From an uncultured SAR86 cluster bacterium (GTDB lineage: Bacteria > Pseudomonadota > Gammaproteobacteria > Magnimaribacterales > D2472): 43,028 nucleotides of DNA. Position numbers and translations under genes: made by a program. Positions 1-43,028 of the stretch are shown piece by piece. How positions within the stretch are numbered: the stretch's first letter is position 1; each line of letters begins with the position of its first letter. Location: assembly GCA_902594005.1 (NCBI GenBank), contig CACJKN010000008.1, forward strand, positions 1 through 43,028, in the 5' to 3' direction. The notes below the pieces were generated by a model. That model worked only from the letters and a program-made list of their open reading frames with translations, did no database searches and was not told the DNA's origin.

Positions 1-1
1 T

Positions 2-178
2 GCTCTTGCTTCGGGGTCAATATCTATGTGGCTCTTAGCTTGCCCATTAGTGATGTTAGCCTTATTTGTATTTATTTCATGTCCTATGATGGACAATAGA
101 AGTCTTAAAAAAAGACCTGACTACAAAGAATATATGGATAAAACACCGCAATTATTATTTTGGTTTGTTAAAGATTAG
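2..178 (+). CDS. C-terminal fragment of a membrane protein, possibly DUF1295/isoprenylcysteine methyltransferase-like (5' truncated by window edge)
   Basis: Open frame from the window edge to TAG at 176-178: ALASGSISMWLLACPLVMLALFVFISCPMMDNRSLKKRPDYKEYMDKTPQLLFWFVKD; the 'RPDYKEYMDKTP' tail resembles DUF1295-type enzymes. Confidence 0.55.
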   Translation, partial: ALASGSISMWLLACPLVMLALFVFISCPMMDNRSLKKRPDYKEYMDKTPQLLFWFVKD

Positions 179-183
179 TGTTT

Positions 184-711
184 TTATCGAATACTTGCTT
201 TAAATGAACCGCCTTTTGTTTGTTCAAGTAATTCATCTGCATCGAGCTGGCCTTCACCATAAATTTCCGATTCAAACCAATCAATAAAGTCTTGATCTCG
301 AGTAGTTTTCCAAAAATCCCAAGCTGATCTAGCTTTGTCAGTTTTCATAGTTCCAAACTTGAGTGCATTCATACGAATATCTAAATGTTTTTTATCGACA
401 AAACCTTTTTTTACTTTCTCGTAGACATCGAATATATCAACAAGACACATAATAATAAACATAGTTGATCTCCAATTTTCAGCATCAGTTAACTCATCAG
501 ATGACCAGTCTTTAGATAAAAAATTTGCAAATTCACCATCTTTAGCGGTTGCAAAATATCTTTCATATTGTCTTTGAGTTAATGAATGGCCAAATTGTGC
601 TTTAGTAATTTCATTTTGTTGATGTATTTGAACACCTAAATAAATTACTGATACAACTACACCTAATGCAGCAATAACTTGGACGATTAAGATTATTAGA
701 TCTGAGTTCAT
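184..711 (-). CDS. Hypothetical protein with one N-terminal TM helix
   Basis: 175 aa ORF; N-terminal helix LIILIVQVIAALGVVVSVIYLGVQI; promoter-like TAATAT-N6-ATG upstream. Confidence 0.75.
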   Translation of the reverse strand: MNSDLIILIVQVIAALGVVVSVIYLGVQIHQQNEITKAQFGHSLTQRQYERYFATAKDGEFANFLSKDWSSDELTDAENWRSTMFIIMCLVDIFDVYEKVKKGFVDKKHLDIRMNALKFGTMKTDKARSAWDFWKTTRDQDFIDWFESEIYGEGQLDADELLEQTKGGSFKASIR

Positions 712-823
712 TTATACATATTACAAAAATTTAATAAATCTATAAATAGAAATAAGAAAAGTGTGTATTATATGGACAGGGAGGTAAATTTATTAACTTA
801 CTTTACTTATTAGGAGGAAAAAT

Positions 824-1261
824 ATGGAAGATATGTTAATACAAAGTGCGAATATGGAAATTGCACTGTGGCAAAACTTTGGAACTGGAAGAACTGCAAA
901 TGCAACTGCCCTTCTAGCTATAGTTGTTGCTGTATGGGTTGCTGCTAGATTTAGTAGTGTTTCATTAGAAAAGAATGTTAACCTCTTGGGCAAGCTTTTT
1001 GTTACTGCCTTTGCAGTCGGTGTATTTATGATGGGCTTAGTTGTCTATGGAAATATAGGTGGAACCTTTGAAGGTCATGCTGCTGCATTAGCTGGCTTGG
1101 ATGCCGGAAATGGAGATATTGATCTTGGTGCAGGTTCACAGGCCTTTATTGCGTATATGGAGTCAGGTGGAAATATGCTTGGAAAAGTTGGCGGCATGAT
1201 GATGTTAGTTGCTGGACTTGGTATAGCTGTTTTGCCTTTATGGATTAATACAAACGACTAA
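824..1261 (+). CDS. Small polytopic membrane protein of unknown function
   Basis: 145 aa, about 3 predicted TM segments; strong SD (TTAGGAGGAAAAATATG); followed by an intrinsic terminator. Confidence 0.85.
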   Translation: MEDMLIQSANMEIALWQNFGTGRTANATALLAIVVAVWVAARFSSVSLEKNVNLLGKLFVTAFAVGVFMMGLVVYGNIGGTFEGHAAALAGLDAGNGDIDLGAGSQAFIAYMESGGNMLGKVGGMMMLVAGLGIAVLPLWINTND

Positions 1262-1281
1262 TTATTAATACCAAAGTTAAA

Positions 1282-1311
1282 AACGTCTATCTATTGATAG
1301 GCGTTTTTTTT
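1282..1311 (+). terminator. Rho-independent terminator of the 824-1261 gene
   Basis: 10-bp stem AACGTCTATC / GATAGGCGTT (one G-U), loop TATT, followed by a T-tract. Confidence 0.88.
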
Positions 1312-1316
1312 ATAAT
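1311..1316 (+). promoter_or_regulatory. -10 box (TATAAT) six nt before the thiD ATG; predicted leaderless start
   Basis: TATAAT CACAAA ATG. Confidence 0.5.
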
Positions 1317-1322
1317 CACAAA

Positions 1323-2099
1323 ATGTCATTCATTCCAAAAATTTTAGTAATTGCCGGTTCAGATTCTGGTGGCGGGGCTGGGATCCAGGCTGATATTAAA
1401 GCCATAACTTATTTCAAAGGCTATGCTATGACTGCAGTAACTGCTATTACTGCTCAAAATACTATAGGAGTTCAGTCTATCTTTCCTCTTCCAAAAGAGA
1501 TAGTTATAGAACAAATAAATTCTGTAATTAATGATCTATCGCCTGATATTATAAAAATAGGAATGTTGGCTGATGAAGAAATTATTAATCATATCAGTAC
1601 TAATATTGCTGATTATAAGATTGTTCTAGATCCGGTCATGGTAGCTACATCAGGAGATGTTCTTGTAAGTGATGAAATAATAAATTCAATAATAGATAAA
1701 CTTATAAATAAGTCTTTTTTAATAACTCCAAATATTTTTGAGGCTGAGATTTTAAGCGAAATGAAGATTAATAATCTTGAAAATCAAATAGAGGCTGGAA
1801 TCAAACTATTAAAACTTGGCTGCAAAAATGTATTGATTAAAGGTGGTCATGGAAATTCAGATGATATAAATGATGTTTTAATTACACCTGATGGTGATGA
1901 GCACATATTTAAATCAAATAAAATTATAAGTACAAATACTCATGGAACAGGATGCTCATTAGCATCAGCAGTTGCTACAAATTTAGGTCAGGGTATTGAT
2001 ATAAATGAATCAATAAAAATCTCGATTGAGTATGTCCAGAATGGTATTAAAAATGCACCTGATTTTGGATCAGGTAATGGACCTATACGTCATTTTTAA
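1323..2099 (+). CDS. thiD: Hydroxymethylpyrimidine/phosphomethylpyrimidine kinase
   Basis: ILVIAGSDSGGGAGIQADIKA, MTAVTAITAQNT, DPVMVATSGD, GTGCSLASAVA motifs. Confidence 0.95.
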   Translation: MSFIPKILVIAGSDSGGGAGIQADIKAITYFKGYAMTAVTAITAQNTIGVQSIFPLPKEIVIEQINSVINDLSPDIIKIGMLADEEIINHISTNIADYKIVLDPVMVATSGDVLVSDEIINSIIDKLINKSFLITPNIFEAEILSEMKINNLENQIEAGIKLLKLGCKNVLIKGGHGNSDDINDVLITPDGDEHIFKSNKIISTNTHGTGCSLASAVATNLGQGIDINESIKISIEYVQNGIKNAPDFGSGNGPIRHF

Positions 2100-2817
2100 C
2101 TAGAGGTTTAAGGTTCCTAACACCATAGATAAATATTGTATCTATCAATGCAATAAATATTTTGAAAATGTATTTAGATAAAGCTATATAAAAAGCATCG
2201 TAAATACTCAGGTCAGTTGCAATAACCCAAGTAAATGTATAAATAAATGTATCAATTAATTGTGAGGTAATAGTTGATAGATTATTACGCAACCAAAGAT
2301 ACCTTCCTTGAGTAAGAGTTTTAAGATAATTAAAAAACCAAACATCAAACTTTTGGCTAATAAAGTAGGCTGTTAAAGAACCTATGATGAAAGCAGGAGA
2401 ATATGATGCGATAACTGATAAAGCATTATGTACTTCAAGCGCAGACCCAGTTAAATCGGAAGGTTTAAATAATAAACTTAGCAGCAGAGTTAAAAGAACT
2501 GCGATATTTGCAAAAAAGCCAAGATTTACCGCCCTATTGGCTTCAGTTTTACCATATTTTTCGTTTAAAAGATCTGTAGAAAAATAAATACCTGAATAAA
2601 GAATTGCACCCATACTCACAGTGAAAGTCGTATCAAATATTACAAATTCAGAAACCTTACCACCTTGAAGGTTTCCTAAAATAATCCCAAGAATTACAGC
2701 AGTATATAAACCATATTTACCAAAAAATTTATAAAGAATTACAACTAAAAGTAAGTCATAAAAGACTACAACTAACCATAAACTTTCTTGAGATAGCCCC
2801 TGAAAGAGGAATTCCAT
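2083..2817 (-). CDS. VUT family / queuosine precursor transporter (YhhQ-like)
   Basis: Polytopic; SMGAILYSGIYFSTDLLNEKYGKTEANRAV and SQLIDTFIYT motifs. Confidence 0.85.
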   Translation of the reverse strand: MEFLFQGLSQESLWLVVVFYDLLLVVILYKFFGKYGLYTAVILGIILGNLQGGKVSEFVIFDTTFTVSMGAILYSGIYFSTDLLNEKYGKTEANRAVNLGFFANIAVLLTLLLSLLFKPSDLTGSALEVHNALSVIASYSPAFIIGSLTAYFISQKFDVWFFNYLKTLTQGRYLWLRNNLSTITSQLIDTFIYTFTWVIATDLSIYDAFYIALSKYIFKIFIALIDTIFIYGVRNLKPLVKNDV

Positions 2818-2821
2818 TTAG

Positions 2822-3751
2822 TTATACAGAATCTGTAAGTTCAGGAACGGCTTCAAATAAGTCGCCTACGAGACCGTAGTCAGCAACCTGAAAGATAGGC
2901 GCATCTTCATCTTTGTTTATCGCAACTATTACCTTTGAGTCTTTCATACCTGCTAAATGTTGAATGGCTCCAGATATTCCAATAGCGATATAAAGAGTAG
3001 GTGCAACTATTTTTCCTGTTTGTCCAACTTGATAATCATTTGGAACATAACCAGCATCTACGGCTGCTCTGGAAGCTCCAACTGCAGCACCTAACTTGTC
3101 AGCTAATGCCTCAATAATTTTAAAGTTTTCAGATGAGCCTAAAGCTCTTCCACCTGAAACTATTACATCTGCTGCTGTAAGTTCAGGTCTATCACTCTCT
3201 GCAATTTCATCATTTAAAAAACTTGAATTATTCAGTGAATCAACAACATCACCAGAATTAACAGTTACTGATGAATCTGTTATAGGTGATGCATCAAAAG
3301 CCGTTGTTCTCACAGTAATTACTTTAACAGAATCATTTGATTTAACAGTTGCAATACAGCTACCTGCATAAATTGGTCTTTTAAAAGTATCACCATCCTC
3401 AACAGAAATAATATCTGAAATCTGTTGAACATCTAATTTAGCGGCTACTCTTGGTAAAAAATTCTTACCAAAGGTAGTAGCAGGAGCGAGTATATAATTA
3501 AATCCCTCTGCAATAGAAACAACTAAGTTACCTAAGTCTTCAGCTAAGAAATTCTTATAAATTGGATCATCAACATGAATAACTGAACTAATTCCAGTAA
3601 TCTTTGATGCTTGCTCTGCTACTGAAGACGATTCAGATCCAGCAACTAACAATGATACATCACCACCAATTTCTGATGCGGCTGTTACCGTGTTAAGAGT
3701 TGAACCTTTAATTTCATTATTATCATGTTCTGCTACAACTAATATGCTCAT
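2822..3751 (-). CDS. etfA: Electron transfer flavoprotein subunit alpha
   Basis: [68 protein letters not shown]. Confidence 0.96.
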
Positions 3752-4500
3752 GTTATTACCTTTGCTTCATTTTTTAACTTTTCAACTAATTCTTCAACTG
3801 AATCAACCATCACACCTGCTTCACGTGTTGGCGGTAATTCAACAGACAAAATAGAGGTCCTATTTGATACATCTATACCTAGATCAGAGACATTCTGTAT
3901 TGAAAGATCTTTTTTCTTGGCTTGCATAATATTTGGTAAAGATGCATATCTTGGTTCGTTTAATCTTAAATCTGTAGTAACAATAGCTGGAAGGTTAACA
4001 CTGATTGTTTGTAAACCACCATCAATCTCTCTTGTAACGACTGCATTATCTCCTTCGATCTTGAGTTTAGATGCAAATGTTGCTTGAGGCATATCAAGCA
4101 TTGCAGCTAACATTTGACCGGTTTGATTGTTATCTCCATCAATTGCTTGCTTACCTAAAATTACAAGGTTAGGATTTTCAGATTCAACTATTTTGGTAAG
4201 AACTTTTGCAATTGCTAGTGGCTCAAGAAGACCATCAGATTGAGCTAAAATAGCTCTGTCGGCTCCAAGAGCAAGGCATGCTCTTAGTTGTTCTTGAGAT
4301 TCATCACCTCCGACTGTGACGACTACTACTTCTGTAGCTTGTCCAGACTCTTTCAATCTTACGGCTTCTTCAACCGCAATCTCACAAAATGGATTTACTG
4401 ACATCTTTACATTATTCAGGTCAACATTTGAATTATCAGATAATGGCCTTACCTTTACGTTATAGTCCACTACTCTTTTTACAGGTACTAGTATTTTCAT
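3748..4500 (-). CDS. etfB: Electron transfer flavoprotein subunit beta
   Basis: [18 protein letters not shown]...; [23 protein letters not shown]; 4-bp overlap with etfA. Confidence 0.96.
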
Positions 4501-4529
4501 AATATGTTAAGTTTAAAGGGTTTTGCGGC

Positions 4530-4535
4530 TATAAT
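4530..4535 (+). promoter_or_regulatory. Candidate -10 box upstream of ETF-QO
   Basis: TATAAT in the 79-bp divergent etfB/ETF-QO gap; weak -35 (TTAAGT) 17 bp upstream. Confidence 0.35.
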
Positions 4536-4579
4536 TGTAATGCTTTTTACAAAATTTCTAAAGAGCTTAGGAAGTATTT

Positions 4580-6223
4580 ATGGAACGTGATGTAATGGAA
4601 TATGATGTCCTTGTTGTGGGTGCTGGACCTGCTGGACTTTCTACAGCCATAAAATTTGCTCAGTTAAACAAAAAAAATAATACAAATCACTCAATATGCG
4701 TTATTGAGAAAGGTTCTGAAGTTGGTGCTCATATTTTGTCTGGTAATGTATTTGAGCCAACAGCTCTTAATGAACTTATTCCAGACTGGAAGGAAAAAGA
4801 AGCACCCCTTGATACACCGGTTAAAAAAGATGTTGTTAAATATCTAATAAATCAAAATATATCTATACCTGTCCCTCTGCCAGCCATATTAATGCCTAAT
4901 TTCAATAATCATGGTAATTACATAATGAGTCTTGCTAATTTTTGTAGATGGTTAGCAAAAGAAGCTGAATCTCTAGGTGTCGAGATATTTCCGGGATTTA
5001 CTGCTTCTGAAATAATTATTGAAGATGATCAGCTCAAAGGAATTGTTACAGGTGAAATGGGTGTCGGCAAGGATGGTGAGAAGAAACCATCATATCAACC
5101 AAGTATGGAACTTAGAGGGAAATATACAATTCTGTCTGAGGGCTGTAGAGGCCATCTTGGAAAACAAATAATTAAAAAATTTAAATTAGACGATGGAAAA
5201 GATCCCCAACATTATGGAATAGGCTTTAAAGAAATATGGGATATCAAACCTGATTTACATAAAGAAGGAACAGTTATGCATACTGCTGGTTGGCCAGCAA
5301 ATGGAACAGTCTCGGGTTCTTATTGCTACCATGGCAAAAATAATCAACTTTATATGGGTTACGTAGTTCCATTGGATTATAAAAATCCATATTTAAGTCC
5401 ATATGATGAATTTCAACAATGGAAACATCATTCTGGGATATCTAAACTTCTTAAAGATGGAACTAGAGTAGCTTATGGTGCAAGAGCTCTTATAAAGGGC
5501 GGTTATCAGTCTAGACCTAAAATGTCATTCAATGGTGGTCTTATTGTTGGGGATAATGCTGGCACACTAAATTTCCCTAAGATAAAGGGAACACATACAG
5601 CAATGAAATCAGGGATGATTGCAGCAGAAACTGTTTTTGATGCATTAGAAAATAATAATATTGGTTCCGATCTTGTTATTTATGAAGACTACATTCAAAA
5701 TTCTTGGCTTCAAAAAGAGTTATATAAAGCAAGGAACTTTGGTCCCTTGTTACATAAGTTTGGTAATTTTGTGGGTCCTATTTTAGCTGCCATTGATCAA
5801 TTCATATTTAGAGGTAATCTACCATTTACATTAAACCACCCTACTCCTGATTATGCTTGCTTAGAAGATGCTTCAAAAATGCCTAAAATTGATTATCCCA
5901 AACCTGATGGAGTTATATCTTTTGATAAGTTAAGTTCTGTTTACCTTTCCAACACTACACATGAAGAAGACCAGCCATGTCATTTGAAATTAAAAGATGA
6001 AAATATCCCAATAAGTGTAAATTTACCTAAATATGCAGAACCAGCTCAAAGATATTGTCCTGCAGGTGTTTACGAGGTTGTAAATGAGGATAGTAAAGAC
6101 AAATTTGTTATAAATGCTCAGAATTGTGTTCACTGTAAGACATGTGACATCAAAGATCCGTCACAAAATATTACTTGGGTAACACCTGAAGGTATGGGTG
6201 GTCCAAATTATCTCAACATGTAA
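4580..6223 (+). CDS. Electron transfer flavoprotein-ubiquinone oxidoreductase
   Basis: N-terminal VLVVGAGPAGLSTAI FAD motif; C-terminal NCVHCKTCDIKDPSQNITWVTPEGMGGPNY 4Fe-4S motif. Confidence 0.96.
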   Translation: MERDVMEYDVLVVGAGPAGLSTAIKFAQLNKKNNTNHSICVIEKGSEVGAHILSGNVFEPTALNELIPDWKEKEAPLDTPVKKDVVKYLINQNISIPVPLPAILMPNFNNHGNYIMSLANFCRWLAKEAESLGVEIFPGFTASEIIIEDDQLKGIVTGEMGVGKDGEKKPSYQPSMELRGKYTILSEGCRGHLGKQIIKKFKLDDGKDPQHYGIGFKEIWDIKPDLHKEGTVMHTAGWPANGTVSGSYCYHGKNNQLYMGYVVPLDYKNPYLSPYDEFQQWKHHSGISKLLKDGTRVAYGARALIKGGYQSRPKMSFNGGLIVGDNAGTLNFPKIKGTHTAMKSGMIAAETVFDALENNNIGSDLVIYEDYIQNSWLQKELYKARNFGPLLHKFGNFVGPILAAIDQFIFRGNLPFTLNHPTPDYACLEDASKMPKIDYPKPDGVISFDKLSSVYLSNTTHEEDQPCHLKLKDENIPISVNLPKYAEPAQRYCPAGVYEVVNEDSKDKFVINAQNCVHCKTCDIKDPSQNITWVTPEGMGGPNYLNM

Positions 6224-8004
6224 TGTTTAAGCTTAGATATATTCTCTATACAGGATTACTATCGTTAGGTTTAGTTGTTGCTTTTAATCTATCTCTTATA
6301 CCAAATTTCTTTTCTAAAACTAATGATGAGCAGAAATTTTTAGAACTTCTAGATAAAGAATTTGCAAAATCAATAGAGGATAATCCCATCTATGCATCCT
6401 ATATGGGAGATTTGCGCTTCAATACATTATGGCCTGATTATTCAATTGAGAAGATAAATAAAGATCATGAGCACACATTAAAAGTTATTCGAGAACTTGA
6501 AATGATGAGTATTGATGATTTTTCAGATGAAAATAAACTTAACTATCGATTGTTTTTAGATGGTTATAAAAACTCTGCAGAAAAACATCAATATCAAATA
6601 CATTTACTACCTTTTAGTCATAGAGGTGGTATTCAACTTCAACACGAAACAGCTGAAACATTACCTCTTCGTAATTTTCAGCAATATATGGATTGGATTT
6701 CTCGTCTAGAAAAACTTGATGATGTAATTGATCAATATATTGCACTAGCAAACCAAGGTATTGAAAATCAAGTCATGCCCCCAAAGGTTTTAATGAGTAG
6801 AGTCCTAAATCAAATAAAATTACAAAATGTTGATTCTTATATAAATAGTCCTTTCTATGATGCATTTGAGTTTTTACCAGATGAAATATCAAATCAAGAA
6901 CAAGAACAAATAAGAGATCAAGCGCAAATTACTATAACCAATGTTGTAATACCCTCTTATGTAAAGTTATTAAATTTCTTTGAAAATTCTTATTATCCTA
7001 ATTGTAGAGACACAATAGGGATTAGCGATATTAAAAATGGTTCACAATACTATGAACTCATCGCTAGGCAATTTACAACTACCGAGCTCACCCCAGATGA
7101 AATACATAATATTGGATTAAATGAAGTATCCAGGATAAAGAATGAAATGTTTAAGATTATGGATCAAGTTCAATGGAATGGAAGTTTTGATGAATTCTTA
7201 GACTTTTTAAGGACAGATAGCCAATTTTACTTTGAAACAGGTGAAGAGCTATTTACTGAATATCTTGCTACATCTAAAAGAATAGATCCTTTGTTGGTTA
7301 AATTATTTAAAGACTTGCCTTCAATGCCATATGGATTAAAACCTATACCAATGGAGAGTGCTCCTGATACTACAACAGCCTACTATCAAAGACCTGCTGC
7401 TGATGGTTCAAGAGCTGGATATTACTATGTAAACCTATATATGCCTGAGGTTAGACCTAAATATGAAATAGAAGCACTATCACTTCATGAGGCAATGCCT
7501 GGTCATCATTTACAAATTGCCTATACGATGGAATTAGATTTACCGAACTTTAGAAAATATGGGGGGTATACAGCATTCGTTGAAGGATGGGGTTTATATG
7601 CTGAAAGTTTAGGTGAAGATTTAGGTATGTATAAGGATCCATATTCCAAATTTGGTCAGCTAACATATGAAATGTGGCGAGCAGTAAGACTTGTTGTTGA
7701 TACCGGTATGCATTACAAAGGATGGTCAAGACAACAATCAATTGAATATTTCTTAGACAATGCAGCAAAAACAAAACAGGATGTCATAAATGAAATTGAT
7801 AGGTATATTAATTGGCCTGGTCAAGCATTGGCATATAAAATTGGTGAACTTAAAATAAAGGAACTTAGAGCTATTTCTGAGAATAAGTTAGGTGATGAGT
7901 TTGATATTAAAGAATTCCATCATGAGGTTTTGAGACATGGGGGCATACCTCTTTATGTTCTTGAGGAAAATATAAATTCTTGGATCAATCAGCAAATAAA
8001 TTAG
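6223..8004 (+). CDS. DUF885 family protein (putative metallopeptidase)
   Basis: Signal/TM N-terminus; LSLHEAMPGHHLQ and EGWGLYAESLGEDLG motifs; TAATG overlap with the preceding gene. Confidence 0.9.
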   Translation: MFKLRYILYTGLLSLGLVVAFNLSLIPNFFSKTNDEQKFLELLDKEFAKSIEDNPIYASYMGDLRFNTLWPDYSIEKINKDHEHTLKVIRELEMMSIDDFSDENKLNYRLFLDGYKNSAEKHQYQIHLLPFSHRGGIQLQHETAETLPLRNFQQYMDWISRLEKLDDVIDQYIALANQGIENQVMPPKVLMSRVLNQIKLQNVDSYINSPFYDAFEFLPDEISNQEQEQIRDQAQITITNVVIPSYVKLLNFFENSYYPNCRDTIGISDIKNGSQYYELIARQFTTTELTPDEIHNIGLNEVSRIKNEMFKIMDQVQWNGSFDEFLDFLRTDSQFYFETGEELFTEYLATSKRIDPLLVKLFKDLPSMPYGLKPIPMESAPDTTTAYYQRPAADGSRAGYYYVNLYMPEVRPKYEIEALSLHEAMPGHHLQIAYTMELDLPNFRKYGGYTAFVEGWGLYAESLGEDLGMYKDPYSKFGQLTYEMWRAVRLVVDTGMHYKGWSRQQSIEYFLDNAAKTKQDVINEIDRYINWPGQALAYKIGELKIKELRAISENKLGDEFDIKEFHHEVLRHGGIPLYVLEENINSWINQQIN

Positions 8005-8849
8005 CTCTAGTTGAGCCATCAAATTTTAATTTTAATACAGAGACGTTTGATACAAATGTTTTTCAAAATGATGTTCAATTTAATAAGTTAAAGATTTTTG
8101 AAGAGTTTGATAACTTTATAAGCACATTAGATAAAAATAAAATCTCATTTAATATTCTAAAGAGTCCAAAAAATTCACCTGATGGCATATATCCTAATAA
8201 TTGGGTTGTAACTTTTGAAGATGGATCTTATGACTTATTTAGTATGCAATCTCCTAATAGACGTCTAGAAAGATCAAACTCAAACATAAATTTTTTAAAT
8301 ACGAACTATTCACTTAAAAATGATTTAACTGAATATGAAGCAAAAAATATTTTTTTAGAAGGAACGGGGTCTTTGGTTTTAGATAGAGTTAACAAAACCG
8401 CATATATGGCTGAATCAAATAGATCAAACGTAACTTTAGCTTCAAAATGGTCTCAACTTAGAGGATATGATCTTGTTTTTTTTAAAAGCTATATAGATAA
8501 AAAACCTACTTACCATACAAATGTTCTAATGTTTATTACAAATAAATTTGCTGGAATATGTTTTGATTCAATTTCCGACTCTAAATACTTACTATCAAAT
8601 ATTGAAAAAACTCATAAGATTCTTTATTTATCAATAGAGCAGGTTAAAAGTTTCTCAGGGAATGCCATAGTAGTAAGAAATATTAATAACGAAGGTAAAT
8701 TTTTAATATCTTCATCTGGTCTAAATGCTTTAGATTTAATACAAAAAAGATTTATTGAAAAATATTACGATATCGTAGAAATAAATATTCCCACAATTGA
8801 AAAAATTGGTGGTGGTTCAGTTCGTTGCATGCTATTGGAGTTATTCTAG
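7980..8849 (+). CDS. Arginine deiminase/amidinotransferase-fold protein (citrulline utilization hydrolase CtlX-like)
   Basis: FLEGTGSLVLDR, YHTNVLM and C-terminal GGGSVRCMLLE (catalytic Cys) motifs; TTG start inside the 3' end of the DUF885 gene. Confidence 0.82.
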   Translation: MDQSANKLALVEPSNFNFNTETFDTNVFQNDVQFNKLKIFEEFDNFISTLDKNKISFNILKSPKNSPDGIYPNNWVVTFEDGSYDLFSMQSPNRRLERSNSNINFLNTNYSLKNDLTEYEAKNIFLEGTGSLVLDRVNKTAYMAESNRSNVTLASKWSQLRGYDLVFFKSYIDKKPTYHTNVLMFITNKFAGICFDSISDSKYLLSNIEKTHKILYLSIEQVKSFSGNAIVVRNINNEGKFLISSSGLNALDLIQKRFIEKYYDIVEINIPTIEKIGGGSVRCMLLELF

Positions 8850-9436
8850 AAAAGTATATTTATCAGAATTAAACATCCAAGAGCAATAAGGATAGATCCT
8901 GCAATCTTATTGATAATTTCTTGAACTGGCTCCCATCTCTTTTGAATATTATCGTGTGTAAGAACTATAGTTAAAAATGAAAACCATAAAGAAGTAGCTA
9001 CTGCAAAGTAGATAGGTATAAAGATCTTTCCAATAGATGAAATATCATCATTAAGAATGATTGAAAATAATGATATAAAGAAAATTAAAGCTTTTATATT
9101 GAAGATATTTGTAATAAATCCATTTATGAAGCTGCTAGACATTAATTGTGATTTTTCAGATGTCTGCGTTTCACTTTTAAATGATGAGATACCTATAAAT
9201 ATTAAGTAAAAAGATCCAAACATAGATATAAGATCACCCGCAATATTATTTGAGAGTAATAAAGTTGATATACCAAATATTGCCAAGTAACAATGAATTA
9301 ATATCCCAACTCCAATCCCAAATGCACAGAATAAACCACCCCTTCTTTTATTAAATGAAACCTCTCTAATAATTATTGCTGTATCTGGTCCTGGGCTCAT
9401 TACAGCAAATAAATGAGCTAAAGCTGCATAAATCAT
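8846..9436 (-). CDS. LysE/RhtB family amino acid exporter
   Basis: FAVMSPGPDTAIIIREVSFNKRRGGLFCAFGIGVGILIH. Confidence 0.9.
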   Translation of the reverse strand: MIYAALAHLFAVMSPGPDTAIIIREVSFNKRRGGLFCAFGIGVGILIHCYLAIFGISTLLLSNNIAGDLISMFGSFYLIFIGISSFKSETQTSEKSQLMSSSFINGFITNIFNIKALIFFISLFSIILNDDISSIGKIFIPIYFAVATSLWFSFLTIVLTHDNIQKRWEPVQEIINKIAGSILIALGCLILINILF

Positions 9437-9438
9437 TT

Positions 9439-10428
9439 TTATATAATCGTTGGTTCTATCTCTATGTGAATATTAAATTCTTTATAGACTTTTGATTGAA
9501 TGTCTTGAGAGATTTTTATTATGTCATCATAACTAATATTGTTTTTATTAGTAATTATTAGTGCGTGACTTGCATGTAAATTATCAATAGCTTCTTGATT
9601 TAGAGTACTTTTTATAAGTTCAATAAGTCTTCCAGCTCCAACTTTTACATTTTCTTTATCATGTTCCCATATTATTAAATCTTCTTTTTTAAAGTTGTTA
9701 TACGAAATATTCATTTCATTAATTATAGGATTCTTAAAAAAACTTCCCGCATTTGGAACTATTTTAGGGTTAGGCAACTTAGAATCACGCAGCTCACTTA
9801 TAATCATGCCTAGTTCTTTTGAAGTAATAGATTTTATATCTTTCTTTTGAGCAGTAATAACATATCTTATTCCCTCATAATCCATATTCAGTTTTTCAAT
9901 ATGGTTAAATTCAAAATCAATATCAATAATAAAATATGGTTTAGTTTGAAAAATTGAAGATCTATAACCAAAATCACATTGATCTTTTAGAAGTTTTTTA
10001 AAAGTTTTATCTTCAAAGTCATAAACATTGATACTTTTAATAAAATCAGAAACTTGAACTCCATATGCCCCTATATTTTGTACTGGTGCTGCACCTACAG
10101 ATCCAGGAATACCTATTAAATTTTCAATACCAAATCTATTATCTTCAATAACACTTAATACAAAATCATTCCAATTTACAGCAGATCCAACTCTATACAA
10201 GGTTGATGATATTTTATTAACATTTCTATTTTTTGATTTAATTACTTTTTTATTTAGTTTTGTAGGAAGAACTAAATTTGTACATTCTCCTATAATCAAT
10301 AATTCATCATATTTGTTGTAGTCAACTTTAAGAAGATCTTCATTTGATTCAATTTCATATAGCGTATTTGTATGACAAGAAAGATTTAAAGAATTTTTAA
10401 TCTTTATTTCGTAGTTAGTCATTATCAT
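9439..10428 (-). CDS. murB: UDP-N-acetylmuramate dehydrogenase
   Basis: GIENLIGIPGSVGAAPVQNIGAYGVQ, GYRSSIFQ, NAGSFFKNP, C-terminal IEIEP. Confidence 0.95.
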   Translation of the reverse strand: MIMTNYEIKIKNSLNLSCHTNTLYEIESNEDLLKVDYNKYDELLIIGECTNLVLPTKLNKKVIKSKNRNVNKISSTLYRVGSAVNWNDFVLSVIEDNRFGIENLIGIPGSVGAAPVQNIGAYGVQVSDFIKSINVYDFEDKTFKKLLKDQCDFGYRSSIFQTKPYFIIDIDFEFNHIEKLNMDYEGIRYVITAQKKDIKSITSKELGMIISELRDSKLPNPKIVPNAGSFFKNPIINEMNISYNNFKKEDLIIWEHDKENVKVGAGRLIELIKSTLNQEAIDNLHASHALIITNKNNISYDDIIKISQDIQSKVYKEFNIHIEIEPTII

Positions 10429-11149
10429 TAAGAATCTTTAAAGCTTTTTTATAATCAGTCTCGGTATCAATTCCAATACTTAACTCTTCAACTTCTTCTA
10501 AATAAATGTCATATCCATTATCCAGAAATCTTAATTGTTCTAGATTTTCTGAAACTTCATTTTCTGATCTAGGCAGTGATACAAAGGCAGATAAAGTTTT
10601 ATAGTTATATGAATATATCCCAACATGTTGAAAATACTTAACTTTTGTATTTGTAAAATTGTTTGGAATGACATTACGTGAAAAATATAAAGCTCTGTTT
10701 GAGTTTGATAAAGAAACTTTTACATTATTGGGATCATTAAAATCATTATCTATAAACAAAGTACATACTGAACCAACTGATGCATTATTATTCGTAAAAA
10801 CTATATCTGCTGTTTTGTTTATTGTTTCTGGATCTATAAATGGTTCATCACCTTGAACATTAACAATGACCATATCATCACTAATATCTAATTTTGCCGC
10901 GCATTCATGAACTCTATCAGTGCCAGACTCATGTTTATCTGAAGTCAAGATCACATTTGAAGAGAAGTTTTTTACATGATCCTCAATCTTTTTTGAATCA
11001 GTTGCTATGAAAACTTCTTTTGCATTGCTCTGAATGGCTCTGAGATAAACTCTTTCAATTAAACTCTTTCCATTTAAGTCTAGAAGAGCTTTTTCTTTAA
11101 GTCTTGTGCTAGAAAGTCTTGAAGGAATTATTACGATAAATTCATTCAT
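10415..11149 (-). CDS. kdsB: 3-deoxy-manno-octulosonate cytidylyltransferase
   Basis: IPSRLSSTRLKEKALLDLNGKSLIERV; VNVQGDEPFIDPETI; HVGIYSY. Confidence 0.96.
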   Translation of the reverse strand: MNEFIVIIPSRLSSTRLKEKALLDLNGKSLIERVYLRAIQSNAKEVFIATDSKKIEDHVKNFSSNVILTSDKHESGTDRVHECAAKLDISDDMVIVNVQGDEPFIDPETINKTADIVFTNNNASVGSVCTLFIDNDFNDPNNVKVSLSNSNRALYFSRNVIPNNFTNTKVKYFQHVGIYSYNYKTLSAFVSLPRSENEVSENLEQLRFLDNGYDIYLEEVEELSIGIDTETDYKKALKILNDND

Positions 11150-13910
11150 CGCTTGGTAAAGATCGTATTCTTGATTCTAAATCATTAATAAATGATTCTT
11201 CTATTTTTGGCTCGACAGTTAAATACCAAATCCTAGGATTTTCAAAATTCTTACAACGAGCTGCATCTTTTTCAGTCATTATTATTGGATGATGATCAAG
11301 AAATTCAAGATCGCTTTCTTCAAATTGATGATGATCAGGGAATGGGTGTCTTTCAATATCAAAATTTATTTGGGATAGAGTATCAAAAAATCTACCAGGA
11401 TTACCTAAACCAGCAACTGCATGTATCTGATTATGCATAGGCCATTTATCAATATCATATGATTTACCTGTATTTAAATGCACAAATTTGCTTGGCTGAA
11501 GGGTCATTAGAATTTCACCATCCTCAGTTGGTCCGCCATTGTTGATAATATAGTTTCCTGTTTTTAATCTTTTTGATGATTCTCTTAGAGGTCCTGCTGG
11601 GAATGTTAAACCATTTCCAAGTCTTCTAGATCCATCTATGACGATAATTTCAATATCACGATACATCTTATAATGTTGAAGACCATCATCAGATAAAATT
11701 ACGTCACAGTCATTTTCATTTATTAGATTTTGAATTGCTCTTGGTCTATTTTTATCTAAATATAAAGGAGCATTTAAATTAGCAAGCATTTGCGCTTCAT
11801 CACCTGATTTTTTATATTCAGTATTATCATCAACTCTCAATGTTCCTGAGAAGTTACCGCCATAGCCTCTTGAGACAATTCCAACCTTTAAACCCCTCTC
11901 TTTTAGTTTTGAAGCAATATACTTAACTAGAGGTGTTTTACCTGTTCCACCAATATTTATATTTCCAACAACAACAACTGGAGTATCTGTTTTAAAAGAC
12001 GAAACCTGGTTTTTAAGATATTTTCTTCTTCGTCTATTAGTTAGAAAAGTAAAAATCCATGAGAATGGTAAGAGTAGATACAGCCATAAATGTTTTTGAT
12101 ACCAAGCATTTATTACAAAACTAGAATTATTTTCAACATCGTCAATTGGTTGCAAGTATGAAACTTTTTGTAAGGATGTAGATGATGATTTCTTACTTTC
12201 AATTGGAACATTTTTATATAGTGAAGAGTATATGCCCTCTTCTTCGAGTAGATCTGAATGTTTTCCTTGTTGCGATATAAGGCCATTATCCAGTACTACT
12301 ATTTGATCAGCATTTTCAATGGTTGATAATCTATGAGCTATAACTATCGTAGTTCTATCAGATATTAACTTTTCAAGTGACTCCTGCACTAATTCTTCCG
12401 ATTCAGTATCAAGAGCAGACGTTGCCTCATCGAGAATAATAATTGGAGAATTTTTATAAAAAGCTCTTGCTATAGCAAGCCTTTGTCTTTGACCGCCTGA
12501 CAGTAGTACACCATCATCACCTATTTCTGAATTTATACCTTCTGGTAATTTATCTATAAAATCTAAACATCCAGCTAATCTGGCAGACTCCATTACTCTC
12601 TCAGTATCAAATTCGTCATCACCATAGGCTATATTTCTTTCTATAGTGTCATTAAATAGTGTTGGTGACTGAGTAACAATTGATATGGATTTTCTAAGAA
12701 AGCTTAAATCATATTCATTATTTGGGATTCCATCTATGAATATCTGTCCAGTGTAATCTGAATAAAATCTAGAAATAAGATTAGCTAATGTAGATTTTCC
12801 CGATCCCGATTTACCAACAAATGCTATTGTTTCATGTTTATTAACAGTTAAATTTATATTATTTAATATATTTTTATTTCCTGTATATCCAAAAGAAACA
12901 TCTTTAAACTCTATAACACCTTCGATAGGTTTTGTTGTATCTCCAGTATTTACCTCATCATCAAAATCTAATTGATCAAATATCTCATTTGCAGCAGCTA
13001 AACCTTTTTGTATAACCCCATTAATGCTTGATAACTGTCTTATAGGTTTTGCCATCAAGCCTGCTGCTGTAAAAAATGCTACGAAGGTTTCGGCATCAAG
13101 TGTTATTCCTAAGGAAGAACCTAATGCAAAGTATGCAACTAAGGAAAGAGAAATAGAAACTAAAAATTGGATTATTGGTGTAGCTAAATTATTAGTAGCT
13201 TCAAGTTTTAGATTCTGAACTTTATTTGAAGAGTTAGCATCTGCAAATCTACTATTTTCATACTCTTCAGCACCGAATGATTTAATTTCAACATGGCCAT
13301 TTACGGCTTCTGAAGCAATATGAGTAACATCGCCCATTGCTGTTTGTATTTTTTTAGCAAGTCTTCTAAGTCTTTTACCAGCAAAATAAACAATTATTGC
13401 AATTAAAGGAGCAGTAACAATAAGAAGCAACGTTAACCTCCAGTTAAGATAGATCATATAAAAGAATAAACCTATTAATAAAAATCCTTCCCTGACTAAG
13501 GTTTTAATAGCATTAGATGCTGCACCAGATACTTGGGTTGTTGTGAATGTAATTCTATTAATTAATTGACCAGACTGATTTTGATCAAAATATTTTTTTG
13601 GTAACTGATGTAACTTTTTAAATAGTTCATCTCGAAGATGGTAAACAACTCCAAATCCCACTCTAGCCATAAAGTAATTACCAATAAAGAAACCCAATCC
13701 GCGTGCAAGAGCAATACCAATTAAAGATAAAGCAAGAAGTTGCTGTTTATCTTCTGAGTTATCATTAATGAAGCCAATAATTTGCCTAATCCATTCAACT
13801 GCTGCTATATCAGCTGATGCAAATAAAATAAATCCAAAAATACTTATTAGGAAAGACCATTTATATCTCCATGAGTAAGAAAATAATCTTTTTAATGAAT
13901 TTTGTTTCAT
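11142..13910 (-). CDS. msbA-lpxK: Fusion protein: lipid A flippase MsbA (N-terminal) and tetraacyldisaccharide 4'-kinase LpxK (C-terminal)
   Basis: One 922-aa frame. MsbA: Walker A GKSGSGKST, LSGGQRQRLAIARA, IIILDEATSALD. LpxK: GNINIGGTGKTPLV, VSRGYGG, SDDGLQHY, VIDGSRRLGNG, PAGPLRE, MTEKDAARC. Confidence 0.95.
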   Translation of the reverse strand: MKQNSLKRLFSYSWRYKWSFLISIFGFILFASADIAAVEWIRQIIGFINDNSEDKQQLLALSLIGIALARGLGFFIGNYFMARVGFGVVYHLRDELFKKLHQLPKKYFDQNQSGQLINRITFTTTQVSGAASNAIKTLVREGFLLIGLFFYMIYLNWRLTLLLIVTAPLIAIIVYFAGKRLRRLAKKIQTAMGDVTHIASEAVNGHVEIKSFGAEEYENSRFADANSSNKVQNLKLEATNNLATPIIQFLVSISLSLVAYFALGSSLGITLDAETFVAFFTAAGLMAKPIRQLSSINGVIQKGLAAANEIFDQLDFDDEVNTGDTTKPIEGVIEFKDVSFGYTGNKNILNNINLTVNKHETIAFVGKSGSGKSTLANLISRFYSDYTGQIFIDGIPNNEYDLSFLRKSISIVTQSPTLFNDTIERNIAYGDDEFDTERVMESARLAGCLDFIDKLPEGINSEIGDDGVLLSGGQRQRLAIARAFYKNSPIIILDEATSALDTESEELVQESLEKLISDRTTIVIAHRLSTIENADQIVVLDNGLISQQGKHSDLLEEEGIYSSLYKNVPIESKKSSSTSLQKVSYLQPIDDVENNSSFVINAWYQKHLWLYLLLPFSWIFTFLTNRRRRKYLKNQVSSFKTDTPVVVVGNINIGGTGKTPLVKYIASKLKERGLKVGIVSRGYGGNFSGTLRVDDNTEYKKSGDEAQMLANLNAPLYLDKNRPRAIQNLINENDCDVILSDDGLQHYKMYRDIEIIVIDGSRRLGNGLTFPAGPLRESSKRLKTGNYIINNGGPTEDGEILMTLQPSKFVHLNTGKSYDIDKWPMHNQIHAVAGLGNPGRFFDTLSQINFDIERHPFPDHHQFEESDLEFLDHHPIIMTEKDAARCKNFENPRIWYLTVEPKIEESFINDLESRIRSLPSDE

Positions 13911-14308
13911 TTTGATAAAGTCCTAATTTGAATATCAGAAAATGAATTTTTTTGTAAAAAGTCCATAAGTTCTATAGTTATTTTATGAGTAACATCCCCT
14001 TCTATACTTAGAATAATTGTATCTTCGACAATTAATTCATTTAAAAGTGCATTTTTTAAAGCATCATTATTAACAAGGTAAGATTTATTATTGAAGATTA
14101 CAGTATTGTCATTAAAAACATAAATTTGGTTAGATAGCGAAGATGTCTCTACATTAAATGATTCTGTAGTTGGCAGGTCTAAATCAAGAAATTGTGAATC
14201 TGTTATCTTTGATGTTGCAACAAAGAAGATAACTAAAATAAATACAATATCAATTAGTGGAGTAATCTCTAAACTTGGATTCTTATTTGATGTTAGTGCA
14301 AATTTCAT
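13907..14308 (-). CDS. exbD: ExbD/TolR family biopolymer transport protein
   Basis: ITPLIDIVFILVIFFVATSK single TM with conserved Asp. Confidence 0.9.
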   Translation of the reverse strand: MKFALTSNKNPSLEITPLIDIVFILVIFFVATSKITDSQFLDLDLPTTESFNVETSSLSNQIYVFNDNTVIFNNKSYLVNNDALKNALLNELIVEDTIILSIEGDVTHKITIELMDFLQKNSFSDIQIRTLSK

Positions 14309-14902
14309 TTAAAAATTATCAATAAATGATGAGGTTTTACTTTGTAACAAAATCATTAATTTATTAACTTTTTGTTCAAAGTGTCTATGTAAAATAAGTC
14401 CTGGAACTGCAATCATTAATCCAAATGCAGTTGTGATTAGCGCTTGAGAAATACCGCTTGCTAATAAGTCAGGTGATGCTGCACCTGAAGATTGGAAAGT
14501 TGAAAAAACAGTTATCATACCGACAACTGTTCCTAAGAGACCTAATAGAGGAGAAATGGTTGAAACCACTCCAAGCATTGAAAGATTTCTCTCAAGTTTA
14601 TATTTAATTTCAATAGATTTTTCCTCTAATTTAGATTCAAGTAGATCTCTAGATAATTCTTTATATTTATGAACAGTTATTAAAAGATCTCCTAATGATG
14701 AAATATCTGATATTGCTCTCTCTTGATAATCATCCAAAAGGTCTCTATCAATTAAATTTAGAACTTGCTTATCTAGACCAGATGGAGAAACAAGTCTTTC
14801 TTGTAACATCCAAAATCTTTCAATTGATATTGAGATTATAGTTATAGAGCATGCTAAGAGAGGCCACATAAACCATCCGCCTGCTATAAAAATATCACTC
14901 AT
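14309..14902 (-). CDS. exbB: ExbB/TolQ (MotA/TolQ/ExbB proton channel) family protein
   Basis: SPLLGLLGTVVGMITVFSTF...ASGISQALITTAFGLMIAVPGLI. Confidence 0.93.
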   Translation of the reverse strand: MSDIFIAGGWFMWPLLACSITIISISIERFWMLQERLVSPSGLDKQVLNLIDRDLLDDYQERAISDISSLGDLLITVHKYKELSRDLLESKLEEKSIEIKYKLERNLSMLGVVSTISPLLGLLGTVVGMITVFSTFQSSGAASPDLLASGISQALITTAFGLMIAVPGLILHRHFEQKVNKLMILLQSKTSSFIDNF

Positions 14903-15566
14903 TGACTTTTCTTAAGCCCCCATCATAAATTTCATAAACTTTATCCATCATATTAGCAAAATATAAATCATGAGTTGCCAGAATGATCCCTATCTCATTA
15001 TTTCTTGAAATATTCAGTATTAAATCCTGAATAAGTTGAGATGTTTTATTATCAAGATTACCAGTAGGCTCATCCATAATTAAAAAATTTGGATTGTTTG
15101 ATAAAGCCCTAGCAATTGCTAATCTTTGCTTCTCCCCGCCAGAAAGCTGGTACGGATAAGATTTAAATTTATCTTTTAAGCCAACACTTATTAAAAGTTC
15201 ATCAATATTTGGATTATTTTTATTATTATTTAAGTCTTGAACAATTTTACAATTATCAAAGGCATTAAAATCTTCAAGAAGGTGATGAAATTGGTATACA
15301 AAACCAAAATTATCCAGCCTTAAGCTTGCTGATGAATCTGAATTTAAATCATTATAATTTATCTCATTAAAGAAAATCCTTCCTGAAGAATAATCATCTA
15401 ATTTAGCTAAAAGGTGTAAGAAAGTAGATTTACCACATCCTGAAGCACCTATTATCGAACATGTTTCTCCCTGAGATATAGAGAAATTAATATCACGCAA
15501 CACAGAATTCTTAATTCCATCTGTAATAAAAGTTTTCGATAAATCTTCTGTAAAAATTTTATTCAT
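14895..15566 (-). CDS. lolD: Lipoprotein-releasing ABC transporter ATP-binding protein
   Basis: GASGCGKSTFLHLLAKLD; LSGGEKQRLAIARAL; FLIMDEPTGNLD; adjacent to the lolC/E gene. Confidence 0.93.
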   Translation of the reverse strand: MNKIFTEDLSKTFITDGIKNSVLRDINFSISQGETCSIIGASGCGKSTFLHLLAKLDDYSSGRIFFNEINYNDLNSDSSASLRLDNFGFVYQFHHLLEDFNAFDNCKIVQDLNNNKNNPNIDELLISVGLKDKFKSYPYQLSGGEKQRLAIARALSNNPNFLIMDEPTGNLDNKTSQLIQDLILNISRNNEIGIILATHDLYFANMMDKVYEIYDGGLRKVNE

Positions 15567-16791
15567 GTCTTAGAACCTCATTAGGATTCAATTTAGCTGC
15601 TCTTGTTGATGGCCAAACAGATGAAATAAAGCATAAAAGAAATGATGAAAGTAGAACTAAAGTTATTTGATTAAAATTAAAAGCATATGGGAAATAATTA
15701 ATAAAGTAATTATCCAATAATGATCTATTAATTAATGTTTCAATAAAGTTAATTAATGGATCAAGGTTTAATGTAATTAATATCCCCAATATGAGACCCG
15801 AAATGATACCCAACATTGATATATATAAACCTTGAAAGATAAAAATACTCACAATTGTAAAGTCAGATGCACCAATGGTTTTGAGAATAGCTATCTCTCT
15901 TTCTTTGGATCTTACGCTCATAATTGTTGTACAAAGAACATTAAAAGCAGCTACGCCAATAATTAAGAATACCAGAATACCTATTATTAATTTTTCTAAT
16001 TGGACCGCTTGAAATAAGGTTCCATGAGTTTTTTCCCAGGTTGATGATGCATATATTTTGTCTTGAGTAGATATTTCTAAAATAATATCTGAACCAATAA
16101 CTCTTGAATTCATAATATCTGCAACTTTTAATCTTATATTTTCTGTTGCATCCTCAAATCCTTTAATTTTTTGAGCAGACTTATGAGTGATCAAAGCTAA
16201 ATTCTGATCTGGTTCAGCCTTTAATTCAAAAATACCAGAAACAATAAATTTAAAACTTCTAGGGAAAGATCCAATTATGGATGATCTCATTTCTGAAGTT
16301 GTTATATTTACTTCATCACCAACAGAAGTTCCCAAATGTGCTGCTAACCAATACCCTAGAATGATTTCGTTATCATTCAAAGATTCTAAGGAACCCATCA
16401 GCATATTATTGGGAAGTATTGAAACTTCAGACTCTTTCTTTACGTCTATTCCAGTTAGAGCAATTCCCTTTGATCTACTACCTATAGATATTAATGCCTG
16501 AGTTTGAATAAATGGTGCTGCTGCCACAACATCTGGATTTTTCTCTATTTGATCAATTAATAACTCATAATTAGAAATGGGTTCTTTTGAATGAATTAAT
16601 ACATGAGGTATTACACCTAATATTCTATCTCTTAGTTCTTTTTCAAACCCATTCATGACTGATGTAACGATAATGAGAGCCGCCACACCGATAGTTAAAC
16701 CCATAACAGCCATAATGGAAGTAAAGGATACGAATGCTCCTTTGCTTGATCTAAAATACTTTAGGCCAAGAGAGGCTGAAAGTTTAAGCAT
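15559..16791 (-). CDS. Lipoprotein-releasing ABC transporter permease (LolC/LolE family)
   Basis: FTSIMAVMGLTIGVAALIIVTSVMNGFEKELRDRILG; C-terminal SVRSKEREIAILKTIGAS. Confidence 0.93.
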   Translation of the reverse strand: MLKLSASLGLKYFRSSKGAFVSFTSIMAVMGLTIGVAALIIVTSVMNGFEKELRDRILGVIPHVLIHSKEPISNYELLIDQIEKNPDVVAAAPFIQTQALISIGSRSKGIALTGIDVKKESEVSILPNNMLMGSLESLNDNEIILGYWLAAHLGTSVGDEVNITTSEMRSSIIGSFPRSFKFIVSGIFELKAEPDQNLALITHKSAQKIKGFEDATENIRLKVADIMNSRVIGSDIILEISTQDKIYASSTWEKTHGTLFQAVQLEKLIIGILVFLIIGVAAFNVLCTTIMSVRSKEREIAILKTIGASDFTIVSIFIFQGLYISMLGIISGLILGILITLNLDPLINFIETLINRSLLDNYFINYFPYAFNFNQITLVLLSSFLLCFISSVWPSTRAAKLNPNEVLRHE

Positions 16792-18230
16792 TACTTTAAA
16801 AGTTTTTTTAGAACGTCTTCTATACTACCTTTATATGGAGGTCTTATAGCATCAAGTAATTTATCTAAACCAAATCCTATTTGCTTATAAATTGGTTTAT
16901 TGTTTGAAAAGTTCATAAATCCATCAAAACCATCATATTTGCCCATTCCGGATGGACCAACTCCTCCAAAACCTAATTCATTTTGTTGAATATGTCCCAT
17001 AATGTCATTAACTGTAACTCCACCAGAGGTTGTTGTGTTTATAACTTTTGCTTCTTCATTCTTATTGTTACCAAAATAATATAAGCCCAACGGTTTATCA
17101 TTTTTGTTAATATAGTTAATTGGTTCATCTATTTCCTTGTAAGTCTTTATTGGAAGTAAGGGACCAAAAATCTCTTCTTTCATTATTTGCATTTCATCAG
17201 TTGGGTTTAAAACAAGAGTTGGAGGAATTTTATGTGACTCTTGCTGGGAGAAATCTTCATTTGCTGGATTAATTTCCACAAGCTCTGCACCATGATCTTT
17301 GGCGTCTGCTAGAAGACCATTTAATCTATCATAATGTTTCTGATTTATTACTGATGTGTAGTCAGGGTTATATTTAAGATCGCTATAAAATTCATTAACT
17401 TGATCCTTACATGCTTCTACAAAATTATCCTTCTCTGTTTCATGCACATAAACATAATCAGGTGCTAGACATATTTGTCCTGCATTAAGAGTCTTATTAA
17501 ACATTACTCTTCGTGCTGTTATATCTATATTTGAAGAATCACTTACTATAACTGGAGATTTTCCTCCAAGCTCCAACGTTAATGGAACTAGATTTTCCGA
17601 AGCCGCACGCATTACATGCTTTCCGATATTACCGCTTCCTGTAAATAACAAATGATCAAACTTAAGCTGAGTAAAAGCGGCACCAACATCCGGACCACCT
17701 AGAAATGTTGCAAATTCAGTTTCATCAAAAGCACTATCACAAATTTCTTTTAGAAGCTCAGAAGTAATAGGAGTAAATTCACTAGGCTTATGCATTACCT
17801 GATTACCAGCACTAAAGATTCCAGCTAAAGGAGCAAGAGATAAATACATTGGAAAGTTCCATGGTGATATCATTCCAACAACTCCAAGCGGCTCCCTATG
17901 AATATATGACTTAGCTCCCATTAGTCCAAATGGGAAGTTAGATTTTCTCTTCTCATCCTTCATCCAGGACTTTAAATGTTTTTTTGCATGAGAAAATGCA
18001 GGGAGAACACCATAAACATCAGATATTAGAGATTGATTAGGTGACCTTGCACCAAAGTCGGCATCTAATGCTTCAGTTATTCTTTCTTTATTTTGAATAA
18101 CCATATCTTGGACTCTGTCTAATCTATCGATTCTTAGTTCATATGAAGGCGGGCCTTCATTTAAGTAATGCTCTCTTTGAAGTTTCAGAACTTCTTCCAT
18201 TGTTCTTTGATTTTCCATAATATCTCCCAA
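16791..18230 (-). CDS. Coniferyl-aldehyde-dehydrogenase-like aldehyde dehydrogenase
   Basis: SPWNFPMYLSLAPL; LFTGSGNIGKHVM; LELGGKSPVIV; NAGQICLAPDY; EEIFGPLLP. Confidence 0.92.
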   Translation of the reverse strand: MGDIMENQRTMEEVLKLQREHYLNEGPPSYELRIDRLDRVQDMVIQNKERITEALDADFGARSPNQSLISDVYGVLPAFSHAKKHLKSWMKDEKRKSNFPFGLMGAKSYIHREPLGVVGMISPWNFPMYLSLAPLAGIFSAGNQVMHKPSEFTPITSELLKEICDSAFDETEFATFLGGPDVGAAFTQLKFDHLLFTGSGNIGKHVMRAASENLVPLTLELGGKSPVIVSDSSNIDITARRVMFNKTLNAGQICLAPDYVYVHETEKDNFVEACKDQVNEFYSDLKYNPDYTSVINQKHYDRLNGLLADAKDHGAELVEINPANEDFSQQESHKIPPTLVLNPTDEMQIMKEEIFGPLLPIKTYKEIDEPINYINKNDKPLGLYYFGNNKNEEAKVINTTTSGGVTVNDIMGHIQQNELGFGGVGPSGMGKYDGFDGFMNFSNNKPIYKQIGFGLDKLLDAIRPPYKGSIEDVLKKLLK

Positions 18231-18236
18231 GCTAAA

Positions 18237-19109
18237 TTAAGATCTGTTCTCTTTGTCTTTATTGTTAGCTTTTCTTATTATATCTCTTATTTCAGTCCAA
18301 TCATTGTCAGAAAGTTCTGATAAATTAGAGAAAGTTCCTCCGCCACTTAAATACTGAGCGCCATCTAGGGCAATAGTTTGACCAGTAAGATATTCACAAC
18401 CATCAGCCATTAAAAAAGTTGCTAGATTTTGTAATTCTTCCATTTTTCCTGCTCTACCAAGAGGAATAGCTTTATAGGTATCTTCACTTATATCGCCCTT
18501 TGGGCTTAATCTAGCCCAAGCACCTTCGGTTGGGAAAGGTCCAGGAGCAATAGAGTTTAGTCTAATTCCATAAGGACCCCATTCAACTGCCAATGATTTT
18601 GTCATTGCATCTAACCCAGTTTTTGACATTGCTGAAGGTACGACGTAAGCAGATCCTGTCCATACCCATGTAGCTAGTATAGAAATTATCGATCCTTTAC
18701 ATTTTTGCTCTATCCATCTTTTACCAACTGAATGAGTTACATAAAAAGTTCCATGGAAAACTATATTTGCAATTGCATCAAACCCTCTTGAAGACAAATC
18801 CTTTGTTGGAGAAATAAAATTACCTGCTGCATTGTTTACAAGACCATCGAGAGGACCTTCGTCAAAAATTCTACCAATATAATCGTCAACATCTTGTGGT
18901 GATCTAATATCTAGAGACTCATGTTTAACATCAACACCATATTTTTCTTTTAGCTCGTTAGCTGTATCTTCCAATACATTTCCACGCCTTCCACAAATAT
19001 AAACTTGAGCACCATGTTTTGCGAAGTGAGTTGCCATTTCTTTCCCAAGACCAGTTCCGCCTCCAGTGACTAAAATCCTCTTATCTTTTAGTAAATCATC
19101 TTTAAACAT
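18237..19109 (-). CDS. Short-chain dehydrogenase/reductase (2,4-dienoyl-CoA reductase-like)
   Basis: ILVTGGGTGLGKEMA; GLVNNAAGNF; LAVEWGPYGIRLNSIAPGPFPTEGAW. Confidence 0.9.
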   Translation of the reverse strand: MFKDDLLKDKRILVTGGGTGLGKEMATHFAKHGAQVYICGRRGNVLEDTANELKEKYGVDVKHESLDIRSPQDVDDYIGRIFDEGPLDGLVNNAAGNFISPTKDLSSRGFDAIANIVFHGTFYVTHSVGKRWIEQKCKGSIISILATWVWTGSAYVVPSAMSKTGLDAMTKSLAVEWGPYGIRLNSIAPGPFPTEGAWARLSPKGDISEDTYKAIPLGRAGKMEELQNLATFLMADGCEYLTGQTIALDGAQYLSGGGTFSNLSELSDNDWTEIRDIIRKANNKDKENRS

Positions 19110-19118
19110 ATTTCCTCC

Positions 19119-20123
19119 CTATACATCTATTATTTCTACTATTGAATCTGCCCATTTAGATGAATCATTTAATGAAGGTACCATAGTTAAAGATTTACCT
19201 CCATTTTCTATAAATAACTCCTTATATTCATCATCTATTTCATATAATGTTTCTAAATTATCGGCTGTGAAAGCGGGTGAAAGAACAAGTATATTTTCTA
19301 TGCCTTTGCTTGGAAAACCTTCTAGAACTTCATCGGTAAAGGGTTCAAGCCAGTTTTTTGTTAATCTCGACTGGAATGAAACTGTGTATTTATCTGGAGA
19401 AAGATTAAATCTGCTTGCAATAAGCCTAGTAGTTTCATAACACGTTGCTTTATAGCAAAACTTATTTTCATTAGTTATTTCATTTTCGCAATTGTTATCA
19501 GCACAAAGAGAGTCATCATATATATCATCAACTGCTTTAGTTGGTAGTCCGTGATAACTAAATAAGATGTGATCATACTTATCAACATCAAATGATTTCA
19601 GTTTATCCTCCCAAGAATCTATAAATGATTCTTGTTCATAAAATTGATTTATAAACTTTATAGACGGGGTAACACTCTGTTTTTTTAGGACTCTAGAAAT
19701 TTCATCAAAAACGGATCCAGTTGTTGCAGTGCTATATTGAGGAAATAAAGGAAGTATTATAATTTCATCAAGATTTTGAGAAATTAACTTTTTTAATTTA
19801 TCTTCGATAGATGGCGATTGATATCTCATAGCAAATTCCACCTCAATATGGGGCACTTTTTTAGTAACTTTATCAGCTAATGCAGATGTATTTACTATGA
19901 GAGGCGAGCCATTTTCAGTCCATATTTTTTTATAAATCTTTCCAGAAGTAAAAGCCCTAAAAGGAACAATGATAAGTGAAACTAGAATAAATCTAAGAAT
20001 GTATGGAACAGTAATAACTTTTGGATCCATTAAGAATTGTCTTAAGTATTTAAAGACAGATAAATATCCTGGATCATCCGGAGTTCCAAGGTTTATAAGT
20101 AACAGTCCTTTTTTAGTCTTCAT
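19119..20123 (-). CDS. hemH: Ferrochelatase
   Basis: LLINLGTPDDP; ILPLFPQYSTATTGS; LFSYHGLP; VLSPAFTADNLETL. Confidence 0.96.
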   Translation of the reverse strand: MKTKKGLLLINLGTPDDPGYLSVFKYLRQFLMDPKVITVPYILRFILVSLIIVPFRAFTSGKIYKKIWTENGSPLIVNTSALADKVTKKVPHIEVEFAMRYQSPSIEDKLKKLISQNLDEIIILPLFPQYSTATTGSVFDEISRVLKKQSVTPSIKFINQFYEQESFIDSWEDKLKSFDVDKYDHILFSYHGLPTKAVDDIYDDSLCADNNCENEITNENKFCYKATCYETTRLIASRFNLSPDKYTVSFQSRLTKNWLEPFTDEVLEGFPSKGIENILVLSPAFTADNLETLYEIDDEYKELFIENGGKSLTMVPSLNDSSKWADSIVEIIDV

Positions 20124-21297
20124 ATCTATATTTAAATATTGGGTGTAATACTATAAAAACAAACAAAATAAAGCATAAAATCCCGCTTGCGAAGTACAAC
20201 AATGAGCTATTATAAATGTACAAAGGCATAGCTACTATAGGTGTGAGTATATGACCTATAGGAAGAACTGATCCCAAGTGTCCTGCGGCTTCACCTTGGT
20301 ATTCGGGTTGTTGAGCTATTGAAAGTCCGGATGAATTAGCAGGTCTAACCATGCCCAAACCAACTCCATGAAGGATAATGGAAGAAAAATATGTTGCAAT
20401 CGAGTCTGATACAGCCATTACGCAATATGAAATAGTAAGTATTAAACAACCATATATCAGCAATTTATAATTATTTAAATTAAACATACTAGTAAACATA
20501 TTTTGACTAACGATTGTAGATATTGATAAAAGAACAAATGTAAAACTGATCAATAATGTTATATCTTCAAGGTTATCGAAATTGTCTGTTAAATAAAAAC
20601 CAATGGATTGTAATAATGATGCTGAGCAAAGACTCAATACTGATGCAAATACTAAATAAGGCCATACGGTAGGTGCAAGTCTCGATAATTTAGCTGTTGG
20701 AATTTCTGAGACCTCCATAGGCTTATTTTCAAGTGTAAAGAATACGCCCATAGCAACTACGATTCCTAAAATAGAGAAGAAAATAAAGGGGGCTAATGCT
20801 GATATCAAATATAAATACCCACCTAAAAGTGGACCAACCAATGTGCCTAAAAGAAAATTTGATTCAAACCTAGCAAATTTCTTGGTTCTCTTACTTTTAG
20901 GTGTAATGTCAGCAATATAAGCAAACGATGCAGGTCTTGTAGCCGATCCCAATAATCCATAGATTGTTCTACCTAATATTAAAAGTGGAAATACAAATGC
21001 AGCACTTAGAATATTTTTATCTGCTAGATATATTGGCAATATAAGAATTATCATGGATATTGAATATCCAATATAACCAAGTATTGCTATATTTCTTCTT
21101 CCATATTTATCAGACGCTCTACCCCATGGAGCAGATGTCATTGCCCACGCTACAGCAGATAAAGAAAAAATAAATGAAGCTTGTATTTCTGAAAGGCCTA
21201 AGTCTCTTGCTAATGGTGGAATGATTGCATAAACAAAGGACATACCAAGACCAACAGCAAAAAGCCCTGATTTTAGCCAGAACATTGGTTTCTTCAC
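20113..21297 (-). CDS. MFS transporter
   Basis: 12-TM pattern; APWGRASDKYGRRNIAILGYIGY (motif A). Confidence 0.9.
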   Translation of the reverse strand: MKKPMFWLKSGLFAVGLGMSFVYAIIPPLARDLGLSEIQASFIFSLSAVAWAMTSAPWGRASDKYGRRNIAILGYIGYSISMIILILPIYLADKNILSAAFVFPLLILGRTIYGLLGSATRPASFAYIADITPKSKRTKKFARFESNFLLGTLVGPLLGGYLYLISALAPFIFFSILGIVVAMGVFFTLENKPMEVSEIPTAKLSRLAPTVWPYLVFASVLSLCSASLLQSIGFYLTDNFDNLEDITLLISFTFVLLSISTIVSQNMFTSMFNLNNYKLLIYGCLILTISYCVMAVSDSIATYFSSIILHGVGLGMVRPANSSGLSIAQQPEYQGEAAGHLGSVLPIGHILTPIVAMPLYIYNSSLLYFASGILCFILFVFIVLHPIFKYRYED

Positions 21298-21301
21298 TTT
21301 A

Positions 21302-22276
21302 TTAAGAGATACCTATTTTTGAACGAATTTCTTCAATGAATTCTTGCGCTAATGGACGAACCTTTTTTGCTCCGTTGGAAAGATGATCTTTTACTAAGTC
21401 TTTTTGCTCTTTTAATTCAAAATATCTTTCACGAATTGGTAATAGAGAATCATTAGCCTTATCAAAAAGCTTGTTTTTAGCGTCACCCCAAGATATGCCA
21501 TTATTATATTCTTCCTTAAATTCAGCTATTTCTTCATCTGATGCAAAATTCGTATAAAGATTAAAAACATTACATGTTTTGTGATCTTTGGGCTCACCAG
21601 GCTCAAGTGAGTTAGTAACAATCTTCATAATTGATTTTTTTAATGTTTTTTCATCACAAAGCAAAGGAATTACATTGTTATAAGATTTACTCATTTTTCT
21701 TCCATCTATTCCTGGAATTGATTCATCATCATTAATAATTGCCTCTGGAATTTCAAAAGTATTGCCAAATATGTGATTAAATCTATTTGCAATATCTCTT
21801 GTCATCTCTAGATGTTGAAGCTGATCAGGACCGACGGGAACATGTGTTGAATTAAACATTAATATGTCAGCAGCCATCAAAATTGGATAAGAGAATAAAC
21901 CCATATTTATTCCTTTGTCGTCATCATTATTTTCTTTTAATGCTTTGTAAGCATGTGCCCTATTCATTAACCCCTTTGCTGTTACACAATGAAGTATCCA
22001 ACTTAATTCTAATATTTCTCTAATATCAGATTGTTTGTAAAAATAAGAGCTATTAGTATCTAATCCACTCGAAAGCCATGCAAGAGCAATGTTCTCAATG
22101 GATGAAGTGACTTCTTGGGGATTATTTACTTTAATAATCGAATGATAATCTGCTAAAAAAAAGAAAGAATCTGTCGATTCTTTAGCTAATTCAAGGCTTG
22201 GCCTTATAGCACCAAAATAGTTTCCTAAGTGTGGGGTGCCTGAAGTAGTAATACCTGTTAAAATTCTATTTTTCAT
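21302..22276 (-). CDS. trpS: Tryptophanyl-tRNA synthetase
   Basis: TGITTSGTPHLGNYFGAI (HIGH-like); GRKMSKSYNNVIPL (KMSKS). Confidence 0.96.
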   Translation of the reverse strand: MKNRILTGITTSGTPHLGNYFGAIRPSLELAKESTDSFFFLADYHSIIKVNNPQEVTSSIENIALAWLSSGLDTNSSYFYKQSDIREILELSWILHCVTAKGLMNRAHAYKALKENNDDDKGINMGLFSYPILMAADILMFNSTHVPVGPDQLQHLEMTRDIANRFNHIFGNTFEIPEAIINDDESIPGIDGRKMSKSYNNVIPLLCDEKTLKKSIMKIVTNSLEPGEPKDHKTCNVFNLYTNFASDEEIAEFKEEYNNGISWGDAKNKLFDKANDSLLPIRERYFELKEQKDLVKDHLSNGAKKVRPLAQEFIEEIRSKIGIS

Positions 22277-22283
22277 TACTCTA

Positions 22284-22289
22284 ATTATA
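22284..22289 (-). promoter_or_regulatory. -10 box (TATAAT) seven nt before the trpS ATG
   Basis: Minus strand reads TATAAT TAGAGTA ATG. Confidence 0.48.
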
Positions 22290-22308
22290 AACGCGATATA
22301 TCAAAAAA

Positions 22309-23727
22309 ATGGAAAGAACTGATCAAATTATTGAATTAATATCAAAAGCGAATCAATCATTTGATAGCGGTGTTATTAGAGATGGGCAAAAACTCACAAG
22401 AGAAGCACTTAAATTAGTCAAGATAGAAGGGAAAATTCCTAATAAGCTCAAACATAAGCTTAATGCAACAGTAGCCCTTTCAAGATATTTTGATGATATT
22501 TCATCTTTTGCAACTAACCCAAAAAGAGATGAGCTAGTAAACAAAATAAAAAAAATAGCAGAAAACCCTCTTAAAAATCCTCGCAAACAAGCAGATGAGA
22601 TTCATAAAGTACAAGCCCAGTGGCAAACGCTAGATCAGACATCTAAAACGGCTTCGCAAAAACAATGGAACATATTTAGAACTTATGTTGATAAAGCCTG
22701 GTTACCTTGTGGTGATTTTTTCGAGGAACTTAATAAACAAAAGTTAGTAAATGCAACAAAAAAGCAACAGATAACCCAAGATCTAAATGAGTTTGTTCAG
22801 AAAAATAATAATAAGTTTCCAGCCATTAGAATCCTAAGAAGTAAGTTAAGAAAGTTTGATGATTCATGGAATAGTCATGCACCTGTTAGAGACGATGTAT
22901 TTAGAAAACTTAAATCAGATTTTATGGATGCTAAAAAACCAATTTTTGATGAAATAAATAAACAAAACGAGCAGATTAAATTAAAAAAAGAACAAATCAT
23001 TGAATCTGTTGCCAAAATAAATTCAGAAGATATGGATGAAAATATTTCTAAATATATGAACCTTAAAAAAGATTGGAATATTCTTGATAAGTTACCGCAT
23101 AAAGTAGAAAAAACATTATGGAAAAAATTTATATCATCTGGGGATAGATTTTTTGAAGAACAAAATAAAAATAAACAACTCCAACTTGATGAGTTAAATC
23201 ATGTTTTAAAAGATCTAAAAAAATATGAGATTACGGATCTTCAAGAATTACTTCCAAAATTTGATCTAATAAATAAATCTAAAGAATACAAATCTCTTCA
23301 GAATCAAATTATTAAATTACGTAATGATGAAAAAGATAAGAGAAATAAAGAGTCTATTAATGATTTAGAGAAACTATTTGAATATGTTACTGAAAAGAAA
23401 GATCCATCTGATTTAACCAATTTAGATAATTCATATAAGGAAATATTTGATTATAAATTCGATTTGCATTCTAAAGATGAAATGCTTGAATCGTGTATAA
23501 GAATAGAAATGATATGCAATGTTGAATCGTTAAAAAAAGATGAAAAAATAAGAAATCAAATACAGCTAAAAATTCTAACTGAAAAATTCAATAAAGCTCA
23601 AACAACAAGAAAAGAAGAGATTCTTTTACACATTAAGAATTTTTTCTTAAATTTATCAATCTCAGAAGTTGGTGCTACTGAAAAAAATCTTTGGAAAAGA
23701 ATAATTAAAGCTATTAAGACTTCTTAA
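22309..23727 (+). CDS. DUF349 domain-containing protein
   Basis: Charged helical protein with repeats such as QWQTLDQTSKTASQKQWNIFRTYVDKAWLPCGDFFEE and KDWNILDKLPHKVEKTLWKKFISSGDRFFEEQNK. Confidence 0.8.
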   Translation: MERTDQIIELISKANQSFDSGVIRDGQKLTREALKLVKIEGKIPNKLKHKLNATVALSRYFDDISSFATNPKRDELVNKIKKIAENPLKNPRKQADEIHKVQAQWQTLDQTSKTASQKQWNIFRTYVDKAWLPCGDFFEELNKQKLVNATKKQQITQDLNEFVQKNNNKFPAIRILRSKLRKFDDSWNSHAPVRDDVFRKLKSDFMDAKKPIFDEINKQNEQIKLKKEQIIESVAKINSEDMDENISKYMNLKKDWNILDKLPHKVEKTLWKKFISSGDRFFEEQNKNKQLQLDELNHVLKDLKKYEITDLQELLPKFDLINKSKEYKSLQNQIIKLRNDEKDKRNKESINDLEKLFEYVTEKKDPSDLTNLDNSYKEIFDYKFDLHSKDEMLESCIRIEMICNVESLKKDEKIRNQIQLKILTEKFNKAQTTRKEEILLHIKNFFLNLSISEVGATEKNLWKRIIKAIKTS

Positions 23728-25111
23728 GATTCAACTCCTCTTGAATTAATCTGTGCTTTTCTCTATCAAGATTATAGAAATAGAAAATAGCAATGGGTAT
23801 TAATAGCATTATGGGAACTAAACCACCTTGTGCTGAGATTAAAAAGAAAACTTGATCATCTGTAGGATTGGTGGACCTAAATCCAATAATACTCAAGACA
23901 AAGCCAGCTATTGCAGTTCCGAATCCAGTATTAACCTTTTGCAAGAATCCTAGCGCAGCAAAGAGAACACCTTCTTGTCTTTTATCAGTAATTAACTCTA
24001 CTTCGTCAGCTATATCAGCAACCATCGAATCACGAATCATATTGCCAATAATATTGTTGGTTATACCAATTAGAATAAATATCCATAAAAACATAACCAA
24101 TTGATAAGTTCCCTTTGGAGGTGTTAAATCAAAATAACCAAGCAAAAGTGGAGCTGGATAAATTATTCCTGTTAAAAACATAGATACTAAAATTATGCTC
24201 CTCTTTTCAAAAAGTTTTACTAATCTTGGAGCAAATGCAAATGCTAGGAATGCACACACAACGTACATTGGTAAAAATAATGTAATTTGCGTCCCAGATA
24301 ATTCCCAAAAATAAGTATTTATATATAACGTTAGGGTATTTCCTAGACCCCATGCCACCGATAAGCCAAATGAGCCAAAAAAGAATATTACAAAAGTCTT
24401 ATTAGTTAATGCCAGTCTAATTTCTGTGTATATATCTTTTAAAGTGATTCTTCCTTCCCAAGACGATAAAGCAGTTCCATATCTCAATGTAGCTATTGAA
24501 GAAATAATAATAAATAAACCCATAATAGCCGCCCCCGTATAACCAAAGGGAGCCCACGCGTCAGGATTTAATTGACCTTTTGGATACTCAGGAGTTGAAG
24601 CAAAAAATACATAGTAGCCTAAAAAGGCATTTGATAGGCCTGCTAACCATGCAAATAATTCTCGAATAGAAAATAATGATGTTCTTTCATCATAATCCTT
24701 TGTAATCTCTCCACCTAATGCTCTATGAGGGACATCGAATAGTGTCATACCAAATCTTGTAATAATGCAAAAGGAAAGCATCCAGATAAATAAAGATGCT
24801 TGTGTTAATTCCCAATCTGATCTTGGCATAAATAAAAATACATACCCAACTACAATCGGAACTACAGATGCAAATAAATAAGGATGTCTTCTTCCTATAG
24901 AAGAATTTGTTCTATCAGAAATTGATCCAATAATTGGATCTGTAAAAGCATCAAAAAATAATGCTATAGCAATAGCTAAGCCAGCCAATCCTGGCTCTAG
25001 ACCAACAACATTTCCATAATAAAAAAGTAAAAAGAATGTGAACATATCAACTTTGATACCATTTGGTACAGCACCCGTTGCATATGCGATCTTAGCTTTA
25101 CTTGTTAACAA
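23714..25111 (-). CDS. GPH-type MFS transporter (sugar:cation symporter-like)
   Basis: FDAFTDPIIGSISDRTNSSIGRRHPYL; DVPHRALGGEITKDYDERT. Confidence 0.92.
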   Translation of the reverse strand: MLTSKAKIAYATGAVPNGIKVDMFTFFLLFYYGNVVGLEPGLAGLAIAIALFFDAFTDPIIGSISDRTNSSIGRRHPYLFASVVPIVVGYVFLFMPRSDWELTQASLFIWMLSFCIITRFGMTLFDVPHRALGGEITKDYDERTSLFSIRELFAWLAGLSNAFLGYYVFFASTPEYPKGQLNPDAWAPFGYTGAAIMGLFIIISSIATLRYGTALSSWEGRITLKDIYTEIRLALTNKTFVIFFFGSFGLSVAWGLGNTLTLYINTYFWELSGTQITLFLPMYVVCAFLAFAFAPRLVKLFEKRSIILVSMFLTGIIYPAPLLLGYFDLTPPKGTYQLVMFLWIFILIGITNNIIGNMIRDSMVADIADEVELITDKRQEGVLFAALGFLQKVNTGFGTAIAGFVLSIIGFRSTNPTDDQVFFLISAQGGLVPIMLLIPIAIFYFYNLDREKHRLIQEELNLKKS

Positions 25112-26022
25112 TTTTTATCCAGATGTTGAATGAGTGCTTCTTTAAACTTATTGAAAACAGGCTCTTCAATTAAATGACCCATATTTTCAATCATCAAAAG
25201 CTCACTATTAGCTATAAGCTTATTAGCATGAAAGGCATTTTTTGGTTTGACTAGTGGATCAATATCTCCATGAATTATAAGTGTCGAGGTTTTAATATTA
25301 CTTACTTTCTTAATTCTATCTTTAGTACCAAGAATGGCAGCCATTTGCCTTATGAAACCTGTATCATCTTTACTTCTATCGATGGACTGACCTACTTCAT
25401 TCCTAAATTCATCTGTATTATAGTTATATCCTTTCATCCCAATAGTCGAAACTAACCTAACAGCCCTATCTATCCTCTCTTCTTTTGACGCATTTTTAAA
25501 TGCTCTTTCTTGTAATAATCTTATAACTTTAAAACTTGGGCCATTTGAAGGATTAGGTGTCGATACCATTGATGCAATTTGTGTATAAGAGAAAAATCTA
25601 TCTGGATGATTGGCTACCAATATTTGTGAAATCATCCCGCCCATAGACATACCAATTACATGACATTTTTTGATATTTAAATAATCCAGGAGCATAACTG
25701 CATCATTAGCCATATCGTCAAGCTTATATTCTGACTTAATAGGCATGTTTAAATAGTATTTTAAATAGTTGCTTAGAAAAGTTGGATTAGAATTAAATCT
25801 TGATGATAAACCCATGTCCCTATTGTCATAAGCTATAGGTCTATAGCCTGAATCTTGAAGACTTTTTATCATGTAAGGCGGCCAAAATGTTAGCTGCCCA
25901 CCAAGACCCATAACTAATACGACAGGAATACCATCTGAAGGGCCATAATCCCTGTAATAAATTTCTAAGTTATCTTTTTTGGCATAACCCTCTTCAAAAC
26001 CAGATGCACCAGTAAAGAACAT
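25105..26022 (-). CDS. Alpha/beta hydrolase
   Basis: VVLVMGLGG; HVIGMSMGGMISQ (nucleophile elbow); LIIHGDIDPLV; MGHLIEEP. Confidence 0.92.
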   Translation of the reverse strand: MFFTGASGFEEGYAKKDNLEIYYRDYGPSDGIPVVLVMGLGGQLTFWPPYMIKSLQDSGYRPIAYDNRDMGLSSRFNSNPTFLSNYLKYYLNMPIKSEYKLDDMANDAVMLLDYLNIKKCHVIGMSMGGMISQILVANHPDRFFSYTQIASMVSTPNPSNGPSFKVIRLLQERAFKNASKEERIDRAVRLVSTIGMKGYNYNTDEFRNEVGQSIDRSKDDTGFIRQMAAILGTKDRIKKVSNIKTSTLIIHGDIDPLVKPKNAFHANKLIANSELLMIENMGHLIEEPVFNKFKEALIQHLDKNC

Positions 26023-26024
26023 TG

Positions 26025-26423
26025 TTAGACTAACTTGCTAGTTGCGGTTGCACTGGCAACAATCTTTTCATTCTGAAAAAGCTCTGCACTTGTATATGCG
26101 ATTGTTCTGCCCTCTTTTATATACTTAGCTCTTACGAGAATCTCCCCAACAGTACAAGGTCTGAGAAATTGAACATTGATATCAAGAGTTAATGGATTTA
26201 CTTGACCATTTGTTAAAGCTAAAACAAGTTGTGCCATACATGAATCGAGCATAGCAGTTACAAATCCCCCTTGAACGATGGTATCGTTTGAGTGTGTTAG
26301 CTCAACAGAGGCATTAAACTTGAGCTCAAGGGTTTTGTTTTCTTTATCAAGATTAAAATCTGAAAAACCAAGAATATCTAAGAATTTAGGTTTATTAATA
26401 CTGAAAGGATTAAATTCGTGCAT
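26025..26423 (-). CDS. PaaI-family hotdog thioesterase
   Basis: TIVQGGFVTAMLDSCMAQLV; LDINVQFLRPCTVGEILVRAKYIKEGRTIAYTSAEL. Confidence 0.9.
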   Translation of the reverse strand: MHEFNPFSINKPKFLDILGFSDFNLDKENKTLELKFNASVELTHSNDTIVQGGFVTAMLDSCMAQLVLALTNGQVNPLTLDINVQFLRPCTVGEILVRAKYIKEGRTIAYTSAELFQNEKIVASATATSKLV

Positions 26424-26436
26424 GTTTCTTATTAAG

Positions 26437-26526
26437 TGGCGGAGAGACAGGGATTCGAACCCTGGAAGGAGTTGCCCCCTTGCTGGTTTTCAAGACCAGT
26501 GCATTCAACCGCTCTGCCATCTCTCC
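26437..26526 (-). tRNA. tRNA-Ser (anticodon UGA), CCA encoded
   Basis: Reverse complement GGAGAGATGGCAGAGCGGTTGAATGCACTGGTCTTGAAAACCAGCAAGGGGGCAACTCCTTCCAGGGTTCGAATCCCTGTCTCTCCGCCA; long variable arm; anticodon loop CTTGAAA. Confidence 0.97.
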
Positions 26527-26557
26527 TAAAGGCAATTATTATAGATTATTTTTAAAA

Positions 26558-26665
26558 TTATTTAACTATTCCGAAGTATACAAATACGGACCATAAAGCA
26601 AAATAAATTAAAGCACCGACTCCAAGACCTATGACTATGGTAAGTAGTTTTTTGATAACTTTCAT
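26558..26665 (-). CDS. 35-aa single-TM small protein (not in the ORF track)
   Basis: MKVIKKLLTIVIGLGVGALIYFALWSVFVYFGIVK*; AGAGA upstream; charged N-terminus followed by a TM helix. Confidence 0.55.
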   Translation of the reverse strand: MKVIKKLLTIVIGLGVGALIYFALWSVFVYFGIVK

Positions 26666-26720
26666 TTTTAAATCTCTAAAATTTCTAGTTAATACATTCT
26701 ATTAAAAAAATATTCTTATA

Positions 26721-26726
26721 TATAAT
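26721..26726 (+). promoter_or_regulatory. -10 box (TATAAT) six nt before the ATG of the 53-aa ORF
   Basis: TATAAT ATTACT ATG; no SD visible. Confidence 0.48.
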
Positions 26727-26732
26727 ATTACT

Positions 26733-26894
26733 ATGACTAAATTGTTATTATCTATACCCCTTCTTTATGCAATCTTACTGTTTATATCTATAAGTAAACA
26801 GGATAGCTGGAGTAACAATCTTTTTTCTAAGATCCTTATACGTCTAATGATACTTATTTGCTGTGTTGGTGTTTTTGGTATCTGGTACCTTTGA
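26733..26894 (+). CDS. 53-aa small membrane protein (not in the ORF track)
   Basis: MTKLLLSIPLLYAILLFISISKQDSWSNNLFSKILIRLMILICCVGVFGIWYL*; two TM segments. Confidence 0.6.
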   Translation: MTKLLLSIPLLYAILLFISISKQDSWSNNLFSKILIRLMILICCVGVFGIWYL

Positions 26895-27223
26895 ATAAAT
26901 TAATTCTATTTCTATTCTTAGCATTTTCAGTTCAGGCTGAAGAAACATTTTTTGATTGTCAAAATATTAATAACGATGAAGATAAACAAAAACTAGTTAT
27001 TAAGTACAAAAATAAACAATTTTTATTTAAAGAAAATATATATTTATTTAATAGCTATGCAGAAAATGAAATCTTTGCACAACGAAGATCTATTCTATTA
27101 AATTCATTTTTAGAATTTAATGAAAAATCAAATATGCTAACTGAAGTAAATAGTTGGCTATATAAAGTAACCAAAGATGATTATATTTGTAAAAAGAGTG
27201 ACTCTAGTAAGGGATATAAATAA
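26891..27223 (+). CDS. Secreted small hypothetical protein (start revised from 26858)
   Basis: TTG start overlapping the upstream stop (TTGA) gives the signal peptide MNKLILFLFLAFSVQA-EETFFDCQN; two Cys in the mature region. Confidence 0.6.
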   Translation: MNKLILFLFLAFSVQAEETFFDCQNINNDEDKQKLVIKYKNKQFLFKENIYLFNSYAENEIFAQRRSILLNSFLEFNEKSNMLTEVNSWLYKVTKDDYICKKSDSSKGYK

Positions 27224-27366
27224 TAAGACGTGACACCCGAAATTATTAATAAGCTATACCAGAAGACTCTTGGTTTTACATTGGGTAAAAGTTTTCCATA
27301 ATGATATTGAATCCCAAATAGCCAGACTAAGAACCAAAAAAATATAACTTCACCATATCCAATCAT
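27181..27366 (-). CDS. 61-aa small membrane protein downstream of ggt
   Basis: MIGYGEVIFFWFLVWLFGIQYHYGKLL...VFWYSLLIISGVTSYYLYPLL; begins 9 bp after the ggt stop on the same strand. Confidence 0.55.
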   Translation of the reverse strand: MIGYGEVIFFWFLVWLFGIQYHYGKLLPNVKPRVFWYSLLIISGVTSYYLYPLLESLFLQI

Positions 27367-27375
27367 TTTTACTCT

Positions 27376-29055
27376 CTAGTAACCACTTGCATGGCCATCT
27401 TTTCTACTTTCAGATGCTCCATAATAAACTTCATTTACTTTCATTATTGCTTGATAGCCACCATATCCTCCCTTTTCATCTTTGAGGTTATGACCTAATT
27501 TTAATAGCTCATTTCGAACCTGATCATTAATGCCTGACTCGAGGCTAAGAAATCCTCCATTAAGCATAGTTTCACCAGTTGGTTCCGATGACCCGAAATG
27601 TCTAATTCTTGGAGCATCTCCTGCTTCTTGAAGATTCATTTGAAAATCTACTATATTTACAACGATTTGAGCATGTCCCTGAGGCTGCATACCCCCACCC
27701 ATTAAACCAAAACTTATAAATGGCTTATCATCCTTGGTAATAAATGCAGGAATAATTGTATGGAATGGTCTTTTACCACCCTCTAAACTGTTGCGGTGGT
27801 CTGGATCTAGGCTAAACATTTCACCTCTATCTTGAAGCATAAAACCAAGATTTGGTGGCACCATACCCGAACCCATACCTCGATAATTACTCTGTATGAG
27901 TGAAACCATATTTCCATCTTTATCAGCAACTGTCATATAAATAGTATCGCCATTTTCGAAAATACCACTATCGTAGGTAGATGCAGCTTTTTTTGGATTA
28001 ATTAATTTATTTCTCGTTAATGCATATTCTTTGGAAATAAGTTCTTTTACAGGCACATCAGCAAAACTCATATCAGCATAATATTTTGCTCTATCTTCAT
28101 AAGCTAATTTTTTAGCTTCAGTAAAAAGGTGAATGTATTCAGCAGAATTATGTCCCATGCTAGCAATATCGTATTGCTCAAGAATATTAAGTATTTGAAG
28201 TGCAGCTATACCTTGACCGTTTGGTGGTAATTCCCAAACATCAAAACCTCTATAGTTGGATGACACTGGGTTAATCCATTCTGGTTCATAACTTTTAAGA
28301 TCATTTGCTGAGAGAAAACCGCCCTGTTCAGTTATAAATTTAGAAATTGTTAGAGCTATATCACCTTTGTAAAAACTTTCTCCATAGGATTTAGCAATTT
28401 GTTTGTATGTATTAGCTAAATCTTTATTGACGAAAACATCGCCTTTTTTAAGAGCTTCACCATTTGGCATCCATACATCTTTAAAGTTTGGATAATCTTT
28501 GTATCTTTCAGAAGATAATCGAAGATAATATCCAACGACCTCAGTTATTGGGAAACCGTTATCAGCATAATAGATAGCATTATTAAATAACTCTTCAAAA
28601 GATTTATTGCCAAAACGTTTATGAAGAGCCGTCCATCCAGCTACAGCCCCAGGAACTGTTACAGGCAATGGACCAAATGGAGGAATTTTATCTACGCCCA
28701 TAGCTTTTAGTTTTTCAATTGTCATATCTTGTGGTGCTGGGCCAGATGAATTCAAACCATATAGTTTTTTGTCTTCTTCAATCCATAATATGGCGAATAA
28801 GTCACCTCCAATACCACATCCTGTTGGCTCTACAAGACCTAAAACAGCATTTGCAGCAATAGCAGCATCAATAGCATTCCCTCCATCTTTTAGAACATCT
28901 AAAGCAGTTTGTGTAGCTAGTGGATGACTGGTTGCTGCCATACCATTAGTAGCAATTACTTCTGATCTAGTTGCGAAATCTTTACCAGTTAATCGGTCAT
29001 ATAAGAAAATATCTGAAGAAAAAATTAAGATTAAAAAGAATAGTATTTTTTTCAT
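27376..29055 (-). CDS. ggt: Gamma-glutamyltransferase
   Basis: Signal peptide; GGNAIDAAIAANAVLGLVEPTGCGIGGDLFA; GDTIYMTVADKDGNMVSLIQSNYRGMGSG (Thr nucleophile region). Confidence 0.95.
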   Translation of the reverse strand: MKKILFFLILIFSSDIFLYDRLTGKDFATRSEVIATNGMAATSHPLATQTALDVLKDGGNAIDAAIAANAVLGLVEPTGCGIGGDLFAILWIEEDKKLYGLNSSGPAPQDMTIEKLKAMGVDKIPPFGPLPVTVPGAVAGWTALHKRFGNKSFEELFNNAIYYADNGFPITEVVGYYLRLSSERYKDYPNFKDVWMPNGEALKKGDVFVNKDLANTYKQIAKSYGESFYKGDIALTISKFITEQGGFLSANDLKSYEPEWINPVSSNYRGFDVWELPPNGQGIAALQILNILEQYDIASMGHNSAEYIHLFTEAKKLAYEDRAKYYADMSFADVPVKELISKEYALTRNKLINPKKAASTYDSGIFENGDTIYMTVADKDGNMVSLIQSNYRGMGSGMVPPNLGFMLQDRGEMFSLDPDHRNSLEGGKRPFHTIIPAFITKDDKPFISFGLMGGGMQPQGHAQIVVNIVDFQMNLQEAGDAPRIRHFGSSEPTGETMLNGGFLSLESGINDQVRNELLKLGHNLKDEKGGYGGYQAIMKVNEVYYGASESRKDGHASGY

Positions 29056-29067
29056 AACAATTGCAGA

Positions 29068-29973
29068 TTAAGAAACCTTTGTTGATGATGGTTCTTGAAT
29101 AATTTCATTTTCGATATAACCAATATTTTCAATCTCTACTCTCACTTTGTCGCCCGGAACTAACCAATTCTGAGTTGCTAGCGCTGATCCTTCAGGTGTT
29201 CCAGTAGGAACAAGATCTCCTGGCATTAGAGTAAAAGCAGTAGATAAATATTCTACAAGTGTATAACAATCATAAATCATCAAGCTTGTATTTGTATTTT
29301 GTCTCTCTTCATCATTAACAAAGGTTTTAAGAGATAATTTATGCGGATCATCAATTTCATCTTTTGTAACAATAACTGGACCAAATGGACAATGTGTATC
29401 CCATGATTTTCCCATGGTCATTGTGTGAGGAGGTCCCCTAAACTGCCAATCTCTGATGGTAAAGTCATTTACTATGGTATATCCATATATACAGTCAGAA
29501 GCTTCATCATAATTTACATGCCTACATTCTTTACCCATAATAAAGCCCATCTCACCCTCGTAATCTAACCAATCTGATGCATTGGGTCTATGAACTTTTC
29601 CATATGGATCATTTACTGAGGAATTTTGTTTATTAAAAATGTTTGGGTACTGTTCTTGCAGCTCTACTTCATTGCTGTGATGATCTTTTAAATCCTTAGC
29701 CTCTTCAATATGCTTTTTATAATTTAATCCAACAGCAAGTATTTTATTGGGAGTCTTAATTGGTGATTTTATGAAAACATCATCTGGAGATATACCAACA
29801 ATTGACGACTCAAGAAATTCTTTTGCAGTTTCCAAGCCTTTGTCACCAAGATTTATGAAGTCAATCATATCTGTAGGAAGATTTACTTGAGATAAATCAA
29901 CAATGTTTTTATCTTTGATGGCTCCGACTCTCGTTTGTTGGTTACTTTTATCTTTAAATCTTAAGAGTTTCAT
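29068..29973 (-). CDS. Fumarylacetoacetate hydrolase family protein
   Basis: ILAVGLNYKKHIEEA; DYEGEMGFIMGKECRHV; GYTIVNDFTIRDWQ; PGDLVPTGTPEGSA. Confidence 0.94.
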   Translation of the reverse strand: MKLLRFKDKSNQQTRVGAIKDKNIVDLSQVNLPTDMIDFINLGDKGLETAKEFLESSIVGISPDDVFIKSPIKTPNKILAVGLNYKKHIEEAKDLKDHHSNEVELQEQYPNIFNKQNSSVNDPYGKVHRPNASDWLDYEGEMGFIMGKECRHVNYDEASDCIYGYTIVNDFTIRDWQFRGPPHTMTMGKSWDTHCPFGPVIVTKDEIDDPHKLSLKTFVNDEERQNTNTSLMIYDCYTLVEYLSTAFTLMPGDLVPTGTPEGSALATQNWLVPGDKVRVEIENIGYIENEIIQEPSSTKVS

Positions 29974-30006
29974 TGTGTAATAAGTATAAATAAATGAGAC
30001 TGTAAG

Positions 30007-30012
30007 TATAAT
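30007..30012 (+). promoter_or_regulatory. -10 box (TATAAT) six nt before the VOC gene ATG
   Basis: TATAAT AATTTT ATG. Confidence 0.5.
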
Positions 30013-30018
30013 AATTTT

Positions 30019-30705
30019 ATGGAAAAAAAATTAAATAAAAATCTTTATAAAAACTTTAAATCAGAATTTGCGCCACATGATCTTCATCATGTTGCTTTTA
30101 AAACTACCAATTATGATGAGATGGTAAATTTCTATAAAACTTTATTTGGCTGTGAGCCACTCTATCAAAGCGATCAAATTACATTTTTGGCTTATGACGA
30201 TGAACATCATAGAGTAGCCATAGCCAATACACTTGATATCTATAATGAATTAAATTTCATAGAGAGAATGGTGATGGGATTTAAGCTCTTTATAAATAGA
30301 AAAGTTCCATCAATACAAGGTTTAGATCATCTGTCTTATAGAATAAACCCAATTGAAAAATGGTTTGATTTTTATTTTTCAGCTAAAGACAGAGGCCTTC
30401 ATCCTCTTTGGACTATTAATCACGGATGGATTAGTGGTATCTATTATGAGGATCCTGATGGCAATCTTATTGAAATCTTTTTTGAGCATTTTAGGAGTGC
30501 TGAAGAATTTAAAGAAAATATTTCTCCAGACTTTGAAGATGAACCAATAGGAACAAATATGGATATGGAAGTCCTATATAAAATGTATAAAGATAATGTC
30601 CCCTTTGAAAAACTTATCGTTAAAGGCAATACAGTTCCTGATGGTAAAAAAGCTGTATCAGGTTTAGATGCAGTTAAAAATATGACAAAAAAATATAAAG
30701 ATTGA
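30019..30705 (+). CDS. VOC superfamily protein (glyoxalase / extradiol dioxygenase-like)
   Basis: LHHVAFKTTNYDEMVNFYKTLFG; GLDHLSYRI; DPDGNLIEIFFE - H/H/E metal-ligand pattern. Confidence 0.9.
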   Translation: MEKKLNKNLYKNFKSEFAPHDLHHVAFKTTNYDEMVNFYKTLFGCEPLYQSDQITFLAYDDEHHRVAIANTLDIYNELNFIERMVMGFKLFINRKVPSIQGLDHLSYRINPIEKWFDFYFSAKDRGLHPLWTINHGWISGIYYEDPDGNLIEIFFEHFRSAEEFKENISPDFEDEPIGTNMDMEVLYKMYKDNVPFEKLIVKGNTVPDGKKAVSGLDAVKNMTKKYKD

Positions 30706-30713
30706 TAATCTAA

Positions 30714-31583
30714 ATGATTGATCACAAAATTACTCTCTATCACGCAAATTGGTCATTCTGCAGTCAAATGGTAAGAGTTGCTCTGAGTGAAAAAGGCTTA
30801 GTATTTAAAAAAAAACATATAAAGCTATGTGATCAATATCCTGAAGGTGAAAATATTGATAAGGATTTTCTTGCTATCAATCCTTTAGCAACTGTTCCAG
30901 CAATTAAAATAGATAAAGTAATAATATGTGGTAGTGAAGAAATAATTTATCAATTAAATAAACTAGATGGTGAAAACGATATCAACCTGTATCCAAAACA
31001 TATTGACATCAATGAAATACGATTAAAGGCTTCAGATACAACTATCTCTGAAGGTGTTAAGTTTGCATCAACACTTGGAACGATTATTCCAGTTTTCTCT
31101 TCACCACTTATACAGCACATGGTTAAGAAACTCCCATTTAGTTCAATCCTTAAGATATTAAAAAAACATCCACGCAAAGATAGAAAAATGATATTTCTTG
31201 CAATGTATTTTGGAAATCCAACAAAGAAATTTCCAAACATGGGTATAAAAAATTATGTTAATGAAATACTCAAATTAGAAAAAACTTTTTCTGACGGCAG
31301 AGAATTTTTCTATAACTCTTTTTCTCATGTTGATATAAACCTTATGTGTGTTTTCAACCGGTTAATTGATGTTGGCTTAGAGTCAACAATACTATCAAAT
31401 AGAACACCTCACCTATCCAGATATTGGGACAATTTAAAATTAAGAGACAGTTATAAAATAGGAATACTAAATTATTACACTGAAAAAGAAGAAAAAGTAC
31501 TTCATGAATTCCATAAGAATAATGATTCATCTGTTTTAGATAAAATTTTAAAAGAAATTGATTTGGTAGAAGTAAATGAGTAA
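30714..31583 (+). CDS. Glutathione S-transferase family protein
   Basis: ITLYHANWSFCSQMVRVALSEKGLVFKKKHI...NPLATVPAIKID...GSEEIIYQL. Confidence 0.78.
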   Translation: MIDHKITLYHANWSFCSQMVRVALSEKGLVFKKKHIKLCDQYPEGENIDKDFLAINPLATVPAIKIDKVIICGSEEIIYQLNKLDGENDINLYPKHIDINEIRLKASDTTISEGVKFASTLGTIIPVFSSPLIQHMVKKLPFSSILKILKKHPRKDRKMIFLAMYFGNPTKKFPNMGIKNYVNEILKLEKTFSDGREFFYNSFSHVDINLMCVFNRLIDVGLESTILSNRTPHLSRYWDNLKLRDSYKIGILNYYTEKEEKVLHEFHKNNDSSVLDKILKEIDLVEVNE

Positions 31584-33039
31584 ATATTTTTTTTTACTAG
31601 CCTCTATCCTGCTGACCACTAACGTAATTTCATCACCCAATATTCTTATAATTCTTGCTGATGATTTGGGTTGGAATGATGTGAGTTATCACGGAAGTGA
31701 AATAAAGACTCCCAATATTGATAAGTTAATTTCTTCAGGTGTTGAGTTAGATAGATTTTATGTACAACCAACCTGCAGTCCTACAAGGGCTGAACTCATG
31801 ACAGGTAAATCTGCTATGAGATTAGGAATAACAAGGCCAATATCAAAGAATCAGAAACTAGGGTTAGGTCTCGAGGAAAAAATCTTACCTCAGTATTTAA
31901 AAGAATTAAATTACAGCACTTATTTATTGGGTAAATGGCATCTTGGCTCTTATATACCTGACTATTTTCCTACAAGAAGAGGTTTTGATTATTTTTATGG
32001 TTATCTAACAGGAGGAATTGGTTACTGGGATCATATTCATGGTGGCGGGCATGACTGGCAACGAAATGAAGTTGGTCTTAGAGAAGATGGATATGTGACA
32101 CAACTTATCAAAAACGACACATTAAAAATTATCGATAATCATGATTTTACTAATCCAATCTTTTTAAATGTAAATTTTGGTGCACCGCATATCCCTAACG
32201 AGGCACCAGAGGAATCTGTTCTTAAATTCTCATATATTGAAGATGAAACAAGAAGACTTCATGCTGCGATGGTTCATGAAATGGATAATGCTATCGGTGA
32301 AATTATTGCTGCATTAGAAAAAGAAAATGCACTCAAAAACACTATAGTTATGTTTGCCAGTGATAATGGAGGCCTAACTCCTGATGTAAAGCTTAATCCT
32401 TCATTTTTATCTATACCTAAAAAGATTGGTGTTTGTGACACTAAAAATAGATTTGGTATAAAAATCTTTCAGTGGATATGTGAAAACTATTCTGGAGGAA
32501 GTAGTAATAAGCCTTTGCCTGAAGGAAAAATGTCGGTATCAGAAGGAGGTATAAGAGTTCCCGCTGTAATTTGGTGGCCTGGTAAATTTGAATATTCAAA
32601 GAGTGAAAACTTTATTACGATGATGGATGTTTTACCAACTATTCTTGATCTCATTAACTATAACAATGAAATAGAAGTTGATGGGCAATCCCGAGTAAGT
32701 GCATTAAATGATAACGATAACTCCGAATCATCAAAATATGTTGTAACTAATATAATTAATGATAAATATGCAGTCATAGAGATGCCTTATAAATTGATTA
32801 CTTCTGCAGACGGTGACCAACTCTATAACATTATTGATGATCCTTCTGAAAACTTAAATATTGCATCAGAAAATCAAGAAATAGTGTTCAAACTGAAAAA
32901 TACATTATCTCAATGGAAATTCGGTGAAAATAGATCATTACCAATTTCGGAAGTATTTAAAGATCCAGATTTATTCGGTGGTGAGGAAGACAGAATACCA
33001 TGGGTTGAAAAAGCTTTTAAAAATGCTGAATCTCAATAA
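31576..33039 (+). CDS. Secreted type I sulfatase (Cys-type formylglycine)
   Basis: Signal peptide; NILIILADDLGWNDVSYHGS; sulfatase signature CSPTRAELMTGKSAMRLG; GKWHLG; ASDNGG. Confidence 0.95.
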   Translation: MSKYFFLLASILLTTNVISSPNILIILADDLGWNDVSYHGSEIKTPNIDKLISSGVELDRFYVQPTCSPTRAELMTGKSAMRLGITRPISKNQKLGLGLEEKILPQYLKELNYSTYLLGKWHLGSYIPDYFPTRRGFDYFYGYLTGGIGYWDHIHGGGHDWQRNEVGLREDGYVTQLIKNDTLKIIDNHDFTNPIFLNVNFGAPHIPNEAPEESVLKFSYIEDETRRLHAAMVHEMDNAIGEIIAALEKENALKNTIVMFASDNGGLTPDVKLNPSFLSIPKKIGVCDTKNRFGIKIFQWICENYSGGSSNKPLPEGKMSVSEGGIRVPAVIWWPGKFEYSKSENFITMMDVLPTILDLINYNNEIEVDGQSRVSALNDNDNSESSKYVVTNIINDKYAVIEMPYKLITSADGDQLYNIIDDPSENLNIASENQEIVFKLKNTLSQWKFGENRSLPISEVFKDPDLFGGEEDRIPWVEKAFKNAESQ

Positions 33040-34843
33040 GTTTATAAAATTCTTAAGTATTTTGATAATTGTAAACTCATGCAGTTCTGGATCTGGTTCA
33101 TCTAATGAAACATCCTCACCAGAACTTGTAATAAGTTATTCAAATCTCAATAACTTAAAAAGCTATGAATTAGTTAATCTAAATATTAATTCAAATCTGA
33201 ATTGTGAATTTAATATTGCTTCTAATGATATTTATTGGGTAAAAACCACAAACAATAAAAATTTCTTATTTAGAGCGCCTGTAACAATGCAGGTTAGTGA
33301 AATAAAAAGTCTAACTATAACTTCTATTTCTTCTTCTGAGTGTCCTTATAAATCTGAAACTATTAGTTTTGAGGTGAGTAGAAATCCAGATCTTTTAAAG
33401 TTTTTGCCCTCTCCTCAACCGATAAATGAAGATGAAACAAAATCAGACTTCTTTGTGTCTCATGGATTAGGATTTGGTGGTATTGAAATTAGTGATACAT
33501 ATACTGCAACGATTTGCTACCCAACACCAAACGACTGCACTACTTATGAAAATGAATTATTTGGTCAAGATGCTCATAATATGGCTACTGGTGACTTCAA
33601 CGCTGATGGTTTTGAAGATATTGTCATTGCATGGGCAATTTTTCCTCACACGGTTGAGTTGAGTCAAAAAATTAATGCGCCTGTAGAAATTTATCTTAAT
33701 GATGGTCAGGGAAATCTTTATGAAGACAATGCTATTTACAAATTAGGTCAGCCTCCAACTCATCCAGCTCCCTACAGGTTAGCTATTGAAGATTTCAATG
33801 GAGATGGAATTGATGATATCTTTGCCGGATCAATGGGTCTTCAATATAGAGATCCAGACTACTCAAATAATTTTATTGAGCCTTACCCAGATCTTTTACT
33901 GCTAAGTGATACTAATGGAAAATTTTATGATGCTTCTTCAAATATAGATGACCAAAATGATGGTAATGGAAAGTTATGTGGCTTTAGTCACGATGCTAGT
34001 GCTGGTGATTTTGATAATGATGGAGATATTGATATATATGCATGCAATATTCTCCTAGTAAATGATGGATTAGGTTTTTTTACATTCGAAGCTAATTTAG
34101 ATAGAAATTTACAATTTCAATATGGTAATCCAATGTCCAGTTTAATGGTTGATATTAATAATGATGAATATGATGATCTAATCTTTTGGAATTTTGATAA
34201 CAGATGGAGCTTTGAAACTAATCCTCATGAAGGACATATAGTTCTTAGTAACGGCTCTCCAAATATTAATGAATGGGAATTAAAAATATTACCTGCGGGT
34301 CCCTTTGGAGTAAACCACAACAAATATAATCATGCTGATTGGGGTGACCTCAACAACGATGGATATATGGACGTTGTTGTAGCCGTAACAAGGGACATTC
34401 CTTATTATGAAGGTGCGTATTTACAAATCCTTCTTAATGACACCAATGGGAACCTTATAGATGTGACAGAAAATAATTTCCCAGACCAGATACGTGAAGC
34501 ATCGCATCATGGAGAAGGTAATATTTATCTAAGAGACTTTGATTCAGATGGTGATTTAGACATTTTTCATTCTACTAGAGATTACACAGAAATTAATGGT
34601 GCTCATATTGCAATCAACAATGGTAATGGAGTTTTCACCTCCCTAAATGACTCTTATTTACCAAAAAGACCTGTTAAGGATTCATTTTCTAATAATAAAT
34701 CTATCGCTAAAGGATTGCCTATAAATTTAGACAATGAGGGATGCCTTGATCTAATAAGTGCTGCTGATGTTTGGGGTGATTCAAATAAAACAGTTAATTA
34801 TTTATATTCTTTAATTAATATAAATTGCAGCTTCTCAAATTAG
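33023..34843 (+). CDS. VCBS/FG-GAP repeat lipoprotein (start revised from 32924)
   Basis: MLNLNKFIKFLSILIIVNSCSSGSG lipobox; six DxNxDGxxD-type repeats (DFNADGFEDI, DFNGDGIDDI, DFDNDGDIDI, DINNDEYDDL, DLNNDGYMDV, DFDSDGDLDI). Confidence 0.88.
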   Translation: MLNLNKFIKFLSILIIVNSCSSGSGSSNETSSPELVISYSNLNNLKSYELVNLNINSNLNCEFNIASNDIYWVKTTNNKNFLFRAPVTMQVSEIKSLTITSISSSECPYKSETISFEVSRNPDLLKFLPSPQPINEDETKSDFFVSHGLGFGGIEISDTYTATICYPTPNDCTTYENELFGQDAHNMATGDFNADGFEDIVIAWAIFPHTVELSQKINAPVEIYLNDGQGNLYEDNAIYKLGQPPTHPAPYRLAIEDFNGDGIDDIFAGSMGLQYRDPDYSNNFIEPYPDLLLLSDTNGKFYDASSNIDDQNDGNGKLCGFSHDASAGDFDNDGDIDIYACNILLVNDGLGFFTFEANLDRNLQFQYGNPMSSLMVDINNDEYDDLIFWNFDNRWSFETNPHEGHIVLSNGSPNINEWELKILPAGPFGVNHNKYNHADWGDLNNDGYMDVVVAVTRDIPYYEGAYLQILLNDTNGNLIDVTENNFPDQIREASHHGEGNIYLRDFDSDGDLDIFHSTRDYTEINGAHIAINNGNGVFTSLNDSYLPKRPVKDSFSNNKSIAKGLPINLDNEGCLDLISAADVWGDSNKTVNYLYSLININCSFSN

Positions 34844-34863
34844 AGAAAAATCAGTAAAACAGC

Positions 34864-34869
34864 TAAAAT
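34864..34869 (+). promoter_or_regulatory. Candidate -10 box (TAAAAT) seven nt before the MBL gene ATG
   Basis: TAAAAT TATCCTT ATG. Confidence 0.35.
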
Positions 34870-34876
34870 TATCCTT

Positions 34877-35929
34877 ATGAAAAAAGCATTAATTTTAATA
34901 GGTTTTGTAGTCTCAATATTTCTAATTGGCTTGGCATCATTAAATTCTCATTCAGTACAAGACAGAATCTTGAATACAGGTTTAAAGAATATACTAGCTG
35001 GCGTAGAGCCTTTCTTAGATAAAGAAGACTCTTTAAAGGTTGTTGTTTGTGGTTCAAGATCACCTCTTCCATCTCCAGGAAGAGCTGAAGCGTGTATCCT
35101 TGTGGAAGCTGGTGATGATATATATATTTTTGATCTAGGTAATGGGAGTATGGATAACCTTACTCAATTTCAAGTTCCGTGGCCAAATGTAAAGGCAGTT
35201 TTAATAACACATATGCATTCAGATCATATCGCAGACTTACCAGATGCTCATCTTCAATCTTGGGTCCAAGGACGAAGTTCACCATTAATGGTTTACGGAC
35301 CAGAGGGCATAAATCTTGTTACACAAGGATTTGAGTTGGCATACTCAGCCGATTATCAGTACAGAAATGAACATCATGGAGATGAAATGTTACCAATGAG
35401 TATTGCGGGATTTAATGCAATTCAACTTATGGATAATCAATTCATTCCAAATGATACTCCGGGATTAGAAATATTACCGTTTGTGGTAGATCATTATCCA
35501 GTAAATTCAGCCTTCGGTTTTAAAATATCCTATAAAGGAAGAACGGTGGTTATAAGTGGAGATACTATTCATGATGGAAGTGTTCAAAAGTATTCAAAAG
35601 ATGCTGATTTATTAGTGCATTCGGCTATTTCAATAGATATAGTTGAAAGGATGAGAGAGATTGCTCCATTGCCACAATTGAACAAAATTCTATTTGATAT
35701 TCAGGACTATCACACAACCATAAAGGAAGCGGGTGAAATTTCTAGAGATGCTAATGTAAAACATTTACTCATTTACCATGCCATACCTACACCTCGAAAT
35801 AAAATCATGGAGGATGTTTTTTTTAGGCCGCTTGTTGGCGTATTTGATTCTTACACTCTTTCAGATGATGGAACCAGAGTGATTATGCCAGTGGGGAGTG
35901 ATGAAGTTATTATTGATCAGATCAATTAA
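34877..35929 (+). CDS. Membrane-anchored/secreted metallo-beta-lactamase-fold hydrolase (arylsulfatase AtsA-like or RNase Z-like)
   Basis: THMHSDHIADLPD zinc motif; ISGDTIHDGS; LLIYHAIP; N-terminal hydrophobic helix. Confidence 0.9.
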   Translation: MKKALILIGFVVSIFLIGLASLNSHSVQDRILNTGLKNILAGVEPFLDKEDSLKVVVCGSRSPLPSPGRAEACILVEAGDDIYIFDLGNGSMDNLTQFQVPWPNVKAVLITHMHSDHIADLPDAHLQSWVQGRSSPLMVYGPEGINLVTQGFELAYSADYQYRNEHHGDEMLPMSIAGFNAIQLMDNQFIPNDTPGLEILPFVVDHYPVNSAFGFKISYKGRTVVISGDTIHDGSVQKYSKDADLLVHSAISIDIVERMREIAPLPQLNKILFDIQDYHTTIKEAGEISRDANVKHLLIYHAIPTPRNKIMEDVFFRPLVGVFDSYTLSDDGTRVIMPVGSDEVIIDQIN

Positions 35930-36393
35930 TGAAATTATTTCCTTCTGATCTAAATAATCAATATAAAGGTTCAAAATTTGTTCAGTATGGATTGTATCCA
36001 ATTTTTGCAATTTATATTTTTAGATCTCTTGTACATTTTCTTGCAGAAAATTCAGGTCTTGTTGGTATTGCAACTATTAAAGAATTTCCAATTATCGATG
36101 GTTTAGATCCAAATAATATTATTTACTTATTTGCTTCATTATGGGGTGCAACGCAAGTATCGTTGACTGTAATCTTATTAATTATATTTATAAAGTATAA
36201 GAATCTTATTCCTCTAATATATTTAATATGTCTACTAGATCAGTGTTTTAGATTAATTTCAGGCTATCTTCATCCTCTTGGTGAAGATTATTATATAAAT
36301 ACACCACCAGGTGTTATTTCAAATATACCAGTATTGTTATACTTAATTTTTATGTTTTATTTATCATTAAGAGGAAATTCTAAACATGATTGA
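35929..36393 (+). CDS. Hypothetical 4-TM membrane protein
   Basis: 154 aa, translationally coupled to the MBL gene (TAATG) and overlapping the downstream GST gene. Confidence 0.8.
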
Positions 36394-37066
36394 TTTATAT
36401 ACATCACCAACCCCAAACGGTCATAAAATATCTTGTGCATTGGAAGCAATGGACCTCGATTACAATGCAATACTCGTTAATTTAATGGAAGGTGAACAAC
36501 ATAAACCCGACTTCCTTGAGATAAGTCCAAATGGAAAGATACCCGCAATTATTGATCAAGAAAATGGTTTTAAGCTTGCTGAATCAGGTGCAATCTTAAT
36601 ATATCTAGCTGATAAAACTGGGCTCCTGCTTCCAACAGATAAAGAAAAAAGAGCACGAACTATAGAATGGCTAATGTTTCAAATGGGTCATATTGGTCCA
36701 ATGATGGGTCAAGCTAATGTCTTTTTTAGATATTTTCCTGAAAAACTCCAACCTGCTATTGATAGATATCAAAATGAATGTAGAAGACTCTTTGAAGTCC
36801 TTGATAATAATTTAAAGAATAATGAATGGGTTGCTGGTGAATACTCCATTGCTGATATTGCTAATTGGTGCTGGGTTAGAACGCACAACTGGTCAGGGGT
36901 TTCTATAGATGGTTTAGAGCATCTAGATAGATGGAAAAATGCAATGTATGAACAGCCTGGGATGAAGGCTGGCATAAAAGTACCAGTTCCTGTAGAGAAC
37001 ATCTTAAAAGATGCTGAAAAAGCTGAAGAGTTTTCAAAAAATACTGAAGGAATAGTTACTAAGTAA
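36386..37066 (+). CDS. Glutathione S-transferase (YfcG/Nu-class-like)
   Basis: [63 protein letters not shown]. Confidence 0.93.
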
Positions 37067-37096
37067 AGAACAAATTTCTATTTTTATAACGGGTAA

Positions 37097-37972
37097 TTAC
37101 TTATTTCTTGTAAATAAATTCCTAAAAAATGGCCATACCCAAATAATTTTTAAGAAATGTTTTGGGGAAAGCCTGCTCATAAGGTCATAAAAATGCGCAT
37201 CGGCTCCAATCAAGATACGTTTATTTTTCTTTTTAATATTTTTTATTATTACTTTAGCGGCATATTCAGGCGATGATGGAGCATTGTTTTTAAATTGATC
37301 TGCCGCTTCTTCAATAGTTGATGCATTTGCACCAAAAATAGCAGCACCTGCATCATCAGCCTCAAAGCTCTTGAATTTTGATGCATGGTATATGTTTGTT
37401 CCAATGTGTCCTGGAAACACACAATAAACCTCAACTGGTGATTCAGCCATTTCCATTTCTAGAGCCAGGGACTCAGTAAATGCTTTGACACCAAACTTTC
37501 CAACGTTATAAATAGATTGTTTCGGGACACTAAAAAGGCCAAAAATTGATGAAGTATTAACAATTGCTGATACTGGTCTTTTTCGAAGATGGGGTAGAAA
37601 AACAGTACTCATCTGAATAACTGAATTAAGGAGGATATCCATACCAAAATTCCAATCATCCTCATCAACTTCATCAACAGTTCCAACCACCGATAAGCCT
37701 GCATTATTAAAAATAATATCAATATTGTTATGCAGTTCAATTATCTTATCTGGAAGTTCATTTATCCTATCTTTATCTCTTAGATCAAAGTTATGTGTTG
37801 AAACAGAAATATTTTTTGAACTTAAAAGAGACTTTGTCTCTTCAAGTGTTTCATTATTCCAATCAACTAACGCTAAGTTACACCCCTCCTCAGCAAGCTG
37901 AAGAGCCAATGCGCGACCTATTCCAGATCCAGCACCAGTTATTAAGGCAACTTTGTTATTAAAATCTTTCAT
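37097..37972 (-). CDS. Short-chain dehydrogenase/reductase
   Basis: VALITGAGSGIGRALA; IIFNNAGLSV; NTSSIFGLFSVPKQSIYNVGKFG. Confidence 0.93.
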   Translation of the reverse strand: MKDFNNKVALITGAGSGIGRALALQLAEEGCNLALVDWNNETLEETKSLLSSKNISVSTHNFDLRDKDRINELPDKIIELHNNIDIIFNNAGLSVVGTVDEVDEDDWNFGMDILLNSVIQMSTVFLPHLRKRPVSAIVNTSSIFGLFSVPKQSIYNVGKFGVKAFTESLALEMEMAESPVEVYCVFPGHIGTNIYHASKFKSFEADDAGAAIFGANASTIEEAADQFKNNAPSSPEYAAKVIIKNIKKKNKRILIGADAHFYDLMSRLSPKHFLKIIWVWPFFRNLFTRNK

Positions 37973-37990
37973 ATAGAAATTCTTATTAAC

Positions 37991-38359
37991 TTATTCTAAG
38001 TCTAAAGCGAATTCTTTTAAAATCTTTAGATCAACTAACTTAAGGACTTTTTTATTTGTTCTTCTTAAATATATCTTTGGAGCACATCCATTGTCATATG
38101 CCTCTTTCCACCTCAGTGCACAAACACACCATGAGTCCCCTTCTTTTAAACCAGGAAAATTAAATTCAGGTCTAGGAGTAATTAAATCATTTCCTTGATC
38201 AAAGGAAAATTGTAAAAATTTATCATTTATAAGACAGCAAACTATATGAAGCCCTTGATCATATTCATTAGTATTACAAAAACCATCTCTAAAAAAACCA
38301 GTTATTGGATCTGAGCAGCATTCGTGAAGGACTTCATCAAAAATATTTAATTGATTCAC
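37991..38359 (-). CDS. DUF2237 family protein
   Basis: CSDPITGFFRDGFCNT...GLHIVCCLINDKFLQFSFDQGNDLITPRPEFNFPGLKEGDSWCVCALRWKEAYDNGCAPKIYL. Confidence 0.88.
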   Translation of the reverse strand: MNQLNIFDEVLHECCSDPITGFFRDGFCNTNEYDQGLHIVCCLINDKFLQFSFDQGNDLITPRPEFNFPGLKEGDSWCVCALRWKEAYDNGCAPKIYLRRTNKKVLKLVDLKILKEFALDLE

Positions 38360-38553
38360 TTTTTATTTAAGTTCTTCAGATCAAAATATAAATAAACTGC
38401 ACCAAATAAAATGAATGCCCCAAAGAAATATAGTGCTAATGTCTGGGCTGTCTCCATATCAAGTCTGCCTGTTTGATATAAGAAAAGAATCACTGATGTT
38501 GAAAAACCAAGAATGACTAAAACTATTGTCGCTATTAATTTGTTCTTATTCAT
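38356..38553 (-). CDS. 65-aa two-TM hypothetical protein
   Basis: 4-bp overlap with the DUF2237 gene; two hydrophobic helices; TAATAT-N6-ATG upstream. Confidence 0.75.
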   Translation of the reverse strand: MNKNKLIATIVLVILGFSTSVILFLYQTGRLDMETAQTLALYFFGAFILFGAVYLYFDLKNLNKK

Positions 38554-38559
38554 AAGTAG

Positions 38560-38565
38560 ATATTA
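38560..38565 (-). promoter_or_regulatory. -10-like box (TAATAT) six nt before the ATG of the 65-aa gene
   Basis: Minus strand TAATAT CTACTT ATG. Confidence 0.35.
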
Positions 38566-38570
38566 TTTAT

Positions 38571-38576
38571 TATAAT
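38571..38576 (+). promoter_or_regulatory. -10 box (TATAAT) six nt before the prolyl aminopeptidase ATG
   Basis: TATAAT AAAACA ATG. Confidence 0.5.
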
Positions 38577-38582
38577 AAAACA

Positions 38583-39536
38583 ATGGCTAATCCATCCACT
38601 CTTTATCCAAAAATTGAACCTTTTAATACTGGTTTCTATAACGTTGATGGACATCAAATTTACTATGAGCAATGTGGAAATCCTAATGGAAAACCTGCTG
38701 TTTTTCTTCATGGAGGACCTGGTGGAGGTGGTAGTGAGGAGGTAAGAAGATTTTTTAATCCTGAAAAGTATAGACTTATAGTTTTTGATCAAAGAGGTTG
38801 TGGAAGAAGTAAGCCTCATGCATGTCTAGAAAATAATACAACATGGCATTTAGTTGAAGACATAGAAAATATTAGAGAATTATTAAATATAGATAAATGG
38901 CTTGTATTTGGTGGATCGTGGGGAAGTACACTAGCATTGGCTTACTCTCAAAAATATCCAAAATCAGTATTGGAGATTATTCTAAGAGGAGTATTTCTTT
39001 TGAGACAGCATGAGCTTGATTGGTTTTACCAATATGGTGCAAGCCAAATCTTTCCTGAAGCTTGGCAAGAATATATTAATATTATTGATTATGATAAAAG
39101 GGATAATTTAATTCTTGCTTACCAAGAAATATTTGCAAGCAACGATGAAGAAAAAAAATTGAATGCTGCAATCACATGGTCAAAATGGGAAGCGGCAACC
39201 AGTAATTTAAATTACAAGGAAAGTCAGATTACAGAATTTACAGATCCAAAATTTGCTTTAGGGTTTGCTCAAATTGAAAACCACTATTTTGTAAACAAAG
39301 GTTTTTTTGAATATGAGAATCAATTACTAGATGGTATTGATAATATACGTCATATACCATGCGTAATAATTCAAGGAAGATATGATATTGTTTGTCCAAT
39401 TTCTACAGCATGGGAACTTTCAATGAAGTGGCCGGAAGCTGAATTTAAGGTAGCTAAAAACTCTGGTCACTCAGCTTTTGAAGATGAAATAGCAGAAACT
39501 CTAATTCAATATACTGATAAATTTTCTAAAACTTAA
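38583..39536 (+). CDS. pip: Prolyl aminopeptidase (proline iminopeptidase)
   Basis: FLHGGPGGGGSEEVRRFFNPEKYRLIVFDQRGCGRS; VFGGSWGSTLALAY; GRYDIVCP; SGHSAFE. Confidence 0.95.
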   Translation: MANPSTLYPKIEPFNTGFYNVDGHQIYYEQCGNPNGKPAVFLHGGPGGGGSEEVRRFFNPEKYRLIVFDQRGCGRSKPHACLENNTTWHLVEDIENIRELLNIDKWLVFGGSWGSTLALAYSQKYPKSVLEIILRGVFLLRQHELDWFYQYGASQIFPEAWQEYINIIDYDKRDNLILAYQEIFASNDEEKKLNAAITWSKWEAATSNLNYKESQITEFTDPKFALGFAQIENHYFVNKGFFEYENQLLDGIDNIRHIPCVIIQGRYDIVCPISTAWELSMKWPEAEFKVAKNSGHSAFEDEIAETLIQYTDKFSKT

Positions 39537-40129
39537 TCCGGAAGGTCGTTTGGATTTATTACATCATAATTAGCTAAACTAACGAGATCATCTTTTTTTA
39601 TAATCTTAATAGTGTTCTCAATGGTGTTTACAGAGGTTGAAAAAATTGCAGCATTTATACTGGGAAAAGATCTTTCAAGAACAAGACCATATGATTTTGC
39701 GAAAGCATTAAAATTAACTTTATTTTTGAAAACAACCTCAATGGAGCCATCTGTAAAATAAATATTTTTATTATTATCTATCAATACTTTTAATTCTCTT
39801 TTAGGGATGGAAATATCTACTTGATCAGATTTTATTTTAGAATTAATACTGTTGAACAAAGATCCCTTTTCTAACTCATAAGCATAATTACCAATTACAA
39901 CAATACCCTGCCCTGAAATATCATCATTTCTGAGGTTTATGGCATAAGATTCCAAAACTAATGAATATTCTTTTTCATATGAATTAATCGATTGAATTTG
40001 GACAGTATTCTTTTCTTGGTTTAGATAGACCGGTTCAGATCGTTTAATTTTTCTTTCATTAGAATAAGACAAAGTCTGCAATGGAATAAATGTTAATAAA
40101 AATAATCCTATATATAAAAATCTAATCAT
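39533..40129 (-). CDS. Secreted hypothetical protein with a C-terminal region resembling a subtilase prodomain
   Basis: Signal peptide MIRFLYIGLFLLTFIPLQTLS; C-terminal IEVVFKNKVNFNAFAKSYGLVLERSFPSINAAIFSTSVNTIENTIKIIKKDDLVSLANYDVINPNDLPD; starts 3 bp after the S8 protease stop. Confidence 0.7.
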   Translation of the reverse strand: MIRFLYIGLFLLTFIPLQTLSYSNERKIKRSEPVYLNQEKNTVQIQSINSYEKEYSLVLESYAINLRNDDISGQGIVVIGNYAYELEKGSLFNSINSKIKSDQVDISIPKRELKVLIDNNKNIYFTDGSIEVVFKNKVNFNAFAKSYGLVLERSFPSINAAIFSTSVNTIENTIKIIKKDDLVSLANYDVINPNDLPD

Positions 40130-40132
40130 TTT

Positions 40133-43028
40133 TTAATTACCCCAAACCCTAATAGCCCAATTATTTAGAGTTCCTTCATCATCGTTATCAGTATAATCGA
40201 TAATTTTTAGTTTCCAGTCACCTGTAATATTTTCTCCATAAAAACCATTAACCCCTATAACTGACCATGATCCATTTGGGTTTCCGGAAATATTAGTAAA
40301 GGGTTGTAATATATTCATTTCGGTTCCTTGTGGTGAAACAAGCATAATCCCTAAATCTCTTGGTGTTTCTTTTGTTAAATAAACAGCTAACTGAATATAT
40401 TCAACAAAATTGTTTGTTGTTGTAGGATTATATGAAATTGTATTATCTATAAGAGTAAAACTTGGAATTAGTTGATTCTGCGTGGCTTCTGGTGAGTATG
40501 ACCAACCATAAGAATTAAATGTACCAAGTGAGCCTAAGGCATAAGAAGAAGCAAAATCGAGCGCACTATCTAAATCAAATGCACCGAAACCATACCAATT
40601 ATGGAAATGATATCCTGCTGCATTGGTTTCCCATTCATACTGAACAATATCACTTCTAGTATAGGATCTATCTTCATCTACTTTTCTAGCTGAATTTGCA
40701 ATTACATGTTTGACCTCTCTCCATGTGAGATCTGGATATGCTTCTAAAAGTACTGCTATAGCACCAGCCACACTTGGAGCAGCTGATGATGTTCCATTAA
40801 ACGAAGAAGTATAATTACAACTTGGGTTATCTGGATGTGGATTTGAGCTATTATTAAAAGCATTACGATTACTTGAATTAGAACTAACATATCCAACATC
40901 ACATGATGATTGATCTGTAGTCATAACGGCTGGCTCAAAATACTTATCAGCACCAGACCATCCTAAATCATAGTTATAACCGTATTCGCCACCAGTTCCT
41001 GACACCCAAATGGATGGATCAGTAGTTGAATAAGAAGATTTAATTCCATCTGCGCCAAGAGCCCCTACAGCAATGATGTAGGGAATTGTATGTCTTACGT
41101 CTTGGAATCTTGTTGTACAGCCCATTGCTCCGTCATCATCTACACCCTCTTCTCCACAAGCTGAACCATTAGTAGCATAACTTCCGAAACCATTTCCCAT
41201 AGATTTAACATAGATACCGCCCTTACCGTCTCTAAGATTATTAACACCATTAATTAATGCATTATTAGTAATTGTGTTAGGTAAATTCCCAGTTGGAAAA
41301 GAGAATGTCCCAGTAGAGCTGTTGTAACCTGTTACACCATAGCTCATATTAAATATATCTGCTGAAACAATTGAATTATCCAGACCCCAAGAAAATGCCT
41401 GGTTGCTTGATGATCCCCATCTTAAATAATTATAACCAACTAAACTTGCATCAGGTGCGACTCCTCTTCCACCCTTATTATTCCAGCCTTTTGAGGCAAT
41501 AATTCCAGCGACACTAGTGCCATGATCACCACTTGTATATTCACTTGTAGGATCATTTGTTCCAGTAACGAAATTATATGATTTCCCCAGTAGAACATTT
41601 GGCGAGAGATCTTCATGAGCTATTTCAAGTCCGCCATCTAACACAGAAACTATTAGATCTTTCCCTGTGTAGCCTGATGAAATTGAATTGGTTGTATTTA
41701 AGTCTTGATCTAGAACACCAGCAATTGATCCAAAATTCTTTTGGCCTGTATTTTCAAGATGCCATTGATATTTATACAAAGGATCAGTATTTAAATTGAT
41801 TGTTAGTTTTGCTGTTGATTCATTACCAGCACCATCACTTACTTTAAATGTTATTTCTTCAATAGCTACATCTGTATATGAAGTATCATAATTTAATTCT
41901 CCAGAGGTCTCATTAACGGATGAGGTTCCATATATGCCATCAGTTTCAATAGAAAAAGATGGAGATCTACCATCAATAACATAACTTTGAAGCTGAATAC
42001 TTAATGAATTAGTTGTTTTGGGTAATAGATTTAAATCTCCTGATGTTGGTATCGCTTCAGCAATTACATCATTAAGATTAATTGTAAATTCTTGAGTTAC
42101 GGTAAACGCACCATCGGAAACGTTAACTTTAATTTTATAAGTAGCTTGAGTTTCATAATCAGGATTTGAAATAAAATAAATGTTACCTTCAGAGTCTATC
42201 CTAAATAATGAGCCATCTTCGAAGTCAGAAACAATTTCAAAAGTAAAAGAATTATTTGTATCTAGGTCAGAAACTGATATCTGTCCTACGCTTGATATAT
42301 TTTCATTGATAGTAAATGAGCTGTTTCCAATTATAGGCGCATTATCATTAACATCATTTATTTGAATGGTTACAAACTCTGATGCCGATGCAACTCCATC
42401 ACTAACTGTTACTGTTCCTGAAAGTGAGGTCTCTATTTCATAATCAGGAGCTGAAGCGAAGGAAAGTCTTCCAGTATCACTTATAGTTAAATATGTTCCG
42501 CCTTCAATAGGATCATCAACCTCAATAGAGTAAGTCATAGGAACAGGATTTGGACATGCGCTTGAGCCAGGTGTAACTGAAGGTGTCCCTGGTACATCTG
42601 CATCAGTTACTACAATGCAGCCAACATCTGTTTGATTCTCATCTGCATTCACTGGAAGCCCAACTATTTCAGGTGGACTATCATTCATATCAGTGATTCC
42701 TACTCTCACAGCTATACTGTCAGTCAAGCTAGTGTTTAACGAAGATCTTGCAACAATCTCAACAATGCCGGAACTATTTACATCACTCTCTTCATCTGGT
42801 GGATCTATAAATGTAAGAGTTCCATTTGAATCAATTTGAACCAGATCTACGATTGAATTATCACCATAACCTTCTGGATATTGAAGTTCATAAGTTATGG
42901 TATCTGAAGATCCTCCAGAAGCAGGAAAATCTCCTATAAATGTTACATTTTCCTCTACAGATACTTCTCTAACATACTCTCCATATGAAAAGAAAGGACA
43001 CGTTACAGAAGTTCCATCTCCTACAGTG
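40133..43028 (-). CDS. Cadherin-repeat / S8 subtilisin-like serine protease with C-terminal P (proprotein convertase) domain; 5' part beyond window
   Basis: Triad motifs VSVLDGGLEIAHEDL, GDHGTSVAGIIASKG, FNGTSSAAPSVAGAIAVLL; P-domain end TGDWKLKIIDYTDNDDEGTLNNWAIRVWG; cadherin motifs DMNDSPPEI, DVNDNAPII. The frame stays open past the called TTG start (42727) to the edge. Confidence 0.93.
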   Translation of the reverse strand, partial: TVGDGTSVTCPFFSYGEYVREVSVEENVTFIGDFPASGGSSDTITYELQYPEGYGDNSIVDLVQIDSNGTLTFIDPPDEESDVNSSGIVEIVARSSLNTSLTDSIAVRVGITDMNDSPPEIVGLPVNADENQTDVGCIVVTDADVPGTPSVTPGSSACPNPVPMTYSIEVDDPIEGGTYLTISDTGRLSFASAPDYEIETSLSGTVTVSDGVASASEFVTIQINDVNDNAPIIGNSSFTINENISSVGQISVSDLDTNNSFTFEIVSDFEDGSLFRIDSEGNIYFISNPDYETQATYKIKVNVSDGAFTVTQEFTINLNDVIAEAIPTSGDLNLLPKTTNSLSIQLQSYVIDGRSPSFSIETDGIYGTSSVNETSGELNYDTSYTDVAIEEITFKVSDGAGNESTAKLTINLNTDPLYKYQWHLENTGQKNFGSIAGVLDQDLNTTNSISSGYTGKDLIVSVLDGGLEIAHEDLSPNVLLGKSYNFVTGTNDPTSEYTSGDHGTSVAGIIASKGWNNKGGRGVAPDASLVGYNYLRWGSSSNQAFSWGLDNSIVSADIFNMSYGVTGYNSSTGTFSFPTGNLPNTITNNALINGVNNLRDGKGGIYVKSMGNGFGSYATNGSACGEEGVDDDGAMGCTTRFQDVRHTIPYIIAVGALGADGIKSSYSTTDPSIWVSGTGGEYGYNYDLGWSGADKYFEPAVMTTDQSSCDVGYVSSNSSNRNAFNNSSNPHPDNPSCNYTSSFNGTSSAAPSVAGAIAVLLEAYPDLTWREVKHVIANSARKVDEDRSYTRSDIVQYEWETNAAGYHFHNWYGFGAFDLDSALDFASSYALGSLGTFNSYGWSYSPEATQNQLIPSFTLIDNTISYNPTTTNNFVEYIQLAVYLTKETPRDLGIMLVSPQGTEMNILQPFTNISGNPNGSWSVIGVNGFYGENITGDWKLKIIDYTDNDDEGTLNNWAIRVWGN

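Follow-up and report, generated by a model that had tools for sequence, protein, structure and literature searches.

The subtilase ASP is made without a propeptide, and its maturation requires ORF2, a protein encoded just downstream (PMC5638518). ORF2 ends in Gln-Pro-Lys, and this C-terminus makes tight contacts around the catalytic site of ASP, which ORF2 also inhibits (PMC5638518). Homologous ASP-ORF2 operons have been reported in Vibrio, Shewanella, Chromobacterium, and Pseudoalteromonas (PMC5638518). In a 2022 survey, ASP was still the exception among subtilases in having no N-terminal propeptide (PMC9549277).

We analyzed a stretch of 43,028 nucleotides from an uncultured SAR86 cluster bacterium, here called the window, in which two neighboring genes invite comparison with ASP-ORF2. 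Both genes, and all features described below, lie on the minus strand. One encodes a protease with cadherin/Ig-like repeats, a Peptidase_S8 domain, and a P-domain (40133..43027). Because the window is one whole contig, this gene loses its 5' end at the contig boundary, leaving 964 aa of protease. The other encodes a 198-aa ORF2-type protein (39533..40129), predicted to be a secreted external prodomain or chaperone. The TAA stop codon of the protease gene lies 3 nt ahead of the ATG of the 198-aa ORF, on the same strand and in the same frame, which confirms the spacing given in the initial annotation of this DNA. As that annotation also held, the small protein has a hydrophobic N-terminus that, read from the sequence, resembles a signal peptide (residues 1 to 22, MIRFLYIGLFLLTFIPLQTLSYS, 40064..40129). 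The window protease carries the only S8 domain found in its genome, which is approximately 79% complete.

Pfam places the catalytic S8 domain of the protease at residues 455 to 815 (40583..41665; PF00082, 1.3e-35) and the P-domain at residues 876 to 960 (40148..40402; P_proprotein, PF01483, 7.2e-16). Cadherin/Big_9 repeats run up to the motif TDPLYKYQWHL, and the repeats that immediately precede the S8 domain (41786..42355; PF00028/PF17963, residues 225 to 317) occupy the usual place of a prodomain. When the S8 and P-domain part (S8-P) was compared with PDB sequences, the top match was ASP (3hjr_A and 3wqb_A, E 1e-64), and kexin matched at 2e-33. The catalytic residues (Asp, His, and Ser) and the oxyanion Asn do not vary across the protease alignment. 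Pfam detected no cis prodomain in the 964 aa of the 5'-cut window protease, nor in three full-length relatives (1246 to 2148 aa), in agreement with the earlier observation that cadherin-like sequence stands where a prodomain would be expected. SAR86 partner proteases that are complete at the 5' end are 1246 to 2319 aa long, start with a lipobox (SCGGGGG in the three relatives just named), and have cadherin/Ig-like repeats up to the S8 domain. Given this lipobox and stalk in full-length relatives, the SAR86-type protease is probably cell-bound through a lipid anchor and long stalk.

The C-terminal part of the small protein has the fold of a subtilisin propeptide, as the initial annotation had proposed. 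In an AlphaFold model (39 sequences), approximately 85 residues of the C-terminus reached a pLDDT of 90 to 98, residues 112 to 190 among them, and the beta-alpha-beta order read earlier from the letters is part of a beta-alpha-beta-beta-alpha-beta arrangement at residues 129 to 188. The model also contains a smaller, less certain N-terminal subdomain at approximately residues 55 to 126. We searched the PDB with Foldseek, and the prodomain-like C-terminal domain (residues 112 to 198, 39536..39796) matched pro-subtilisin E, the BPN' prosegment (1spb_P), 3cnq_P, the pro-part of PAM protease, and EpiP at the top. Rank 7 was 3wqb_B, the ORF2 chaperone bound to ASP, followed by the furin/PC1 prodomain; the fungal inhibitor POIA1 (1v5i_B) appeared at rank 50. 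The alignment to 3wqb_B, with 93 columns, was the longest among the top prodomain matches. The E-values of these matches are weak (best 0.012), with probabilities of 0.99 to 1.00 for the top matches.

The 198-aa protein by itself matched no Pfam or NCBIfam family, so its family membership rests on intermediates and on its fold. A search for related loci with this protein alone returned none, its relatives being too divergent, and a six-member profile of the small protein gave only chance-level matches against PDB sequences. We therefore note what its homologues match. Counting the window protein, we compared 39 small proteins whose genes immediately follow those of S8-P proteases: 34 matched PF18492 (ORF_2_N; best 4.9e-11) and 13 matched PF22148 (Fervidolysin_NPro-like; best 2.6e-8) when E-values up to 1 were considered; the window protein matched neither family. 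A SAR86 homologue (L004) exceeded the PF22148 cutoff of 21 bits with a score of 23.6. PF18492 was matched in none of 369 Gammaproteobacteria genomes, a count that is no sign of absence, because the control was equally without a match.

Considering 107 SAR86-family genomes, a profile of the small protein found eight strong homologues, window included. In all eight, an S8-P protease gene lies directly ahead of the small gene on the same strand, indicating that the pairing is not due to chance; the ORF was not found without an S8 neighbor. An S8 protease of some kind occurs in 47 of the 107 genomes scanned, and no such module adjoins the other SAR86 S8 types at the loci that we read. Weak profile hits in three further genomes (G036, G091, and G070) were chance-like, with no S8 gene in the surrounding loci. 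By eye, the ORFs matched in G036 and G091 resemble YidC and DsbC, respectively.

We scanned the S8-P alignment over 84,980 species genomes and obtained 80 ASP-type loci. Record titles assign these to the Gamma-, Beta-, and Alphaproteobacteria, Myxococcota, Thermodesulfobacteriota, Bdellovibrionota, an acidobacterium, and others; most are metagenome bins, so the reliability of the taxon names depends on that of the binning. Using iterated profile searches with the C-terminal domain in all six frames, we detected the prodomain module in 69 of the 80 loci (weakest accepted hit 6e-9, versus a best E-value of 0.014 in a reversed-sequence control). The module is downstream on the same strand in 43 loci, upstream on the same strand with its own start in 16, downstream and convergent in three, and fused to the N-terminus of the protease in seven; no locus combines two layouts. 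Three of the 11 loci without a module are truncated by contig ends, and the other eight form one clade, in which the iterated profile recognized no prodomain within or beside the protease gene. The convergent neighbor in most of these eight loci looks FtsX-like by eye and has no profile match. Against the PF22148 cutoff of 21 bits, an upstream-layout protein (L068) scored 22.2 and a convergent one (L055) 26.5, which lends these two layouts independent support, and a fused form (L057) fell just below at 19.0. Without iteration, the first round was strong for only one fused form (L064, 8.6e-5), and the rest of the fused group was reached via intermediates.

The chain ends of the detached proteins are fixed relative to the domain. 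Of 62 detached proteins, 57 extend no more than one residue beyond the domain (56 stop exactly at its end and one has a gap of 1), and Pro occupies the second-last position in 39. In six of the seven fused forms, Pro-X occurs at the matching register (RRPM, RVPA, AVPQ, VVPQ, RRPM, and VRPM), and a linker comes next. Read most simply, these sequences place the end of the detached protein at the position of cleavage in a cis propeptide. The tail of the window protein (INPNDLPD, 39536..39565), which ends in Pro-Asp, would be the counterpart of the Gln-Pro-Lys tail of ORF2 (PMC5638518), as Pro-X ends in homologues suggest. The initial annotation had likened this ending to a PNDP junction, a resemblance that was not borne out: the conserved feature is a chain end one residue past Pro. 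Among SAR86-type tails, those closest to the tail of the window protein have D, N, E, H, or Q as the last residue instead of K; in the window protein itself, it is Asp. Any relation between this last residue and the S1 pocket of the protease would be confounded by kinship. We also modeled the S8-P part and the small protein as one read-through chain, purely as a modeling device, the stop codon being real. The S8 part of this model was poor, with pLDDT under 45 at residues 243 to 331, and the tail (residues 748 to 750) was below 50, so the tail is not confidently placed and the model bears neither way on docking.

On the S8-P tree, the layouts require 10 changes, counting truncated loci as a state, compared to a mean of 33.5 when shuffled. 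With other SAR86 S8 proteases as the outgroup, the downstream layout is basal and the fused forms fall among the upstream ones, in which case fusion would be derived; the rooting is weak because the outgroup branches are very long. On balance, we lean toward the view that ASP-ORF2 is one layout within a broad bacterial group of subtilases with a movable prodomain module, which may be downstream, upstream, convergent, or fused; that the detached proteins end at the processing point of the fused forms; and that the fused forms, nested within detached ones on the outgroup-rooted tree, arose by re-attachment more than once. This range of layouts appears to be undescribed in the literature searched, from which most subscription journals are missing.

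Given the match of the protease to ASP at 1e-64, the PF18492 and PF22148 matches of homologues of the small protein, and the known biology of ASP and ORF2, we interpret the window genes as a divergent ASP-ORF2 pair. We consider it highly likely that the small protein is exported separately and acts as a prodomain in trans, serving as a folding template and occupying the active site with its tail until it is removed. Under this model, the cadherin-stalked, probably lipid-anchored S8-P protease would be made without a prodomain, and the 198-aa protein, exported on its own, would supply one. Its beta-alpha-beta-beta-alpha-beta domain would pack onto the S8 domain and template folding, and its C-terminal tail, which ends one residue past the conserved Pro, would occupy the active-site cleft much as a cleaved propeptide does, holding the enzyme inactive. 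Degradation or release of the helper would then free the enzyme. By analogy with ORF2, the small protein is very probably both a folding helper and a temporary inhibitor of the SAR86 protease. Export, folding help, inhibition, and release are carried over from ASP-ORF2; gene order, fold, homology, the lack of a cis prodomain, and the fixed chain end come from the present data. The central proposal of the initial annotation, that the S8 protease has its prodomain detached in the neighboring gene, is backed by fold, homology, synteny, and the absent cis prodomain.

One alternative is a standing protease inhibitor of the POIA1 or Pbi2 type: the small protein would protect the cell from this protease or others and would not be needed for folding. 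The fold shared with POIA1, which is among the Foldseek matches, is consistent with this, as is the inhibition of ASP by ORF2 (PMC5638518). However, the protease lacks a cis prodomain, the same module appears as an N-terminal prodomain in seven relatives, and ORF2 is required for maturation of ASP (PMC5638518). The small gene is also coupled to the protease gene, which it often overlaps by 11 nt. We regard a purely inhibitory role as improbable.

We give far less weight to the small protein being a protease substrate or cargo, or a secreted protein with no relation to the protease beyond chance cotranscription. The N-terminal approximately 100 residues of the small proteins are variable and partly disordered, as might suit such a role, but the prodomain fold, the Pfam prodomain matches of homologues, the fused forms, and the coincidence of domain end and C-terminus in 57 of 62 proteins all argue against it. 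Finally, although both window ORFs share one frame and are 3 nt apart, the idea that misassembly broke a single gene in two, or that the small ORF arose by chance, is refuted by recurrence of the arrangement in many genomes, mostly in a frame different from that of the protease, and is further contradicted by the position of the module downstream of the P-domain rather than at the N-terminus and by its own signal-like N-terminus.

Prodomain action in trans, the reading that we prefer, would have practical consequences. Dozens of proteases in several phyla would have a separate or relocated prodomain, which would change how they are annotated and expressed; heterologous expression without the neighboring small gene would be expected to yield a misfolded enzyme. 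Natural comparisons of one prodomain in cis and in trans would offer a direct test of how much linkage matters for folding and for the timing of activation.

PC2 with 7B2 and lipases with the Lif foldase are further cases in which a second protein, secreted or in the membrane, aids enzyme maturation; the folds are unrelated, and PC2 retains its own prodomain. The window protein shares a free-standing propeptide-like fold with POIA1 of Pleurotus (1v5i_B) and Pbi2 of yeast, which, to our knowledge, are not gene-coupled to one prodomain-less protease. With the Fervidolysin-type prodomain (PF22148) and Inhibitor_I9-like subtilisin propeptides, it shares the beta-alpha-beta-beta-alpha-beta order, and some homologues exceed the PF22148 cutoff; however, those propeptides are normally N-terminal in the protease chain, whereas the window domain is a separate protein with what appears to be its own export signal. 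The initial annotation had called the pair an unusual bacterial module and named fungal inhibitors only. The detached prodomain stands, but it is not a new kind of system, since ASP-ORF2 already provides a bacterial case of a subtilase that lacks a propeptide and relies on an external chaperone from a downstream gene. Like ASP-ORF2 of Aeromonas sobria (3hjr, 3wqb; PF18492), the SAR86 pair consists of a kexin-like S8 protease with a P-domain and no propeptide and, just downstream, a small, predicted secreted protein with a prodomain fold, an X-Pro-X end, and homologues that match PF18492. Unlike in ASP-ORF2, the SAR86-type protease carries a cadherin/Ig-like stalk of considerable length, and its full-length relatives also have a lipobox; the partner protein has a D, N, E, H, or Q in place of the terminal K and, in the window, falls below Pfam detection. 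Because of these tails and the probable lipid anchor with its long stalk, release and specificity may differ from those of ASP-ORF2, and the wider family, unlike ASP-ORF2 alone, also has fused, upstream, and convergent layouts.

Within one clade of ASP-type proteases (Peptidase_S8 plus P-domain, closest to the Aeromonas sobria serine protease), comprising eight loci (L065, L071, L072, L073, L094, L096, L100, and L102), no prodomain was recognized in the protease gene or its flanks (up to 6 kb). The chaperone of these proteases, if there is one, must be located elsewhere or be unrecognizable.

Some SAR86 ASP-type proteases carry an additional domain of approximately 100 residues between S8 and the P-domain (L021:11248-13227 and L020:1770-3746). 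This domain, which ends C-terminally in YYYCEIHSEMG, appears cupredoxin-like when its sequence is read by eye; a Pfam scan returned no family above threshold. Two further S8 types are present in SAR86 genomes (L108-L112, L114, L116-L130, and L132-L136): a long type (~2060-2690 aa, e.g., L108 and L111) and a lipoprotein-like type (~780-870 aa, e.g., L116 and L118). S8 was the sole Pfam domain in the scanned parts of L111 (a part without the N-terminus) and L118.

The stretch L046:5548-12423 contains two ORFs of protease size, at about 690 aa, and directly behind each lies a gene (7622-8314 and 11731-12423) of the type of ORF2, the external chaperone of ASP. These two ORF2-type genes are nearly identical, and S8 was assigned, by a simple serine motif, to the first protease-sized ORF only. 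The arrangement looks like a duplication of the protease and chaperone pair.
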